Of a DNA stretch of 64,000 bases, positions 1 through 64,000 are shown one piece after another. The notes beneath the pieces were generated by a model. That model made no database searches and had not been told where the DNA came from. It saw only the letters and a program-made list of their open reading frames with translations. Source of the DNA: Treponema sp. (GTDB lineage: Bacteria; Spirochaetota; Spirochaetia; Treponematales; Treponemataceae); the NCBI GenBank assembly GCA_016281495.1, contig JAEEIU010000012.1, positions 62,001 through 126,000 of the forward strand, in the 5' to 3' direction. The number at the start of each line of letters is the position of its first letter. Position 1 is the first letter of the stretch. Both the position numbers and the translations under genes were made by a program.

Positions 1-953
1 GACTGCTCATTGGCAACCACTTCGTTGTGCTGAAGCTGCATGTTTTCAATCTTTACCTTTAGGAATTCTCCAAATTGCTGGCAGTATTCAAGAACTTTCT
101 GCGGTGTCTTTGTGTGGACATGCAACTTGACTATGGTTCCGTCCTTAAAAGCCACGATTGAATCACCGAGTCCCTTCAGGAAATCAATGAGGCCATTTAC
201 ATCAAATTCATCAGGATTGCACTTGCTGTTCTGAAGGCGCACAAGAAGTTCCGTACAATATCCAAAGCCCAGCTCACTGTCGGCCGTAAAAAGATCTACA
301 TTTATTGAAGCAGAAGGTTCAGGAGCCGTAAGACTGGCTGTTGATTTTTTTCCTGTCAAACCGTTTTGCATTCCTTCGATTATGTACACAAGTCCTGCCC
401 CACCAGAATCAACCACACCTGCCTGCTTTAAAACTTCAAGCTGCTCGGGAGTCTTTTCCAGGGCCTTTTTCGCTTCCTTAATGCCACATTCCAGAATTTC
501 TTCTATACAGTTGAATTCCTTTTCGTTAATGGCATTGGCGCTTTCTTTTGCAACAGTAAGAATGGTGCCTTCTGTAGGAGTTATAACAGAACCATATGCG
601 CGGGCAACACCCAATTTACATGCGTTTTCTATATCGCTTATACTTGCAGTTTCCAGTCCCTTGAGTCCGTCTGCAATACCTGCAAACAGCTGTGAAAGGA
701 TTACGCCGGAATTACCTCTTGCAGAAAGAAGCATGTTATGGGCAATGCTTTCGGCTGTATCAGACACAGTTTCAGCTGAACAGTCTGTATTTGCACCGCC
801 TTTTATCGTAAGGTACATGTTGCTTCCGGTATCACCGTCCGGTATGGGGAAAACATTAAGGTCGTTTACCTCATCACAATGCGACTGCAAACATTCTGCC
901 CCGGATTTTACCATTTCAAGAAGCATGTCTCCGGTAAGAAACTTAGTATTCAT
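1..953 (-). CDS. fakA: Fatty acid kinase subunit FakA-like (DhaL/DAK2 domain), 3' end outside the window
   Basis: The reading frame from the ATG at 953 runs off the left edge, so only about 317 N-terminal residues are present. Near residue 35 it has the DhaL nucleotide/Mg motif NVFPIPDGDTGSNM, followed by SARGNSGVILSQ, TPTEGTILTV and DSGGAGLVYI, the order seen in DAK2/YloV (FakA) proteins. In that family FakA phosphorylates a fatty acid held by a FakB (DegV) partner. The gene upstream is a DegV protein whose stop codon shares a base with this ATG (TAATG), so the two are probably translationally coupled. The C-terminal FakA domain cannot be judged here. Confidence 0.88.
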   Translation of the reverse strand, partial: MNTKFLTGDMLLEMVKSGAECLQSHCDEVNDLNVFPIPDGDTGSNMYLTIKGGANTDCSAETVSDTAESIAHNMLLSARGNSGVILSQLFAGIADGLKGLETASISDIENACKLGVARAYGSVITPTEGTILTVAKESANAINEKEFNCIEEILECGIKEAKKALEKTPEQLEVLKQAGVVDSGGAGLVYIIEGMQNGLTGKKSTASLTAPEPSASINVDLFTADSELGFGYCTELLVRLQNSKCNPDEFDVNGLIDFLKGLGDSIVAFKDGTIVKLHVHTKTPQKVLEYCQQFGEFLKVKIENMQLQHNEVVANEQ

Positions 954-1852
954 TATTTAGCCTCACCAACCTTGTAAGTCACTTCTTTTCCAAATCCCCA
1001 GATTCCTATTGCATCAGGTCCGATTGAAGCTCCGATGATAGGTCCGATGTATACCATGCGGATTTCCTTGCAGCCAATCTTCTGTGAAATAAGATTCTTG
1101 ATCATTTCAAGTTCTTCCGGGTTGCAATCTGCATGAGCGACATACACAGTCTCTTCGGATGGATTTTCCATTGCATCTTTTAAAAGGGAAACAATCTCCT
1201 CAAAAGAATTTGCACGTCCACGGACTTTTTTAATCGGAGTCTGGTCACCGTTAACGTCAGAAACAATAATCGGCTTTACTCCCATCAGGTTACCCAAGAA
1301 AGCACTGCTTGCCTTTACCCTTCCCGCACGTTTTAATGCATCAAGAGAGTGTACGGTTACAAACTGATTTACACGCTTTCTGACAGCCTTTATTTCTGCA
1401 ACTATTTCATCAAAGCTTTTTCCGGCCGCAAGCAATTCCGCCGCATGAATCGCAAGCATTCCTTCGCCCACACTTGCATTAAGGGAATCGATGCAGCTTA
1501 TTCTTGAACCAGGATATTCCTTTAGAAGCTCCTTTGAAACAACAATTCCAGTGTTTACAGAACCTGACTGTTTTGACGAACAGCCTATGTATATGATGTC
1601 ACAACCTTCGTCCAGATATTTTCTAAAAATCCTCATGAACTCCTGGGCAGGAACCTGTGTCGTTGTTATCCTTTCGCCATTCCTCATGATGTCGTAAAGC
1701 TGTTTTGGTGAATATTCATCCCATGTCAGGGTAGCAAGTTTTTCTTCGCCATTATGAACAATATTCATCCTTCCATAGTCAATATCATATTTTTCAAGAA
1801 GTTCGCCGCTAAGATCAGAGCAGGAATCCGTGAGTATTTTGATTTTTTTCAT
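953..1852 (-). CDS. DegV family protein (FakB-like fatty-acid-binding subunit)
   Basis: About 299 residues, the usual DegV length. The N-terminus MKKIKILTDSCSDLS and the later stretch GCSSKQSGSVNTG are typical of DegV folds, where the Ser/Thr-rich loop holds the lipid carboxylate. The ATG at 1852 is chosen because GGAGG lies about 7 bases upstream; a longer frame opens at 1900 without such a site. Its stop overlaps the start of the FakA-like gene, which fits a FakB-FakA pair that activates exogenous or recycled fatty acids. Lipid specificity cannot be read from sequence. Confidence 0.9.
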   Translation of the reverse strand: MKKIKILTDSCSDLSGELLEKYDIDYGRMNIVHNGEEKLATLTWDEYSPKQLYDIMRNGERITTTQVPAQEFMRIFRKYLDEGCDIIYIGCSSKQSGSVNTGIVVSKELLKEYPGSRISCIDSLNASVGEGMLAIHAAELLAAGKSFDEIVAEIKAVRKRVNQFVTVHSLDALKRAGRVKASSAFLGNLMGVKPIIVSDVNGDQTPIKKVRGRANSFEEIVSLLKDAMENPSEETVYVAHADCNPEELEMIKNLISQKIGCKEIRMVYIGPIIGASIGPDAIGIWGFGKEVTYKVGEAK

Positions 1853-1925
1853 AACTTTCCTCCATATATTTAATACTTGTATTCTATAATCTTTAAGCAT
1901 GAAGGTAAATGTACATCGGAATAAA

Positions 1926-1946
1926 AGTGTGCAAATTTAGTACACT
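1926..1946. promoter_or_regulatory. Inverted repeat AGTGT-N11-ACACT between tetR and fakB, possible operator
   Basis: A 21-bp imperfect palindrome with arms AGTGT/ACACT lies between the tetR-like gene and the degV-like gene. A related palindrome, AGTGTTTTCACT, lies at 2580-2591 just upstream of the tetR promoter. The shared AGTGT half-site and the TetR neighbour suggest autoregulation. The arms are short, so this is tentative. Confidence 0.35.
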
Positions 1947-1968
1947 CAGACTAAAATGTCCTAAAAAA

Positions 1969-2532
1969 CTACTTTTCCAAACTGTTCTTGATAAGAGCAT
2001 CAAGCTGACCGTCAAAAAGCACCCTGATTCGTTCAAGTGAATATTTCAACTTATCCTTTGTACCAAAGCGGGCATCTTTTAGCCAGTGCATAAAAATTCC
2101 AAAAAAGGCTTCCTCATAGAATGTGCAGATGATTTCCAGATCAAGTGCGGATATTGCTTCTATGTCATACGCCTTTGATATCGCCATCATGATCAGGCGT
2201 CTAGTTTTCTCAGAAACAAATTTTGAAAGACGTTCATGTCCAACGCTTTTATACAGGTTTAACCAGACCTTTTTGTAGCTTACAGCAAGCTCTATGAAAT
2301 CAAAAAAAGCTGCCTCGGTATCTGTATCAGCCCGCTTCAGCAACTCATCAATCTTGCTGTCAACAAAAGAAACGTAAACATCAACCAAATCATGAAAATG
2401 GTAGTAAAAGGTATTACGCGTTATTTCACATTCTGCAACAATGGCTCGGACTGTTATCTTATTTACAGGATACTTTTCAGCCATTTTTAATGCGCATTCA
2501 TAGATTCGGTTTTTTGTATATTGCAAAGCCAT
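1969..2532 (-). CDS. TetR/AcrR family transcriptional regulator
   Basis: 187 residues, typical TetR size. The N-terminal helix-turn-helix reads VNKITVRAIVAECEITRNTF followed by YYHF, the classic recognition-helix ending. The C-terminal half is a helical ligand-binding region resembling the DhaS-type TetR group. It is first in a minus-strand run with the FakB- and FakA-like genes, so it may control them in response to a lipid or related ligand (inference). A promoter with -35 TTGACC and -10 TATACT precedes it. Confidence 0.88.
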   Translation of the reverse strand: MALQYTKNRIYECALKMAEKYPVNKITVRAIVAECEITRNTFYYHFHDLVDVYVSFVDSKIDELLKRADTDTEAAFFDFIELAVSYKKVWLNLYKSVGHERLSKFVSEKTRRLIMMAISKAYDIEAISALDLEIICTFYEEAFFGIFMHWLKDARFGTKDKLKYSLERIRVLFDGQLDALIKNSLEK

Positions 2533-2550
2533 TTAGATCAACTCATCAAA

Positions 2551-2580
2551 AGTATACAAAACTATCGTTCACACGGTCAA
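2551..2580 (-). promoter_or_regulatory. Promoter of the tetR-fakB-fakA run
   Basis: On the minus strand, -35 TTGACC (2580-2575) and -10 TATACT (2556-2551) are separated by 18 bases, 19 bases before the tetR ATG. The -35 overlaps the palindrome AGTGTTTTCACT by one base. Confidence 0.6.
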
Positions 2581-2612
2581 GTGTTTTCACTCCAATTAAG
2601 AATCAATCGTAC

Positions 2613-2641
2613 TTGAATAAAATTTTTGTTTGTGTTATCTT
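2613..2641 (+). promoter_or_regulatory. Promoter upstream of the leader ORF and rsgA
   Basis: -35 TTGAAT (2613-2618) and -10 TATCTT (2636-2641) have a 17-base spacer. The predicted transcript starts about 30 bases before the leader-ORF ATG and about 175 bases before rsgA. Confidence 0.55.
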
Positions 2642-2679
2642 GAGGACATACCAATTTTTTAAGGAGGTTTAGATAAATT

Positions 2680-2724
2680 ATGATTGCAATGATTAACTCT
2701 TTGACCTCCGCTGTTCTGGCATAG
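2680..2724 (+). CDS. 14-codon leader ORF upstream of rsgA
   Basis: ATG at 2680 encodes MIAMINSLTSAVLA and stops at TAG 2722. It follows a near-perfect Shine-Dalgarno AAGGAGG at 2661-2667. The ORF contains GACCTCC (2703-2709), which is complementary to its own GGAGGT, so RNA folding could hide the ribosome site until the ORF is translated. It lies between a predicted promoter and rsgA. It may be a regulatory leader peptide or a small protein; neither can be decided from sequence. Confidence 0.5.
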   Translation: MIAMINSLTSAVLA

Positions 2725-2822
2725 TAAACGGAAAACCGATTACACTTTTCTTGTCCTGAAAGCGGAGCTGCATTGGAATATCTTTTTACAGATATTGATT
2801 CTTGCTTTTAGGAAAACTCAAA

Positions 2823-3848
2823 TTGAAAACTAACACAACTATTATGGCACGCGTATCATGTGTGCAAAAGAATCTCTTTACCCTTTTGCCTTGTGGTGAG
2901 GACGGAAGTGTAAATCCAAACCAAGAAATCACAGGAAAGCTGAAGGGAAAATTTTATAACCTCAAACTGGAACCGCCGGTGGTGGGTGATTACGTGAAGG
3001 TCATCACAAATGAATATGGAGATGCCCTAATCGATGAAGTGCTTCCACGAAAGACTGCATTCAAGAGGCCGAACAGAAGCGGTCATTCAGAAGCCTTTGT
3101 AAAAAACCTTCTGGAGGAAACCATCGCCAGCAACTTTGACTATGTATTCATTGTTACATCGCTCAATCAGGATTACAGTGAAAACCGCATTGCACGTTAT
3201 GTTTCCATTACGCTGCAGACCGGGGCTAAACCTGTTGTAATTCTTTCCAAGGCAGATTTATGTGATGACGTGGATCTTAAAGTAGAGATTACAAAAGCTG
3301 TTTGCGACAAGGCAGACGTAATTGCAATCAGTTCGCTGACAGGCTACGGCATTGAAAATCTTGAGCCATACATGCAAAAGGACAAGACAATAGCATTGGT
3401 CGGTTCTTCGGGTGTAGGCAAATCAACCCTGCTAAATACCTTGAACGGCGGAAGCTTGATGAAGGTGAATCAAATCAGGGACGCAGACGGAAAGGGACGG
3501 CATACCACAACCTACCGTCAGTTGTTCCAGCTTGAAAACGGTGTGTGGATTATGGACACTCCGGGCATGCGTGAAATCGGTGTACTCGACATGGAAGAAG
3601 GAATTGACGAAACCTTTTCTGATGTTACATGTCTTTTTGACCAGTGCAAATTCAACGACTGCTCCCACACAAACGAACCGGGTTGCGCTGTTCTTGCGGC
3701 ACTCAAAGACGGCACGCTAAGTGATGAACGATGGCAAACCTATCAGCAGCTTCATCAGGAAAATGAATGGGGCAAGGCAAAGATGATGCAGATTGCAAAG
3801 TTCACAAGGCAGTATCAAAAGAACAGGTATCAGGGCTGGAACTTATAG
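2823..3848 (+). CDS. rsgA: Ribosome small-subunit-dependent GTPase RsgA
   Basis: RsgA is a circularly permuted GTPase that checks 30S subunit maturation. The frame shows an OB-fold-like N-terminus (PPVVGDYVKV), then G4 LSKAD, G1 GSSGVGKST, G2-like region with GRHTTT, G3 DTPGM, and a C-terminal zinc knuckle with the spaced Cys/His pattern (CLFDQCKFNDCSH, EPGCAV). Length of about 341 residues fits the family. The start is uncertain: TTG at 2823 has AGGA about 9 bases upstream, ATG at 2844 has no clear site, and TTG at 2802 is also in frame. Confidence 0.93.
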   Translation: MKTNTTIMARVSCVQKNLFTLLPCGEDGSVNPNQEITGKLKGKFYNLKLEPPVVGDYVKVITNEYGDALIDEVLPRKTAFKRPNRSGHSEAFVKNLLEETIASNFDYVFIVTSLNQDYSENRIARYVSITLQTGAKPVVILSKADLCDDVDLKVEITKAVCDKADVIAISSLTGYGIENLEPYMQKDKTIALVGSSGVGKSTLLNTLNGGSLMKVNQIRDADGKGRHTTTYRQLFQLENGVWIMDTPGMREIGVLDMEEGIDETFSDVTCLFDQCKFNDCSHTNEPGCAVLAALKDGTLSDERWQTYQQLHQENEWGKAKMMQIAKFTRQYQKNRYQGWNL

Positions 3849-3849
3849 G

Positions 3850-3876
3850 GGATAATTCATTCATTTTAGATTATCC
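3850..3876 (+). terminator. Hairpin between convergent rsgA and marR
   Basis: GGATAAT and ATTATCC form a 7-bp stem with a 13-base loop; TTTTT follows 4 bases after the stem on the plus strand. It overlaps the end of the MarR-like gene. The U-tract is offset, so terminator function is uncertain. Confidence 0.35.
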
Positions 3877-4325
3877 TCCATTTTTACTATGGTCCTGATT
3901 GTTGCATTAATGTCTTTTTCAGGGATTCCCTCAAACATTTTTTGCATTATCTGGATGCTTGTCGCGTTGTTTTTCTCGCAGAACCTGGTGCACGTTTCGG
4001 TCAGAATGATGCGCTGCTTACGTTTATCAAGCTTGTCCTCCTGAAACTTTATGAAATTTTTCTTTTCGAGCTTTAGGAGGATTTGCTTGACATTTTGATG
4101 TGAGCTTCCAAGAATTTCGGACAATTCATTTAGCGTAGGAGCTTCCCTGCACATGCTGATGCATATGATTGCAAAGAACTGCTTCCAGCTGATTTCCTTC
4201 ATGACGTTATCTGCCAGAGCCTGAAAGCGGTTTTCAAATGCACTTAAAAGCCCAAGCAGGAAATACTCCGGTGGAACTGCAGAAAAATCAACCTTGTCGC
4301 TTTTTATTACTTCCTCCAGCTTCAT
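3861..4325 (-). CDS. MarR family transcriptional regulator
   Basis: 154 residues with the MarR winged helix: PTLNELSEILGSSHQNVKQI as the helix-turn-helix, then LEKKNFIKFQEDKLDKRKQR as the wing with the DKR signature. ATG at 4325 is preferred because GAGGGA lies just upstream; an in-frame TTG lies at 4337. It follows the flavodoxin gene by one base. Two matching palindromes upstream of the flavodoxin gene are good candidates for its binding sites, which would make this an autoregulated redox or drug-responsive pair (inference). Confidence 0.9.
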   Translation of the reverse strand: MKLEEVIKSDKVDFSAVPPEYFLLGLLSAFENRFQALADNVMKEISWKQFFAIICISMCREAPTLNELSEILGSSHQNVKQILLKLEKKNFIKFQEDKLDKRKQRIILTETCTRFCEKNNATSIQIMQKMFEGIPEKDINATIRTIVKMEDNLK

Positions 4326-4326
4326 C

Positions 4327-4851
4327 TTATCCCTCAAGGAATGCGATAATTGGATCGATGTATTTTACATCCGAAATGTCGTAGCTGTGATCTATCAGGT
4401 TTCCCACTTCCCTTTGCTTTTCATCCTTTGAGTTCTTCAATACCTTTACAAAAGCCTTCATCGCAAGTCTTGAGCCAAACTTCATCTTTTCGTAATTGAT
4501 TCCACCCTGACAGTAAAATGCCTTGATGTATTGCCTCTGTTCATCTGTCATAAGGTTTTTCATAGAAACATCTACATCCGGATTATCTATTGGACTTCCT
4601 CCAACAGCAATGACTGCAAGTTTCTTTTCCTTTAGTCCTGAAGCCTTATCCAAGAACCAATTCACCTTGACCACTTTTCCCGCCATGCACCATCCGGCAT
4701 AAACAATGGCATCATACCCTTTAAAATATTCCATGTCCTTTTTCTGCACATCCTTTAGGTCAAAGATATCCGCCCTCATTCTTTCTGCGACCCATTCAGC
4801 ATATCTTCTTGCAAAACCTGTCTGTGACGTGTAAACAACCAATGTTCTCAT
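4327..4851 (-). CDS. Flavodoxin-domain protein
   Basis: About 174 residues. The N-terminus MRTLVVYTSQTGFARRYAEW carries the FMN phosphate loop (T-S-Q-T-G-F) of flavodoxin/HemG-like proteins, and VIAVGGSPIDN resembles the second FMN contact region. The start at 4851 is preceded by AGAGGTG; the longer frame from 4914 would run through the promoter and operators. It shares a transcript with the MarR-like gene. The C-terminal half is longer than a short electron-carrier flavodoxin, so it may be a flavodoxin-type quinone or porphyrinogen oxidoreductase. Confidence 0.85.
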   Translation of the reverse strand: MRTLVVYTSQTGFARRYAEWVAERMRADIFDLKDVQKKDMEYFKGYDAIVYAGWCMAGKVVKVNWFLDKASGLKEKKLAVIAVGGSPIDNPDVDVSMKNLMTDEQRQYIKAFYCQGGINYEKMKFGSRLAMKAFVKVLKNSKDEKQREVGNLIDHSYDISDVKYIDPIIAFLEG

Positions 4852-4879
4852 AAAGCACACCTCTTTTTGCGAAAGTTTT

Positions 4880-4919
4880 AGGTAATACATTACCTTTATG
4901 ATAAAATGTAACATATTAC
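4880..4919. promoter_or_regulatory. Two related palindromic operators, likely MarR sites
   Basis: Site 1 at 4880-4895 is AGGTAAT-AC-ATTACCT (7-bp arms, 2-base centre). Site 2, about 4907-4920, reads GGTAATATGTTACA on the minus strand and matches site 1 at 11 of 14 bases. Site 2 overlaps the -10 of the flavodoxin-marR promoter and site 1 lies just downstream, an arrangement suited to repression. Confidence 0.7.
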
Positions 4920-4933
4920 CTTTTATCTGTCAA
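4905..4933 (-). promoter_or_regulatory. Promoter of the flavodoxin-marR operon
   Basis: Minus strand: -35 TTGACA (4933-4928) and -10 TACATT (4910-4905), 17-base spacer. The -10 sits inside operator site 2. Confidence 0.7.
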
Positions 4934-4957
4934 CAGCAAATTTTGGATTTTTTTGAT

Positions 4958-4994
4958 AAAAAAAAAGCAGCTGACCGTCATCTGAATCAGCTGC
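4958..4994 (-). terminator. Intrinsic terminator of the cyclase operon
   Basis: GCAGCTGA and TCAGCTGC form a perfect 8-bp stem with a 12-base loop (4967-4994); on the minus strand it is followed by a run of nine U (4966-4958). It lies 9 bases after the cyclase stop and ends the five-gene minus-strand operon. Confidence 0.85.
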
Positions 4995-5003
4995 CATATT
5001 CAA

Positions 5004-7016
5004 TTATTTTTTATCGCCCTTTCCGGCGACAGTATCAAACGCTTTCTTAAGGTTAAGCAGCAGAGCCCGCTTTTCCGTTAACGAAAGTTTCTTGATGTCA
5101 ATTGAATCATTGTTTACAATAAGCTCATTGTTATCCGTAATCCTTACGATTTCTTTCTTTGCCTCGTTGTTTATCAAACGCAGCGGCTTATATCCTGTAA
5201 CAGGTTCCGGGATTCCCTTCATGTTATAAGTGCCTGCCACGACACAATCGATGTCATCCTTTACGAGCATGTATGTATCTTCACTTATAAGGATTGAGTC
5301 CGGTTCACAGGCTGCCTCATAACGGGCTGCAAGGTTTACGTTGTTACCGATGATTGTATAGTCCATTTTCATTTCTGAACCAAAGTTACCAATCGTACAA
5401 TAACCTGTGTTGATTCCCATTCGGACATGGAAAGGATTTGCAATACCCTTGTGCTTCCACTGATCACGGAATTCGATCATTGAATGCTGCATCTCCATTG
5501 CCATCATTACAGCGCGCATTGCATGGTCTTTATCTGATGTAAACTCTGGATCACCAAAGAATACCATGACGGCATCACCAACGTATTTATCGATTGTGCC
5601 GCGATATTTTTCTGCAATCTGTGCCATGCGGTCAAGATAAGAGTTAAGGAGTGATGAGATGTCCTCTGGCTCAAGAGAATCTGTTGTTGCTGTAAAATTC
5701 TTGACGTCGGAGAAAAATACTGTAAGCTTTTTGCGGTAATGCGTATCGATACTTGTATCGCGTTCACCACCTGCAATTGATGCATAGAGCTGAGGTGAAA
5801 GATAATGCTTCATCTTTTCGTTAAGGTTATTTATCTGCTCTGTGCGTTCTGCGACAGTCTGCTCCAGTGAACTGTTCATGCTTTCGATTGTAGAAATCTT
5901 GTTGCTGAGCTCTGTCCTCAGTTCATTGAATGCCTCTCCCAAACGTCCTATTTCATCGTTGATGCTGAGCTTAACTTCTTCTTCCAGATTTCCCGACCTG
6001 AAATTATTGACACCAGTCAAAAGCTGTCCCAGTGGATTAAGAATTGAGTCAGACACTTTAAGAACAACAATCGAAACAATGGCAATAACGATTATGGCAA
6101 GAAGAACATACATTATTACGGCAGTTATGAATATCCTGAGATAAGAGAACGCAGACACATAAACATGAAGTATTCCAACCAAGCCGTCCTTGTTGTCCTT
6201 AAGAATGCGGTATTCGTTCAAGCCTGATTCACTAAAGCTGATGTCCTCCATATTCGTCTTAAGGTGTGCAACCTCGTTGTAACGCTCTATGGAAATCTCC
6301 AGAGCCGCTGTCCTTACGATAGGTTCTCCGTCCACATAAACTGCAATGTCAGCCTCGATGTCCTTGGACATTTTTGTAAAGAAATCAGAATTATCCTCAA
6401 AAACAAAACGTGCCATTACAACACCGATTACTTCTTCATTACGGAGGACAGGAACAGTTGCCACATAGCACGGGAAAGGATCCTGCAGGCCATTCATGAT
6501 AGAAATGGTATCGATGCTGGCGGTACCTGACAATCCCTCACGAAGCAAAAGCTGTTCATTTGCAGAAAGCTCCTTGCGGTTTGTGAACACAGAGGATTTT
6601 GTTTTTCCTACATCAGAAACAGTTTTTCCCTCTGTATCAAAAATCGTAACATAGTAGGAATCATTTTTCTCAAGCAGATCATTCAAATAGTCAGAGATAC
6701 GGACAGAGCTTTTCATATCAAGTCCAATTTGCAATGACTTGTCGTTTGCAATTGTTTTTGCAAATTCATATGTCTCTGACTTTTGGTTCTCCATGAAAAT
6801 TTCTGCAAGCTGAACTTTGTTCCTGATCAGGTTTACTGCATCCTTGCGGTTTGTAAAATAGAAATACACAACCGAAAAAACGCATATCAGGAGAATGATG
6901 CCGATTGAAAGCAGAATGAAAACTTTGCGAAGTCTGTTTTTAATAGAATTCCTCTTTTCAACAACTGCGTACTGGTCAATTCCAGAAACTACTTCCTGAT
7001 TATTTGAATCACTCAT
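5004..7016 (-). CDS. Membrane-bound class III adenylate cyclase with periplasmic sensor and HAMP
   Basis: About 670 residues. Order: short cytoplasmic tail, TM1 (KVFILLSIGIILLICVF), a Cache-like extracytoplasmic domain, TM2 (ITAVIMYVLLAIIVIAIVSI), HAMP (with NPLGQLL and SINDEIGRLGEAFNELR), a linker helix, then a cyclase homology domain. Both metal Asp are present (FFSDVKNFT and YVGDAVMVFFG), and MDYTIIGNNVNLAAR carries the D-x-T and N-x-x-x-R features of ATP-using enzymes. Start 7016 is chosen for GAGGAG just upstream; a frame open from 7058 lacks support. Its ATG overlaps the end of the LysRS-like gene by 8 bases, so it is translationally coupled and last in the operon. Confidence 0.93.
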   Translation of the reverse strand: MSDSNNQEVVSGIDQYAVVEKRNSIKNRLRKVFILLSIGIILLICVFSVVYFYFTNRKDAVNLIRNKVQLAEIFMENQKSETYEFAKTIANDKSLQIGLDMKSSVRISDYLNDLLEKNDSYYVTIFDTEGKTVSDVGKTKSSVFTNRKELSANEQLLLREGLSGTASIDTISIMNGLQDPFPCYVATVPVLRNEEVIGVVMARFVFEDNSDFFTKMSKDIEADIAVYVDGEPIVRTAALEISIERYNEVAHLKTNMEDISFSESGLNEYRILKDNKDGLVGILHVYVSAFSYLRIFITAVIMYVLLAIIVIAIVSIVVLKVSDSILNPLGQLLTGVNNFRSGNLEEEVKLSINDEIGRLGEAFNELRTELSNKISTIESMNSSLEQTVAERTEQINNLNEKMKHYLSPQLYASIAGGERDTSIDTHYRKKLTVFFSDVKNFTATTDSLEPEDISSLLNSYLDRMAQIAEKYRGTIDKYVGDAVMVFFGDPEFTSDKDHAMRAVMMAMEMQHSMIEFRDQWKHKGIANPFHVRMGINTGYCTIGNFGSEMKMDYTIIGNNVNLAARYEAACEPDSILISEDTYMLVKDDIDCVVAGTYNMKGIPEPVTGYKPLRLINNEAKKEIVRITDNNELIVNNDSIDIKKLSLTEKRALLLNLKKAFDTVAGKGDKK

Positions 7017-8667
7017 TCCGAACTCCTCGTAATAATGTTCTGTATATCGATTTATCAAGCAATGCTAACAGGGCTGCAAGTTTTGGTCCTTTGTCAGTAC
7101 CAAGCAGGAGTCTGTACATAGCAACAAATACTTCTTTTTGAAGGGCGGCAAGAGAACCATCCTCCGGCGTCTCATTTTCAGCAAGATGAAGCACATCCCT
7201 AGGGGCACGATACAAAAGGTCATTAATCTGAGCTTCAGTCTCCAGTGCAAATATCTCCCTGTTGATTACACTTATGGCTTTGCGGCAATTATCGGAGAAT
7301 GAATTCCATGCTTCCTGGTTGAATACCTTAAGCAGCTGAGTTTCATTCTTGATGTTGTTATACTCGTACAGCCATTTATATGCAGCATCCAGACGCGGAT
7401 AAATGTTCAGTTCCAGTTCTTCAAGGGAGCCCTCATATCCGGTCATCTTGTACAACAGGCGTGTAGCAAGTTTCTTGTCACCGTTTGCAATCTCAATGGC
7501 CATTGCAACAATCTTGAACGGAATCACGACAACAGGCGTTTCTACATGTTGTGTCGCAATCTTCCAGATACGTTTTTCAGTATCATTTGCCTGTCCGCTC
7601 CTGATCTTGCTGCAGAACATGTCCCATTCATGATAGATGCGGAAAATGCCGCTTTCAATATCAATCGTAATCGGCTTGTTCGGGGGAGTTTTGACCAAAA
7701 GCCATCGTACGATCGGAGGTTCAAGCACATCACAGAATCTGGATGCCAGAGCACGTTCTCCCAGGGCACGGGACACCTTTGAGACTCCAGGTATGCCAAT
7801 GAAACGATACAAAAGTGAAAAAGGAGTTTTACCTCCGAATATCTCCGCAGCAATCCTTGTTGCAACAGAATAACTTCCTGTATCCGTCAGCTGGTTTTCT
7901 CCCGAGCTTTCAAAATTAACTGAATCATCTGACCAGCGCAATGCCCAGTTTGCCTTCCATATAAGCTTGCCCTTGAAGCCGGACATAATGTTGTAGCTTC
8001 CCTCATGGCCGCATTTTTGGCAGACATAGGTGATTGTCGTTTTTTCCTTATCATACGACTTTGTTTTTGCACTGTCACGTCCGCATTTTTCGCAATAGAC
8101 TTCCAGAGGGTAATATGCCTCCCTCTGTTTTTTTACTTCATCTGTATAAGGTTGTTTGGCCGAATTGATGATGTCGAATATTTCAAAACGCTTTTCTATT
8201 GCATTCTGAATGTATTTCTTGTAATACCCAGACCTGTACTTCATTGCCTGATAATCATATTCAGGTGTAATTCCAACACGGTGCAGGCACAGTTCAAAGG
8301 TATGCATGTAATGTTCGCCATAGGAATTAAAGTTGCCGGAAAAATCCGGAACCTCACGCAGGGTTTTTCCAATATATGGCTCTACGGCATCCTTTGTCGT
8401 GTAAAAAGGTATCTTGCAAAAATGATCGTAATCATCCCAGTAATAGACAAGACGTACACGGCATCCTCTTGAACGCAGCTCGTCGGCAACAAATGAGCTT
8501 ATCGCAATCTCACGCAGAATACCAAAGTGAATGGGGCATGATGGAGTCATTCCGGCGGCACAAGTAATCAGGCCCTCGGTATCCATTCCCTGTTCCTTCA
8601 TATACGCGAAAAGATTTTCGACTACCTCATCAATCCAAAAGGATTTGTTCTTTAACTCGTAAATCAT
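7009..8667 (-). CDS. Class I lysyl-tRNA synthetase-like protein with degenerate catalytic motifs
   Basis: 552 residues with the overall layout of spirochaete class I LysRS: an N-terminal Rossmann start (AAGMTPSCPIHFGILRE, residues 37-53), a four-Cys zinc element (C192, C195, C216, C219) and the conserved end DKGPKLAALLALL. As I recall the family, active enzymes have HIGN and a KISSSSG-type loop; here they read HFGI (47-50) and SKVSRALGE (296-304), and the usual His pair near residue 258 is missing (GENQ). It starts with GGAGAGA before the ATG and is coupled to the cyclase. It may be a non-catalytic paralogue or sensor, or a diverged enzyme; the housekeeping LysRS is probably elsewhere. Confidence 0.8.
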   Translation of the reverse strand: MIYELKNKSFWIDEVVENLFAYMKEQGMDTEGLITCAAGMTPSCPIHFGILREIAISSFVADELRSRGCRVRLVYYWDDYDHFCKIPFYTTKDAVEPYIGKTLREVPDFSGNFNSYGEHYMHTFELCLHRVGITPEYDYQAMKYRSGYYKKYIQNAIEKRFEIFDIINSAKQPYTDEVKKQREAYYPLEVYCEKCGRDSAKTKSYDKEKTTITYVCQKCGHEGSYNIMSGFKGKLIWKANWALRWSDDSVNFESSGENQLTDTGSYSVATRIAAEIFGGKTPFSLLYRFIGIPGVSKVSRALGERALASRFCDVLEPPIVRWLLVKTPPNKPITIDIESGIFRIYHEWDMFCSKIRSGQANDTEKRIWKIATQHVETPVVVIPFKIVAMAIEIANGDKKLATRLLYKMTGYEGSLEELELNIYPRLDAAYKWLYEYNNIKNETQLLKVFNQEAWNSFSDNCRKAISVINREIFALETEAQINDLLYRAPRDVLHLAENETPEDGSLAALQKEVFVAMYRLLLGTDKGPKLAALLALLDKSIYRTLLRGVRNE

Positions 8668-8677
8668 TCTCTCTCCG

Positions 8678-11059
8678 TTACCAGTACAATATATCTATAG
8701 TGGACAATGTCTCAAGAGGAACGTCCAATCCGATCTTTTCTGCCGTTGTCAGATTGAATACGATTGAAGGCATTCCTGTAAACACCTGTTCAAGCGCACG
8801 TGGCATTTCTCCTGATAAAATCGCCGCTATTTTGTCGGCATTGTACAAACCGATTTTCTCCGTTTCAAGCGAAGATACTCCCATAAGGATTCCGTCCTTT
8901 ACGCGAATCTGTCCTTCAAGTGCAAATGATGGAATCTTGTATTTGTTGAGTATGTTCACTATGTCATCAATAATGTCATATTCCGTGACTGCCGTTGACG
9001 CACCAATGTAAACTGCATCAGCCTTCTGGCATACATCTTCAAGAGCCGCAAGATAAAGGGCCTTTGTATCAGGCGCAATGTTTTCCTTTACATTCGTGTT
9101 GCGCACAATATCAAAGCCTTTCTTTAGGGCAACCACCTCAACATCATTGACTGCACTGTAAAGCCGTCCGTATTCATCATCACCATAAATGATTCCCAGT
9201 TTCTTGAATCCTATCATATTATGGAAAAGCTGAACCTGCCTCTGGTATTGGGTGGGATCAATGCGGCATGTAACAAAATCACGTCCTGAGTCTTTTTGGG
9301 AATATGATATTCCTGTTGCAACAGGATCGTTTACTGCCTCTACAAGCACGGGAATCGGATAAGATTTGTATCCTGTAAAGAATGAACCTGCAACACCACC
9401 AAATGCAATAAGCAGGTCTACATTTTTTGTGGTGGCACCCCTCAACTTGTCGGCACGCTGCATGCTGTCCCCCCAGTTAAGGTTGATGTTGTATGCAGGA
9501 TCAAAATTGATGTAATCACTGTAGCGTTCACCAAGAGCAGCCAAAAGTGATTCTATGCTTTCGGGATTTGACGGAATCTCTATGTTTGCGTTTATCCATC
9601 CGTTTTGCTGCAGGCCCAAAAGCATTCCCTTAAAGTGTTCGGTAAACTCCCAGTATGAACCGCTCTGCACAATTCCTATGTTGTACTTTGAACCGTCTGC
9701 CTTAAAATGCGGTTGGTATGTCTTTGTCTGCTCATCTACGACTTTGGCAAAATCCGAGAAACCGGAGGCGGAGATTTCTGTTCCTGCAAACGACTGCTTT
9801 AGCGTTCCATTTCGGTCAATGTAGATTTCATCTGAGTTGATGAAAACATCCATTGGAATCTTGTAGCCGATTTTTTTTGCAGTATAAAGATTAAAGGCTA
9901 TAAGAGGAGAACTTTCAAATTTCTGAGGAAGGCTTCGTGGAACAGCCCCGCAAAATGCATGCGACAGTTTTGTTGCCATATAGATTCCGGAACTGGTCAT
10001 TCCGGCAGAAGACAGGCTGTAGAGGATTCCGTCTTTTACACGAATGGAACCTTCAAGGGCAAACGACGGTTTTTTGGCCTCATCAAGAATCTCGACAATC
10101 TGATCCATGATGTCATATTCTGTAACTGCGGTACTGGCACCGATGTACACTGCATCTGCCTTTGAGACGACATCCCTTAATGCAGCCAGATACATGTCCA
10201 CAGTTTCATCAGTTATATCCTCAATGACATTCGTGTTGCGTATTATTGAAAAGCCTTCTTCCTTTGCAACTTCCTCAACATCACTTACGGCACCGTAGAT
10301 TCTTCCGTATTCGTCATCACCGTAGACGATACCGATTGACTTAAGTCCCGTTGCCTTGGAGAAAAGCCTTATCTGCTGCTTGTAAATGTCAGGATCAATC
10401 TTGCAGGAAAAGAAATCACGGCCGGAATCTTCCAAAGAAACTGTTACACCCGCACTAAACGAATCTGTAATTGCATCTGCAAAAACAGGAACCTTATATG
10501 ATTCATGCTGATAGAATTCCTTAGCGGCCATTCCACCGTAAGCAAGGATGGCATCTACCGCAGGAGTTTCAGCAGAAAAATATTTTTCCTGAAGTTCTGC
10601 CTCAGCTTCAGGCTCACCCCATTCAAGGTTTATAAAATACTGCTCCGAAAATTCAACATAATCACTGTAGTCCTGCCAGGAAAGCCATGATATAAGCTGT
10701 CTGGAAGTTGTAATTGAAGAAGGAATCTGAACCGGATGCGCCCAGCCTATGCTTGTAAAACCTTCTATCAGGGCCTTGAGGTTATCATAGAATTCCCAGT
10801 ATTCACCTGAAATGACAACACCAATCTTAAACTTTTCGGTACTGTTCTTTAAGACAGGTTCTGCAGGCATGCTGTATTTTTCGTCATCAGACATTGCATC
10901 TGTCTTTGTTGCGGCACGGGATACAGACGGTACGTTTTTTGCAACCCACTGGGTTTCCTTTTCAGCACCACTCCAATAAAGATCAGAAGAAAGATTTCTT
11001 GAGCATCCGCAAAGACAGAATAAAACTGCACAAGAAAAAAGTACTAAAAACCTTTTCAT
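8678..11059 (-). CDS. Tandem ABC substrate-binding lipoprotein (two ABC_sub_bind domains)
   Basis: 793 residues with a lipoprotein signal (lipobox LCGC at about residues 16-19). The protein is an internal duplication: one unit from about residue 75 to 410, the second from about 450 to the end. Each has a G-I-V-x-S-G-x-Y-W-E-F start, a Y-G-D-D-E-Y-G-R strand and an AVYIGASTAVTEYDI motif. The fold resembles the TrpX/ABC_sub_bind family. No permease or ATPase lies nearby. Its ATG overlaps the stop of the transporter gene by 4 bases and the LysRS-like gene follows after 10 bases, so it may present a ligand to the sensor-transporter rather than to an ABC importer (inference). Confidence 0.87.
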   Translation of the reverse strand: MKRFLVLFSCAVLFCLCGCSRNLSSDLYWSGAEKETQWVAKNVPSVSRAATKTDAMSDDEKYSMPAEPVLKNSTEKFKIGVVISGEYWEFYDNLKALIEGFTSIGWAHPVQIPSSITTSRQLISWLSWQDYSDYVEFSEQYFINLEWGEPEAEAELQEKYFSAETPAVDAILAYGGMAAKEFYQHESYKVPVFADAITDSFSAGVTVSLEDSGRDFFSCKIDPDIYKQQIRLFSKATGLKSIGIVYGDDEYGRIYGAVSDVEEVAKEEGFSIIRNTNVIEDITDETVDMYLAALRDVVSKADAVYIGASTAVTEYDIMDQIVEILDEAKKPSFALEGSIRVKDGILYSLSSAGMTSSGIYMATKLSHAFCGAVPRSLPQKFESSPLIAFNLYTAKKIGYKIPMDVFINSDEIYIDRNGTLKQSFAGTEISASGFSDFAKVVDEQTKTYQPHFKADGSKYNIGIVQSGSYWEFTEHFKGMLLGLQQNGWINANIEIPSNPESIESLLAALGERYSDYINFDPAYNINLNWGDSMQRADKLRGATTKNVDLLIAFGGVAGSFFTGYKSYPIPVLVEAVNDPVATGISYSQKDSGRDFVTCRIDPTQYQRQVQLFHNMIGFKKLGIIYGDDEYGRLYSAVNDVEVVALKKGFDIVRNTNVKENIAPDTKALYLAALEDVCQKADAVYIGASTAVTEYDIIDDIVNILNKYKIPSFALEGQIRVKDGILMGVSSLETEKIGLYNADKIAAILSGEMPRALEQVFTGMPSIVFNLTTAEKIGLDVPLETLSTIDILYW

Positions 11060-13467
11060 TTCTGTTCCCCCTTTCTAACTTTAGGATGACGTCCGTTCTT
11101 TCCAAGAATGATGAACAGCACTGCTCCTATCAGGGAATAAGCGCCTATGACAAGCATGCTGCCCGAAAATGCCATTCGTATTATTATCGCACTGGTTACT
11201 GTAGGTATCGCTACCGAGATGACCTTTTCAATTGTCTTGTAACTCTGAAGGATATTCTCTTCATCAACATCCTTTACATGTCCCGACTCAATGTACACTT
11301 CCTCAATTGCATCGATGAACACGTTGTCTATGCCCATAGCAAACATGAGTGCCAGGAAGATGATGAAACCACCTGCCATCCAGTAATTGAAGATTATCAT
11401 TATTACGCCGACACAGATTGCTCCTGTTGCGATAAGCAGCTTGTCGTTCTTGAAGCGGTCCGAGAATTTGCTTACAGAAGAAGCCGCAAGACTTACGATG
11501 CTGAATATACAAAGGATACGTCCGATGTTTCCCTGAGAAAGCATGAGTGTGTCGCTCATGTACAAAGGCAGGAGGAACTGGAACAAGCCGATGTAAATAA
11601 GCTGGAACGGTATGTTGATGCAAAGTATGTAAGATAGTATGTGACGCGAGAAGAACACCCGGAAGAACTGTCTTGCCGTAAGCCTTTTTGATGCAGGCAC
11701 AACTTCCGCACCGTTTTCTTTTTCCACAGAATCCTGGTCCGTGATGCAGAAAAGCGAGAACAGTAGGAAGAACGATGCAAACACAATCGACACGATGATG
11801 CCTGCATGATATCCGAACTTGCTGGAAATGACACCACCGACAGAGATGGATGCAATCGAAGCAGAAGCAGAGGCGGCGGCATTTGTACCGAATCCCTGGC
11901 TGCGTGTACGGTTGCTTGTATATGCAATTACAAGCGATGACGTGCTTAACAGGACACCTCCAAAACCGAATCCTGCAACAAAACGGGCAATAATCAAAAT
12001 CAGCATGTCAGAAGAAAGGATCGTAAGGACAGAACCGACGATGAACAAAGCGGACATCAGGACATAGCGTTTGCGTATGGTAAGGTTCTTTAGTGCGAAT
12101 ATCGTGATGAACATCGCAATCATGATTCCAAGCATATAGGAACTGACCGGTAAACTGATGACGGTGTTGGTATCCATTCCTGCAAAAATACCCGGAGCCT
12201 TTTGGAACACTTCCTTGATGAAAAGCGGTATGAACGAAAGCGTTTCGAATGCGGCAAACATAAAGAAGAATGTACTTACCTTTATCAGGCGCAGTGCATT
12301 TGCCTCGTCGAATGAATCCATCTTTGAGACAGGCTTTGATATGCTCTTCCTGTTCTGCATGAGGAAGAAGAAGTCTTTTAGTATGAACGAGAACAGAAGC
12401 GCAACTATGATGATTGTCGCAGAGTCAAGGGCCATGTCGCGGAGGATTTCATTAATCATCGGGCGGTTAAGCCGGAAGACAAGATAATCCGAATTGCTTG
12501 ACGATGAAAGCGCAAAGAATGTAAGGTCCGTATCGTTCTTGTCCAGGCGCTCTCCTGCAGCCAGTATGTCGCTGGTAGCAGAGTTGCTTGTAAGAACGGC
12601 ATAAGTGGAGTCTGTTATGTAAATGTCAGAGCACTGCGGGTTTCCGACAATGCGGTCCTGCAGGTATTGTGGCACGCGGGAAAGCTCACCGTATCCATCC
12701 ATGTATTCAAGAGGCTTCTGCAGGTCCTCGGCCACAGATTTTGCCATTACGTTCATGTTTTTGTTGAAGATGAGTGACAGGTCGTTATTGTACATGTTGT
12801 ACGTCTTCCATGTGAACGCAAGCTGGGACACAAGAAGAAGCGCAACAGTGATGAAAGTCTCGCTCCATGAAAAACGCTTTAACAGCAGATAGAACAGCAG
12901 GTAGAAGATGGAACATATTCCAAGCAAAGTAAGCCCCAGCGTAATGATCTTGCGCATCATCTTTACCGTATAGGAAGTTACAGTCTGCTTGGGGAATTCG
13001 ATTACCACACATCCTTCTGTGGAACCGGAGTTATACAATGGAATGGAAATGTATTCAGAATCCCAGAAGGTAACGGTATAGGGAATTGTGCCCGACACAG
13101 ATTCATCATCCGGGGGGAAACATTCAAAAGGAAGGCGGTTTTGGGCCAGAACAGGTCGTGTTGAATACAGAACCTTGCCCGTCTCATCTGCCACATACAG
13201 GTGGGATATGCCGTCGGAACGGTCAAGCGCCTCGTAAAACAGGCTTTCAATCTGATCAGGAATAAGATAGAGTTTTTTTCCAAGACTCAGCGATGATTCA
13301 ATACGGGTTTTTATAAATTCACCCTGCACGTTATACTGACGGATCAATGATTCGCGATAAACGGATTCAAAACCAGAAAGACCAAGCAAACCGTTTACTG
13401 CCAGACCAACAATAAAAACAAGCAGGAAAGCAACAAAGCTCAATATATCAGAGCGACGCGATTCCAT
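11056..13467 (-). CDS. MFS-type transporter fused to an N-terminal double sensor region
   Basis: About 803 residues. The first 400 or so hold TM1 (LSFVAFLLVFIVGLAVNG), an extracytoplasmic domain with ISHLYVADETGKVLYST (Cache-like), two TMs, a second extracytoplasmic domain with CSDIYITDSTYAVLTS, and another TM. The last 400 form a 12-TM MFS permease, including an ARFVAGFGFGGVLL segment. ATG 13467 has AGGGAGAAG upstream; the frame open from 13533 is less likely. Fusion of periplasmic sensor domains to an MFS core is unusual; it could be a transceptor or a regulated exporter. It overlaps the next gene by 4 bases. Confidence 0.82.
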   Translation of the reverse strand: MESRRSDILSFVAFLLVFIVGLAVNGLLGLSGFESVYRESLIRQYNVQGEFIKTRIESSLSLGKKLYLIPDQIESLFYEALDRSDGISHLYVADETGKVLYSTRPVLAQNRLPFECFPPDDESVSGTIPYTVTFWDSEYISIPLYNSGSTEGCVVIEFPKQTVTSYTVKMMRKIITLGLTLLGICSIFYLLFYLLLKRFSWSETFITVALLLVSQLAFTWKTYNMYNNDLSLIFNKNMNVMAKSVAEDLQKPLEYMDGYGELSRVPQYLQDRIVGNPQCSDIYITDSTYAVLTSNSATSDILAAGERLDKNDTDLTFFALSSSSNSDYLVFRLNRPMINEILRDMALDSATIIIVALLFSFILKDFFFLMQNRKSISKPVSKMDSFDEANALRLIKVSTFFFMFAAFETLSFIPLFIKEVFQKAPGIFAGMDTNTVISLPVSSYMLGIMIAMFITIFALKNLTIRKRYVLMSALFIVGSVLTILSSDMLILIIARFVAGFGFGGVLLSTSSLVIAYTSNRTRSQGFGTNAAASASASIASISVGGVISSKFGYHAGIIVSIVFASFFLLFSLFCITDQDSVEKENGAEVVPASKRLTARQFFRVFFSRHILSYILCINIPFQLIYIGLFQFLLPLYMSDTLMLSQGNIGRILCIFSIVSLAASSVSKFSDRFKNDKLLIATGAICVGVIMIIFNYWMAGGFIIFLALMFAMGIDNVFIDAIEEVYIESGHVKDVDEENILQSYKTIEKVISVAIPTVTSAIIIRMAFSGSMLVIGAYSLIGAVLFIILGKNGRHPKVRKGEQK

Positions 13468-13546
13468 ACAAACTTCTCCCTGTTCTGCATACAGAAACCT
13501 GACAAATAATCTATATAAAACGGCACTTAACATGCCGTCCTAATAT

Positions 13547-14635
13547 TCATTCAATCATTTTTGTTATAAAGCGATTCATGCATAAGAACGATGCCGAAGC
13601 ATAGTTTACTGAAAATTGAACAAAATCCCCTGCTTTATATTGTTTCCTTGAATCAGTAATGTCTATCACGGAAAAATCAAAGGTCTGCCCTATTCTTATT
13701 ATATCGGCATCTTTCGGAAAAACCTCAGCCAAAGGAGCGCCAAGGACCCCAAAATCCAGGACGGCGCACTGTCTTTTGCCCGATGGACGTGGTGCGGAAT
13801 GGGCTCCAAGTGCATTCAGGCCCTCATTTTCCTGTTCCGGGATGTTTTTTTCCTGAACTTCGATGATTTCCGCCCCAAAACTGAACACGTCACGGTTAAG
13901 GCCGCTTACAGGCCCCCCTTTTGACGAATTATAGCCGAAAAATATGCCTTCCCCACAGCGAATCTCTGACACGATGATGTCCCCGCATGCGTCAATTTCC
14001 CCGGATTCAAGAATGTCATGCATTACCGTACCGCCCACAGACACAAACGGCGAATCAAGCTTCCTCTGCTTTTGAATGAATCTTGCGGCATCCGAAAGCA
14101 TCCTCAGGCTCTGAATGTCAGGCATTTTCCCGGAAAGGCATGCAAAATTGGCGGAAACACCCAAAATCGGCAAATCAGCATATTCTACGGTAAGACGCTC
14201 TACATCTGACTTGTACAATCCATCCTTAAAATCTCCGCATTCCATTATGAGGACAATCTGTGGCTGAAATTTCTCCGGAATTTTACGGATTTCCCTAAGG
14301 CATTCCTCGTCCGAAAGATAAAACCTGACTGGAGGGATACCCTGACCATCATTTTTTATGGAAGATTGTGAATAACTCCTTATGTCCGAAAGGCGTGTTT
14401 TTATGACGCAGCACTGCAATTGCCTGCCAAGGGAATCTGGAAGAGATGCAAAGTTCTGCATGTTGCTGTCAGAAATGACATTTACCCCGTTTTTAACCAG
14501 CACATCAACATATTGTGCTTCGCTGAGGCAGAATTTGGTTACGGCATTAAGGCTGGCCCTGTACTTTTTTGCAAGCCGCTGCCAGTACAAAAGGTTTTCA
14601 GCAAGTTTTTTGCCGTCAAGATACAGATAATCCAT
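13547..14635 (-). CDS. Orr-type (ornithine/lysine racemase-like) PLP enzyme, alanine racemase N-terminal fold
   Basis: 362 residues. The N-terminal PLP lysine motif is NAVTKFC (VTKVxC in ornithine racemases), followed by ISDSNMQN, IMECGDFKDGLY, GVSANFACLSGKMPD, IRCGEGIFFG, FGAEIIEVQEK and IDITDSRKQYKAGD, in the same order as in Orr proteins as recalled. Family members racemise ornithine and sometimes lysine. It is first in the five-gene operon and divergent from argC (ornithine/arginine synthesis), which fits an ornithine or lysine theme. Its ATG is only 6 bases from a TATAAT -10, so the mRNA is predicted to be leaderless. Substrate is inferred. Confidence 0.8.
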   Translation of the reverse strand: MDYLYLDGKKLAENLLYWQRLAKKYRASLNAVTKFCLSEAQYVDVLVKNGVNVISDSNMQNFASLPDSLGRQLQCCVIKTRLSDIRSYSQSSIKNDGQGIPPVRFYLSDEECLREIRKIPEKFQPQIVLIMECGDFKDGLYKSDVERLTVEYADLPILGVSANFACLSGKMPDIQSLRMLSDAARFIQKQRKLDSPFVSVGGTVMHDILESGEIDACGDIIVSEIRCGEGIFFGYNSSKGGPVSGLNRDVFSFGAEIIEVQEKNIPEQENEGLNALGAHSAPRPSGKRQCAVLDFGVLGAPLAEVFPKDADIIRIGQTFDFSVIDITDSRKQYKAGDFVQFSVNYASASFLCMNRFITKMIE

Positions 14636-14641
14636 AAAAAG

Positions 14642-14669
14642 ATTATAACAGATTATATGTCGATGTAAA
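14642..14669 (-). promoter_or_regulatory. Promoter of the racemase-to-cyclase operon (leaderless start)
   Basis: Minus strand: -35 TTTACA (14669-14664), 16-base spacer, -10 TATAAT (14647-14642), then CTTTTT and the ATG. Transcription should begin at or next to the start codon. It is back to back with the argC promoter. Confidence 0.65.
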
Positions 14670-14680
14670 CCCTAAAATGA

Positions 14681-14709
14681 TTCCATATCTGTTGGAATTA
14701 TTGTATAAT
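14681..14709 (+). promoter_or_regulatory. argC promoter (leaderless start)
   Basis: -10 TATAAT at 14704-14709, followed by CATAAC and the argC ATG. The best -35 at 17-base spacing is TTCCAT (14681-14686), weak. No Shine-Dalgarno is visible. Confidence 0.55.
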
Positions 14710-14715
14710 CATAAC

Positions 14716-15672
14716 ATGAGTTACAAGATTTTTATTGATGGAAAAGAAGGCACAACAGGCCTTAAGATTTTTGAGCGCTTTGAAAAAAGGAATGACATTG
14801 AGATCATTTCGATTGATGAGGACAAAAGAAAGGACCCGGCAGAAAAGGCCAAGATGATCAATGCATCTGACTTTACCTTTTTATGCCTTCCTGATGCGGC
14901 GGCAATTGAGTCGGCACAGCTTTGCACAAATCCCAAGACAAGAATCATAGACGCTTCAACCGCACACCGCGTAAATCCTGACTGGGCATACGGATTTCCC
15001 GAGCTGGACAAATCGTTCCGCGAAAAGATTGCAGGATCAAACCGTGTTGCAGTTCCGGGATGTTATGCAAGCGGTTCCATTGCAATATGCTATCCTCTTG
15101 TAAAATCAGGAATCATGCCCAAGGATTATCCTGTTGCAATCCATGCCGTAAGCGGTTATTCTGGGGCAGGCAAAAAAGCCATAGCACAATATGAGGCAGA
15201 AAACCGCGACATTGGACTTGAGTCTCCACGCCTTTATGCACTTACACAGCAGCACAAGCATCTGCCTGAAATAACAAAAATCAGCGGACTTGAATACGAT
15301 CCGATTTTCAACCCGTACATCTGCGATTATTTCCAGGGCATGACGGTAACGATTGGACTTCATTCACGGCTTCTTGCAAAAAAAGTTACGGCTCATGACG
15401 TTTGGGAAATGTTCGCCTCCCATTATGAAGGATGCAGGTTTGTAAAGGTTGCAGGCTTTATGGGCGAAGGCACTTTACCGGAGCAGTTCATTCCGGCAAA
15501 CACTCTTGCGGGCACAAACAGCATGCAGGTTTTTGTTTATGGAAATGACGACAGGATCATGATGACTACACGTTTTGACAATCTTGGAAAAGGTGCAAGC
15601 GGAGCCGCCGTTCAGTGCATGAACATCATGATGGGAATTGATGAGGCAACAGGCCTTACAAGCATAGACTGA
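14716..15672 (+). CDS. argC: N-acetyl-gamma-glutamyl-phosphate reductase, short (type 2) form
   Basis: 318 residues from ATG 14716. The enzyme reduces N-acetyl-glutamyl phosphate to the semialdehyde in arginine/ornithine synthesis. It shows an N-terminal NADP fold (IDGKEGTTGLKIFERF), LCLPDAAAIE, DASTAHRV, the catalytic Cys motif VAVPGCYASGS, and GYSGAGKKAI. The length and the EGTTG loop match the short ArgC form. An in-frame ATG at 14677 precedes the -10, so it is less likely. Its divergent neighbour is the Orr-type racemase; only 80 bp separates the two start codons. Confidence 0.92.
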   Translation: MSYKIFIDGKEGTTGLKIFERFEKRNDIEIISIDEDKRKDPAEKAKMINASDFTFLCLPDAAAIESAQLCTNPKTRIIDASTAHRVNPDWAYGFPELDKSFREKIAGSNRVAVPGCYASGSIAICYPLVKSGIMPKDYPVAIHAVSGYSGAGKKAIAQYEAENRDIGLESPRLYALTQQHKHLPEITKISGLEYDPIFNPYICDYFQGMTVTIGLHSRLLAKKVTAHDVWEMFASHYEGCRFVKVAGFMGEGTLPEQFIPANTLAGTNSMQVFVYGNDDRIMMTTRFDNLGKGASGAAVQCMNIMMGIDEATGLTSID

Positions 15673-15699
15673 TTTATTGGACAGGGAGAAAAAAATAAC

Positions 15700-16272
15700 A
15701 TGAAAAAATCATTTGCCGTTTTGTCCGCATGTTTACTGTTGGTTCTTGCAGCTTGTGCATCGGGAACCAAAGACAAGACACCAGCCTCAGGAAACACCCT
15801 TGCAGACCGCATAACAGTCAAGGCGGAGAACAAGACCTTCAGCATCTCAAAGACACCGGTCATCGTCCTTAAGGATTACAACATTTTTGACATATGCATA
15901 GACAAGATCACTAGGGAAGATGTCGTATGTCTTTTTGCCTATCACAACGAAGATTACATGGACGTATATGATTTCCCGGTTGACGTGGATGACACAGAGG
16001 TCTTTGCAATGGGCAATGGTGTCGCAGAATACGACCTGGATGTTGAAAAAGGCTACACCCTGAGCTTGAACGAGCCGGAATCCTTCCATTATCTTTTTGA
16101 TGCCAGAAGAATCAACAACGAGAATTCCTGTGTGATACCGGTTCGTAAAGTAACTGACAGCTCAGGCAACTTTAAGGACAAGATCTGCTTTTCAATTTTT
16201 GTTGATTACAACAAGGACAGGATAATGCAAAAAGAGGAATACGCCACATTCATCATTTCATTCAAGAAATAA
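15700..16272 (+). CDS. Lipoprotein of unknown function
   Basis: 190 residues with a clear lipoprotein signal: MKKSFAVLS, hydrophobic stretch, lipobox LAAC at about residues 16-19. The mature part is acidic, with many Asp-rich turns, and no family I recognise. A GGGAG site precedes the ATG. It starts 27 bases after argC and may be read through from it, but no functional link is evident. Confidence 0.75.
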   Translation: MKKSFAVLSACLLLVLAACASGTKDKTPASGNTLADRITVKAENKTFSISKTPVIVLKDYNIFDICIDKITREDVVCLFAYHNEDYMDVYDFPVDVDDTEVFAMGNGVAEYDLDVEKGYTLSLNEPESFHYLFDARRINNENSCVIPVRKVTDSSGNFKDKICFSIFVDYNKDRIMQKEEYATFIISFKK

Positions 16273-16348
16273 CAGGGGCGTTCATTCAATCCAGATGCCA
16301 GCGAACTTCCTTATGGAGCTGTAATATATTTAATTAATGGAGATGATT

Positions 16349-17035
16349 ATGAAAAAAATGACAAAGGCATTTTGCCTTACATTGATGGGCACACTTGTGA
16401 TGGGCGTATGTTCATGCAGCAGCAGCAAGACAACACTTACCTACATCGGGCATGCCAGCGTAAAGATTGTTGCAAGCGACGGCTCTGTACTTTATATTGA
16501 TCCTGCATATTCGGAATGGGATTACGCAAATGATCCGGCAGATTATATCCTTGTTACGCACAGACACGATGACCACCAGCCACACCGTTCACTCAAGCTA
16601 AAGGAAGGCGGACAAAAGATAGACCATACTAAGGCACTTCAAGACGGAGTTTACGGAACTTTTGAACTGGGCCCATTTAAAGTTGAGGCAGTGGCGGCAG
16701 GTGGAAACAGAAACCACGACGTAAGGTATTGCGTAGGATATCTTGTAACAGTTGACGGAATCACAATCTATCATGCAGGAGACACCTCAAAGATAGATCA
16801 GATGAATGACCTTAGTTCACGTCACATTGATTATGCCATGTATCCGATTGACGGAATCTACAATATGGATGCAACAGAAGCAGAGGAAGTGGCAAATCTT
16901 GTGGGGGCATGCTGCAACATTCCGATTCATGAAAACGACCAGAACGGAAGCAAAAAATCCGACAAGTTCAATCCCAAAGGCCGCATGGTTCTTGAATACG
17001 GTCAAACCATCAAGATCAAGCCACAGAAAAAATAA
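16349..17035 (+). CDS. Metallo-beta-lactamase-fold lipoprotein (UlaG-like hydrolase)
   Basis: About 228 residues. A lipoprotein signal ends near GVCSCSSS. The metal-binding motif is THRHDDH, with LYIDPAYSE before it and IYHAGDTS after it, as in UlaG/RNase-Z-type hydrolases. The last metal His is plausibly in IPIHEND. Start 16349 has GGAG 6 bases upstream; an ATG at 16337 overlaps that site. A lipid-anchored member of this mostly cytoplasmic group is less common. Substrate unknown. Confidence 0.85.
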   Translation: MKKMTKAFCLTLMGTLVMGVCSCSSSKTTLTYIGHASVKIVASDGSVLYIDPAYSEWDYANDPADYILVTHRHDDHQPHRSLKLKEGGQKIDHTKALQDGVYGTFELGPFKVEAVAAGGNRNHDVRYCVGYLVTVDGITIYHAGDTSKIDQMNDLSSRHIDYAMYPIDGIYNMDATEAEEVANLVGACCNIPIHENDQNGSKKSDKFNPKGRMVLEYGQTIKIKPQKK

Positions 17036-17066
17036 ACCTGAAAATGCCTGAAGGTTCAACTTTTGT

Positions 17067-19007
17067 TTATTTTGAAAACACTAGTTTTTCCAATTCCTGC
17101 ATCCACACGGAAACCATTGCATCACTTGGCATGCGCCAGTCACCTCGTGGAGAAAGATTGATTGTTCCCACCTTTGCACCATCGGGCATGCAGCTCCTCT
17201 TGAACTGCTGGCTGAAGAACCTGTGGTAAAAAGTCTTGAGCCATTTTAGGATTACATCATCACTGTAGCTTTTTGCAAGGTCGGAATGCTTTGCCAAAAA
17301 CAAAATCTTGGACGGTGAAAAACCAAACCTAAGGAGATAATACAAAAAGAAATCATGCAGTTCGTAAGGGCCGACCAAATCCTCCGTTACCTGAGAAATC
17401 TTTCCGTCTGTCGGAGGAAGAAGTTCAGGAGAAACAGGTGTATCAAGAATATCACGAAGGACATCAGAATTCCTGTCATCGGCAAACCACTGCACAAGGT
17501 AGCGCACCAGAGTTTTTGGAATTGAAGAATTAACGCCATACATCGACATGTGGTCACCGTTATAAGTACACCACCCCAAGGCAAGCTCAGACAGGTCACC
17601 CGTTCCGATTACAATTCCATTGGTTTTGTTCGCATAGTCCATAAGAATCTGAGTCCTCTCGCGGGCCTGACAGTTTTCGTAGGTCACATCATGAACTGCC
17701 TCGTCCTGAGCTATGTCCTTAAAATGCTGGCGTACGGCATCTGCTATCGGGATTTCCTTTAATGTGACGCCGAATTCTTTTGCAAGGGCACAGGCATTGT
17801 TGTATGTGCGTCCTGTCGTTCCAAAGCATGGCATGGTGATTGCAGTAATCTTGTCACGGCTGATTCCCACACTGTCAAAGGCACGGCATGTAATGAGAAG
17901 TGCAAGTGTTGAATCAAGGCCACCGGAAAGGCCTATCACCGCAGACTGGCAGTTTATATGACGCAGACGTTTTGCAAGCCCCTGATACTGGAGCGTTATG
18001 ACCTCAAGGCAACGCTGTGTACGTTTCTCCTGATCATGCGGAACAAAAGGATGGGAATCAATGTAACGGGAAAAGCCATCGCCTTTACCTGCATTCAGTT
18101 TAAATTGAACGGTTGTATAATCAAGGTCAAAAACATTATTGCATGCAGAAAAGCCATAGCTTGTTGTCCTGCGCCTTTCCTGACACATGCGTTCAACATC
18201 AATGTCTGCATAGATCGGATCGTTTGTAAACAAATCGCTTTCGGCAAGAAGTGTTCCGTTTTCTACAATAAGATTGTGGCCTGCAAAAACCATGTCCTGG
18301 GTTGACTCATCCATTCCGGCATTTGCATAAAGATAGGCACAAATCGAACGTGCAGCCTGAGACTTAACAAGACTGCGGCGGTATTCAGCTTTTCCGATTA
18401 TCTCGTTTCCGGCAGAAAGATTTGCAATCACAGTGGCACCCGCCAGAACATGACGGCTTGACGGTGGAACAGGAACCCAGAGGTCCTCGCATATCTCGCA
18501 TGCAACAGTCAGGCAGGGATCATCTTCATCCTGAAGAAGAATGTCGGTTCCAAATGGCACATCCTCAAAACCGGCAAAACTAATGAAACGTGTTTCCATA
18601 TTCTGCTGGAATGGAGTAAAATGCCGCCTCTCATAAAACTCACCGTAATTCGGAAGATATGATTTGGCATAGAGGGCCAGAAGTCTCCCCTTGAATATTG
18701 CAGCCGCACAGTTGTAGATGCCCTCTGTACGCGCAACAGGAAGTCCTACAAAAACAAGGGATTCAAGCGATGACGTTTTTTTGATGATAAGGGCAAGCTG
18801 TTCCTGAGCCGAAGAAAGCAATGCCTGCTGGAAAAACAGATCTCCGCAAGTATATGCCGTTATTGAAAGCTCCGGGAACACAATGATGGAAGCCCCGTTC
18901 TTTGATGCAATCTCCGCCGCCTGAACAATCTGTCCGGCATTATAAACACAATCTGCAACCTTTAACCGTGGACTGACACAAGCAGTCTTTACAAAACCAT
19001 AAGCCAT
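17067..19007 (-). CDS. nadE: Glutamine-dependent NAD+ synthetase
   Basis: 646 residues, the two-domain form. The N-terminal carbon-nitrogen hydrolase domain has its Glu (VFPELSITAY), Lys (AKSYLPNYGEFYE) and Cys (CEICEDLWVP) triad. The C-terminal synthetase has the P-loop VIGLSGGLDST, GTTGRTYNNA and GTGDLSELALGWCTYNGDH. It uses glutamine nitrogen and ATP to amidate NaAD. AGGGTGAAG precedes the ATG; the S41 gene lies 12 bases upstream, so the two are probably co-transcribed. Confidence 0.97.
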   Translation of the reverse strand: MAYGFVKTACVSPRLKVADCVYNAGQIVQAAEIASKNGASIIVFPELSITAYTCGDLFFQQALLSSAQEQLALIIKKTSSLESLVFVGLPVARTEGIYNCAAAIFKGRLLALYAKSYLPNYGEFYERRHFTPFQQNMETRFISFAGFEDVPFGTDILLQDEDDPCLTVACEICEDLWVPVPPSSRHVLAGATVIANLSAGNEIIGKAEYRRSLVKSQAARSICAYLYANAGMDESTQDMVFAGHNLIVENGTLLAESDLFTNDPIYADIDVERMCQERRRTTSYGFSACNNVFDLDYTTVQFKLNAGKGDGFSRYIDSHPFVPHDQEKRTQRCLEVITLQYQGLAKRLRHINCQSAVIGLSGGLDSTLALLITCRAFDSVGISRDKITAITMPCFGTTGRTYNNACALAKEFGVTLKEIPIADAVRQHFKDIAQDEAVHDVTYENCQARERTQILMDYANKTNGIVIGTGDLSELALGWCTYNGDHMSMYGVNSSIPKTLVRYLVQWFADDRNSDVLRDILDTPVSPELLPPTDGKISQVTEDLVGPYELHDFFLYYLLRFGFSPSKILFLAKHSDLAKSYSDDVILKWLKTFYHRFFSQQFKRSCMPDGAKVGTINLSPRGDWRMPSDAMVSVWMQELEKLVFSK

Positions 19008-19019
19008 AACTTCACCCTG

Positions 19020-20810
19020 TTATTTTTCTTCGTTAGTATTCAGATAATCAAGCGCATAGTCCAAAAGAACGTCACGAGTCTTCCTGTCATCATACAGGGA
19101 CTGAGCCAGATCATAAGTCAGCGGTATCTTAACATCAAGAGGGAGAGTACATTCGCGTGTCTCGTCCGTATCAATGCAACGTGTCTCCTCATCAACCTCA
19201 TAGAGCCAGTTCACAGGATACCTGATATTGCAGATTGAATCCGACAGAAAAGATATGCCGCCTACTTCCTGACATGAGCAGTTGCTTGGTGAGAGTCCCA
19301 TCACAGTAACATTCGGGCATTTCTTGAGCATCTTTACAAGCAGGTCTCCTGAGCTTACACAATAATGATTGACAAGCATAAGAACCTCAATATCGCTGAA
19401 CCGGCCGTCTGCAGGAACTGTCACCGTGCTTATGATTTTCTTTTTTCCAAAGACATTTGATCCGCGTTTTGCAATATCAAACGGCTCGTTAGTAAAAAGG
19501 GATGCCGTCTCAATTCCTATTGACCAGAATCCGCCAGTGTTAGACCTTGCATCGATGATCAGTTTTTTCATTCCCTGATTTTTCATCTGCGTCAACTCGT
19601 CGATAAGCATGTTCCTTACCTTTGAATTGCGGTTTGTAAAATAAGAAAGCACATCGTAGAAAGTAGTGGACTCCTCATGCCAGCGTGCCATGTATGCGGT
19701 GTCATCGTTTAACATCACCGTCTCAAGATTCTTTATGTCAGGAAACTGTATGTATTCCACCAGGTCCAGGAAAAGATATGTCATCTCAAAGCGGTCAAGT
19801 CCACAACCAAGGGCCTCAAGCTCAAGCTCCTTTTCATCTCCGTTCTCGTCAATATATCCCACAAGAGCATGCGGTCTCTGTGAGTCATCGGTAATCGAGG
19901 CATTCTGAATCAGGTCACCGATAATTCCCTTTTCTCCGTTTTTCCTCATGCCCTTTGTCGCAAGCATTATCGGCTTGAACATATCCTCCGTGGCCTTAAC
20001 AGGTATGGTAAAAGAAACATAAATGAATTCGGTTTCCTCAATCGCTTCATCGATGGGCTGTCCGTTCCATGAGGTGATTACAGTCTTATTCCTTATTCCA
20101 TTTTTCCACGCTGGACTGTCCTCCTCCACATTCACGGCAACAGTTTTTCCGTCATCAAGCCTGATCATGCTCAATCCATAGTCATTTCCCGAAAGAAGCT
20201 CCAGACATCTAATCCAGGGATCATAAACAGGAACGGTTACTATAACATGTCCGTCATGAAAATTATACCCAAAGGCAACAGTGGCGGCGGCAAACAATCC
20301 CGCATCCTGAGTCTCCTCCGCCATTTCCATCACAGGAAGGAATTTCTCCCTGAGTGCCTGCATGTCAATTTTCTTCCAGTCCTTGAGAGAATAATATTTC
20401 TCCATGTCCTTTGTTGCGGAGATAAAGGATTTGACATACCCCTGCTTTGTGTGGTTACGCATTGCGCTGTCAAAGACCATAGGCTGCACGACAGTATGAA
20501 CACCCGCAAGAATACAGAAGGTGGTAACAATGGGAAGAACGATTTTCTTAATACGAGGGAAACGCCCGATAAAGAGCGGAAGCACCATCACGATCAAGGC
20601 GATGTAAAAGACTCCATAGTAGTACTTTGTATGATAAAAATTCCCCTTGAAGCTAAAGAATATAAAATGAATTAACCCCACAGCAATCGGAAGAAGATAC
20701 AGGAACTTTTTCTTATTATTTTTATGCAGAACGATGGCAAGGACAATCATCAAGAGAGAAAAAATCCATATCGAGATATTGTTTGAAAAAATACGGTTAA
20801 TTAACAGCAT
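19020..20810 (-). CDS. Membrane-anchored S41-family (tail-specific) peptidase
   Basis: 596 residues. Four or so TM helices occupy the first 130 residues, then a long extracytoplasmic region. A PDZ-like segment holds VEEDSPAWKNGI. The S41 core has MKKLIIDARSNTGGFWSIG and the probable nucleophile in HYCVSSGDLLVKML. The ATG is 6 bases from -10 TATACT, so translation is probably leaderless. It forms an operon with nadE. The N-terminal multi-TM arrangement is unusual for CtpA-type enzymes. Confidence 0.8.
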   Translation of the reverse strand: MLLINRIFSNNISIWIFSLLMIVLAIVLHKNNKKKFLYLLPIAVGLIHFIFFSFKGNFYHTKYYYGVFYIALIVMVLPLFIGRFPRIKKIVLPIVTTFCILAGVHTVVQPMVFDSAMRNHTKQGYVKSFISATKDMEKYYSLKDWKKIDMQALREKFLPVMEMAEETQDAGLFAAATVAFGYNFHDGHVIVTVPVYDPWIRCLELLSGNDYGLSMIRLDDGKTVAVNVEEDSPAWKNGIRNKTVITSWNGQPIDEAIEETEFIYVSFTIPVKATEDMFKPIMLATKGMRKNGEKGIIGDLIQNASITDDSQRPHALVGYIDENGDEKELELEALGCGLDRFEMTYLFLDLVEYIQFPDIKNLETVMLNDDTAYMARWHEESTTFYDVLSYFTNRNSKVRNMLIDELTQMKNQGMKKLIIDARSNTGGFWSIGIETASLFTNEPFDIAKRGSNVFGKKKIISTVTVPADGRFSDIEVLMLVNHYCVSSGDLLVKMLKKCPNVTVMGLSPSNCSCQEVGGISFLSDSICNIRYPVNWLYEVDEETRCIDTDETRECTLPLDVKIPLTYDLAQSLYDDRKTRDVLLDYALDYLNTNEEK

Positions 20811-20816
20811 AGGAAC

Positions 20817-20822
20817 AGTATA
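20817..20822 (-). promoter_or_regulatory. Extended -10 of the S41 gene
   Basis: Minus strand TGCTATACT with GTTCCT between the hexamer and ATG; a TGn extension is present. No Shine-Dalgarno. Confidence 0.5.
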
Positions 20823-20927
20823 GCACTATTTTATTTGTTCAACAACGGAATCGCTGTAGATATAGAGCAAGAAGTATGATATATTTGAAACATTACGACT
20901 GACATAGAAAGGCAAAGGAAAAATCTT

Positions 20928-22127
20928 ATGGACATTTCACACAGGAAGGTAAAAAAGCAGATTCAGTTTTCGGACGCACAGGGAAAAGCTCTGGCAAACA
21001 GGCAGGTAAGGATTCAACAGACAAAGCACAGTTTTCTTTTTGGCTGCGGGGCATTCGATTTTATTCCGCTTGTCATGACAGGCGAACAAAAATTCAAGGA
21101 AATGACCGACAGCTGGCTTGAGATATTCAATTACGGAACACTCCCATTTTACTGGGGACAGTTTGAGACAGAAGAAGGAAAACCGAACACCGACACATTG
21201 ATGAAAACCGCACAATATCTTAAAAGCAAAAACGTCACGTTAAAGGGACATCCCTTGTGCTGGCATACAGCCTGTGCAGAATGGCTCATGAAATACGACA
21301 ACAGGACAATCATGCAAAAGCAGCTTGAACGGATTGACCGCGAAGTAAAGGGCTTTAAGGGCGTAATCGACATGTGGGATGTAATCAACGAGGTTGTGAT
21401 CATGCCGATTTTTGACAAGTACGACAATGCCATGACTCGAGTGTGCAAGGAAAAAGGCCGCGTTAAATTGATAAAGGAAGTTTTTGACGAGGCTCATGCA
21501 TGCAATCCGGACGCAGTACTTCTCCTAAACGATTTCAACACCTCAATCAATTACGAGATTCTTGTGGACGGCTGTCTTAACGCAGGAGTTCCAATCAGTG
21601 CAATAGGAATTCAGTCACATCAGCATCAGGGTTACTGGGGACGTGAAAAGCTTGAGGAGGTTCTTGCACGGTTTGAGCATTTCGGGCTTCCGATTCATTT
21701 TACGGAGAACACCCTGATTTCCGGAGACATAATGCCTGCACATATCGAGGACTTGAATGACTGGCAGGTTGAAGAATGGCCCACAACTCCAGAGGGAGAG
21801 GAACGTCAGGCAAATCAGATTGAAGAAATGTACAGGATTCTTTTTTCACACCCTCTTGTTCAGGCAGTCACGACCTGGGATTTCCACGACGGCGCATGGC
21901 TCAAGGCTCCAAGCGGTTTTGTAAGGAGCGACAATTCCCTTAAGCCCTCATACAAAATGCTAAAGAAACTCGTAAAGGAAGAATGGTGGACAGACATCAC
22001 GATAACAACAGATGCCTCCGGTTGTGCAGAAGTTGAAGCCTTTAAGGGTGAATATAAAATCAGCTCTGACGGAAAAGAAACAGACGCAGTCCTTAACGAC
22101 AACCAGAAGCTTTCAGTAGTTTTATAA
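20928..22127 (+). CDS. GH10 endo-beta-1,4-xylanase, intracellular type
   Basis: 399 residues, no signal peptide. GH10 landmarks: LKGHPLCWHT, the acid/base Glu in MWDVINEVV, AIGIQSHQHQGYW and the nucleophile region IHFTENTLIS (usually ITELD in the family), then VTTWDFHDG near the end. A C-terminal extension of about 40 residues resembles a small beta domain. A cytoplasmic GH10 would trim imported xylo-oligosaccharides. AAAGGA lies upstream of the ATG. Confidence 0.92.
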   Translation: MDISHRKVKKQIQFSDAQGKALANRQVRIQQTKHSFLFGCGAFDFIPLVMTGEQKFKEMTDSWLEIFNYGTLPFYWGQFETEEGKPNTDTLMKTAQYLKSKNVTLKGHPLCWHTACAEWLMKYDNRTIMQKQLERIDREVKGFKGVIDMWDVINEVVIMPIFDKYDNAMTRVCKEKGRVKLIKEVFDEAHACNPDAVLLLNDFNTSINYEILVDGCLNAGVPISAIGIQSHQHQGYWGREKLEEVLARFEHFGLPIHFTENTLISGDIMPAHIEDLNDWQVEEWPTTPEGEERQANQIEEMYRILFSHPLVQAVTTWDFHDGAWLKAPSGFVRSDNSLKPSYKMLKKLVKEEWWTDITITTDASGCAEVEAFKGEYKISSDGKETDAVLNDNQKLSVVL

Positions 22128-22180
22128 GCAGGATACAAAACATCCAGAAGCCCCCTCGACATCAGAGGAAAATCATGTCG

Positions 22181-23221
22181 CTAACAGGAAGCGGGGATAT
22201 ATTTCTTAAGCGAGATGTCGATTATCCATTCACACAAGTCACCGAAATCTTTTCCCAGAGTTGCGGCCTCCTGAGGAATAAGTGATGTCGGTGTCATTCC
22301 GGGGAGAGTGTTTGCCTCAAGACAGAAAAGATTGTCATTTTCATCTGCCATAAAATCGACCCTTGCATAAGTCTTTATTCCAAGCGTCCTGTAGACCTTG
22401 ACCGCCGTGCTCTTGATTTTTTCCTCAAGTTCCTTAGTGATTTTTGCAGGACAAGTTTCTATCGTGCTTCCTGCCTGATATTTGTTCTTATAATCGTAAA
22501 AGCCTTCCTTTGGCTCAATCTGAACAACCGGAAGTGCCTCGCCTTCTATTACGCCATCGGTAAACTCACGTCCCTTTATGTAATCTTCAATTAAAACCTT
22601 GTTCTCATATTTAAATGCCTGGTCAATTGCAGAATCAAATTCTTCCTGGGTTTTTGCAATGTAAACTCCAACGCTTGAACCGCCGCTGCAGATCTTTACG
22701 ACACACGGAAGCTTAACCGGCTTTACATCCTCTTTTTTTGTAAGGAGAATGCTGTTCGGGGTATTTATTCCGTTTGCCCTGAAAAGCTGTTTTGAGACAG
22801 ACTTATCCATTGCAATTGCAGAACTGAGGGCATCGGTTCCGGTATATTTTATTCCGAACAGATCAAAGGCAGCCTGAACCTTTCCATTTTCACCGCTGTC
22901 ACCATGGAGGGCCATAAAGACAATGTCAGCACGGCCACAAAGCTCAAGCACATTCGGTCCGAACAATGATTTTGAATCGTCCTTCCTCATGGCCTTCAAC
23001 TGCTCAAGGTCCGGGACGGTTTCCTTAACAGGGGCAATATCCTCCGCCCAGTCACGGTCCATGTCAAAGACTGAATCAACATCCCCGTTATATCCAAGGA
23101 AAATGTCAAGAAGAATGACTGAATGCCCCCTTGGCTTTAACGCCTTATAAATCTGACATCCTGATGAAAGTGACACATCCCGTTCAGTACTGGTTCCACC
23201 CGCTAATATGACAATCTTCAT
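22181..23221 (-). CDS. ddl: D-alanine--D-alanine ligase
   Basis: 346 residues. Starts MKIVILAGGTSTERDVSLSSG, typical Ddl; then MALHGDSGENGKVQAAFD, KYTGTDALSSAIAMDK, the ATP-grasp strand LPCVVKICSGGSSVGV, and the metal site LFCLEANTLPGMT. It joins two D-Ala for peptidoglycan precursors. ATG 23221 has AGGAG upstream; an in-frame start at 23248 is less likely. Confidence 0.95.
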   Translation of the reverse strand: MKIVILAGGTSTERDVSLSSGCQIYKALKPRGHSVILLDIFLGYNGDVDSVFDMDRDWAEDIAPVKETVPDLEQLKAMRKDDSKSLFGPNVLELCGRADIVFMALHGDSGENGKVQAAFDLFGIKYTGTDALSSAIAMDKSVSKQLFRANGINTPNSILLTKKEDVKPVKLPCVVKICSGGSSVGVYIAKTQEEFDSAIDQAFKYENKVLIEDYIKGREFTDGVIEGEALPVVQIEPKEGFYDYKNKYQAGSTIETCPAKITKELEEKIKSTAVKVYRTLGIKTYARVDFMADENDNLFCLEANTLPGMTPTSLIPQEAATLGKDFGDLCEWIIDISLKKYIPASC

Positions 23222-23388
23222 TTTTCTTTTCACTCCTGAATACTCCAATTGAAGCAGTTAGCGGCCTTTCTGTCAAGCACCATGAATCTTGAAAAAAATA
23301 TGGTATAAATCAGCAAATTATGATAAAATATATTTCAAGTCAATCGCAAAAAGAACAATTGAAAAGTAAGCAAATTGAGTAGGATATT

Positions 23389-23430
23389 ATGAATCTTTTT
23401 GGGATTCAAAGGATGCTGTTGTATGAATGA
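23389..23430 (+). CDS. 13-codon upstream ORF overlapping the GGDEF start
   Basis: ATG at 23389 (TAGGA 7 bases upstream) encodes MNLFGIQRMLLYE and stops at TGA 23428, overlapping the downstream ATG (23423) by 8 bases in another frame. The arrangement would allow translational coupling. It may be chance. Confidence 0.3.
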   Translation: MNLFGIQRMLLYE

Positions 23431-24712
23431 TTATACAAGAGAAACTGTTTCCAGTTTGTTTTATGACAAAGTAGATGCGATTATCATAGTTGATGCACAG
23501 AAGGACATCTATCATACTGTAAAGAAAAGGGGCCTTTTTGAGGCTTTTCTTGAGGCCGACGGCAATTACAAAAGCCTGATAGAAAAGCTGTGGTTTCACT
23601 TTAGCGACAATTCAACCAAGATAGCTGACGATTACCATGTCTTTATCCCAATGATAGGCCAGTTCAAGGGAAAATATGTTGACCGGATCAAGCTTAACAT
23701 CAATGGCGAAAACCGTCTGATTCAAATATCGATTTACCCCCTTGATGAAAACTGCAACAAGTACATGTTCATTTTTGACGAGCTGGACAACAGTGAATAC
23801 CTGAGGGAATTCCTTACGGACAGAAAGGTCGACACCATCCAAAACTCATACCTTTTTTCCATGTATGTCGATTTGATCAAGGACATAGCCTACAGCATCA
23901 ATGTAACGGAAATATCCAGCAACCCTCAGAATTATGACGTCAAATACACGACATGGCGCATGATGATCGTAAACATGATATGGCCTGAAGACCAGAGCCT
24001 TTTTCTTGAACGCACCGATCCTGAGTACCTTAAGAAAAACCTTCTTCCCGGACGAACCAGCTCATTTGACTGCCAGATGAAAAACCTTAAGGGCGTGTTT
24101 ATCTGGGTCAAGCTGATCTTTAGCCGGGCAAGCACTACCAACGACGACGACTTTAGGTTTGTCTTTATGGTTCAGGACATTCACGAAAATTCAATGCAGC
24201 TGTTTGAGACCCTGAAAAAATACGAGGACCTGGCTTCCAAAGACCCCCTTACATCGCTATTCAACCATGGCCGTATTGAAACGGAAATAAGCAATGCTGT
24301 TGAATCGTTCAAGTCAAAGGGCACCCCGGTTTCCCTCATGATGCTTGACATCGATTTTTTCAAGAAAGTCAACGATACATTCGGGCATTCAGTTGGGGAC
24401 GTAATACTAAAGCAGTTTGCGGATCTTGTCGTTGAATTCCTTAAACCCCATGACATTAAGACAGGAAGATGGGGCGGCGAGGAATTTGTATGCGTATGCT
24501 ATGACATGGACAGTTCAAAAGTCAGTCAGATTGCAGAAGACCTAAGACAAAAGATTCTTGAGGCAGAGTTTGATACAGTCGGAAAGCTTACTTGCAGCGT
24601 GGGCCTTACGGAAGTTTCATCCAACGACACGGCAAAGAGCGTTTTTGACAGGGTAGACCGCGCCATGTACGAGGCCAAGACAAACGGCCGCAACCAGGTC
24701 GTAAAAAAATAA
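23423..24712 (+). CDS. Diguanylate cyclase (GGDEF domain) with N-terminal sensor
   Basis: About 429 residues, soluble. The C-terminal 170 residues are a GGDEF domain: DPLTSLFNHG, LDIDFFKKVNDTFGH, and the active-site loop GRWGGEEF. The inhibitory RxxD five residues before it is absent (KPHD), so product inhibition may be lost. The N-terminal 250 residues have no sure family; a PAS-like fold is likely around residues 180-280. Start 23423 is preceded by AAAGGATG; the frame is open from 23399. Confidence 0.88.
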   Translation: MNDYTRETVSSLFYDKVDAIIIVDAQKDIYHTVKKRGLFEAFLEADGNYKSLIEKLWFHFSDNSTKIADDYHVFIPMIGQFKGKYVDRIKLNINGENRLIQISIYPLDENCNKYMFIFDELDNSEYLREFLTDRKVDTIQNSYLFSMYVDLIKDIAYSINVTEISSNPQNYDVKYTTWRMMIVNMIWPEDQSLFLERTDPEYLKKNLLPGRTSSFDCQMKNLKGVFIWVKLIFSRASTTNDDDFRFVFMVQDIHENSMQLFETLKKYEDLASKDPLTSLFNHGRIETEISNAVESFKSKGTPVSLMMLDIDFFKKVNDTFGHSVGDVILKQFADLVVEFLKPHDIKTGRWGGEEFVCVCYDMDSSKVSQIAEDLRQKILEAEFDTVGKLTCSVGLTEVSSNDTAKSVFDRVDRAMYEAKTNGRNQVVKK

Positions 24713-24724
24713 GAAAGCAACCGG

Positions 24725-24754
24725 GGCATCCTCATCAGGGGATGTCTTTTTTTT
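24725..24754 (+). terminator. Terminator of the GGDEF gene
   Basis: GGCATCC and GGATGTC form a 7-bp stem (one G-U) with an 8-base loop, followed by eight T (24747-24754), 13 bases after the stop. Confidence 0.75.
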
Positions 24755-24779
24755 CCATCCACCATAAAACCTCACCCAC

Positions 24780-24858
24780 CCCCACCGGCACACACCAGCG
24801 GGGTAAAAACCAGAAGATTCTTATATATTTTTAGAATGTGAATGTTACACTCATTTTA
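24780..24858 (-). repeat. Repeat copy R1 of the OMP terminator region
   Basis: Nearly identical (two early differences over about 77 bp) to 26197-26276, which is the 3' end and terminator of the outer-membrane-protein gene. The hairpin at 24780-24803 forms a 9-bp stem with two G-U pairs when read on the minus strand. It includes the last codons and stop of a second OMP gene copy. Confidence 0.85.
24831..24857 (-). pseudogene. 3' relic of a second OMP gene (last nine codons)
   Basis: On the minus strand, codons reading KMSVTFTF plus TAA end at 24831, followed by the same terminator as the intact OMP gene (…KMGVTYTF). The rest of the gene is absent; the sequence upstream changes to the candidate RNA gene. 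A duplicated OMP gene appears to have been cut or replaced. Confidence 0.6.
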
Positions 24859-24880
24859 GGAGTCTTTTTAATGAAATCTA

Positions 24881-24909
24881 TTGAATTTTTCAATAATTTG
24901 TCGTATATT
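24881..24909 (+). promoter_or_regulatory. Promoter of the candidate small RNA
   Basis: -35 TTGAAT (24881-24886), 17-base spacer, -10 TATATT (24904-24909). Confidence 0.55.
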
Positions 24910-24915
24910 TGAATA

Positions 24916-25097
24916 AGTAAGTCCTTGCCATTCAAGGCGACAGGCAACTTGAGTGTCTGTTAGGCGTTTATGCATTATATTGTGTTCAGAAGCAGTATTC
25001 TGCCAGCCTCTGAAGGGTTTTCCGTAGACCTCATCTGAACTAGGCGAAAGCCGAAAGAAAACGGTTTAAAGGCTCTGCGAATGGCGCGGAGCTTTTT
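24916..25097 (+). ncRNA. Candidate structured small RNA of about 180 nt
   Basis: No ORF fits between a good promoter and a strong terminator. Visible structure: hairpin CCTTG-CCATT-CAAGG; a nested hairpin TTCAGA...TCTGAA enclosing GCAG-TATT-CTGC; GGC-GAAA-GCC with a GNRA loop; and a terminator GCTCTGCG/CGCGGAGC (8 bp, one G-U) followed by TTTTT (25093-25097). The size resembles 6S RNA, but I could not pair the 5' and 3' ends as 6S requires. It could instead be a leader with an attenuator controlling the toxin-like gene just downstream. Confidence 0.5.
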
Positions 25098-25116
25098 CTA
25101 TTTATGGCGGTTTGAT

Positions 25117-25428
25117 TTGTCAGACATTCTTATTGCCCAAAATGCATTTTCCAAATTACTCGATCTTGAGTATGAATTCATACTCGGTCGAAAAAATAAG
25201 ATCATTTCTTTGGTAGTGGAATTCCAGAAATTTCATTTTTTCCATATTGCAGGATTACAACATTTAAGAGATTTGCCACGACTTTCAATTTCTGCGGAAG
25301 AAGTTTATAATCAGCTTGAATCAGGTAAAATTTCTGTAGATTATAATGGACTGTTTTGCTTAAGAAAAAAAATAGAAAGGCAGAGAATAAGTCAACAATT
25401 TTATATAGACATAAGGGATTTGAACTAG
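25117..25428 (+). CDS. PBECR4-like small nuclease-toxin domain protein
   Basis: About 103 residues. The core LLDLEYEFILGRKNKIISLVVEF, with FHFFHIAGLQHLRDLP and a late helix, resembles the PBECR4 domain (phage barnase/EndoU/colicin-like RNases). TTG 25117 has a weak GGCGG upstream; an ATG at 25081 is in frame but lies inside the terminator hairpin of the preceding RNA. It sits alone between repeats R1 and R2. No antitoxin is obvious beside it. Confidence 0.6.
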   Translation: MSDILIAQNAFSKLLDLEYEFILGRKNKIISLVVEFQKFHFFHIAGLQHLRDLPRLSISAEEVYNQLESGKISVDYNGLFCLRKKIERQRISQQFYIDIRDLN

Positions 25429-25443
25429 ATAAATAACAAAAAA

Positions 25444-25467
25444 CCCCACCGGCACACACCAGCGGGG
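25444..25467 (-). repeat. Repeat copy R2 of the OMP terminator hairpin
   Basis: The same 24-bp hairpin as at 24780-24803 and 26197-26220, with A-rich sequence on the left that becomes a U-tract on the minus strand. Identity stops soon after the hairpin on the right. It separates the PBECR4-like gene from vapBC. Confidence 0.85.
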
Positions 25468-25504
25468 TAAGGGAAAAAGACTGTTGATTTTTGGGATAAT
25501 GTGG

Positions 25505-25538
25505 TATAATCTTGATATAGGGAGTAATTATATTCAAG
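25505..25538 (+). promoter_or_regulatory. vapBC promoter and operator
   Basis: Extended -10 TGGTATAAT (hexamer 25505-25510) is followed by an imperfect palindrome with ends CTTGA (25511-25515) and TCAAG (25534-25538) and inner ATA/TAT. This is a typical position for autorepression by a VapBC complex. GGGAGG follows as the ribosome site. Confidence 0.55.
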
Positions 25539-25551
25539 GGAGGCCAAAAGA

Positions 25552-25761
25552 ATGTCTTATGATACTATGGTAGAACAGATAAAAGCCGTTCCTCCGGAAT
25601 GTCTTGTGGAGATTGAAAACTATATACAATTTGTTTTATATCGCTACAGTCAAACTTCAAAAGCTAACAAAGCTAAGAATTTATCAAAACACTTTGGCTC
25701 AATAACATTCAATAAAGATGCTCTTGTTATCCAAAAGGAAATTCGAAATGAATGGAATTGA
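25552..25761 (+). CDS. Antitoxin of a type II system (VapB/DUF2281-like)
   Basis: 69 residues. MSYDTMVEQIKAVPPE and IENYIQFVLYRYSQ resemble DUF2281-type antitoxins, with a basic, probably disordered C-terminus that would bind the toxin. GGGAGG is 8 bases upstream. The 3' end overlaps the PIN-domain toxin gene by 14 bases. Confidence 0.75.
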   Translation: MSYDTMVEQIKAVPPECLVEIENYIQFVLYRYSQTSKANKAKNLSKHFGSITFNKDALVIQKEIRNEWN

Positions 25762-26122
25762 TTTTCTAGCAGATACAAATGCTCTAATCTATCTTCTAAA
25801 TGGGAACTCTTGCATGACTCCTTATTTGCAGAAAAGTCTTTCGTTTTCTGTCATCTCTGAAATGGAACTGCTGTCATTCCCTGGAATAACACAACAGGAA
25901 GAAGATAGTATAAAATCTCTCTTGCAGGATTGTACAGAACTGTCTATTTCTAGTGAAATAAAAAAACAAACTATCGAAATCCGGAAAAAATATAGGATCA
26001 AATTGCCAGATGCCATTGTGTCGGCTTCGGCTATCGTAAATAATATTCCTCTTATCACAGCCGACAAAGGATTTCGACAGATTGCAGAATTATCTTTAGA
26101 ATTGCTTATTCCCACAAGATAA
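25748..26122 (+). CDS. VapC-like PIN-domain ribonuclease toxin
   Basis: 124 residues from ATG 25748. PIN acidic residues: Asp in FLADTNALIYLLNG, Glu in ISEMELLSFPG, Asp in KLPDAIVSASA, and Asp in LITADKGF. The start lies inside the antitoxin gene with AAGGAAA upstream; the frame is open from 25718. Pairs of this type cut specific RNAs when free of antitoxin. It lies between repeats R2 and R3. Confidence 0.9.
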   Translation: MNGIDFLADTNALIYLLNGNSCMTPYLQKSLSFSVISEMELLSFPGITQQEEDSIKSLLQDCTELSISSEIKKQTIEIRKKYRIKLPDAIVSASAIVNNIPLITADKGFRQIAELSLELLIPTR

Positions 26123-26196
26123 ATAATCAAAAAAAAAAAACAGATCTAATCGATTTTTTTTGAATTAACAAAACAACCTTTTTTTCAACAAAAAAA

Positions 26197-26276
26197 CCCC
26201 ACCGGCACACACCAGCGGGGTAAAAACCAGAAGATTCTTATATATTTTTAGAATGTGTATGTTACACCCATTTTTG
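26197..26276 (-). terminator. Terminator of the OMP gene (repeat copy R3)
   Basis: On the minus strand the hairpin at 26220-26197 forms a 9-bp stem with two G-U pairs and a TGTGTG loop, followed by seven U. The stretch 26197-26276, which includes the last codons of the OMP gene, is the parent of the R1 repeat. Confidence 0.8.
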
Positions 26277-26853
26277 GTACAACTTCAAGTCTTGCTCTAT
26301 AGTAATTAAAATCAAGTTTTGTAGTTGTGCCACCAGATTTTATTGATCCACCAAGCAGCATATTGTTGAAAATGACAGGAACTTCCAGATAAACATTAAG
26401 CTTATCTGTAATCTTATAATTACAGTTGACACTTCCACCAAAAAGGAGGAAATTAAAATTTCTAGACTCGTAATCATCTACATCCTGAAAAAATCTTATT
26501 CCAACCAGAGGCCCAATGTTAAAGTTAAAATCTCCTGCATTGAGATTTGCATATGGATTCACATATAAAGTTTCCATATTCATGGTTCCATTATTATCCG
26601 GGGTCAATTCATTCAAATTGAAGTCAAAATCAACTGCAACACCAAGTTTTTCCCACTGGAAATCACCCTTGATGGAAAAAACAGGAGATGCAACTATATC
26701 TGTTGTGGCCCCCATCCCTGCTGCAGTATCAAAGGTTTCAAGCTGTTGTTCAATATCAGCCCCAAAACCACCGCCAACAGAAATAGCGGGACCTGCAAAT
26801 GCTGCAGCTGTTGTAACTGCCAATGCAGCCAAAACTGTAATAATCTTCTTCAT
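26248..26853 (-). CDS. Small outer-membrane beta-barrel protein
   Basis: About 201 residues. Signal peptide MKKIITVLAALAVTTAAAFA, then alternating polar/aromatic strands (FNFNIGPLVGIRFF, NFNFLLFGGSV, KLNVYLEVPVIF, YRARLEVVPKM) and a C-terminal aromatic end YTF, as in BamA-recognised barrels. AAGGAG precedes ATG 26853. An upstream palindrome (26953-26963) is shared with the histidine kinase and GH5 promoters. Specific cargo unknown. Confidence 0.85.
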   Translation of the reverse strand: MKKIITVLAALAVTTAAAFAGPAISVGGGFGADIEQQLETFDTAAGMGATTDIVASPVFSIKGDFQWEKLGVAVDFDFNLNELTPDNNGTMNMETLYVNPYANLNAGDFNFNIGPLVGIRFFQDVDDYESRNFNFLLFGGSVNCNYKITDKLNVYLEVPVIFNNMLLGGSIKSGGTTTKLDFNYYRARLEVVPKMGVTYTF

Positions 26854-26952
26854 AAAATACTCCTTAAGCAATAAGATGTTATTTAACCCACAAGATTCAT
26901 TAAGAATTTGAGGTTATAATAAATGTAGCACAGTTCTTTTGCAAAAAATACA

Positions 26953-26963
26953 GAGTTGAACTC
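26953..26963 (-). promoter_or_regulatory. Shared palindrome GAGTTGAACTC upstream of the OMP gene
   Basis: Perfect 5-bp arms about one base. On the minus strand it is followed by TGTATTTTTTG and, 25 bases after the palindrome, TACATT (a second candidate -10, TATTAT, lies 6 bases further). The same layout occurs at 27367-27377 and 61607-61617. Confidence 0.6.
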
Positions 26964-26989
26964 ACAATTTTTAGAGTATTGTGAAAAAT

Positions 26990-27208
26990 TGTCACGCGGA
27001 TTCGAAAAATCTACGATTTTTCTTTAAAATGAAGTTGTGGTGTCTACTTTACTCTCGTGAGATACTTAGGTAGAAGTGAGGAGAAGGATGTCGTATTGAC
27101 GACTCTGTGGTTGATGTAAGTTTTCTTATTACCATTCAGCAAGATGAAAACACAAACCAGACACCCCACTTTCATGAAATGCCGTAGGCATTTCGAATCC
27201 GCGTGACA
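26990..27208. repeat. Inverted-repeat element of about 220 bp
   Basis: Terminal inverted repeats TGTCACGCGGATTCGAAA (26990-27007) and its complement (27191-27208). Just inside each end is a small hairpin: GAAAAATC-TAC-GATTTTTC on the left and GAAATGCC-GTA-GGCATTTC on the right. Further in, AAGTTGTGGTGTCT and AGACACCCCACTT also pair. It resembles a miniature inverted-repeat element or a large palindromic repeat. A 70-residue minus-strand ORF inside it has no recognisable domain. Confidence 0.6.
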
Positions 27209-27268
27209 AACCTCTTTTTCAATCACCAACCCGCAAGACACAAAGCAAAACAGCATGAGAAAAACATC

Positions 27269-27343
27269 AATTACGCATTACGCATTACGCATTATGAATT
27301 ATGCATTATGCATTCTTAATTATGCATTCTGCATTCTTAATTA
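27269..27343. repeat. Degenerate heptamer repeats (ATTACGC/ATTATGC)
   Basis: About ten consecutive 7-base units: three ATTACGC, then variants ATTATGA, ATTATGC, ATTCTTA, ATTCTGC. It lies between the inverted-repeat element and the histidine kinase promoter, and may be a slippage or recombination hotspot. Confidence 0.8.
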
Positions 27344-27366
27344 AATTTCCCGCGATTTAATTTTGT

Positions 27367-27377
27367 GAGTTCAACTC
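27367..27377 (+). promoter_or_regulatory. Shared palindrome GAGTTCAACTC upstream of the histidine kinase gene
   Basis: Followed by TCTTTTTTT and, 25 bases after the palindrome, the -10-like TAAAAT (27403-27408), which is 6 bases before the kinase ATG. With the OMP-side copy it also makes a long inverted repeat flanking the whole 26.95-27.38 kb region. Confidence 0.6.
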
Positions 27378-27414
27378 TCTTTTTTTCCATGGAATAATAT
27401 TGTAAAATGGGGTC

Positions 27415-29082
27415 ATGAATCGAGGTAGAAGTTTATTTTTGGCAGTCATTTTTCTCCTGGCAAGTCCGCTTTCTTTTGCATTGTATTATGATCCTTCAAT
27501 TTATGAGGAACTTTGGGAACAGCAGAAGGAAGCTATTACAGATTCACATGTATTCGGCTGTGTTGGAAACGAAGACAATTCCCTCTTTTTGATGCTGACC
27601 AACTCTGGTTCCGGTGCCTGGAGATCAAGAGTCTGGGCTTTTATCATCGGTGAGTATAACAAGGACAACAGCATGCATCTTGTCTGGGATAAGTCTCTGA
27701 ATGGAGGAGATGTACGCAGCCTGGTTTTCAGTCCATACTCAAACAAGTTTTACTTTACGGCCTGCTGGGATGATCCCGAGGATCCCGAGCCTCACACAGA
27801 AGGATTATGGGTGGCTTCTCAAACCGGTAGAGATTGGGAACCTGTGGATTTGTTTCATCAGCACCTTGAATCAGGAATTTCTTATCTTGCCGTAAACAAA
27901 ACGGGCGTATGGATGCTGATGGATGTCTATGACCACGAGAACAACAGGGAATGGCCAAACAGCGCCATTTACCAGATTGAAGACGACAAGGGAGCGTATT
28001 ACTGCAGGAAAATGAAAACCTCACAGTACACAACCTTCCATTCATTCTGGGCATGGGAAAACCCCACAAGGAGAATTCAGGAAGAATCAGTTGTCCACGA
28101 ATATGAACAGAATTTTAGGTATACTGACTACACTCTTATGGTTTGCGATCAGGATGAACAGTCATGGTGGGTGTATGACTGCGTAAAGGACAAAGCCTTA
28201 AAGGTCCAGAGCCTTGCACTTGCAATGGAAGAAGCCGCTAGGATAGACTCTCTTTACGAGGCTAAAGCCATAGAAAGGGGAAAGAAGAAGCCATTCGTTA
28301 TGATTGGCCTGATCCTGGTTGCCGCCATCTCCTTTATTCTGATGCTGGTCTTTGCAATCCTTATGGTTGCGGGCAGACGCAGGATTAAGAGGAAGGGAGC
28401 GGACAAGCTTATCGAGCACAATAAGATGGTCTTTGACATTCAGGAAAAGGAAAGGGCTAAAATCAGCCGTGACATACATGACTCGGTCGTTCAGGACATA
28501 CGTGTTCTTCGCCTGGAAACCGAAAACCTTGTAGTGGACGAAGGGTCAAAGCAAAGGCAGACAAAAATCGAGGACATCGCAACCGACTGCATCATCAAGC
28601 TGCGAAACATCTGCTACAACCTTACTCCGGCGGAACTTGCAAGCCACACCAAGGGGGACTCATCCAAGCTGGAACTCATTTCAATCATCAACTCACTGGT
28701 GCAGCAGTTCAGCATGAGAACCCACATTCCCTGCGTCTTTAAAGTGGACGAAGGATTTGAATATCCGGTGCTGGAAAAAGAAGAGACGCAAAACCTTTTC
28801 CGTGTAATTCAGGAGGCGCTTACAAACAGCGAAAAGCATTCATACGCCACCCAAGTTTCAATTTTCATCAAGAAGGCGGACGGCTCCCTTTTGATTTATA
28901 TAACGGACGACGGCATAGGATGCAACCAGGAAGAGCTGAATGCAAAGCTCAAGAGCAAGGAACATCTGGGATTAAGGTCCATGAAGGACAGGATGGAGTT
29001 GATCGGCGGTTCCGTAGAATTCTTTACCGCGCAAAATGACGGAATGGAAATCAAGCTTACTTTACCATTGGAGAAGTCGTGA
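27415..29082 (+). CDS. NarL-type sensor histidine kinase with secreted N-terminal domain
   Basis: 555 residues. Signal-like N-terminus to about residue 22, an extracytoplasmic domain of about 265 residues with repeated strand-rich units (LVFSPYSNKFYFTACW and others), one TM (MIGLILVAAISFILMLVFAI, about 292-311), HisKA_3 with the phospho-His in KISRDIHDSVVQDIRVL, and HATPase_c (VIQEALTNSEKHS, DDGIGC, GLRSMKDRMELIGG). The ATG follows TAAAAT by 6 bases with no Shine-Dalgarno. It overlaps the response regulator by 4 bases. Its ligand is unknown. Confidence 0.9.
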   Translation: MNRGRSLFLAVIFLLASPLSFALYYDPSIYEELWEQQKEAITDSHVFGCVGNEDNSLFLMLTNSGSGAWRSRVWAFIIGEYNKDNSMHLVWDKSLNGGDVRSLVFSPYSNKFYFTACWDDPEDPEPHTEGLWVASQTGRDWEPVDLFHQHLESGISYLAVNKTGVWMLMDVYDHENNREWPNSAIYQIEDDKGAYYCRKMKTSQYTTFHSFWAWENPTRRIQEESVVHEYEQNFRYTDYTLMVCDQDEQSWWVYDCVKDKALKVQSLALAMEEAARIDSLYEAKAIERGKKKPFVMIGLILVAAISFILMLVFAILMVAGRRRIKRKGADKLIEHNKMVFDIQEKERAKISRDIHDSVVQDIRVLRLETENLVVDEGSKQRQTKIEDIATDCIIKLRNICYNLTPAELASHTKGDSSKLELISIINSLVQQFSMRTHIPCVFKVDEGFEYPVLEKEETQNLFRVIQEALTNSEKHSYATQVSIFIKKADGSLLIYITDDGIGCNQEELNAKLKSKEHLGLRSMKDRMELIGGSVEFFTAQNDGMEIKLTLPLEKS

Positions 29083-29747
29083 TGAAGAATATCGTTTATA
29101 TTGTTGATGATCATAATATGGTACGCAACGGCCTCAAGGCATGGCTGGAAAACCACAGCGACTGGCGGGTTCCAAAGGACTTCGCATCTTCCAAGGAATG
29201 CATCAGCTGTCTGGAATGCATAAGCTCAATGCGAAAGACAAAGGCAAATTCAAAAAAGAAGGATGAAGCCGGAATTGAGGAAATGCTGTTCCCGGAAATT
29301 ATAATCGTTGACGTTCAGCTTATAAATGAAACTGGTTTTGCCCTTGTAAAGACGATTAAGGAAAGATGGCCGGAAATAAAGTGCGTCATGTATTCGATGT
29401 ATGACACCACAGGCTTTGTGCTTCAGGCAAAGGATTCGGGGGCGTCGGGATACATCTCCAAGGTTGCCAAGGAAGAGGAGCTTTTACACTGCCTTGAAGT
29501 CGTACAGAACGGAGGCACCTATCTTGAGCAGTATATGCAGGAAGCGCAGAACAAGGTGGATTCAATCATTTCAATCCTTTCCAAACAGGAACGGAATATT
29601 TTTGAAGCCCTCTTGCAGGATAAATCCAACAAACAGATTTGCGACGAATTTTTCCTTTCTTCACGGACAGTCGAAAACTACACCAGCCGGCTCTACGCAA
29701 AAATCGGCGTAAAGAACAGGGAAGAATTGATTGCCAAATACAGATAA
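29079..29747 (+). CDS. LuxR/NarL-family response regulator
   Basis: 222 residues. Receiver: VYIVDDHNMVRNGL, phospho-Asp in IIIVDVQLINETG, Lys in GYISKVAKEEEL. C-terminal LuxR helix-turn-helix: LSKQERNIFEALLQDKSNKQI and SSRTVENYTSRLYAKIG. An insert of about 25 charged residues (SSMRKTKANSKKKDEAG) sits between the first helix and the phospho-Asp strand, unusual for the family. It partners the kinase just upstream (ATGA overlap). It is a candidate binder of the GAGTT-N-AACTC palindromes. Confidence 0.93.
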   Translation: MMKNIVYIVDDHNMVRNGLKAWLENHSDWRVPKDFASSKECISCLECISSMRKTKANSKKKDEAGIEEMLFPEIIIVDVQLINETGFALVKTIKERWPEIKCVMYSMYDTTGFVLQAKDSGASGYISKVAKEEELLHCLEVVQNGGTYLEQYMQEAQNKVDSIISILSKQERNIFEALLQDKSNKQICDEFFLSSRTVENYTSRLYAKIGVKNREELIAKYR

Positions 29748-29784
29748 AGTTGAATTTACCATAGAACAAATGATTTATTTCTGC

Positions 29785-29790
29785 TAGAAT
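29785..29790 (+). promoter_or_regulatory. Extended -10 of the histidine phosphatase gene
   Basis: TGCTAGAAT, then CAATAC and the ATG at 29797; spacing of 6 bases predicts a leaderless transcript. Confidence 0.45.
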
Positions 29791-29796
29791 CAATAC

Positions 29797-30510
29797 ATGC
29801 AGTTACTTACACCTAACGAATGGATGACAAAAGCCGCTTCAGAAATTCCCGACGATCAGAGCGCAGTTCTTTTTATGCGTCATTGTGAGCGTTACACAGA
29901 TCCGCCGGACGGAGATTATTCCAAGCTTCTGCTGACCCCCAACGGAATAAAAATGGCAAATGACGTAGGCACCTCAATCAACAGAAAGATCAGGCTTTTA
30001 CGAAGCAGCCCCATTGAACGATGCAAGCAGACAATACGTGAGGTAATAAAATTTATTCCACCAGAATTTGCCCCAACAAAAGACACTGAGATAAAAACCT
30101 CAAAAGATTTTTTTGAACTTTTGGGAAATCCAAGTCCAAAGGAATCCGGTGGAGTCGGATGGTTTGAATATTTTCATTATCTTCAGGAACATGATGTAGA
30201 GTCAGCCCAGGGCATTTCTCTGGAAGCCGAGACCAAGCATATTCTGGATGCAATTTTTGCAGAAACTCTTGATTCAAGGGAAGCAGCATCATATACCGAT
30301 GACAGCAGCACCACTGCCCCTCTTGATTTAATCTGCTCCCATGACTGCCATGTAATTGTTCTTGCCAGTGCCCTTTTTGATCATAAAACGGACATGTCAT
30401 TAACTTCCAAATGGTGCCAGTTTGCCGAGGGTCTTTTATTTTACGGTACTCGGCGCAATTTCACTGCGTTCTGGCGTGGCCAAAAGAAGACCTTTGTCGA
30501 TTACCTGTAG
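29797..30510 (+). CDS. Histidine phosphatase superfamily protein
   Basis: 237 residues. The catalytic motif is LFMRHCERYT (R-H-x-E variant), then LLTPNGIKMA and SSPIERCKQTIREV, with a later ICSHDCHVIVLA carrying the second His. This order matches the phosphoglycerate-mutase-like fold. Substrate not predictable. It is convergent with the nitroreductase-like gene. Confidence 0.85.
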   Translation: MQLLTPNEWMTKAASEIPDDQSAVLFMRHCERYTDPPDGDYSKLLLTPNGIKMANDVGTSINRKIRLLRSSPIERCKQTIREVIKFIPPEFAPTKDTEIKTSKDFFELLGNPSPKESGGVGWFEYFHYLQEHDVESAQGISLEAETKHILDAIFAETLDSREAASYTDDSSTTAPLDLICSHDCHVIVLASALFDHKTDMSLTSKWCQFAEGLLFYGTRRNFTAFWRGQKKTFVDYL

Positions 30511-30515
30511 AGCGC

Positions 30516-31064
30516 CTACTTCCAGCCGTTAAACCTGAACCTTTCACTGTACGGCTTTTTGACCGGGGCCTTTACTTCATCCAGGGCCTTTCCAACGGGA
30601 AGAATGCAGACTACATCATAACCTTCCGGTACATTCAGGATTTGTGCAATCTTGTCGCATATCCTGTCTTCATCCGTAATGTGGCCCTCGTACCAGCAGC
30701 TCTGATATCCAAGCTCAACAATGGCAAGAAGCATGTTCTCTATGGCGGCAGAATAATCCTGAACGGCAAAGCATCTGTCGCGGTAGGCATTGATTTTTTG
30801 CGAAAGGACTACAACCATGGCCGGGGCAGTCTTTGCAACCGGTGGATTGATGGCATCCTTTATCTTTGCGAGTGTTTCCGGATCATTTACGATTACAAGG
30901 CTTGTCGTCTGCTTGTTGCATCCTGATGGAGCATCGAGTCCTGCCCTGACAATCGTCACCAGATCTTCTTCCGGCACTGGCTCTGGAGAAAAGTCCCCCT
31001 GTAACTGCGGCGTGTTGAAATCGTGCCCACTGCTGACTTCAGGCTCATGATGTAAATCTGGCAT
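30516..31064 (-). CDS. Nitroreductase family protein, 5' end in another frame (apparent frameshift)
   Basis: The part from PVPEEDLVTIVRAGLDAPSGCNKQ to the end is a nitroreductase (FMN flavoenzyme) with YSAAIENMLLAIVELGYQSCWYEG. The N-terminal FMN-binding start ISTRRSYRGTF, which should come directly before, is encoded in the overlapping GNAT frame instead. A -1 shift at the TTTT run (30992-30989) would give RGTF-SPEPVPEEDL, restoring a normal protein of about 170 residues. The first 25 or so residues of this frame are therefore probably not real. A sequencing error, a decayed gene or a real frameshift are all possible. Confidence 0.7.
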   Translation of the reverse strand: MPDLHHEPEVSSGHDFNTPQLQGDFSPEPVPEEDLVTIVRAGLDAPSGCNKQTTSLVIVNDPETLAKIKDAINPPVAKTAPAMVVVLSQKINAYRDRCFAVQDYSAAIENMLLAIVELGYQSCWYEGHITDEDRICDKIAQILNVPEGYDVVCILPVGKALDEVKAPVKKPYSERFRFNGWK

Positions 31065-31492
31065 GGGTTTGCTTCATCCCAAATCTGTTCGATTACCTCA
31101 AGCTTCTTGAACCCCACTCCCTTGTAGAATTTATTTGTCTTGTCGTAGCTTTCATACATTCCCTCGCGGACAGTCTTTACCTGAATGAACGAATACCCCT
31201 TTGCAATGGCATATTCCTTTGAGGCCTCAAAGAGCTTGCGACCGATTCCCATCCTGTGGTATTCCTTTAGGATTCCAGTTACAGCAATATCAACCGTGTC
31301 TGGACTTGTTTCCTTTAAGCACAAAAAGCCCGCCGGAGATTCATCCACATAAGCGGCAAAAAAAGGAAGTTCACCGGATTCCTGTATGAGTCCTTCCCTG
31401 TTTTCCGGAACTTCAAACCATTCTGGCAGGGATTCAAGTATCTTCCTGGAAATGTCCTTGCGTTCTGAACTGTCAGTTATAAATCTAATCAT
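30956..31492 (-). CDS. GNAT family N-acetyltransferase, run into the nitroreductase start
   Basis: The first 148 residues form a complete GNAT: AVTGILKEYHRMGIGRKLFEAS is the acetyl-CoA loop, followed by the usual FYKGVGFKKLEV end and DEANPCQIYIM. After that the frame continues without stop into SLKSAVGTISTRRSYRG, a nitroreductase N-terminus, and ends at 30956. AAGGA precedes the ATG. Either the GNAT stop was lost or the genes form a fusion disrupted by the frameshift. Confidence 0.82.
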   Translation of the reverse strand: MIRFITDSSERKDISRKILESLPEWFEVPENREGLIQESGELPFFAAYVDESPAGFLCLKETSPDTVDIAVTGILKEYHRMGIGRKLFEASKEYAIAKGYSFIQVKTVREGMYESYDKTNKFYKGVGFKKLEVIEQIWDEANPCQIYIMSLKSAVGTISTRRSYRGTFLQSQCRKKIW

Positions 31493-31590
31493 TATTTTTC
31501 CTTAACCAAAATTGTGATAAACTATAGGGGAAAGATAGCATAGAAAAAAACAACAGTCAACGCGATGAAAGATGAAGATAAAGATCCCCC

Positions 31591-32079
31591 CTACAGTCTC
31601 TTCTCCATCAACAAAAACCGTCCCTTGCGCCAGTCCGCATGGCCGCGTTCTTGATAGCCGTTTTTTTGGTAGAGGCGGAGGGCAAAGGGGTTTTGGGTAA
31701 AGACATCGAGACGGACGGATTTGTATCCCATTTCCAGGAGCTGGGCTTCAATTCCGGCGAGGACTGCATTTCCTATTCCCCTGTGCTGGAAATCGGGGGA
31801 GACACACAGCCTGTGGATGATGCATGGTTTTTCGTATTCCCATTTTCCGTTCTTATACTCTTCGTCACATTCCTCGCTTATTACATAAACTGCCGCAATC
31901 TTTTCTTCCTGGAGCACCACATACAGGTTTGACTTCTTTATGTCACTTTCAAAATCTTCCCTGCATGGATAAATGTCATCCCACTGGTTTATGCCCTGAG
32001 CGGACATAAGGCGTTTTGCCCCTTCAACCAGCGAGACAACTTCATCCAAATCATCTGGTGTTCCAAGCCTGTAATCCAT
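31591..32079 (-). CDS. GNAT family N-acetyltransferase
   Basis: 162 residues. N-terminal MDYRLGTPDDLDEVVSL, acetyl-CoA loop VSPDFQHRGIGNAVLAGIEA, and ending FTQNPFALRLYQKNGYQERG, all standard GNAT features. It follows the solute-binding protein gene by three bases on the same strand. Substrate unknown. Confidence 0.9.
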   Translation of the reverse strand: MDYRLGTPDDLDEVVSLVEGAKRLMSAQGINQWDDIYPCREDFESDIKKSNLYVVLQEEKIAAVYVISEECDEEYKNGKWEYEKPCIIHRLCVSPDFQHRGIGNAVLAGIEAQLLEMGYKSVRLDVFTQNPFALRLYQKNGYQERGHADWRKGRFLLMEKRL

Positions 32080-32082
32080 CTT

Positions 32083-33807
32083 CTAAAATCCCAACCTATT
32101 TCTGACCTCATGCCTGAATTCTTCCAGGGCTTCCTCTTTGCTCGAGTCTCCATAATAATATGACGCTACTGCTTCCATAAAATACATGTATATCTCATTG
32201 TCAGAAGACTGGTAGAGGGTTCCGTCAACGTTTTTGGCATATTCACAGAACTCATCATAGTAATTTTGTCCGCCAAGGAATGATTCGTCAAAATCATCCT
32301 TTATCTTGTCCTGTACCTTTATGTTGCCAACCAGTTCCCCGGAAGACATTGCCATTTCCTCAAGGAAATATTCATCGGTGGTAAGGTACCGTATCATTTC
32401 CTTTGCGGCATTTGGATTTTTTGTGTTCTTGTTGGCGGCAATCCATGTTCCACCCCAGTACCAGCCAGAAGGTCCTGCGCACATTGCCCAGTCACCGCTA
32501 GTCTCAGGAGAATTTGGTTCAAGCACCCACTTGAGTCCCCATGTCGGCATGAAGTAGCTGAACACTTCCAAACGATTTCCATCTTCGTCACGAAGCCAAT
32601 CTTCCATTCCGGCAAACCATGCCTCAGACCACTGTCCCGCATCAGCATCAAGTTCTTCATCATGCATGATTTTACAGACATCCATATATTTTTCCATGGC
32701 AGGATCAAGATAGAGTTCCCCATCAACAACCCAAGGCTTTCTGCGCATGCCCAAGAATGGCCTGTAGAGATCCTCGAGAGCTGAAACAAGCCTGCATTTT
32801 CCATTTGACCTTTCTTTTAAAATGCGTGCCGTCTCAAGCATTTTGTCTTCATCGCTGAATAACTCCTGAATTTTTTCCGGGTCATCGGTTCCAAGATATT
32901 TTTTTGCAAGACTCCTGCGGTAGAACATTGCACCAGGATACATTCCCCAGGACATTGCATAAACATGACCATCATAGCTTCCTATCTTAATCGGGAAGTC
33001 CTCCATCTTTTCCTTTACTTCCTCGTAAAGATCATCAAGAGGAAGAAGCATGCCAGACTCTACGTATCTGCGGACAAACGCTTCCTCAAGGGCAAAGACA
33101 TCCGGACCATCACCACGTGCAAATGCAGAATCCAGGGCAGTAGGGAACTGATCTGTCGGTATCAGAGAATATCCAACTTCCACATTCGGGTGGGTATCTC
33201 CATAGCCGTAATCATATTCGCAAAGATAAGTTTCAAGCTCATCGGTAAAAGACCATACGATAAGCTTTGCATTTTCTTCCGATGTTTTTGAGCTTGAAGG
33301 TTTAGAAGTTGAAGATGCAGGTGTTGAATCCAAAAGCAGCTTCAAGATTTTTTCCGTTGTGGATTGAATTCCAAGCCTGTCCCTGTTTGAAATCGACGCA
33401 TCCTGTGTTATGAAATAGCTTACGCGCACAAAACCATAGTCACCAAAGAAATCATAATCGTTTTTTGCAATCGGAGTAAATGCCCTGAATTTTTTTACAA
33501 TTTCCTGATAGATGTTCCTGGCTTCATATTGATCCCTTGTTGTTACAGATTTAACAAGCACCTTGCTTTCAAAGGCCATCTTCTTAATCTGTTCAATCTC
33601 TGATTCATCGTAAACCAGAACATTGACTTCCGCCTTCATGGAATCGGCAAAGACTGCGGCATTCACCCCGTCGTCATTGGTCAGGTAAAAGCCCACGGTT
33701 TCCTTGTCAAACTTTTCTTCAAAAATCGTCATAGAGTTTTTTGGTGCGGCAAACAAATTGAAGGAACAAATCAAACTCAACATCAAAAATAATTTTCGCA
33801 TTTTCAT
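32083..33807 (-). CDS. Family 1 extracellular solute-binding protein with a shared N-terminal module
   Basis: About 574 residues. Signal peptide MKMRKLFLMLSLICSFNLFA, then about 140 residues (IFEEKFDKETVGFYLT, NAAVFADSM, VLVYDESE) that recur in the protein at 34927-37017. After a Ser/Thr/Pro-rich linker comes a MalE-type binding fold (IPTDQFPTALDSAFARGDGPDVF, YWGGTWIAANKNTKNPNAA). GGAG precedes ATG 33807. No permease is nearby, so it may feed a distant ABC importer or act as a receptor. Confidence 0.87.
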   Translation of the reverse strand: MKMRKLFLMLSLICSFNLFAAPKNSMTIFEEKFDKETVGFYLTNDDGVNAAVFADSMKAEVNVLVYDESEIEQIKKMAFESKVLVKSVTTRDQYEARNIYQEIVKKFRAFTPIAKNDYDFFGDYGFVRVSYFITQDASISNRDRLGIQSTTEKILKLLLDSTPASSTSKPSSSKTSEENAKLIVWSFTDELETYLCEYDYGYGDTHPNVEVGYSLIPTDQFPTALDSAFARGDGPDVFALEEAFVRRYVESGMLLPLDDLYEEVKEKMEDFPIKIGSYDGHVYAMSWGMYPGAMFYRRSLAKKYLGTDDPEKIQELFSDEDKMLETARILKERSNGKCRLVSALEDLYRPFLGMRRKPWVVDGELYLDPAMEKYMDVCKIMHDEELDADAGQWSEAWFAGMEDWLRDEDGNRLEVFSYFMPTWGLKWVLEPNSPETSGDWAMCAGPSGWYWGGTWIAANKNTKNPNAAKEMIRYLTTDEYFLEEMAMSSGELVGNIKVQDKIKDDFDESFLGGQNYYDEFCEYAKNVDGTLYQSSDNEIYMYFMEAVASYYYGDSSKEEALEEFRHEVRNRLGF

Positions 33808-33847
33808 TTCAACACTCCATTTAATAAAATTATATGTCAGTTTCAAA

Positions 33848-34876
33848 TTACAGAACGTTCTTTAACCTGTCCATGACACCCTTCAAGTGCTCATCACAGA
33901 GTCCAAAGTGCATTGAACGATAAGTCCATGCGGCTCTCCCTATCTTGTATTTTTCAAAGACTGAATTAATTGCCTCATACCATTTTACGGTATCCTCAGG
34001 GGAAGCCGTGTTGATGACTCCATATTCTCCGCAGTAGAGCGGGACATTCCTTTCTTCGGCTAGCTTTACGGCCCTGTCAAAAAGTACTTCAAATGCCCTT
34101 GCATCCAGAGTACCGTCCATGTCCTTTAACGCACCGTTCAGCTCCTTGAACAAATCAAGCATCTGCTCCTTGTAGAACGACGCTTCAACCGGGAACCCAA
34201 TCCTAAAGTCAGGCCTCATTCCGATTGAACCAAGCCATGGAGCTCCCTGATGCGTAAACAAGAATGGCTCATAACAGTGGAAGTTGTAGACTATGTATTC
34301 ATCCTGCGGCATGGGCAAGTCTGGGAGTGCCTCTATGCTGTTGTTCCAGTATCCTCCCAACAGAATGTAGGTCTTGGGGCAGATTGTCCTTATCCGTCTG
34401 ATGCATTCGCCTGCAATTTTATTCCATGGTTCGCAATAGGACTTGTCGGTCACTTCGTTCAAAAGCTCAAAGGCGATGTTGTCTCTGTTGCCGAAACGTC
34501 TTGCAAATTCCATCCACAGGCGGTAGAACCTTTCCTGCATTTCGCCAGAGTCAAAGAAACTGTTCTGTGATACATCCGCGGCAAAAGAATATCCTGCGGT
34601 CTTGTGCAAATCAAGGATTATGTTAAGGGAATTTTTTGCACACAAATCAACCGCCCTCTGTACACGTGCAAAGCCTTCTTCAAGATAAGAGCTTCCGTCC
34701 TCTGATTCAAATATGTTGTAGTCAATTGGAAGCCGCACATGATCGAGTCCCCATGATGCTATGACGGAAAAATCCTCTTCCTTAATAAAACCGTCCAGCC
34801 TCTCCTTTGAATAGTCGCACTGAGAAAACCAACCGCCAAGGTTCACGCCCTTTTTAAATCCTTCAAAATCCCTCAT
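33848..34876 (-). CDS. GH5-family glycosidase, cytoplasmic
   Basis: 342 residues without a signal peptide. GH5 landmarks: KKGVNLGGWF, HVRLPIDYNIFE, the acid/base Glu in IAFELLNEVTDKS, NFHCYEPFLFTHQG, and the nucleophile Glu in PLYCGEYGVI. The likely target is a beta-glucan or other imported oligosaccharide (inference). AGGAG precedes the ATG. It lies between two solute-binding protein genes on the same strand. Confidence 0.9.
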   Translation of the reverse strand: MRDFEGFKKGVNLGGWFSQCDYSKERLDGFIKEEDFSVIASWGLDHVRLPIDYNIFESEDGSSYLEEGFARVQRAVDLCAKNSLNIILDLHKTAGYSFAADVSQNSFFDSGEMQERFYRLWMEFARRFGNRDNIAFELLNEVTDKSYCEPWNKIAGECIRRIRTICPKTYILLGGYWNNSIEALPDLPMPQDEYIVYNFHCYEPFLFTHQGAPWLGSIGMRPDFRIGFPVEASFYKEQMLDLFKELNGALKDMDGTLDARAFEVLFDRAVKLAEERNVPLYCGEYGVINTASPEDTVKWYEAINSVFEKYKIGRAAWTYRSMHFGLCDEHLKGVMDRLKNVL

Positions 34877-34926
34877 AAATAACTCCTGACTTTCAATCAG
34901 TCAAATAATATTCTTACCCGGTTGAA

Positions 34927-37017
34927 TCATTCATCCGGACCTAATGTTTTCACAAGACGATCCAACTGATCCTGCATGTAGCGGCAGAATATAGCCGTAT
35001 ACGGAGAAAGCTCTTCGCAGTATTTATCCCAGATTCTTTCGAACTCTTCATCTGAAGCCGCCATTATGCACATGGGAAGATACTTCTTTTGAATGTCCTC
35101 ATATTCATCCAATGCATCATATGCCATGGTTTCAGCCCAGTCTCCTTCATAGCTAGGATGGAACCTCCACATCGGATACCAGAAATCATTCGGCTGAGGA
35201 TTTGGATCCATCAGTTCAAGATAGGAACTGACACCGTACGCGTCAAATATTTCCTTATCGAGTTTACTTGCATTTTTAATTTTTTCCCAAGGAAGCTCAT
35301 CCATTACACGGGTATATCCGGAAGGCATCATTCCTTCAAGCTTAGGTGCTTCCTCACGCCATAGAACAGCACAATTATGCTCAAGGTAGTTATAGTCGCT
35401 ATGATTTTGACGCTGTTCCTCCGTTCTGTATGGCCTTCCCTGTTCATCCCTCTGCCAGTCAATGCCTTCAAATCCCCAATAAAGGATTCTTTGGTTTTCT
35501 TCTTCCAACATCTTGTCCATAAACTGAATGATTTTGATGGCCTTATCTTCCGGACAATTTACGGTGATTCCATAACCCCTCTGGAGATTGGGTAATGAGA
35601 CGTCACGGTAACGGGGTCTTATGTCCCTGTCGAATGTAAGTGCCAGAGGAACATAAGCCCTTTCATTTTCTCCGTTAGAATTGAAAGCCGGATCGTCAAT
35701 ACGATACTGGAATTGCCACCCCTGAATGAACATTCCGAGCACACGTCCCTGATATATTTTTTCATAATACTGGTCGCTGTTATCTGTAAATGAAGCTGGA
35801 TCTATAAGCCCGCGTTTATAATATCCGTTGGCAAGTTTAAACCACCTCTTTGAACATTCAGCCGTAAAAAGATCATTGTATACATAACGGTCCCCTTCCT
35901 TTGTGACAAAACCGTTGCCTTCGTTTGGATAACCGGCCAGGAAATTTGGAGGATTCCACAAGTCAAAGGCTTCCCAATCGTAGGTAATTATGCTGAACGG
36001 TATTGTGGTGCCACCTCCAATATACGGATATTTCCTGTAATATTTTTCAAGCAAATCAAAATATTCATCTACAGTCCTTATGACAGGATACCCGAATTCC
36101 TTGAGGACTGCTTTTTGAATCCAAAAGGCATTACCGTTATAATTTGACTCAGACGGAATGCCATCGTATACGCCATAATTTGTAAGGGAGTAAATGTGTT
36201 CACTAATGATTCTGCCATCAGCATCTTTTTCTGAATCACAATCAATCATCTGCTTCCATGCCGATTCATAATGTTTCCGTAGGTTCGGCGCATATTCTTC
36301 AATAAGGGGCTTTAGGTCACGCAGGCATCCGGCATCCTGGAACTCTGTTGAACCAACTTCTACCAAATCCGGACGATTGTCTGAACGAATCAATGATTCA
36401 ATCTTCCGATCCCTGTCGCCTTTTAGAATATCCCATGTAAAAGTTACACCAAAATTTTCTTCAATCCATTTATATGCAGCATTATCGGCAGGAGGTTTAT
36501 CTCGACTTTGAATTGTAAAAATCGAAATATTCAGTTTGTCGCCAGAAGAAATCGGTTCACCCCTTGCAAAAAGGTTCCCGCCCTTTAAAAGTTCAAATTC
36601 ATCCTTACCCTTGGCACTAGCAAAACAATTTACCTTTACAAAACCAAAATCCTCAAAGAAATCATAAAACTCTTCTTCAAGTTTTCCAAATGCCTGAAAC
36701 TTTTTAACAATGCTTTCGTATATTTTTTTATCTTCATATTCTTTTCTGGAATTGGCTGAGTTAACAAGCACCCTGCATTCAAAGGCCATCTTTTTCAACT
36801 GCTCGGCTTCAGATTCATCAAAGACCAGAACATGAACCTGAACATTCATTGAATCAGAAAAAACTGCGGCATTAATTCCGCTTCCATCGGTCAAATAAAA
36901 GCCCACGGTCTCCCTGTCAAATTGTTTTTCAAAAATAGTATTTGAATTTTTTGGGGCTGCAAACAAACTTGTTCCCCACAGCATGCACAGTATTGCAAGA
37001 ATTTTCCTCACTTTCAT
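34927..37017 (-). CDS. Large extracellular solute-binding protein sharing the N-terminal module
   Basis: About 696 residues from ATG 37017 (AGGAG upstream; GTG at 37026 is also in frame). Signal peptide, then the same roughly 140-residue module as the 32-kb protein (IFEKQFDRETVGFYLT, NAAVFSDSM, VLVFDESE). The rest is a long LplA/YesO-type binding protein: WIEENFGVTFTWD, RPDLVEVGSTEF, a helical hinge and many aromatics for sugar stacking. No ABC permease lies in the window. Confidence 0.85.
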   Translation of the reverse strand: MKVRKILAILCMLWGTSLFAAPKNSNTIFEKQFDRETVGFYLTDGSGINAAVFSDSMNVQVHVLVFDESEAEQLKKMAFECRVLVNSANSRKEYEDKKIYESIVKKFQAFGKLEEEFYDFFEDFGFVKVNCFASAKGKDEFELLKGGNLFARGEPISSGDKLNISIFTIQSRDKPPADNAAYKWIEENFGVTFTWDILKGDRDRKIESLIRSDNRPDLVEVGSTEFQDAGCLRDLKPLIEEYAPNLRKHYESAWKQMIDCDSEKDADGRIISEHIYSLTNYGVYDGIPSESNYNGNAFWIQKAVLKEFGYPVIRTVDEYFDLLEKYYRKYPYIGGGTTIPFSIITYDWEAFDLWNPPNFLAGYPNEGNGFVTKEGDRYVYNDLFTAECSKRWFKLANGYYKRGLIDPASFTDNSDQYYEKIYQGRVLGMFIQGWQFQYRIDDPAFNSNGENERAYVPLALTFDRDIRPRYRDVSLPNLQRGYGITVNCPEDKAIKIIQFMDKMLEEENQRILYWGFEGIDWQRDEQGRPYRTEEQRQNHSDYNYLEHNCAVLWREEAPKLEGMMPSGYTRVMDELPWEKIKNASKLDKEIFDAYGVSSYLELMDPNPQPNDFWYPMWRFHPSYEGDWAETMAYDALDEYEDIQKKYLPMCIMAASDEEFERIWDKYCEELSPYTAIFCRYMQDQLDRLVKTLGPDE

Positions 37018-37206
37018 AATGTCCACTCCTAGTTTTTATATCTTACATTAAATAGACTATCAGAATAAAAACCTTATGTCCATCGTCTTAAGCTCATATG
37101 CCCGTATTTTCCCCTTCCCGCTTAACATTTTCCTTCCGTTCCTGTAGAATTACAGTATTGGGGTTTGGGGAGACATTTTGTTCCCTGTAAAATCCGGGGG
37201 GTATCC

Positions 37207-38709
37207 ATGAAAAATATAAAAGTATTTCTGCTTAGCGTAATAGTCTTATGTATGGGACAGCTTTTTGCCACTGTGCCGGAGACGGTTATCGAAAAGCTCC
37301 CGGAGGGCATAAATCATAAATCAGTCATTGCATTCGGGAAACATGAAGGAAATCAGTTTGATTTTATTTATACTGATGGAAACGAGTATTTTATAGACTC
37401 ATGCGGAACGAAAATCGGACCGTTCAAATCAGTTCCCAGAATGATCTTCTCTGGAGACAATCTTGCATATGTCTTTACCGACGAAAATGAAAAATGGCAT
37501 GTCGTGCTTAACGAAAAAGAGCTTGGAGTCTACGAGGAGCTTTACTATTTTGGCTTCATGTCGTCGGATCCGGACAAATACACTTACCTTGCTAAAAAAG
37601 AAGACGGCTGGTACATAATCACGGAAGAAAAATCTTACGGTCCATTTGATAAAAAAGCAGATTTTGTCTTGAGGAAAAAGGACGGAAGCATATGCTATTG
37701 TGTAGAGGAAGGCAACTTTGATTACGTTTATACAGATGGAGAAAAACGCGGACCATTTAATTTTGTTGAAACCAACGGATTCTTTATACGGGAAGTTGAA
37801 TCTTTCATCTATTCATGGGCAGACATTTATTCAAACGAATATCATCTGTGTATCGACGGCAAGGATTCAGAGGCATATAATTCACTAGAATTTTTCCCCT
37901 CGGACGATGGAAGGCTATATTACATCTATGAGACAGTGGATTTTAAAACTACACGCCTAATGTGCGACGACAAAATCCTAAAGGAACTGGATGCCTCCGA
38001 ATATGGAACCGCACCATATTCTTCCTCCTCTGCAGACAACGGTTTATGCATTTCGCTGGGACATAAATTAAACTATGATGAAAGATGGGTATTTCTACTA
38101 AAGGACGGAGAGATTAAAGCTGAATTAAAAATCGAGGCGGTTGATACAGACCACGAATACCCGTTATTCTTCTTCCACGATTTGCAGGTTTCATGTCCTG
38201 CCGGTAAATTCGGTCCCTATCAGGAAATTCTAGAAGTGGAGTTTGACAGATTTGGACGTGCGTTTTGGGTTGCAAGGGAAAAATCAGAAGACGATAATCC
38301 TTATTCACGACACTGTGGAGTTTATATCGATGGTAAATTGATTTATGAATCCGACAGGTTAGACTATATATTTGATTTTGACACTCTCGATGATAAATTC
38401 ATTATTATTGCAGGTTATGATTTCGATGTCTTGATTGTTAACGGCAGAAGATACGATTTAAGCGGTGATCCCACTGTCCTGAATAAAATGCTTGGCATGC
38501 TTCTTTCATCAAATTATCCACATAAATCAGTCATAGCTATAAGCCCCAGGCTTTTACCGGATAGCGATGATTTTATCTTCTTTTACTATACAGATGACTA
38601 TCATATAGAATGCTTCTTCCATGACGGAACTTTCTACAAGGCTTTCTGCGACGAGAAATTCATCTATTTTATAGATGGAAACTCAATAAAAAGGATGGAA
38701 TTTAACTAA
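37207..38709 (+). CDS. Secreted repeat protein of unknown function
   Basis: About 500 residues. Signal peptide MKNIKVFLLSVIVLCMGQLFA. The mature chain repeats a short unit around G-P-F/Y (IGPFKSV, YGPFDKK, RGPFNFV, FGPYQEI) with strand-rich, aromatic-rich stretches, which suggests a beta-propeller. No enzyme motif is seen. Start 37207 follows GGGGGG; the frame is open from 37165. It is acidic and likely periplasmic or surface-exposed. Confidence 0.7.
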   Translation: MKNIKVFLLSVIVLCMGQLFATVPETVIEKLPEGINHKSVIAFGKHEGNQFDFIYTDGNEYFIDSCGTKIGPFKSVPRMIFSGDNLAYVFTDENEKWHVVLNEKELGVYEELYYFGFMSSDPDKYTYLAKKEDGWYIITEEKSYGPFDKKADFVLRKKDGSICYCVEEGNFDYVYTDGEKRGPFNFVETNGFFIREVESFIYSWADIYSNEYHLCIDGKDSEAYNSLEFFPSDDGRLYYIYETVDFKTTRLMCDDKILKELDASEYGTAPYSSSSADNGLCISLGHKLNYDERWVFLLKDGEIKAELKIEAVDTDHEYPLFFFHDLQVSCPAGKFGPYQEILEVEFDRFGRAFWVAREKSEDDNPYSRHCGVYIDGKLIYESDRLDYIFDFDTLDDKFIIIAGYDFDVLIVNGRRYDLSGDPTVLNKMLGMLLSSNYPHKSVIAISPRLLPDSDDFIFFYYTDDYHIECFFHDGTFYKAFCDEKFIYFIDGNSIKRMEFN

Positions 38710-38742
38710 ATTTAGACATTTTCGACAAAACTTCCTTTTTTT

Positions 38743-38762
38743 TCCGATAATAGTGGTATATT
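38743..38762 (+). promoter_or_regulatory. Possible promoter of the chemosensory-cyclase operon
   Basis: Two overlapping candidates: TCCGATAA (38743-38750), like a sigma-28 -10, and an extended -10 TGGTATATT (hexamer 38757-38762). Neither has a strong -35. The MCP ATG is about 42 bases downstream, with GGAG before it. Confidence 0.35.
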
Positions 38763-38804
38763 TTCACACAAATTTGAATCTCTAAGGGTTTTGCAGGAGT
38801 TTTT

Positions 38805-40604
38805 ATGTCAAACAAAGATAAGCTTAAAAATATGTCAACAAAGAAGAAATCACGCCTGTTGTTCTGGGGAATGCTTGGTCCGCTTCTTGTAGTAACGATT
38901 GCTGCATGTTCTTTCTTCTATTATGTTTCTAACAAAATAATTGAGTATTATCTGAGGTCAGAACTTTCTTATACAGTTGAAAAAGTAAATTCCAGCATTC
39001 TTGAGCACGTCAATCCAATAATGGTGAACATAGAGGATTTTGCCAATTTTGCAAGTCTTTCTGATGACGTGGATATCTACAAGCCTCTTGTCCAGACTTT
39101 CCAGAAGAATCTTGACTATTCAACAGGATTCTATTATGCAACAAAGGAGTCCGTAAAAAAAGGCGAAGGTTTCTTTGTTCATAGCGGTGGATGGGTCCCT
39201 CCCTCTGACTATGACCAGACGACAAGGGAATGGTATATAAACGCAATAAACAATCCGGGCAAGCTGGCATTTGCATCTCCATTTATTGATGCCGACACCG
39301 GAGAATTGATAATCACAGTTTCCAAGGCAGTCAATGACACTCGCGGAAGAGTAAAAGGTGTTGTAGCGTGTGACATTTTGCTTTCACGTTTGACAAAGCT
39401 TTTCCAGGACACAAAGATTTCCGAAAATACCGTGATCAACCTGATTACACAGGACGGCTATTACATGACCAACAGCGATTCATCAAAGGTAATGAACAAG
39501 AAATATTTTGATGAAACCTCATTTGCCGGAGACATGAAACAATGGTTGAACGGAGATCTTAAAACAGAGGTTACGAATAAAAATTTTTATGCAGTATGCA
39601 GGATCGGTTATTCTCCATGGTTCATCATAATCGAAGGTCCTGTCGTAGATTTCAAGGGACAGCTTGCCAACGTCATATTCACATTTGAGATTGCGCTCAT
39701 CATCTTCAGCATCATCACTTCCCTGTTGAACATCCACACCATCCGCAAGATGAGGAAGGGTGAACAGCAGCTGGGTGCAAACCTTTTTGCAGAAACTCAG
39801 ACACTTGCCGTTGCCGCCAAGGAAAATGCCGCCACCGCACAGGATCAGAGTGCCGCCGTCAAGGAAATCGTTGCCACAATGGAAGACTCCAACGCACTTT
39901 CCGAAAACATTGCCTCCAAAATCCATGACGTGTCCAAGGTCGCGGAAAAAACCTCATCCGATGTTGCAGAGGGTGTTGCCTCCATCGAAAACAACGTCGC
40001 ACAGCTTCATGCAATTTTTGATGCCAACCAGCAGACAATCGAGGGCATGAAGGTTCTTAGCAAGAGCATAGAAAGCATCTGGGACATCGTTACATTGATC
40101 AACAACGTAGCCGACCAGGCAAAAATCATAGCCTTTAACGCAGAGCTTGAGGCATCCAGCGCAGGTGAGGCAGGAAAGAGCTTCCGTATTGTTGCCAACG
40201 AAATCCGCCGCCTTTCTGACGGTATCATCGACGGAACAAAAGAAATCAAGGAGCGCATAAACGAGATTCAGCATTCCTCAGACTCCCTTATCCTTGCATC
40301 CGAAAGTGGAACCGAAAAAATCAACGAGGGTTACGAGAACGCAAAGAATCTTGGCGAAATGTTTGCAAGCATCAAGAACTCTGCCGAAATCACGGCATCT
40401 TCAGCAGGCGATATAACGGACATCATTCAGCAGCAGACAAATGCCTCAGAGCAGATTTTGATTGCACTGAAACAGATATCAGCCGGTGTAGAAAACTTTA
40501 CAGTTGCAACTGACAATATTTCTTCTTCATCAGAACAGATCCGCTCAATGTCAGAGGCAATGAACAACAGCATCATGTCTTCCAAGGGCAAGAAAAAAGA
40601 ATAA
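38805..40604 (+). CDS. Methyl-accepting chemotaxis protein with non-standard signalling tip
   Basis: 599 residues. TM1 (WGMLGPLLVVTIAACSFFYYV), double-Cache ligand region (FYYATKESVKKGEGFF, REWYINAINNPGKLAFASPFID), TM2 near 295, no obvious HAMP, then a helical signalling domain. The hairpin tip reads IIAFNAELEASSAGEAGKSFRIVANEIRRL; ordinary receptors, including the two other MCPs here, have an AAIEAA(R/H)AGE tip. It heads a six-gene operon and probably docks the CheW and CheA-like proteins encoded next. Confidence 0.9.
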   Translation: MSNKDKLKNMSTKKKSRLLFWGMLGPLLVVTIAACSFFYYVSNKIIEYYLRSELSYTVEKVNSSILEHVNPIMVNIEDFANFASLSDDVDIYKPLVQTFQKNLDYSTGFYYATKESVKKGEGFFVHSGGWVPPSDYDQTTREWYINAINNPGKLAFASPFIDADTGELIITVSKAVNDTRGRVKGVVACDILLSRLTKLFQDTKISENTVINLITQDGYYMTNSDSSKVMNKKYFDETSFAGDMKQWLNGDLKTEVTNKNFYAVCRIGYSPWFIIIEGPVVDFKGQLANVIFTFEIALIIFSIITSLLNIHTIRKMRKGEQQLGANLFAETQTLAVAAKENAATAQDQSAAVKEIVATMEDSNALSENIASKIHDVSKVAEKTSSDVAEGVASIENNVAQLHAIFDANQQTIEGMKVLSKSIESIWDIVTLINNVADQAKIIAFNAELEASSAGEAGKSFRIVANEIRRLSDGIIDGTKEIKERINEIQHSSDSLILASESGTEKINEGYENAKNLGEMFASIKNSAEITASSAGDITDIIQQQTNASEQILIALKQISAGVENFTVATDNISSSSEQIRSMSEAMNNSIMSSKGKKKE

Positions 40605-40613
40605 AGGTTAAAC

Positions 40614-41069
40614 ATGGAAGAACTAGACTCTAAAACCCAGCAGGAAATCACTGAACTTTACGAAGGCAAGCAGGGTTCTTATCTGATCTTTTCTGTGGGG
40701 AAACACCGCTATGCCCTTAACTCCAGCCTCATCAAGGAAATCATGTACGGGGTAAAAATCCACGGGATTCCGTTTACTCCAGATTACATAGAGGGTGTAT
40801 TAAATTGCAGGGGCGTTCCCTTTACAGTTGTGAACCTTTTGAAAATGGCAAAAGAAGAAAACAGCGATATTGCCGAAAGCGTTTTTCTCTTGTTCAACCG
40901 TGACGATGACCAGTTTTGCCTTCACATTTCCAACATCGAGGTCTTTTTTGAACCGGAAGAGGATGACATTCTTGAAGACAAGGTAAAATACAAGTTCAAG
41001 TTCATTCCTCTCTTTAACGCAGACAAAATCGAAGAAACCCTTTGCAAAGATTTAGGTAAGGATGAATAG
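40614..41069 (+). CDS. cheW: CheW coupling protein
   Basis: 151 residues, one CheW domain: GSYLIFSVGKHRYALNSSLIKEIMYG, IPFTPDYIEGVLNCRGVPFTVVNL and a C-terminal FIPLFNADKI. In chemosensory arrays CheW bridges receptors and CheA. It starts 9 bases after the MCP gene with AAAGG upstream and is directly followed by cheB, clearly in the operon. Confidence 0.93.
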   Translation: MEELDSKTQQEITELYEGKQGSYLIFSVGKHRYALNSSLIKEIMYGVKIHGIPFTPDYIEGVLNCRGVPFTVVNLLKMAKEENSDIAESVFLLFNRDDDQFCLHISNIEVFFEPEEDDILEDKVKYKFKFIPLFNADKIEETLCKDLGKDE

Positions 41070-42113
41070 ATGGATCAACAGAAGATAAAGATTTTAATTG
41101 CTGATGACTCGGCCATTACCCGTGGCATTTTTGAAAAAAACTTCAATGCATCGGGCCTTTTTGAAATTGTGGGAATGGTTTCAAACGGACGCAAGGCAAT
41201 CGACTTTTGCAGTGAGAACGATGTTGATCTGGTAATTTCTGACTATGACATGCCGGAGATGAACGGTATAGAGACAACCAGAATCCTTACAAAACAATTC
41301 GGCATACCTGTATGCATTTACGCAGAGAACAATTCAGTAAGGTCACAGGCATTGCAGGAAGGTGCCATGCTTTTTGAAGTAAGGCCCAGCTTTACAAGCT
41401 TTACATCCCAATCCATGACACCATTTATAGAAAAGATAGCGGAGACCTACACAAAACGGTTCAGCTCAACTCATCATCATAAAAGACTTGCATCTGCAGA
41501 TACAACGGAGAAAAAAAAGACAGGGTATCCGGCTCACAGCTTTGACATCCTTTGCATAGGAGCATCCACCGGAGGCCCCACAGCCGTCCAGGAGATTTTA
41601 AAGGGACTTGGAAATGATTTTCCGCTTCCGATTCTTTATGTCCAGCATATTGATTCTGGTTCAGATAAAAAAATGGTGGAATGGTTCAACCAGACTTGCC
41701 CCAACACTCCCATGGAACTTGCAGAAGACGGTCAGCCTGCAAAAAAGGGACACGTGTACATGGCCCCAGCAGACACTCACCTTATAATTGATTACATCAA
41801 TGCAGCCGGTGCTCCAGTACTCAAGCTTTCTGATGAACCGCCGGAGAGGTTTTTAAAACCAGCCGTAAACAAGCTTTTTAGAAGTGCCGCATCCCTTTAC
41901 AAACAAAAATGCCTTGCCGTCCTGCTTACTGGAATGGGACGTGATGGAGCTGAGGGCTGCAAGGAAATAGTAGACAACGGCGGTTACACAATTGCCGAAG
42001 ACAAATCAACATGCGCTGTTTTTGGAATGCCTGCCGCCGCCATAGAACTGGATGCCGCAACAAAGGTGTATCCAAGAGGAATCATTGCACAGGAAATTTT
42101 GAAGCTTGTGTAA
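41070..42113 (+). CDS. cheB: CheB receptor methylesterase with receiver domain
   Basis: 347 residues. Receiver: ADDSAITRGIF with phospho-Asp D58 in VISDYDMPEMNG, but the usual K-P is R-P (EVRPSF). Methylesterase: catalytic Ser in CIGASTGGPTA, His in YVQHIDSG, Asp in LTGMGRDGA. It would remove methyl groups from receptor glutamates. It abuts cheW with no gap. The receiver change may alter phosphorylation control. Confidence 0.95.
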   Translation: MDQQKIKILIADDSAITRGIFEKNFNASGLFEIVGMVSNGRKAIDFCSENDVDLVISDYDMPEMNGIETTRILTKQFGIPVCIYAENNSVRSQALQEGAMLFEVRPSFTSFTSQSMTPFIEKIAETYTKRFSSTHHHKRLASADTTEKKKTGYPAHSFDILCIGASTGGPTAVQEILKGLGNDFPLPILYVQHIDSGSDKKMVEWFNQTCPNTPMELAEDGQPAKKGHVYMAPADTHLIIDYINAAGAPVLKLSDEPPERFLKPAVNKLFRSAASLYKQKCLAVLLTGMGRDGAEGCKEIVDNGGYTIAEDKSTCAVFGMPAAAIELDAATKVYPRGIIAQEILKLV

Positions 42114-42145
42114 TTTTCAGAATGTGACAATGGAGTTTTGAAGAT

Positions 42146-43015
42146 TTGAACCAATCAGAAAATTTGCTTGACGAAAAAACTTTAAACAAACTGATAGAAC
42201 TGATTACTCAAAAAACCGGAATCATTCCCCGCGACAGCCACCGGTCCGGCATTAAGAATTATGTAGAAAAACGCATGAAGGAACTTGAAGAAGTTTCAAA
42301 TTCAAGCAAGATTTCACCGGAGACTTTCCTTTCCTTAATCGAAGTGAATCCCGTTGAGATGGCCCTGCTCATAAACAGTTCTACTGTAAACGAGACATAT
42401 TTTTTCCGCGAGGAAGCTCAGTTTGATGTTCTGGAGCAAAAGGTGCTTCCTGATTTAAAGGCAAAAAACCCCATTACAATCCCCATAACGCCAATAAGAA
42501 TCTGGAGTGCCGCATGTTCAACCGGCGAAGAGATTTATTCGATTTTACTTTTGGCAGAATCACTCGGAATAAAAACTGAATGCACTGCAAGCGACATAAA
42601 CACAACAGTCCTGGAAAAATGCAAGAGCGGCTTCTACATGAAAAATGCGATACGTTCTGTAGACGGAGCAAAATACCAAAAGCTTCTTGAACAATACAAG
42701 ACAGGAACCGGTGAATTTCAACTTTCAGAAAAACTTCGTTCCAGCATCATCACAAAACATATAAACCTTTCTGACCTAACGGATTTCCCAAAGAATCAGA
42801 ACATCATTTTCATCCGCAACGTATTCATTTACTTTAGCAATGAGATGAAAAAGCAGATCCTGACAAAGATTGCGGAAGAATCTCTTGCACCAGGCGGATA
42901 CATCTTTGTCTCAATGAATGAGGTTGCAGTTCTGGATTCCCTTATGATTCCGGATTGTCTTGAACAGATTCATGACGGAAAGGTTTTCTATTTTCATAAG
43001 AAGGTGGGCAAATGA
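42146..43015 (+). CDS. cheR: CheR receptor methyltransferase
   Basis: 289 residues. INSSTVNETYFFRE is the CheR N-terminal hallmark; IWSAACSTGEEIYSI binds S-adenosylmethionine; CTASDINTTVLEKCKSG and NIIFIRNVFIYFS follow. The start is TTG 42146 with GGAG about 12 bases before. It overlaps the next gene by 4 bases (ATGA). With CheB it provides receptor adaptation for this operon. Confidence 0.94.
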   Translation: MNQSENLLDEKTLNKLIELITQKTGIIPRDSHRSGIKNYVEKRMKELEEVSNSSKISPETFLSLIEVNPVEMALLINSSTVNETYFFREEAQFDVLEQKVLPDLKAKNPITIPITPIRIWSAACSTGEEIYSILLLAESLGIKTECTASDINTTVLEKCKSGFYMKNAIRSVDGAKYQKLLEQYKTGTGEFQLSEKLRSSIITKHINLSDLTDFPKNQNIIFIRNVFIYFSNEMKKQILTKIAEESLAPGGYIFVSMNEVAVLDSLMIPDCLEQIHDGKVFYFHKKVGK

Positions 43016-44568
43016 AGACAACGGATGAAACTTTAAAATGTTACCTGGAAGAAACCAGACACCTCCTCTCCCTGATCAAGAATGATTCAAAGGGCTACAG
43101 AGAAAACCTTAAGCTCTTTAGCATGATTAAGGACAACTCAAAGATTCTTGGGTTTACAACTGTTTACAATTTATTCAAGGGCATCGAGGACATTTACAAA
43201 TCCCTCTGCGACGGAAAGATTGCATACACCGAAAACCTGGAACTGCTGCTTAAAATCGTATGCGGAGAGATTGATGAATGCTGTAACATGATAGAAGACG
43301 GTTCTCCGCTTTTAAATGACATTGATGTCCGTCCTTACCTCTTGTACTGTGACAAGGCAGTTGCCGGAGAAATATTTGACCCTTCCCACCTTACAAAAAA
43401 GACAGAAAATGATGACTGGCTTGAAAACAAAATCAAGGTTTCCCGCGCACGTAAAAAGAGGGAACAAAAAAACTCAGACCAAATCATAAAGGTTTCCTCA
43501 GACAAGATTTCCAACATCGTTAACCTTCAGGAAGAGATGATTGCCAGAACCTACATAATAGAAAATCAGATTACACTCCTGAAAAACGCCATCTCCGACA
43601 AAAACCTTTCTGCGGTAAACGAGGCATACAAGCTCCTTGTCGGTGACACACAGAACCTTCAGAATTCCCTTTTGCTTGTTCACGAGAATTTGATGGGCCT
43701 GATGCAGGATGAATCCCTACTCAAAAACCATCAGAAATTCTACGGATTTTTCATCATGGCAAACGGCAAGAAATATCTTATTCCATCTGAATTCATTCAC
43801 GATGTCATCTGCGAAATTCCGCTTAATTACGAGACAGTACAGAATCAAAAGAGTGTCCGCTATGTCGTGGAAAATGAATCTGGCGAAAAAGAGGATGAGG
43901 TAGTTGAATATGTTCCAATCTATTATCTTTCTTCTTTGCTTCCGGGTCAGGCCGTAAAGAACAGGAACGTAATGGATACGATACTTGTGGTGGATTACCA
44001 GTCACAGAAAATTGGCATCATAGTTGACAGTGTAATGAAGTTTGCTTCTGTCATAAAGAAAAGCATGCCATCTTCGTTTGAAAAATTTGCTCCGGTCGAA
44101 GGACTTGCATTTGATGAAAAATACGACATGATTCCTATACTCCATGTTCCAGACATCATGAAGCGCTTCCGTTCTCTGCGTGGATATGACGTAAAGAAAT
44201 ACGAGGCCATCACAAAAAAACACGTCAACAAAATCCTTATCGTTGATGATTCCGAAACCACACGTCAGATTGAACGTACAATTCTTCTGGCAAACAATTT
44301 CCTTGTGGAAGAAGCAAGCGACGGAATCAATGCAATAGAAAAAATAAAGCAAAAACAATTTGACCTGATTCTTTGCGACGATGAAATGCCACGTATGAAC
44401 GGAGACATCCTTCTGGACAATATCCGCCGCATGGAAAACTACAAGAATGTCCCTGTTGTTGCAATGGCCGAAAGACCTTTGGCAAAAGCAGATGCCTTTG
44501 TCAGCAAATCAGGATTTTCAAGAGACACACTGATACAAACCCTTAAAAGGAGCCTAGACAATGAGTGA
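43012..44568 (+). CDS. CheA-like scaffold lacking the kinase domain, with C-terminal receiver
   Basis: 518 residues. Residues 1-110 look like an Hpt (P1) bundle, but aligning FSMIKDNSKILGF with the CheA P1 motif puts Ser37 where the phospho-His belongs. About 160-240 resembles the CheA dimerisation region (VSSDKISNIVNLQEEMIAR). A CheW-like (P5) domain follows from about 243 (FYGFFIMANGKKYLIPSEFI). No HATPase_c motifs lie between. Residues about 400-518 are a receiver with Asp in LILCDDEMPRMNG and Lys in FVSKSGF. It overlaps both neighbours (4 and 8 bases). Confidence 0.85.
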   Translation: MKTTDETLKCYLEETRHLLSLIKNDSKGYRENLKLFSMIKDNSKILGFTTVYNLFKGIEDIYKSLCDGKIAYTENLELLLKIVCGEIDECCNMIEDGSPLLNDIDVRPYLLYCDKAVAGEIFDPSHLTKKTENDDWLENKIKVSRARKKREQKNSDQIIKVSSDKISNIVNLQEEMIARTYIIENQITLLKNAISDKNLSAVNEAYKLLVGDTQNLQNSLLLVHENLMGLMQDESLLKNHQKFYGFFIMANGKKYLIPSEFIHDVICEIPLNYETVQNQKSVRYVVENESGEKEDEVVEYVPIYYLSSLLPGQAVKNRNVMDTILVVDYQSQKIGIIVDSVMKFASVIKKSMPSSFEKFAPVEGLAFDEKYDMIPILHVPDIMKRFRSLRGYDVKKYEAITKKHVNKILIVDDSETTRQIERTILLANNFLVEEASDGINAIEKIKQKQFDLILCDDEMPRMNGDILLDNIRRMENYKNVPVVAMAERPLAKADAFVSKSGFSRDTLIQTLKRSLDNE

Positions 44569-46357
44569 GAAAATTTTAGTTTTGGAACCATCCACTACAA
44601 CGCAATCAATCATCACTTCAGCACTCAAAAAATCTGCTTATGAAAGTACTTTTGAAACAAACGGACTTAAACTTTTGATTTCAATGTACAACACGCTTCC
44701 TTCTGTGGTATTGATAAATGCAAAATGTATGAACCCAAAAAGCAGCGAGCTGGTTCGACTTATAAAAAGCGTTGACCGCCTTAGGAAAATTCCTGTGGGT
44801 GTTTATGCCGTAGGTGATTTTTCTTTTGAACAGCATTACATGAGGAACTCTGGTGCGGATCTTTTCATTCATTTTGAATCTGAATCACTTGTTGGAAACA
44901 TAGAGACGCTTTTGGACCTTGCCAGGAAAAACAAGCTCTCTGCCCCAATGGAAAGTGACATAATGAAAAGCGGCATTGCAGAACAGGTTTTTGCTCTCAT
45001 GTCGAATCTTCCTGACATTGAGGAACTGTGCCATCGTTTCCTTTGCCTCCTTACTGAATTCTGTGAGGTCCCGGCTGTTTCAATCTTGCTTAATGACGAG
45101 GACGGTGCATATGGCTATTATATCTGCTCCAGCAATTTTACAGAAACAGAGAAAGCGGATTTCATAAAAGTCTGTGCAACCGATTTTGACGAGATCATTC
45201 CATATACAAACATCCGCATGGTTAATCCCAAGTGCCTTGAGCCCGATTTTGACCTGAGCAAATATCACACAAGCACGATTCCGCTTTCCGCATTCCAGAG
45301 GGAAGTCCTTATGGATTCAAAAAAGAAAAAAGTCGGAACCGTTAACGCCGTCAGGGAAGGAACCTTTACTTCACATCAGATTGACCTGCTCGATTTCTGT
45401 ATTGAGCTGTTTAACCCGCTTGTAGAAAATGCCCTTTACCTTAAAAGGAAGCTCAAGTTCGAGAAAAACATCCGCAAGGCATTCAGCCGTTTTGTTCCAT
45501 CTCAGATTATTGACGAACTTGTTAAGGATGCCGATCAGTCTGCCAAAGTAAGTGTCGGAGAAAAACGTGACGTTGCAATCCTGTTCAGTGATATCCGCTC
45601 ATTTACAACAATAAGCGAACAAAACAAACCTGAAACCATCGTTGCCTTTTTAAACAGATATTTTACTGTCATGTGCACGATAATCAAAAAACATGGCGGT
45701 ACAATAGACAAGTTCATCGGAGACGCCATCATGGCTTTGTTCGGTGCCCCAGTCAGTTATGAGGATAATGCCCGTCGTGCCGTAGCTGCTGCCTATGAGA
45801 TGAGGGAAGCGTTAAAGACTGTTGAGCTTGAAGATTTGGTCATGCCCGAAGGAATGAAGTTCAACATTGGCATTGGCATTCACTATGGAGACGTTATCGT
45901 CGGTTCAATCGGTTCAAATGACAAGACAGATTATTCTGTAATCGGAGACAATGCAAACCTTGCATCCCGCATGGAAGGCCTTACTAAAACATATGGCACA
46001 ATGATTCTTGTTACAGATGCCGTAAGGAATGACTTATACAAAACAAACGGAGACACATGTGGTTTTGAATTCCGTTATCTTGATGACGTTAAGGTAAAGG
46101 GAAAAGAAAAGGCCGTACCAATTTATTCGATTGATTCTTCGCCAGATGAATTCCCAAGGGAATACCGTGATGCCTATTCCAAAGGATTTGACCTTTACAA
46201 GCAGGGAATATGGAATCTTGCCCGTGAATATTTTGAAAAAGCCCTTGCCCTGGTTCCTGAGGACAAATCCGCCAAGCTCATGCTGGACCGCTGCATTGAG
46301 TTCATCAAAAATCCGCCGGCAAACTGGGATGGAGCAATAACGTTCCACACGAAATAG
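44561..46357 (+). CDS. Class III adenylate cyclase with degenerate receiver and GAF-like region
   Basis: 598 residues. The N-terminal 125 residues have a receiver-like fold, but the phospho-Asp position is Asn (VVLINAKCM, N53) and the acidic pair is E9-P10. Residues about 140-300 resemble a GAF domain. The catalytic domain follows FSRFVPSQIIDEL and has both metal Asp (ILFSDIRSF and FIGDAIMALFG), then TDYSVIGDNANLASRME. The C-terminal 60 residues look TPR-like (YSKGFDLYKQGIWNLAREYF). Last gene of the chemosensory operon; probably its output enzyme, making cAMP. Confidence 0.92.
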   Translation: MSEKILVLEPSTTTQSIITSALKKSAYESTFETNGLKLLISMYNTLPSVVLINAKCMNPKSSELVRLIKSVDRLRKIPVGVYAVGDFSFEQHYMRNSGADLFIHFESESLVGNIETLLDLARKNKLSAPMESDIMKSGIAEQVFALMSNLPDIEELCHRFLCLLTEFCEVPAVSILLNDEDGAYGYYICSSNFTETEKADFIKVCATDFDEIIPYTNIRMVNPKCLEPDFDLSKYHTSTIPLSAFQREVLMDSKKKKVGTVNAVREGTFTSHQIDLLDFCIELFNPLVENALYLKRKLKFEKNIRKAFSRFVPSQIIDELVKDADQSAKVSVGEKRDVAILFSDIRSFTTISEQNKPETIVAFLNRYFTVMCTIIKKHGGTIDKFIGDAIMALFGAPVSYEDNARRAVAAAYEMREALKTVELEDLVMPEGMKFNIGIGIHYGDVIVGSIGSNDKTDYSVIGDNANLASRMEGLTKTYGTMILVTDAVRNDLYKTNGDTCGFEFRYLDDVKVKGKEKAVPIYSIDSSPDEFPREYRDAYSKGFDLYKQGIWNLAREYFEKALALVPEDKSAKLMLDRCIEFIKNPPANWDGAITFHTK

Positions 46358-46380
46358 CTGGATTCAAGCGCACGGATAAA

Positions 46381-46971
46381 TCATTCTTCCGTTCCAAACT
46401 TGGGGAAAATCGTCATTCCAAGAATCTGCTGCCTTTTTGTAATTGGATATGGCGTCCCCAAAAGAACTACCAGAGTGGCTGCAATGCCTTCCTTTAGCTT
46501 TGAGTCCCCGGCGACTTCCAGAGATTCGCTTTTTTTCTTTATATATTGCACCGCAACCTCATAGGCCTTTTCATAATCTGCAATCAAAATCCAAAGCTGG
46601 GCCGCAAACGTTCCCGAAAGAACATTGGCACCTGCCCCGAAAAGACCGTTCATGTGCTGATGCTCGACATGACTTGGGATATGCTCCGCCGACAAAAGGC
46701 CCTGTAAAAACGTGCAGTCATTTATGGAAGCAAATTTCATGAAAAGCTGGTACCCTTCTCCGTTCTGACAGCGTTCAAAGTATTCTTTGTCAAACTCCTG
46801 ATCACTGGCCTCAGAATCAGTTTCCTGTACTACGTCGATTTCCTGATTTTCTGTTTCCTCACGCATTTCAGAGTAAGGATCCTCGTCTGTCTTGGGAAAT
46901 TTGTTCAACAGAATTTTAATGATAAGAGCAACAACCAAAGCCCCGCCTATTATAAAAGGTACATAACTCAT
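46381..46971 (-). CDS. Membrane-anchored DUF2007-like protein
   Basis: 196 residues. N-terminal TM (VPFIIGGALVVALIIKILL), an acidic linker, then a DUF2007-like domain (CTFLQGLLSAEHIPSHVEHQHMNG, LWILIADYEKAYEVA), a PII-like fold of unclear role in signalling. TATAAT lies 6 bases before the ATG (leaderless). Convergent with the cyclase gene. Confidence 0.75.
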   Translation of the reverse strand: MSYVPFIIGGALVVALIIKILLNKFPKTDEDPYSEMREETENQEIDVVQETDSEASDQEFDKEYFERCQNGEGYQLFMKFASINDCTFLQGLLSAEHIPSHVEHQHMNGLFGAGANVLSGTFAAQLWILIADYEKAYEVAVQYIKKKSESLEVAGDSKLKEGIAATLVVLLGTPYPITKRQQILGMTIFPKFGTEE

Positions 46972-46977
46972 GAAATC

Positions 46978-46983
46978 ATTATA
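46978..46983 (-). promoter_or_regulatory. Extended -10 of the DUF2007-like gene
   Basis: Minus strand TGCTATAAT, then GATTTC and ATG. No Shine-Dalgarno. Confidence 0.5.
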
Positions 46984-47208
46984 GCATGCTTTTTGGGAAT
47001 TGGAAATGGAAACAAAATGGTAAATTTTCTGATATTTTTATGCATAGTAACATTTTTTATCTTGATTTATTGAATTCTCTGTGTTATAATAAAAGTCAAA
47101 TATATAAAAGTTCTCAAAAAACTCCAGTTTTTAATGCATCCTGTCATCCAGCACGATGTTTTTTTATTTCTGGGGATATGTTTAATACAGGTCAGGAGAG
47201 CGAAAAAA

Positions 47209-49287
47209 ATGAAAATCAGACGTCAACTCATGTTAAGCCAAACGGTGTTAACTTTGTTTGCCATTCTTGTACTTATCATCCCAATCTTCCTTTCACAGAA
47301 GAATTCACTTAAAAAACAGATTACCCAAGTTTCGCAGCTGCAGGTTGAAAATGTAAACGACCAGATAGCCAACTTCCTTGAAAACCCACAGAGGACAATA
47401 GACACTGTCGTGGCCTACATGGAAAACCTTGATGAATACAACAGGGCTCCAGTTGAAGAATTCCTTGTGGCACAAGCTTCGGGCATTGCAGAATATTCAA
47501 TGGTTTATGCATCCAGCGCCACACCGACTTGCCGCGGAGGATTCACTTACACAAACATCCACTGGATTGCGCCTTCCGATTTTGACGAGACAAGCCGCGG
47601 CTGGTTCATAGATGCAAAGGCAAACCAGGGGCAGGTTGTCTTTTCCAATCCTTATGTTGACGAACAGTCCAAGGGCATCGTCATTACGCTGTCAAAATCA
47701 TTCAAGAACAAGAAAGGTGAATTTGCAGGCGTAGTTGGCGTAGACTTGCTTTTGGATGAAGTTGTCGCTCTTGTAAATGAAGTTCAGCTTACAAAAAGCG
47801 GCAAGGCATTCATGATTGACTCAAACGGAGTATATGTCACAAACCCCAACACCGACAAAGTTGCAAAGGACAATTTCTTTTCTGAATACAAGCTTTCCAA
47901 ACTTGAGTCCAAGATTCCGGCCGATGCACCATACCTTAACCTTGACGACAAGGAACTGTATTTTGCCGCAAGAAAAATGCCTAATCTCTGCGGATGGACT
48001 TTAGTAACTGTCGGTCCGATGAAAGAACTCAATTCCGAAATGAACCACAACCTTACCACTCTTGCACTTCTTTCTCTGGGCGTTCTTGTGGTGGCAATCT
48101 TGAGTTCACTGTTTATTGCATTAAAACTCACTCAACCGCTAAAGCTGATTGCAAATGCTATGACAAAAATTTCCAGCGGTCATGCAAACCTTTCCAACCG
48201 TCTTGAATATCAGTCAAACGATGAGATAGGCCAAATTGCCAATGGATTCAACCTCTTTACCGAAAAGCTCCGTGACATCATGGTCAAGCTCAAGAAATCA
48301 CAGGATTCACTTAAGGTTGCGGGAAATGATCTTGGGGCAAGCACTCAGGATACAGAGGATGCCATCGGTCAAATCCTAAGCAACATATCCAACGTAAACT
48401 CACAGATAATCGCACAGGGCAATGGAGTTGAAGAGACAGCAGGTGCCGTTAACCAGATAGCTTCCAACATCCAGTCACTGGAGAGAATGATTGAAGGTCA
48501 GTCAGAGGGAGTTTCAGAAGCAAGCTCTGCCGTTGAACAGATGATTGGAAACATTTCTTCCGTAAACTCAAGCGTGGAAAAAATGGCAAAGTCATTCGAT
48601 TCACTGCAGAATGACGTACAGAACGGAACGGTAAAGCAGCAGGCCGTCAATGACCGCATCTCTCAGATTGAAACCCAGTCCCAGCTTTTACAGGAGGCAA
48701 ACGCCGCCATTTCTTCCATTGCAGAACAGACAAACCTTCTTGCCATGAACGCCGCAATCGAAGCCGCACATGCAGGAGAGGCCGGAAAGGGATTCAGTGT
48801 TGTTGCAGACGAAATCCGAAAACTGAGTGAAACATCAAGCCAGCAGTCAAAGACCATCGGAGACCAGCTTGTCAACATTCAGGAATCAATCGAGGAAGTT
48901 GTAGCCGCATCCCTTGAATCCAGCGATGCATTCAATTCAGTATCCGCAAAAATCAGGGATACAGACCAGCTTGTACGCCAGATCAAGGCGGCAATGGAAG
49001 AACAGAAGAGCGGTTCAAAGCAGATCATTGAATCACTCCACCAGATGAACGATACAACCAGCGAAGTTAAATATTCATCAATGGAAATGCGTGACGGCAA
49101 CAAGCAGATTCTTCTTACAGTTCAAAAGCTCCAGGATTCATCAAATTCAATGAACCAGAGCATGAACGAAATGGGCAACGGTGCAAGAAAGATCCACGAG
49201 ACAGGAACCGCACTCAGTTCAATTTCTTCACAGATGAAGGCAGCGATAGACGGAATCGGAGAACAGATCAACCAGTTCCAGGTGTGA
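47209..49287 (+). CDS. Methyl-accepting chemotaxis protein (double Cache, HAMP)
   Basis: About 692 residues from ATG 47209, with AGGAGAG upstream; the frame is open from 47134. TM1 near the N-terminus, a double-Cache region ([22 protein letters not shown]), TM2 ([21 protein letters not shown]), HAMP ([14 protein letters not shown]), and a canonical signalling tip ([20 protein letters not shown]). It belongs to the flagellar-type receptor class, unlike the MCP at 38.8 kb. Confidence 0.95.
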
Positions 49288-49319
49288 TAAATCCGTTGTG
49301 TGAAGGAGGATCATAAAAC

Positions 49320-50015
49320 ATGAAGACTCTCTTTACAACAGATTACAAGAATTACAAACCAGAATGGCCAAGCTCTTGTCGTCCTTCGGCAAGGGCAGTC
49401 ATTTTGATTGAAGGCACCCCTCTTGATTCTAACCCAAATGATTCTTCCAAAATAATCCTCAAACCAGAGGATAAAATTGCCCTTGTGTATGCAAAAAACC
49501 TTGGCTATTACAAATTCCCGGGTGGCGGCATAAACAAGGGTGAAGACAACATTACGGCACTTGTACGAGAAGTTCAGGAAGAGACCGGGCTGGAGCTTAT
49601 TAAAGATTCCATAAGCGAATATGGCCTTGTCAAACGCATCATGCAATCCGAAATGTTCCCACAGACAATCTTTATTCAGGATTCATTTCATTATCTGTGC
49701 AGGGCAAAAACGGACTCAAACGGAAAGCCATTAATCAAAAAGCAGAACCTTGACTCATACGAAAGTGAAGAGGGCTTTGAGCTCAGGATTACAAGCATTC
49801 AGGAAGCAGTTGAAACAAACGTCAATTTCAAATCATCAAAAGTAAAATACCTTGACATGGTGGCACGCGAAAATCATGTTATGACAATGATGTGTGGGAT
49901 GCCGGAACTTATGCCAAGAGCCTATGCCGAATCCTTGCTTGAACAGGGTGTGGCAAAAAATCCGGGGCCATGGCGTGAACACAGTTATGCAGTTGCAGTT
50001 GCGAAAGAATTTTGA
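49320..50015 (+). CDS. NUDIX hydrolase
   Basis: 231 residues. The NUDIX box spans GGGINKGEDN, then REVQEETGLEL, with all key G-x5-E-x7-REUxEExGU residues. It hydrolyses a nucleoside diphosphate linked to another moiety. AAGGAGG lies before the ATG. It starts 32 bases after the MCP and may be co-transcribed. Substrate unknown. Confidence 0.9.
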   Translation: MKTLFTTDYKNYKPEWPSSCRPSARAVILIEGTPLDSNPNDSSKIILKPEDKIALVYAKNLGYYKFPGGGINKGEDNITALVREVQEETGLELIKDSISEYGLVKRIMQSEMFPQTIFIQDSFHYLCRAKTDSNGKPLIKKQNLDSYESEEGFELRITSIQEAVETNVNFKSSKVKYLDMVARENHVMTMMCGMPELMPRAYAESLLEQGVAKNPGPWREHSYAVAVAKEF

Positions 50016-50102
50016 GCTAAAGGAATATTTTGAAAAACTAACCGGCCGTGACCTGTATGAGATTATAAAATAGAAAGACCTGGGTCCGCCAGATTTCTTA
50101 AC

Positions 50103-52115
50103 TCAAACCATCAAGTCAAAGTATACGCTCATTTCCCCTTCGCCACGGTTGGCCCAAAGTGAATAGGGAATGAATCTTAATGTTGCATCCTCTTCCCTTG
50201 CATCCTCATAATTCATATAGAGCTTGCTTTCCATAAACTCTGCCCCTGACGGAATCACCTTTTTTGCGTCGACATCCAGAACGATTGTCTCAAATCCAAA
50301 TTCGCTGCTAGGCTTCTCTTTTATGACAAAGGGCTTTTTTATCATATAGCTTCTAAGGTTTTTACCGTTGTCCTTTTCTTCCGCACAATATACGACAGGT
50401 CCCCTCATGAATGCAATTTTATGCTCGTCTTCTACTACCCTTGGGTCTGCGAATACGGCACGGCTCTTCATCTCAAATTCAATTTCAAGATGATGCTTGT
50501 CTTCCGTAAATCCTTCCACATAAAGATATCCGTCGATTACACTGGCATTCAGATTTCCGATGTTCTTGCTGTACCTGTCTCCAGTCCACCCAGGAATGCG
50601 GAGTGCCAGCTTGAATCCAGTTTCACCTGCACCCGTCACGTCAATGTCTATCTTTCCGCTGTTGGGATAATCAGTTTTAATGCAAACTTCAATTTCCTTT
50701 TGATTCACATTCTTTTTAATCGTTGAGCCCATGTACAGGTGAACAAAGAGGGTGTCATCACTTTCACCATAAGCATAAGAGCCTATCGAAGAAACAAGCC
50801 TTGCGATATTTGGCGGACAACACGCACATCCAAACCACTTTTGTCGCACAGGTTTTACGTGTTCCTTGCGTTCATCTTTTTTGCATGCCTCAGGAAGAAC
50901 CTCAAGTGGATTTACATAAAAGAAACTTTTACCGTCCAAAGCCATGCCGCTCAAGATGCCGTTGTAAAGTGCAACCTCCATTATGTCAGAATATTTTTGC
51001 GAGGGATTAAGGCAAAGCATTCTACGTGCAAAGAAAACAAGGCCTATTGAAGCACAGGTTTCCGCATACGCAGTGTCATTGGGCAAATCAAACGGAAACG
51101 AAAAGGCCTCCCCCAGATGTGTTGCTCCTATGCCACCCGTAATGTACATTTTTTCATTTACAATGCTGTCCCAAAGTGCCTCACATGCCTTTAGGATTTC
51201 CCTGTCGCCAGAGATTCGTGCCATGTCCGCCATGCCGCTGTAAAGATACACTGCCCTTACTGCGTGACCTACCGCCTCCGTCTGTTCCCTGACCGGCTTG
51301 TGTGCCTGATGATAGTAATCGGGTTTTCCCTTCATGTCCGGGTGTTCACCTTCAAAATATAACGGTGACTGTCCCCTCTGGTTGATGAAGTATTCCGCAA
51401 GATGCCTGTAATGCTCGTCCCCTGTTGCCTCATACAGCCTGAACAATGCCATTTCCGCAATCTCGTGTCCTGGATAGCCTTTGATCTTTCCTTCTTCAGT
51501 TCCAAAAACTCCGCATGCATAGTCTGCAAAACGTCTGGCCGCATTCAGGAGCTTGTCCTTGCCGGTTGCCTCATGATATGCAATTGCACCTTCGATCAAA
51601 TGTCCCATGCAGTAGAGCTCGTGATGATCCCTTAAATCCGTAAAGCTTTTGTCCATGCCGTTGATGATGTAATAGGTGTCCAGATATCCGTTTGGTAATT
51701 GTGCCGCACATACAATATCGATGGCATCATCCGCAATTTTTTCCAGTGCAGGATCAGGATGAGTTGAAAGCGAATAGGAAACCGCCTCTATCCATTTTGA
51801 AAAATCACTGTCCTGAAAAAGAAAACCGTAGAACTCGTCGTCCTTTGCATCTTCCTTTTTATCCGGGAAAACCGCAAATCCCCTGTATGTGTATTTTGGG
51901 GCCTCATAATTCTTGCCCAGCTTTATTCTTTTACTGTTGAGCATTCCGGCCGCACGGAAATTGTGCATGCAAAAACTTGGTGTGGCATCGGGCACACGGT
52001 CATTTAAAATGTCCCACTGATATGGAATTACTTCTTTCCTGACAAGCTCCGTCTTTCGTGACCAAAACTCGTCCTGTATTTTGACTGACTTTAAATCCAA
52101 GGGCTTAATGTTCAT
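50103..52115 (-). CDS. GH127 beta-L-arabinofuranosidase
   Basis: 670 residues, no signal peptide. N-terminal (alpha/alpha)6 barrel with QLPNGYLDTYYI, HHELYCMGHLIEGAIAYHEA and EAVGHAVRAVYLYSG; a zinc/Cys catalytic site is expected around GCACCPPNIARL with an upstream Glu; C-terminal beta domains. It removes beta-L-arabinofuranose from arabinan or extensin-type glycans. It is intracellular, so the substrate is likely an imported oligosaccharide. Confidence 0.92.
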   Translation of the reverse strand: MNIKPLDLKSVKIQDEFWSRKTELVRKEVIPYQWDILNDRVPDATPSFCMHNFRAAGMLNSKRIKLGKNYEAPKYTYRGFAVFPDKKEDAKDDEFYGFLFQDSDFSKWIEAVSYSLSTHPDPALEKIADDAIDIVCAAQLPNGYLDTYYIINGMDKSFTDLRDHHELYCMGHLIEGAIAYHEATGKDKLLNAARRFADYACGVFGTEEGKIKGYPGHEIAEMALFRLYEATGDEHYRHLAEYFINQRGQSPLYFEGEHPDMKGKPDYYHQAHKPVREQTEAVGHAVRAVYLYSGMADMARISGDREILKACEALWDSIVNEKMYITGGIGATHLGEAFSFPFDLPNDTAYAETCASIGLVFFARRMLCLNPSQKYSDIMEVALYNGILSGMALDGKSFFYVNPLEVLPEACKKDERKEHVKPVRQKWFGCACCPPNIARLVSSIGSYAYGESDDTLFVHLYMGSTIKKNVNQKEIEVCIKTDYPNSGKIDIDVTGAGETGFKLALRIPGWTGDRYSKNIGNLNASVIDGYLYVEGFTEDKHHLEIEFEMKSRAVFADPRVVEDEHKIAFMRGPVVYCAEEKDNGKNLRSYMIKKPFVIKEKPSSEFGFETIVLDVDAKKVIPSGAEFMESKLYMNYEDAREEDATLRFIPYSLWANRGEGEMSVYFDLMV

Positions 52116-52160
52116 AATGATTTCAGACTATCATTTCCATGGACATTTGTCTATTACACC

Positions 52161-52189
52161 TTGCAAAAGAACTAAAGTGCAAGTAGAAT
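52161..52189 (+). promoter_or_regulatory. Promoter of the SDR gene
   Basis: -35 TTGCAA (52161-52166), 17-base spacer, -10 TAGAAT (52184-52189). The SDR ATG is 31 bases downstream with GAGAGGG as ribosome site. Confidence 0.6.
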
Positions 52190-52220
52190 GAAGAAACAAA
52201 CCACTAGAGAGGGTATGATT

Positions 52221-52979
52221 ATGGTAGACGTAAAGGGACGCTGGGCATTCATTACTGGAGCGGCAAGAGGCATAGGTTATGGGGCGGCAATTTTCATGGC
52301 AAAACGCGGCTGCAACCTGATATTGCACGGAAGAACTGCGGAACACTGCAATAAGGTTCTTGAAGAAGTAAAGGGCCTTGGAGTTCAGGCACATGCCTTT
52401 GGAGCTGAACTTTCGGATCCGGCACAGGTAAGCAAAATGCTAAAGGAAATCGATGAGCTGGGAGTTACCGTGGACATTGTATTGAACAATGCGGGCCTTC
52501 AGGTTGCATACAGGACGGACTATCTTTCTACACCGGTTTCAGATTATGAAACAAGCTTTTACGTAAATACCATTTCTCCAATGATGATAACATACCATTT
52601 TCTTCCAAAGATGAAGGAAAAAGGTTTCGGACGCATAGTCAACACTACAAGCGGTATACGGCGTGAACCTGAGCAGGCAGGTTATTCAGCAAGCAAGGCC
52701 GCACTGGACAAGGTAACAATGGATTTGGCATCCGTTTACGACGGAACAGACGTAATAATCAGCCTTACTGATCCGGGTTGGTGCCGCACAGATCTTGGAG
52801 GTCCCTCTGCACCCAATTCACCGGAAAGCTCTTTGCCGGGAGTTGTCGTAGGAGCCTTTGTGGATGACAAAAAATCCGGTCGCTGTCTCGCTGCAGGCAA
52901 TTTCCATGGCATGACCCTGGAAGAAGCCGTAGCCCACGCCGAAAAAAACATCTCCAAATATTTGGGCTCACTGGATTAA
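52221..52979 (+). CDS. Short-chain dehydrogenase/reductase
   Basis: 252 residues. Cofactor motif ITGAARGIGYGAAIF (TGxxxGxG), NNAG (IVLNNAGLQ), the catalytic Ser region VNTTSGIR and Y-x-x-x-K in GYSASKAAL. ATG 52221 is preferred for its ribosome site; the frame is open from 52188. It could act on a sugar or a 3-oxo substrate; the GH127 neighbour (divergent) hints at sugar use, weakly. Confidence 0.9.
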   Translation: MVDVKGRWAFITGAARGIGYGAAIFMAKRGCNLILHGRTAEHCNKVLEEVKGLGVQAHAFGAELSDPAQVSKMLKEIDELGVTVDIVLNNAGLQVAYRTDYLSTPVSDYETSFYVNTISPMMITYHFLPKMKEKGFGRIVNTTSGIRREPEQAGYSASKAALDKVTMDLASVYDGTDVIISLTDPGWCRTDLGGPSAPNSPESSLPGVVVGAFVDDKKSGRCLAAGNFHGMTLEEAVAHAEKNISKYLGSLD

Positions 52980-53041
52980 GCGGGTTAGATTTTCCATAAA
53001 ATCCATTAAAAATTTTTCTTTCCTTTATAGAAATCCTGTGT

Positions 53042-53047
53042 TATAAT
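53042..53047 (+). promoter_or_regulatory. Extended -10 of the GGDEF-EAL gene
   Basis: TGTTATAAT, then GATTCT and ATG 53054; no Shine-Dalgarno. Confidence 0.5.
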
Positions 53048-53053
53048 GATTCT

Positions 53054-54814
53054 ATGGAAGATTTTCAGGATGTTTCTGTTGATAATAACAAATTGGACTC
53101 TGAGAAAAAAAGCACGAACCATGAAAAAGCGACAAAAACCCTGTTTGGAAACAAAGGCCCTTCCAAGATTATCTTTGTCCTTCTGCTGCTCATCTATCTG
53201 ACAGCATTGGTTTTTACCTCAAGATTGGGCCGTTCACAGGGTGCCACAAACCTCTTTGGCATGACCGTTCCTGTAACCATGTTCACCGGAGTCCTTTCTT
53301 CTTTTGCCAACATCTCCATAATCATGATGGTCTTTTTGTTCGGCAAGCTTGGATTCATTACGGCACTGAGCATCCATATCATTCATCTCCCGATCATCTT
53401 CTTCAACATGTTCGTCCATCACAGTGCCACCACGATTCCAGGTGTTTTTACCGGACTTTTGACGCTCTTTGCAATCATCATAATTTTCTGGATGTCCAAC
53501 AAGACCAAGAAATACCAGAAAAAGCTCCTTGACCAAACCATCACAGACCCGCTTACAGGACTTCCAAGCCGTTTTGCATGTACGGAGATGATGAACCGCT
53601 TTATTAAAAAAGGTGAGCAGTTTGCCATTGTTTCCATAGACCTGAACAATTTCAAGGCCCTTAACGACACGATGGGTCATGCTGTGGGAGACAAGGTTCT
53701 TGTGGAAATTGCATCCCGCCTTAAGGAAATAACTGAAACAAGCCCCGTGGACAAATATGATTTTGTTGCCCGCCTTGGTGGTGATGACTTTTGTCTTTTG
53801 ATGCGCGACTATGAATCAGACCATGACATCATTCACAACATCCAGATGTATGAAGCAGAAATCAAAAAGAAAATTACGATAGACGGTTACGATTATTTCA
53901 TGACTGCCAATTTCGGATATGCGGAATACCTGCTTGATGCCGACAACGAAAGTGCGCTCTATTCCTGTGCCGATGCCGCCCTGCATGAAATCAAGAGGTC
54001 CAACGGTGCAAACAATATCCTAAGGTTCAGCAAGGAACTGTTAAAGACAGCGAAATTCCTGGAGATGGAAAAACGCTTAAGGATTGCACTTCATGAGGAC
54101 GCAATTGACTTCTATCTGCAGCCCCAGTTTGACAAGTCACATAATCTGCGTGGATTTGAGGCACTTGCAAGAATAAAGAATAACGACGGAAGCATTATAC
54201 TTCCAAACGATTTTATTCCTGTTGCAGAAGAGATTGGTGTAATAGACCGTGTTGACATGATGGTTTTCAGGAAGGCGGCATGCTTCATGGGTCGATTCCT
54301 AAAGGAAACCGGCAGCGACATCATCCTTAGCTCCAACATCTCCGTAAAGCATTTGATGAAGAATAATTTTATCGAGGAGATTCAGTCCGTGCTTGAACAA
54401 AGCGGAATTCCTCCAAGAAACGTGGAGATAGAAATTACCGAATCCATCATGATTGAGTCAGCGGAAAAAGCCCTGAAATGCATAGACAGGATCAAGAGTT
54501 TGGGCATGACTGTTGCAATCGACGACTTTGGCACGGGATATTCTTCCCTCAGCTATCTGAACAAATTCCCGGTCAACATTCTTAAAATCGACAAATCATT
54601 TATCGAAAACCTCAGCACCAGCGAATCCTCCAAAAAATATGTCGAGGCAATTATTTCCATGGGCCATATCCTGAACCTTAAGGTTGTATCCGAGGGTGTT
54701 GAAACCATCGAGCAGCTTGAAACCCTCAAGACAATTGACTGCGACTATATTCAGGGATACATCTGGGGAACTCCTCTGCCACCGGAAGAAGCCGTCAAGA
54801 TTGTAGGGCAATAA
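53054..54814 (+). CDS. Membrane GGDEF-EAL protein
   Basis: 586 residues. About four TM helices in the first 150 residues, GGDEF domain (TDPLTGLPSRFACTE, active-site variant LGGDDF) and EAL domain (FEALARI, ITESIMIE, IDDFGTGYSSLSYLN, IDKSFIENL). The EAL residues look intact, so c-di-GMP hydrolysis is likely; the GGDDF loop may retain cyclase activity or bind GTP. The ATG is 6 bases from -10 TATAAT (TGTTATAAT), leaderless. Confidence 0.92.
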   Translation: MEDFQDVSVDNNKLDSEKKSTNHEKATKTLFGNKGPSKIIFVLLLLIYLTALVFTSRLGRSQGATNLFGMTVPVTMFTGVLSSFANISIIMMVFLFGKLGFITALSIHIIHLPIIFFNMFVHHSATTIPGVFTGLLTLFAIIIIFWMSNKTKKYQKKLLDQTITDPLTGLPSRFACTEMMNRFIKKGEQFAIVSIDLNNFKALNDTMGHAVGDKVLVEIASRLKEITETSPVDKYDFVARLGGDDFCLLMRDYESDHDIIHNIQMYEAEIKKKITIDGYDYFMTANFGYAEYLLDADNESALYSCADAALHEIKRSNGANNILRFSKELLKTAKFLEMEKRLRIALHEDAIDFYLQPQFDKSHNLRGFEALARIKNNDGSIILPNDFIPVAEEIGVIDRVDMMVFRKAACFMGRFLKETGSDIILSSNISVKHLMKNNFIEEIQSVLEQSGIPPRNVEIEITESIMIESAEKALKCIDRIKSLGMTVAIDDFGTGYSSLSYLNKFPVNILKIDKSFIENLSTSESSKKYVEAIISMGHILNLKVVSEGVETIEQLETLKTIDCDYIQGYIWGTPLPPEEAVKIVGQ

Positions 54815-54845
54815 GAGAACAAGATAAAAAAGCACATTATCCTCC

Positions 54846-55013
54846 ATGTTCTACTCCACTTCGCCCACAGACAGCGTAAAGCAGAGCATAGAAAACATGC
54901 ATGCCGGCGCATCTAAAATCAATGAAACTGGTGCCCTGCTCTCTGACATTTCCAGCAAGATGGCAGACAACATCAGGCAGATAGGAAGCGAGATAGACCT
55001 GTTCAAGATCTAG
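54846..55013 (+). pseudogene. C-terminal relic of a methyl-accepting chemotaxis protein
   Basis: The frame from 54846 to TAG 55011 reads SVKQSIENMHAGASKINETG, then LLSDISSKMADNIRQIG and ends SEIDLFKI. This lines up with the end of the MCP at 47.2 kb ([20 protein letters not shown] ... [10 protein letters not shown]). Receptor, HAMP and tip regions are missing. It follows the GGDEF-EAL gene by 31 bases. Confidence 0.75.
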
Positions 55014-55021
55014 TCAATCTA

Positions 55022-55140
55022 AACGTCATTCCGGACTTGATCCGGAATCACAACATTGCATAGTAAGATGCTGAATCACCTGTCTGCCGACAGGCGTTCA
55101 GCATGACCTATACGTCATCACGGACTTGATTCGGGATCTC
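55022..55140. repeat. Dispersed palindromic repeat
   Basis: Two near-copies of ACGTCAT..CGGACTTGAT.CGG.ATC (from about 55021 and 55109), the first forming CCGGA-CTTGA-TCCGG. Between them is a strong hairpin, ATGCTGAA...CCTGTC-TGCC-GACAGG...TTCAGCAT. It sits at the MCP relic edge. Confidence 0.7.
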
Positions 55141-55144
55141 ACTC

Positions 55145-57013
55145 TTACAGCTTGAACTTGTCCAATTCTGCAGTAATTGCAAGTACGGACTGTTTGTTGG
55201 CCTCGGCTTTTGCACGGACAGTAGAGAATGACTCTGAGAATGTCTTTACTACCGATTCGGACTGTGACACTGAATCATTGACTTGACCTGTAAGGGAAAC
55301 AACCTCGGTAAGATCATGCATGATTTCTTCCGTGTAATTTGCCTGGTTCTTTGTAAGGTCGCTTACTTCTCCAATCTGTTTTACAACCACATTTGTACTT
55401 GAAAGGATTGAATCTGCATCGGTTGCCTGCTGTGCCATGGTCTTTGATATTTCTGCAACAACACGGCTCTGTTCCTGAATCTCCTTTTGGATCTTGTTAA
55501 ATGCATTGCTCGTGAGCTCCATGTTTTCAGAACCTTCGTCCATGGATTTTGAAATCTCGTTGATAAGCTTGCTGATGTCCTTTGTTGACCTTTGGGTTGA
55601 TTCAGAAAGCTTTCGGATTTCATCTGCAACGACACTAAATCCCTTTCCTGCCTCACCTGCATGGGCGGCCTCAATAGCGGCGTTCATAGCAAGAAGGTTT
55701 GTTTGTGATGCAACCGACTGGATCACCTTGATGACTTCTATCATGCGCTTGGACATTTCCGTAATGCCGTTGATTACAGACTGTGTTTTCTTTACTTCCT
55801 CGCTACCTGAAACAGATTCATCCGTAAGAGCATTGGAAAGATTCTGAGCCTTTGCGATAAGCCCCGTAATAGACTTGAAGTTGTCCACCATTTCGGTCAT
55901 GGATTTTTCATTATCTTTCTCGGATTTATACTGGAAGCCTGTAAAATCGCTTACCTTTACCGCATCTGAACTCAACTTTGCTACACCCTCGTTTACCGAA
56001 GCAAGCAAGTCTGCCTGATTGTTCGATTCTTTGCTCATGGACTTGAACTTGTCTACAATCTGATTAATGTCGGCTGATGAAGTTTCGGTAAGCCCCATAA
56101 GTTCTTCCGCACTTGAGTCTACGGATTTGATTTCGTTTTTAAGGTTCAGGAGGAACACGCGCAGAGAATCCATAAGCAGGTTCATTTCTGACATGATGAT
56201 TCCAAAGTCATCGAATGTACCTACATAAATGCGGCTGTGCAAATCTCCTTTCGTACGGAGGCTCCTTATCAGGTTGATGGAAATTGCAAACCTGTGCCTG
56301 AGCTGAACAAGGGTTATGAGGATGAGCGGACTGCAGAAAACCAATGCCTGAATCAACCCGAACACGGTCTTGCCAACGAAGACATTCATAGTCCATCCGT
56401 GGCGTATGGCACTGTATCCTGAGCAGAAAACATGCCAGACAACAGTAAGGCTTGCAATCAGTATGGCCTGACCAATGTTCATGGATACGGTTGTCCTCTT
56501 GAATCCCTCGCAGGAAATAATCTTAAGCTTGTATAATTCCCTTCTGGAAAGGACCGCAAAACACTTTACTGAATACTGGACGGCCATAAAACCGTAAAGC
56601 AAAATCAAAATCATGATTATTACCAGATCAGTCGTGTTGTAGTTTACTTTTCCGGAAACCGTCTTGATGATGATTGTGATACCGTTTCCGAGCGGATATC
56701 CTGCCATAAGTGCTATCGTGGTAAGCACTTTAATTCTTCTGAGGATTCCATCCACACTTTCCTGCTCTTCCTTTGTAATCGGCTGTGTCTCCGCCTTTTT
56801 AATCAGGTCCAGCATAGGCTTCATCAATATGTAACTGATGATTGTAATGACTATAAAGATTCCTGCGGCAGGTCCCAAAGATGCGCCAAGGCCAGATACC
56901 CAGTCGCCCCATGTTGATCCCTTGATCTGCGTTACCTGAAAAGAGGAAAGCAGGGGAACACCGATGACCGTACTGACTCCAAAAAACAACATGTAAATTT
57001 GAAATAAACTCAT
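55145..57013 (-). CDS. Methyl-accepting chemotaxis protein with multi-TM N-terminus
   Basis: 622 residues. Six or so TM helices in the first 250 residues (for example [49 protein letters not shown]) with little extracytoplasmic domain, then a HAMP-like stretch and a signalling domain with canonical tip [24 protein letters not shown] precedes the ATG. Membrane-embedded sensing (membrane state or redox) is a reasonable guess. Confidence 0.92.
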
Positions 57014-57116
57014 CTTTTACTCCATATCTATTTATTCAATTTATTAACATTCAATCAGGACTTTTTTAGCTTATACTAAGAACTTTTGTCATTTAAAATA
57101 TTTTTTATAAAATTAT

Positions 57117-57144
57117 AACATGGTTTTTTTATAAAAACAATGTT
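57117..57144 (-). terminator. AT-rich hairpin between the FHA and MCP genes
   Basis: Arms AACAT-GTTTTT / AAAAAC-ATGTT around one mismatch, loop TTAT. It could end the FHA transcript, but no clean U-tract follows on the minus strand. The rest of 57014-57216 holds no gene I can support. Confidence 0.3.
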
Positions 57145-57216
57145 TGTTTTTAAATGATTTAGGAATTTTTTGGGGAATTTTTACCGGGAAAAATCAATGT
57201 TACAAGATAAAGGTAT

Positions 57217-57891
57217 TTATTTTATGAACACTGTCGTATACCCAATTTGAATCTTATCGCCGGACTTGATTTTTTTGTATTGATCCTCAGGGACCGGCCT
57301 GTCGTTCAACAGGGTTCCGTTGGTGCTGTGCTTATCTTCAATGACATATTCGCCAAAGACTTTGCCCAATTTGCAGTGATAGCGGCTTACAAGGGGATCC
57401 TCTATGACAACATCACAATTGCTGTTTCGTCCAAGCCTGAGTACATCACCGATCGGTATGACCTTGTCATCCACAACAAGATACAATTCTTCTTTTTTAA
57501 AAGAAGGTTCATAATCCTTTGGATTCATCTGCAGGTCTTTTATCAGGTCACTTAAATCTTCTGCTTCCTGACCTTCCTGCGGATTTTCCTGTTGTTCAAG
57601 CTCCACAGGGGATTCTTTTGGTTCAGTTTGAACCTCTTCATTTTGCTGGGGCACATCATCACCTGCACTTTCTTCAGCCTGATTGCCTTTATCGTCTGAT
57701 TGTTCAGAGGCGGATTGTTCAGCTGCTGATTTTTCTGCTGCTGATTTTTCAGCGAATGACTGTTCAGAAAATGCTTCTGAGTTCTGAGATTCTTCCATCT
57801 TATTCCTGTCATTCTGTCTTTTTTTCACAACACATACCACCAAGATTGTAATGCCGATAACGACCAACACACATCCTATTGCCCAAAGCAT
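57217..57891 (-). CDS. Membrane-anchored FHA-domain protein
   Basis: About 224 residues. N-terminal TM (MLWAIGCVLVVIGITILVVC), a low-complexity Glu/Ala/Ser/Gln linker (EKSAAEKSAAEQSASEQ), and a C-terminal FHA domain (LRLGRNSNCDVVIED, VSRYHCKL, NGTLLNDRP) that would bind phospho-Thr. ATG 57891 is preferred for GGGGG upstream; the frame is open from 57942. The kinase partner is not in the window. Confidence 0.88.
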   Translation of the reverse strand: MLWAIGCVLVVIGITILVVCVVKKRQNDRNKMEESQNSEAFSEQSFAEKSAAEKSAAEQSASEQSDDKGNQAEESAGDDVPQQNEEVQTEPKESPVELEQQENPQEGQEAEDLSDLIKDLQMNPKDYEPSFKKEELYLVVDDKVIPIGDVLRLGRNSNCDVVIEDPLVSRYHCKLGKVFGEYVIEDKHSTNGTLLNDRPVPEDQYKKIKSGDKIQIGYTTVFIK

Positions 57892-58029
57892 AACATACCC
57901 CCTGCTCCCTGTGTATGACATTTGCCTTATACATTTTAACACAGTTTTTGTATTTTACCAATTACCTCTTTTCCCAAACTCATACAATCTGCTATAATGA
58001 ATCAATTGAATTTGAGGACTGAAAACAAA

Positions 58030-59424
58030 ATGCAAAACCAGAATGCCGACGTTCAGTACAACAAAATGGTAAATACCCCAGTTTGGAAGCTGATCATTAC
58101 GCTTGCAATCCCTACCATAATATCCATGCTTGTTACCTCGATTTACAACATGGCCGACACTTTTTTTGTCTCCCAGCTTGGAACAGAAGCCAGTGCTGCA
58201 GTTGGAATCGTTTTTCCCGTCATGTCCATAATTCAGGCATGCGGATTTACCCTTGGCATGGGTTCAGGAAGCCTTGTCTCCATACGTCTTGGCCAAAAGC
58301 GCAACGAAGAGGCATCCGTAATTACATCAACTGCATTTTTTGCGGCGATTGGTGTCGGTGTCCTGGTTACCTGCTTCGGCATTATTTTTGCACAGGGCCT
58401 GTTGAGTTTTATCGGTGCAAGTGAAAGCGTCCTTCCTTATGCAAAGGATTATGCGGCCTACATTTTCTGGGGTGCTCCCTTTATGTGTGCCTCTTTTGTC
58501 CTGAACAACAACCTGCGTTCAGAGGGAAAGGCATTCTTCAGCATGATAGCACTTACCACGGGTGGCATACTTAATCTGGTTTTGGATCCCTTCTTTATTT
58601 TCCATGACATTCAAATCTTTGGCCTGCACATCCGGGGTTTGGGTATGGGAATCAGCGGTGCGGCCCTTTGTACGCTCATAACCCAGTTTGCAAGTTTCTG
58701 GCTGCTTTTCTCGTTTTACCTAAGGCGAAAGGCCATCTGTCACATTAGCATAAAAAACATTACCAAAGATACCCGTCTTTTTGGCAAGATTGTCACCACA
58801 GGACTTCCTTCTCTGGCACGTCAGGGTTTGGCAAGCATTGCTTCGATTATGCTGAACAAGAGCGCGGGACTCTTTGGCGTGAGTGCGATTGCGGCCATGG
58901 CGATTGTGGGTAAAATCATCATGTTCGTGGCAAGCATGATGATAGGAATCGGCCAGGGATTCAGTCCGGTAAGCGGCTACAATTACGGTGCAAAACGTTA
59001 TGACAGGGTTAAAAAGGCATATTTTTTTCTTGTTGTAAGCGGTGCAAGTGTCATGGCAGTCCTGGCAATCCTTGTGTTTGTCTTTGCCCCCCAGATCATT
59101 CAGGCTTTTCGCGATGACCCGGAGGTTATTGAAGTTGGAAAGGTTGCATTAAGGTGGCAGGCGGCATTCCTACCCTTGCATGCGATTATCGTCGGCACAA
59201 ACATGCTGATGCAGTCCACACACCACATCACGCAGGCGACTTTCCTTTCCATGAACAGGCAGGGCATCTACTTTATTCCCGCCATAGTAATTTTACCTTA
59301 TTTGTTCGGACTTTTTGGAGTGGAGATAAGTCAGGCGGTTGCAGATTTGCTCAGCACATTTACTGCCATTCCTTACTTGATATGGTTCTTCAGGAAGCTT
59401 CCCAAAAACGGAGAGACCGCATGA
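58030..59424 (+). CDS. MATE family efflux transporter
   Basis: About 464 residues, twelve TM. N-terminal MVNTPVWKLIITLAIPTIIS and MADTFFVSQLGTEASAAVGI, later GQGFSPVSGYNYGAKRYDRV, all MATE/DinF-group features. ATG 58030 has GAGGACT upstream; the ATG at 57997 overlaps a TATAAT -10, so it is unlikely. It exports drugs or metabolites using Na+ or H+. Confidence 0.93.
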   Translation: MQNQNADVQYNKMVNTPVWKLIITLAIPTIISMLVTSIYNMADTFFVSQLGTEASAAVGIVFPVMSIIQACGFTLGMGSGSLVSIRLGQKRNEEASVITSTAFFAAIGVGVLVTCFGIIFAQGLLSFIGASESVLPYAKDYAAYIFWGAPFMCASFVLNNNLRSEGKAFFSMIALTTGGILNLVLDPFFIFHDIQIFGLHIRGLGMGISGAALCTLITQFASFWLLFSFYLRRKAICHISIKNITKDTRLFGKIVTTGLPSLARQGLASIASIMLNKSAGLFGVSAIAAMAIVGKIIMFVASMMIGIGQGFSPVSGYNYGAKRYDRVKKAYFFLVVSGASVMAVLAILVFVFAPQIIQAFRDDPEVIEVGKVALRWQAAFLPLHAIIVGTNMLMQSTHHITQATFLSMNRQGIYFIPAIVILPYLFGLFGVEISQAVADLLSTFTAIPYLIWFFRKLPKNGETA

Positions 59425-59474
59425 TTTGTTAACCGTCATGCAGTCCCCTGGCGAAAAGCCTGTAGGCCTGAGTC

Positions 59475-61547
59475 TTATTCCACAACCTTTATGGATTTTA
59501 TGATAAGATCAGTGCCATTTATATAAACGCCCTCTCCACTTTCAAGTTCCTGGGCAAGCTTTTCATCAATGCTCACGGTAAGGGTATCTGATTTTACAGC
59601 AATGCACCAACCGTCCTGTAGCGTTCCACCCTGTATGCGGACATTTTTCATCGGTGCAATTTCATGCCACTTAAGATACATATCATTAAATGCCAATTGC
59701 ATGGTTGGTTTTGACCCGGTCTTTTCAACCTGAAATTCGAATTTATATTTTGCTGGAACAGAGCGGACAAGAAGGCCTGAATCTATGCTATAGTCATTTT
59801 TCCAATCTTTGAGCTCGTGAGGTTTCTTTAAAAGATTTTTGCCGACAATGCTTTCAATCTTAACTTCATTCTTTTTTATAAAAGCATCACTCAACGGGAA
59901 CTCTTTACCCTGTGCAGCATAAAGGATGGAATCAATCATTTCTGTTTCCATCCATTTTAGATTCTGTTTGTCATAATAGCCAAAGCCACCGTATTTGCAT
60001 TCTATATCAGAATCATCATGCAAAATAATTGAAGTAGACCTTCCCTCTTTCGTAGCTTCCTTCAGGAAATCTTTTGCACAATTAATTCTTTCAAGAGCAG
60101 GAATAGTTCGGTCAAAACCAATCTCTGAGACATATACAGGTATTTTTTTCTTAAAATATAATTTATCCAACGTAGCAAAGGTTTCAGTTATTACATCTTT
60201 AATTGCATTAGTATACAGCTTGTCGGAGTATTCTAAGCCGCATGACATGGGATAGTGATGATATGTTGGAATCAACTTGTCTTTTGCCTTATCCTTGGGC
60301 AACTTGAATGTTTTATATGTGATTGTAATATAACCATTGTTACCACCGGCCAAACCTTCCACCATTATAAAACGTTTTGCGTTGTTTCCTCCTGTAGAAC
60401 GGATTGTATCAACAATCAATTGATTATATTCATTTATTAAAGAAAGAGCCTTTTTGCATTCCGGACAATCCTGTCTGGGCCTCCATGTCTCTTCATGAAA
60501 GCAGTCAATAGGTTCATTTAATGTTTCGAAAATCAAATGTTCGTCATAAGAATTGTTGAATGCAGCCGCATACTGAGTCCACATTGCCTTAATAAACTCT
60601 TTGGATTGCTTCTTGTATTTTTCCGTTACGGTATAACCTGCATAATGAACATTCTCTTCTGCCACCGTTCTGAATTTTTCATCCTGCAATGTCTCGGCAG
60701 CCTGACCGCAGATTATGACATACATGTCTTCTTCAATACACCAGTCCACAACCTCTTTAATTGCCTTAATGAATCTTGGGTCTATAGTATATTTTTCATC
60801 AAGCATGTGTGCCCCTGGCGTAGTTATCATGCGGATGCCTTTAAAGCCTTTTGCCTTGATAAACTGAATTTCTTTTTTTGACGGTTTTGAATATCCATCC
60901 CAATGATAGAAGTCCATACCAAGCTCCTGCCATGGACAACTGCCCGCAAAAACCGAATAATTCAAGCCAGTTCCAAGTCCCTTTACATAATCCCATGAAC
61001 TTATACTGTCATTAAATTTTCCACTGGTTGCAGTGTCAATAACAGGCGGCTCATCGCTTACCCAGACATCTGTTTTTTTGGGGTCTGCCACTTTTTCTAA
61101 GGTTATTTTTTCTATAATGAATTTATAATTATGAATATGATTTACAGAATTAATATTGAGGTATTCCAGATTTGTAACTCCATCCTTAATGGGAATCACC
61201 ATTTCCGTAAGGTAAGAAGGACAAAAAGTACTGTCTCCCCAATAGTCGGCTTTTGGATCATTTTTATAACTTAGGTGCACATGAAAACCATAGTCTCCCA
61301 GGGCCTTGTACTTTACCCTGATGACATTGTAACTGCTGACATCTTTATTCAGCCAAATACCAATGCCAGCCTGATTTTCATGATTTTTTTTGACGGTAAC
61401 AGTTTTTGTCCTTATGTCAAAGGTAACTGATTTTTCTTCATTCGTTTTATCAAGATTGTTCAAATCAACCGTGTAAGGCTTTACATTCTGCGCAAAGGCA
61501 GCCATCGTACAGCAGATCAAAAGCAAACAGACAAAAAACTTCTTCAT
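59475..61547 (-). CDS. Secreted GH5-family glycosidase with accessory beta domains
   Basis: 690 residues. Signal peptide MKKFFVCLLLICCTMAAFA. Residues about 20-155 look like a carbohydrate-binding beta-sandwich. GH5 core: WDGYSKPSKKEIQFIKAKGF, acid/base Glu in LIFETLNEPIDCF, HHYPMSCG, and nucleophile Glu in VYVSEIGFDR. A second beta domain ends the protein. AAGGAG precedes the ATG. The upstream palindrome at 61607-61617 links it to the two-component pair. Likely an endo-beta-glucanase or mannanase. Confidence 0.9.
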   Translation of the reverse strand: MKKFFVCLLLICCTMAAFAQNVKPYTVDLNNLDKTNEEKSVTFDIRTKTVTVKKNHENQAGIGIWLNKDVSSYNVIRVKYKALGDYGFHVHLSYKNDPKADYWGDSTFCPSYLTEMVIPIKDGVTNLEYLNINSVNHIHNYKFIIEKITLEKVADPKKTDVWVSDEPPVIDTATSGKFNDSISSWDYVKGLGTGLNYSVFAGSCPWQELGMDFYHWDGYSKPSKKEIQFIKAKGFKGIRMITTPGAHMLDEKYTIDPRFIKAIKEVVDWCIEEDMYVIICGQAAETLQDEKFRTVAEENVHYAGYTVTEKYKKQSKEFIKAMWTQYAAAFNNSYDEHLIFETLNEPIDCFHEETWRPRQDCPECKKALSLINEYNQLIVDTIRSTGGNNAKRFIMVEGLAGGNNGYITITYKTFKLPKDKAKDKLIPTYHHYPMSCGLEYSDKLYTNAIKDVITETFATLDKLYFKKKIPVYVSEIGFDRTIPALERINCAKDFLKEATKEGRSTSIILHDDSDIECKYGGFGYYDKQNLKWMETEMIDSILYAAQGKEFPLSDAFIKKNEVKIESIVGKNLLKKPHELKDWKNDYSIDSGLLVRSVPAKYKFEFQVEKTGSKPTMQLAFNDMYLKWHEIAPMKNVRIQGGTLQDGWCIAVKSDTLTVSIDEKLAQELESGEGVYINGTDLIIKSIKVVE

Positions 61548-61606
61548 AGCAACTCCTTGTTTTGTTGTATAAGAAGATTATAAATGGTTTTCTCACAAAA
61601 AATACA

Positions 61607-61617
61607 GAGTCAAACTC
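61607..61617 (-). promoter_or_regulatory. Shared palindrome GAGTTTGACTC upstream of the secreted GH5 gene
   Basis: On the minus strand it is followed by TGTATTTTTTGTGAGA and, 24 bases after the palindrome, TATAAT. The context AAAAAATACAGAGT on the plus strand is the same as at the OMP gene, about 35 kb away. Confidence 0.6.
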
Positions 61618-61634
61618 ACATTTTGGGGATTTAA

Positions 61635-62291
61635 TCATTCACACAAATCCAAATCCATTATGTCATAAAAGTTACAATGCAATGCCTGTGCCAGAGAATT
61701 GATTGTTTTTCCGCTTGCCTTGTTTATATCCTTGCCACCGATTTCATATTGCTGAAGGGTGCGGAGGTTGACGCCGGCAAGTTCCGAAAGTTCCTTTTGA
61801 GTGAGGCCTGCCGCCTTTCTTAGTTGATGAAGATTTGTTCCTTTGTGATTTTTTTCTTCCTGAATGATTTTGTTCATCACATCAAGGAATTTTTCCCTAG
61901 GCGCTTCGTGAAGTGGATTGTACATTCCGATAACTTGTGAAAACGGCACATAATCACGGATTTTTGAAAACGAAAGGTTTGTTTCCCACTGATAGTATGC
62001 CAAAATCCAACCAGCCCAGTATTCAGGGGATCGGTCAAAACTAAAAAAGTTGTCATCAATTTGTTCTGAATAACCGACCCTTTCAAAAACGTTCAGTACG
62101 AGTTCAGTTCCAGAACATCCGCACACAAAAACAGGAGAACCAGACTCTATTGCCTTTGCAACCTTGGACATAATGAAAAAATCATAAAATGAATCTGGCA
62201 AAAGATTGCATCCATTCACTGCAAAATCAAATGCAAAGCCCATTTTTTTCATCATGTCAGGAAGATAGAATTTATCGTAAGCGTGGATCAT
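61635..62291 (-). CDS. XRE-type helix-turn-helix antitoxin-like protein
   Basis: 218 residues. The C-terminal 65 hold the HTH: LHQLRKAAGLTQKELSELAG and VNLRTLQQYEIGGKDINKAS. The N-terminal 130 residues match no domain I can name. Its ATG overlaps the end of the DUF3990-like gene by 20 bases, so the two are coupled. It likely neutralises the partner and represses the promoter at 62956-62985. Confidence 0.8.
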   Translation of the reverse strand: MIHAYDKFYLPDMMKKMGFAFDFAVNGCNLLPDSFYDFFIMSKVAKAIESGSPVFVCGCSGTELVLNVFERVGYSEQIDDNFFSFDRSPEYWAGWILAYYQWETNLSFSKIRDYVPFSQVIGMYNPLHEAPREKFLDVMNKIIQEEKNHKGTNLHQLRKAAGLTQKELSELAGVNLRTLQQYEIGGKDINKASGKTINSLAQALHCNFYDIMDLDLCE

Positions 62292-62949
62292 CTTCTTTTA
62301 TATCCCCCAAAATTAAATCACGAATAAAGATCCCGGAAATATCAGCATCTTCCAATGACTTTTTGTAATCCTTTTTTGCTTTGTCGATTCGGTTCATCCT
62401 TAAGGCGCAGTATTTTTTACCCTCGGCAGTTTCATAATTTTTGAATTTAATCTGATTGAATGCCTTTTGACTCTTTAACACAATTTGTTCTCCAAGCTTT
62501 CCCAATTTCATTGCATTTTGCAGCTGCGAATAAGAAATCTGGTTGGAAAGAAAAGCCTGTGCAAAAGAAAAGTAGGAATCGTCAGCCCTGTAGCCTTTTA
62601 TCAGATCATATTCGGAAATAACAGGAAGGAAATGTGTCCTAAGATAATACGCCCCCTGACGCATGATAGGCGTCTCCATGTCAAAACGACGGTTAGCAAT
62701 CAAAATTGAAAGCCAGTGAAGGGTGCAGAACTCTTTGTCTTGTAAATCCAAAATGTGTAATCCATCGGTTTCCAATTCATAACAGTTCGAAAAACCATCA
62801 TCAGGAGTCGGACAAGCCCATTCTTTTGCAAGCTCAATGTTTTGCGTACAGTAAAATCCCTGCCCATAATCATTATAGGTTTTACTTTTTCCAAAAACTG
62901 GCTTAGAGACAATTTTTTCCGATCCATGATATAAAATCAGCTTTGACAT
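62272..62949 (-). CDS. DUF3990 toxin-like protein (ADP-ribosyltransferase-type fold)
   Basis: 225 residues. LILYHGSEKIVSKPVFGKSK followed by NDYGQGFYCTQNIELAKEWA is the DUF3990 hallmark; H-G-S and the G-x-G-F-Y-x-T strand recall ADP-ribosyltransferases. It lies upstream of, and overlaps, an XRE gene. The ATG is 6 bases from -10 TATATT, so it is probably leaderless. Activity is inferred from the family. Confidence 0.78.
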   Translation of the reverse strand: MSKLILYHGSEKIVSKPVFGKSKTYNDYGQGFYCTQNIELAKEWACPTPDDGFSNCYELETDGLHILDLQDKEFCTLHWLSILIANRRFDMETPIMRQGAYYLRTHFLPVISEYDLIKGYRADDSYFSFAQAFLSNQISYSQLQNAMKLGKLGEQIVLKSQKAFNQIKFKNYETAEGKKYCALRMNRIDKAKKDYKKSLEDADISGIFIRDLILGDIKEDDPRLR

Positions 62950-62955
62950 ACTAAA

Positions 62956-62985
62956 AATATACTTCTATAGAAGTAGTTTTGTCAA
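62956..62985 (-). promoter_or_regulatory. Promoter and operator of the DUF3990-XRE pair
   Basis: -35 TTGACA (62985-62980), 18-base spacer, -10 TATATT (62961-62956). The perfect 14-bp palindrome ACTTCTATAGAAGT (62961-62974) fills most of the spacer and touches the -10: a good autorepressor site. Confidence 0.7.
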
Positions 62986-63096
62986 GTTGATTTAAGGCCT
63001 TTACGGTCAAACTGAATGGACTCATTTAGAATGCCCTGAATGACAGCACCTAGCATAAGTTTATAAATGTGAGTATAATTAAGGAAAGGAGTCATC

Positions 63097-63549
63097 ATGA
63101 AAAAAACTGCATTATTCATCATTTTAGCATTTCTTTCTTTTTGCCTTTTGGCCTGTAGCAGCTCGGAAACCATTCTGACCATAGACGTGACGGACGGGAA
63201 CCCTAGCGACATAACAACCGTAGAAGTCCACGAGGGAGACAGACTCAGCATCTGGAATTCGATAGATATAGAATACTATGGCGACTTTGACCTTCAATAC
63301 ACTCTGGAACTCCAACTCAATTCAAAGCCTGGCATGAAAAAAACAGTTGACGGGAAAGATCCCAGCATCAAGATGATGAGCAAAGACATAAAAGTCCAAA
63401 ACAAGGGCCAAATAAGCTGGCAGTCAGGAAGGATTCTTTCCGGCATCAGTATTTCCGAAGACGGAATCCTAAGCATAAGAATCACCCCGGAAATTCAAGG
63501 GGAAGACCTCACCGTCAAAAGGAATGCCATTCAGATAAAGAAATCTTGA
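63097..63549 (+). CDS. Small lipoprotein of unknown function
   Basis: 150 residues. Lipoprotein signal MKKTALFIILAFLSFCLLAC with the lipobox LLAC. The mature part is strand-rich (DLQYTLELQLNSKPG, ISEDGILSIRITPE) and may be an Ig-like fold. GGAAAGGAG precedes the ATG, and TATAAT lies further upstream. No family recognised. Confidence 0.7.
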   Translation: MKKTALFIILAFLSFCLLACSSSETILTIDVTDGNPSDITTVEVHEGDRLSIWNSIDIEYYGDFDLQYTLELQLNSKPGMKKTVDGKDPSIKMMSKDIKVQNKGQISWQSGRILSGISISEDGILSIRITPEIQGEDLTVKRNAIQIKKS

Positions 63550-63584
63550 ACAAACCGCGGGGATGTGTTTAACTTTTGTTTTTT

Positions 63585-64000
63585 CTATTCAAACCAGTTT
63601 TCAACCATGAGTGGAGCGACTTTTTGAATTGGTTCGAAATGTTTTGTGTTTCGTGTTACTAGAATCATGCAATTTGATACGGCAATTGAAGCAATCTGGG
63701 TATCTGGGAAATCTACTGGAGTTCCGATTTCTTGTAATCGAGAACGTATATCAGCTTGAATCCATGCAGCGTGATTATCATATTGAATTATGTCGTAAGT
63801 AGACTGAATTTCGTCTATAAGTTTTGAAGAAATAAAATTTTTTCGTTTCCCATCAGGCAAAGAGTTTACACCGAACAATAACTCAGTCCACACCGTAGAA
63901 GGAAGTGCAATGAGTTTCTCATATTTAGAAATTTTTGAACAAACAGATTTATTAGGATTCGGTTTCATTATTTCTGAAATCATATTAGTATCAAGAAGAT
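63585..64000 (-). CDS. VapC-like PIN-domain toxin, 5' end outside the window
   Basis: The frame reads LLDTNMISEIMKPNP at the right edge, the usual VapC start, so only the first few codons are missing. Conserved acids: Asp in LLDTN, Glu in STVWTELLFG, Asp in DFPDTQIASIA; the fourth-acid region reads ILVTRNTKHF and lacks the usual Asp. An antitoxin gene should lie just upstream, beyond the window. Confidence 0.85.
   Translation of the reverse strand, partial: LLDTNMISEIMKPNPNKSVCSKISKYEKLIALPSTVWTELLFGVNSLPDGKRKNFISSKLIDEIQSTYDIIQYDNHAAWIQADIRSRLQEIGTPVDFPDTQIASIAVSNCMILVTRNTKHFEPIQKVAPLMVENWFE

Follow-up and report, generated by a model that had tools for sequence, protein, structure and literature searches.

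A six-gene operon suggests that rumen Treponema may have a chemoreceptor array able to switch a second-messenger enzyme in the absence of a CheA kinase. Chemosensory arrays normally signal through CheA autophosphorylation, and CheA kinase activity is taken as their defining and indispensable output. The operon lies at positions 38805–46357 of the window (the whole 64,000-nucleotide stretch of DNA analysed, from a 3.21-Mb Treponema genome that is 98.8% complete) and encodes a CheA from which the P4 domain has been deleted, followed directly by a predicted adenylate cyclase. On balance we favour a reading in which the receptor–CheW–CheA scaffold would set cAMP output by contact, with no phosphotransfer of its own, and in which receptors are thereby probably coupled to the cyclase.

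Composition of the operon

The earlier note on this stretch had described six adjacent genes in one direction with small gaps or overlaps, containing neither a CheA kinase nor a CheY gene, and both points held. Six same-strand open reading frames fill the interval with spacings of 9, 0, 32, −4 and −8 bases, and their Pfam matches are, in order, dCache_1 plus MCPsignal, CheW, REC plus CheB_methylest, CheR, CheW plus REC, and Guanylate_cyc plus TPR, with no CheA kinase domain and no stand-alone CheY inside the operon. The first gene (38805..40604; this and all features below are on the + strand) encodes a 599-residue MCP which, by Pfam and alignment, has a dCache_1 sensor and an MCP signalling domain with the tip FNAELEASSAGE, while HAMP gave no Pfam match. 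This tip had been singled out as divergent and unlike that of flagellar MCPs, and indeed it is absent from the flagellar receptors and common to those of all related operons; no other receptor encoded by the genome has this tip subtype. It is followed by a 151-residue CheW coupling protein (40614..41069; Pfam), a 347-residue CheB (41070..42113; Pfam and alignment) that carries a receiver with phospho-acceptor Asp58 and a methylesterase domain with S166/H193/D292, and a 289-residue CheR methyltransferase with a TTG start (42146..43015; Pfam). The last two genes encode a P4-less CheA of 518 residues with the layout P1-P3-P5-REC (43012..44568; Pfam, homology and structure model) and a class III adenylate cyclase of 598 residues comprising pseudo-receiver, GAF-like, cyclase and TPR-like regions (44561..46357; Pfam, model and profile match).

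Two flanking open reading frames were considered as operon members and rejected. The upstream frame (37165–38709) recurs only in the nearest relative, L101, and the downstream DUF2007-like frame recurs in L101 with a weak DUF2007 match in L123, and because of this limited recurrence both were placed outside the unit. A promoter scan returned promoter-like sites close to shuffled expectation, and terminator-like sites not above it.

The P4-less CheA and the adjoining cyclase

The fifth gene had been labelled CheA-like, which homology supports, and its identity can now be sharpened to a CheA minus P4 with the architecture P1(no His)-P3-P5-REC. Hpt, H-kinase_dim and HATPase_c are all without a Pfam match in the 518-residue protein. 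Among 197 genomes of the order, its relatives in the genus and family are of two kinds, one of ~500–570 residues that matches end to end, and one of ~700 residues with an insertion, which matches residues ~16–230 and ~243–518 on either side of it. The longer relatives read Hpt-HATPase_c-CheW-REC by Pfam and contain the N, G1, F and G2 boxes by alignment; their insertion is P4, and the window protein is therefore a CheA that has lost P4 from between its P3 and P5. The junction maps by alignment to residues ~230–242 (43699..43737), where relatives hold a P4 of ~185 residues, and in every complete P4-less copy P3 is joined in frame to P5.

Alignment assigns residues 1–120 (43012..43371) to an Hpt-like P1 domain in which Ser37 (43120–43122) occupies the phospho-His position, and the histidine is absent from 41/41 P4-less proteins and present in 20/21 full-length relatives. 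The P3 dimerisation hairpin (residues 161–240, 43492..43731, with helices 163–195 and 199–230) was missed by Pfam and seen by homology, in the model and on superposition, and is followed by the CheW-like regulatory domain P5 (residues 241–402, 43732..44217; Pfam and superposition). The C-terminal receiver (residues 403–518, 44218..44565) retains Asp456 and Lys499, each kept in 40/40 P4-less CheAs, with Ser or Ala in the Thr/Ser column of the alignment. A nine-residue deletion, apparent in alignment and model, removes helix α4 from this receiver in 33/33 parsed P4-less copies versus 0/20 parsed full-length ones.

An AlphaFold model (24-row alignment, mean pLDDT 78) comprised a five-helix N-terminal bundle, the hairpin at 163–230, a P5 barrel and the receiver. 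P3 and P5 together (model residues 158–388) superposed on E. coli CheA 6s1k_A (Z 18.9, 193 residues, rmsd 6.5) and P5 on Thermotoga CheA 4jpb_A (Z 18.7, rmsd 1.6), with 1b3q also matched, in a structure search that returned mostly receiver matches. The protein thus has the P3, the P5 and the common descent with full-length CheA that identify the family, and canonical CheA (P1–P5) shares its P3/P5 structure and operon position, while P4 (HATPase_c) and a phosphorylatable P1 histidine are missing; judged from these residues, autophosphorylation and a P1-based relay are impossible for it. Its P5-REC tail has the same domain order as CheV, but P1 and P3 stand in front of it, and these, together with CheA descent in the tree, ruled out identity with CheV (CheW plus REC only). 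Compared with the sister clade, group-specific changes were found at 8/80 positions in P3, 7/162 in P5 and 0/116 in the receiver. The density is highest in P3, which fits, in a suggestive way only, a re-tooling of the element that formerly moved P4.

The last gene was confirmed as a cyclase, but its earlier description had missed an N-terminal receiver without Asp. This pseudo-receiver (residues 1–124, 44561..44932) is a receiver by profile match and lacks the phospho-acceptor, Asn53 replacing the Asp in 41/41 aligned copies, and the cyclase cannot be phosphorylated on its own receiver. Residues 132–300 (44954..45460) form a GAF-like domain plus signalling helix, with an alpha/beta fold in the model and a Pfam GAF match of only E 0.07. 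The catalytic domain (residues 331–525, 45551..46135) aligns with the metal-binding D344 and D388, the ATP-type pair K384 and S459, and N466 and R470, all invariant in 41/41 copies, with Ser or Thr at 459; we take the Lys plus Ser/Thr pair to be typical of ATP-using class IIIb enzymes. With this residue set in place, the protein is predicted to be a cAMP-forming class III adenylate cyclase. Among solved structures it comes closest to cyanobacterial cyclases, OaPAC and P. aeruginosa CyaB (3r5g). cAMP signalling is plausible in this genome, which encodes 16 domains of the nucleotide-cyclase type and seven of the cNMP-binding type.

Conservation and origin of the unit

Scanning GTDB genomes identified 41 loci with a P4-less CheA, all in Treponema or uncultured Spirochaetales/Spirochaetaceae. 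They come from both isolates (including T. bryantii, T. zioleckii, JC4 and C6A8) and metagenomes, are mostly 42–84% identical, and their source, where stated, is the gut of ruminants. Co-occurrence of the six families, which the earlier note had put forward as a check, was borne out far beyond chance, since 34 other Treponema loci of the 41 carry all six genes in an identical order and with unrelated flanks (in L117 CheB was recognised by motif alone); five of the 41 loci are truncated at contig ends. The cyclase is the gene directly after CheA in every untruncated locus, including those of T. bryantii XBD1002 (L108) and L136, which are without CheB and CheR and keep MCP-CheW-CheA-cyclase. Because these two have lost both enzymes, CheB and CheR are not essential to the unit, and the proposed CheR/CheB adaptation would apply to the majority of loci, which have both. 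Where the CheB receiver domain is present its Asp is kept in 32/32 copies, and in one clade (L115, L117, L118 and L129) CheB lacks the receiver.

Strong purifying selection acts on all six genes and on each folded domain tested. Comparison of the window with its nearest relative gave dN/dS of ~0.03–0.12 across the six genes and the folded domains tested separately (P1, P3, P5, REC, pseudo-receiver, GAF, cyclase and TPR), values that are rough as some dS exceed 1. The six whole genes gave 0.04–0.08 and the separate domains 0.04–0.11, among which the His-less P1, P3 and pseudo-receiver gave 0.06, 0.10 and 0.08, respectively.

A tree built from P5 and the receiver, minus the α4 columns, placed the 40 P4-less rows in a single clade (SH-aLRT 100) nested among full-length CheAs, so one loss of P4 explains the data; this clade joined nine full-length proteins at SH-aLRT 98, of which eight retain their kinase motifs, and long outgroup branches leave deeper rooting uncertain. 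Among full-length relatives from cyclase operons of the same type, 20/21 retain the histidine and the N/G1/F/G2 boxes (one of the 20 with a divergent G2), as do 17/17 further readable full-length relatives. Their operons have the same CheA–cyclase pairing, several with CheR-TPR and CheA-REC. A small gene between CheW and CheB in these operons was rejected as a second CheW (profile comparison probability 0.5%). Asn for Asp is also found in the cyclase receiver of the sister clade, where the kinase is intact, and several more distant full-length operons retain the Asp. Phospho-independence of the output would therefore have preceded kinase loss, suggesting an order of events in which the cyclase phospho-acceptor was lost first and the kinase second. 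In addition, the full-length CheA of L040/L158 (G095) has His replaced by Arg, the N and G2 boxes lost and the receiver Asp replaced by Ala; by its residues this CheA is wholly phospho-dead, yet it keeps the cyclase operon with the cyclase still next. For its placement as sister to the P4-less clade versus an independent origin, the AU p was 0.41.

Other CheA kinases are encoded in these genomes. That of the window has two intact CheAs elsewhere, one flagellar (C2), in an operon with CheA(P1-P2-P3-P4-P5), a CheW-CheR fusion, CheX and CheY, and one full-length in a paralogous cyclase operon (C36). Using a P4 profile on 11 genomes with a P4-less CheA, we detected a flagellar-size CheA of 815–857 residues in 11/11, a full-length paralogue within a separate, complete cyclase operon in at least six, the window's included, and a 716-residue CheA in G161; no separate P4 that could represent a split kinase was returned besides intact CheAs. 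In G113, G149, G151 and G157 (94–96% complete) the only P4 belongs to a flagellar-size CheA of 843–854 residues, with no dedicated partner kinase besides it by this profile. The earlier note had allowed that the operon might work with a normal CheA encoded elsewhere: candidates do exist, but these four genomes offer none besides the flagellar CheA.

Contact, phosphorylation and what the unit may mean

ACF-type pathways have been reported with multidomain response regulators, CheR-TPR clusters and receiver-cyclase outputs (PMC3447774). The Treponema operon shares with them MCP, CheW, CheB, CheR, CheA and a multidomain receiver-nucleotide cyclase output, and its full-length relatives fit well and look like ordinary members, but it differs in lacking a functional CheA kinase (no P4, no P1 His), in the Asp-less cyclase receiver and in a CheR without a TPR match. 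P. aeruginosa Pil-Chp is a chemosensory route to cAMP that runs through an active kinase, ChpA, and a response regulator, PilG (PMC12632253). Both systems involve a class III cyclase, CyaB being among the nearest solved structures, whereas the Treponema CheA has no kinase domain to set beside ChpA. The cyaB gene is not known to belong to the pil-chp cluster. The nearest precedent for a CheA without a working kinase is R. sphaeroides CheA3, which has a non-functional kinase domain and a phosphorylatable P1 served by the dedicated kinase CheA4 (PMC10782961, PMC6829392); in Treponema, by contrast, the whole of P4 is gone, P1 lacks the His and at least four genomes have no dedicated partner kinase. 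A survey of 13,673 CheAs found P1, P3, P4 and P5 in all, and because it recognised CheA by HATPase_c plus CheW (PMC10782961), P4-less proteins were probably invisible to it. In the open literature we found no P4-deleted CheA and no cyclase chemosensory operon in treponemes, subscription papers being outside the scope of the search.

We propose that this chemosensory unit descended from a CheA-plus-cyclase pathway, in which CheA has become an array scaffold without a kinase. A core signalling unit would still assemble from the receptor, CheW and the P5/P3 of the P4-less CheA, and receptor conformation would be relayed via this scaffold to the adjoining class III adenylate cyclase. The cyclase would dock through its pseudo-receiver and GAF-like domains, with the His-less P1 and/or the α4-less receiver of the scaffold as the probable site. 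Receptors would then control cAMP output by contact instead of CheA autophosphorylation, and CheR/CheB, where present, would tune the receptor. Given the constant scaffold–cyclase partnership, direct conformational control is the simplest reading. To the fully mechanical version, in which receptor state passes via CheW and the kinase-deleted CheA to a pseudo-receiver-docked adenylate cyclase and an Hpt-receiver phosphorelay has become an allosteric contact, we give roughly even chances. The route from receptor through CheW and a CheA-like scaffold to cAMP, as drawn in the earlier note, gains from the conserved kinase-less unit, the retained P3/P5 and the invariant last-gene cyclase with intact residues, and is qualified by a possible external phosphodonor input, as the receiver Asp/Lys are kept. 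Mirror-tree correlation was 0.47 for P1 versus the pseudo-receiver, and the same for P1 versus CheR, so the value says nothing specific about scaffold and cyclase.

Perfect retention of the receiver Asp and Lys is the strongest objection to control by contact. Because these residues (40/40) and the CheB Asp (32/32) are retained, an outside phosphodonor could still act: another CheA, flagellar or paralogous, or acetyl phosphate might phosphorylate both receivers, with the phosphorylated scaffold receiver controlling the cyclase. Flagellar-size CheAs in 11/11 genomes, the paralogues in at least six and the separable functions of Rhodobacter CheA3/CheA4 (PMC10782961, PMC6829392) would all be in keeping with this. 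We nevertheless consider it unlikely, if well short of negligible, since the loss of the P1 His in 41/41 proteins leaves no CheA3-like phosphorelay through P1, all parsed P4-less copies lack α4, one clade has lost the CheB receiver and two loci the whole of CheB, the cyclase receiver is not phosphorylatable and the receptor tip is unlike that of flagellar receptors.

It is improbable, in our view, that receptor, CheW and scaffold act on the flagellar or paralogous array, as its decoy or modulator, while the cyclase is merely co-transcribed and separately regulated, for example via its GAF-like domain. CheV modulates arrays, and the P5-REC similarity to it, the putative sensor domain of the cyclase and the 16 cyclase domains of the genome are consistent with such a role, but scaffold and cyclase stay adjacent in every untruncated locus though CheB/CheR were lost twice, full-length systems have the same pairing, and the receptor tip is distinct. 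Loss of domains and catalytic residues also resembles decay, yet a decaying remnant of a former CheA system, or an assembly artefact behind the P4 loss, is very hard to credit given open frames, an invariant cyclase active site, low dN/dS and P4-less copies at 41 divergent loci, found in isolates as well as metagenomes; within the reach of sequence data, the last two rule it out.

There is a real chance that this is a kinase-free signalling mode. A Treponema lineage of ~40 species keeps receptors, CheW, the P3/P5 scaffold and mostly the adaptation enzymes after kinase deletion, under strong selection and with a second-messenger enzyme as constant partner. The evolutionary steps can be tested, as both full-length sister systems and a phospho-dead intermediate exist. 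Should the array drive the cyclase, its role in amplifying and adapting receptor signals is separable from phosphorylation, and the unit would offer a natural kinase-free system for how P5, CheW and P3 read receptor conformation, with a direct cAMP readout.

Receiver and receptor of the P4-less operon

An exact nine-residue deletion (44467-44493) removes helix alpha4 from the receiver of the P4-less CheA; in every copy that was parsed, it accompanies the loss of P4. In the operon receptor (38805-40604) the stretch that links the second membrane helix to the signalling domain contains no recognisable HAMP domain, and this was likewise the case in some of its relatives, while the receptor of the related locus L063 has one.

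CheB and CheR content

Two P4-less operons, L108:5731-11355 and L136:3045-8633, are reduced to MCP-CheW-P4-less CheA-cyclase, with both CheB and CheR missing. Loss of the CheB receiver domain (L118:6223-6942, likewise L115, L117 and L129) marks one clade of P4-less operons, which includes T. zioleckii.

Operons with a full-length CheA

In nearly all full-length CheA-cyclase operons a 128-178-amino acid protein sits between CheW and CheB (among others L064:5972-6391, L034:5824-6348 and L042:4085-4471); it is missing from the P4-less operons, had no Pfam match and was not recognisable as a CheW by profile comparison. One such full-length operon is the second CheA-cyclase operon of the window's own genome (L064:5488-18001, contig C36 of G000), where it is adjoined by at least three MCPs of related tip type. 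Its CheA looks active, yet in its cyclase receiver Tyr replaces the Asp. Genome totals were 16 cyclase domains and seven cNMP-binding domains; the window encodes a further membrane-type nucleotide cyclase (5004-7058, reverse strand; dCache_3-HAMP-cyclase).

The full-length CheA of L040 (L040:8245-10335; L158 denotes the same gene) is phospho-dead throughout, with the P1 His replaced by Arg, the N and G2 boxes lost and the receiver Asp replaced by Ala. It nevertheless remains part of a cyclase operon. This CheA is a possible intermediate.
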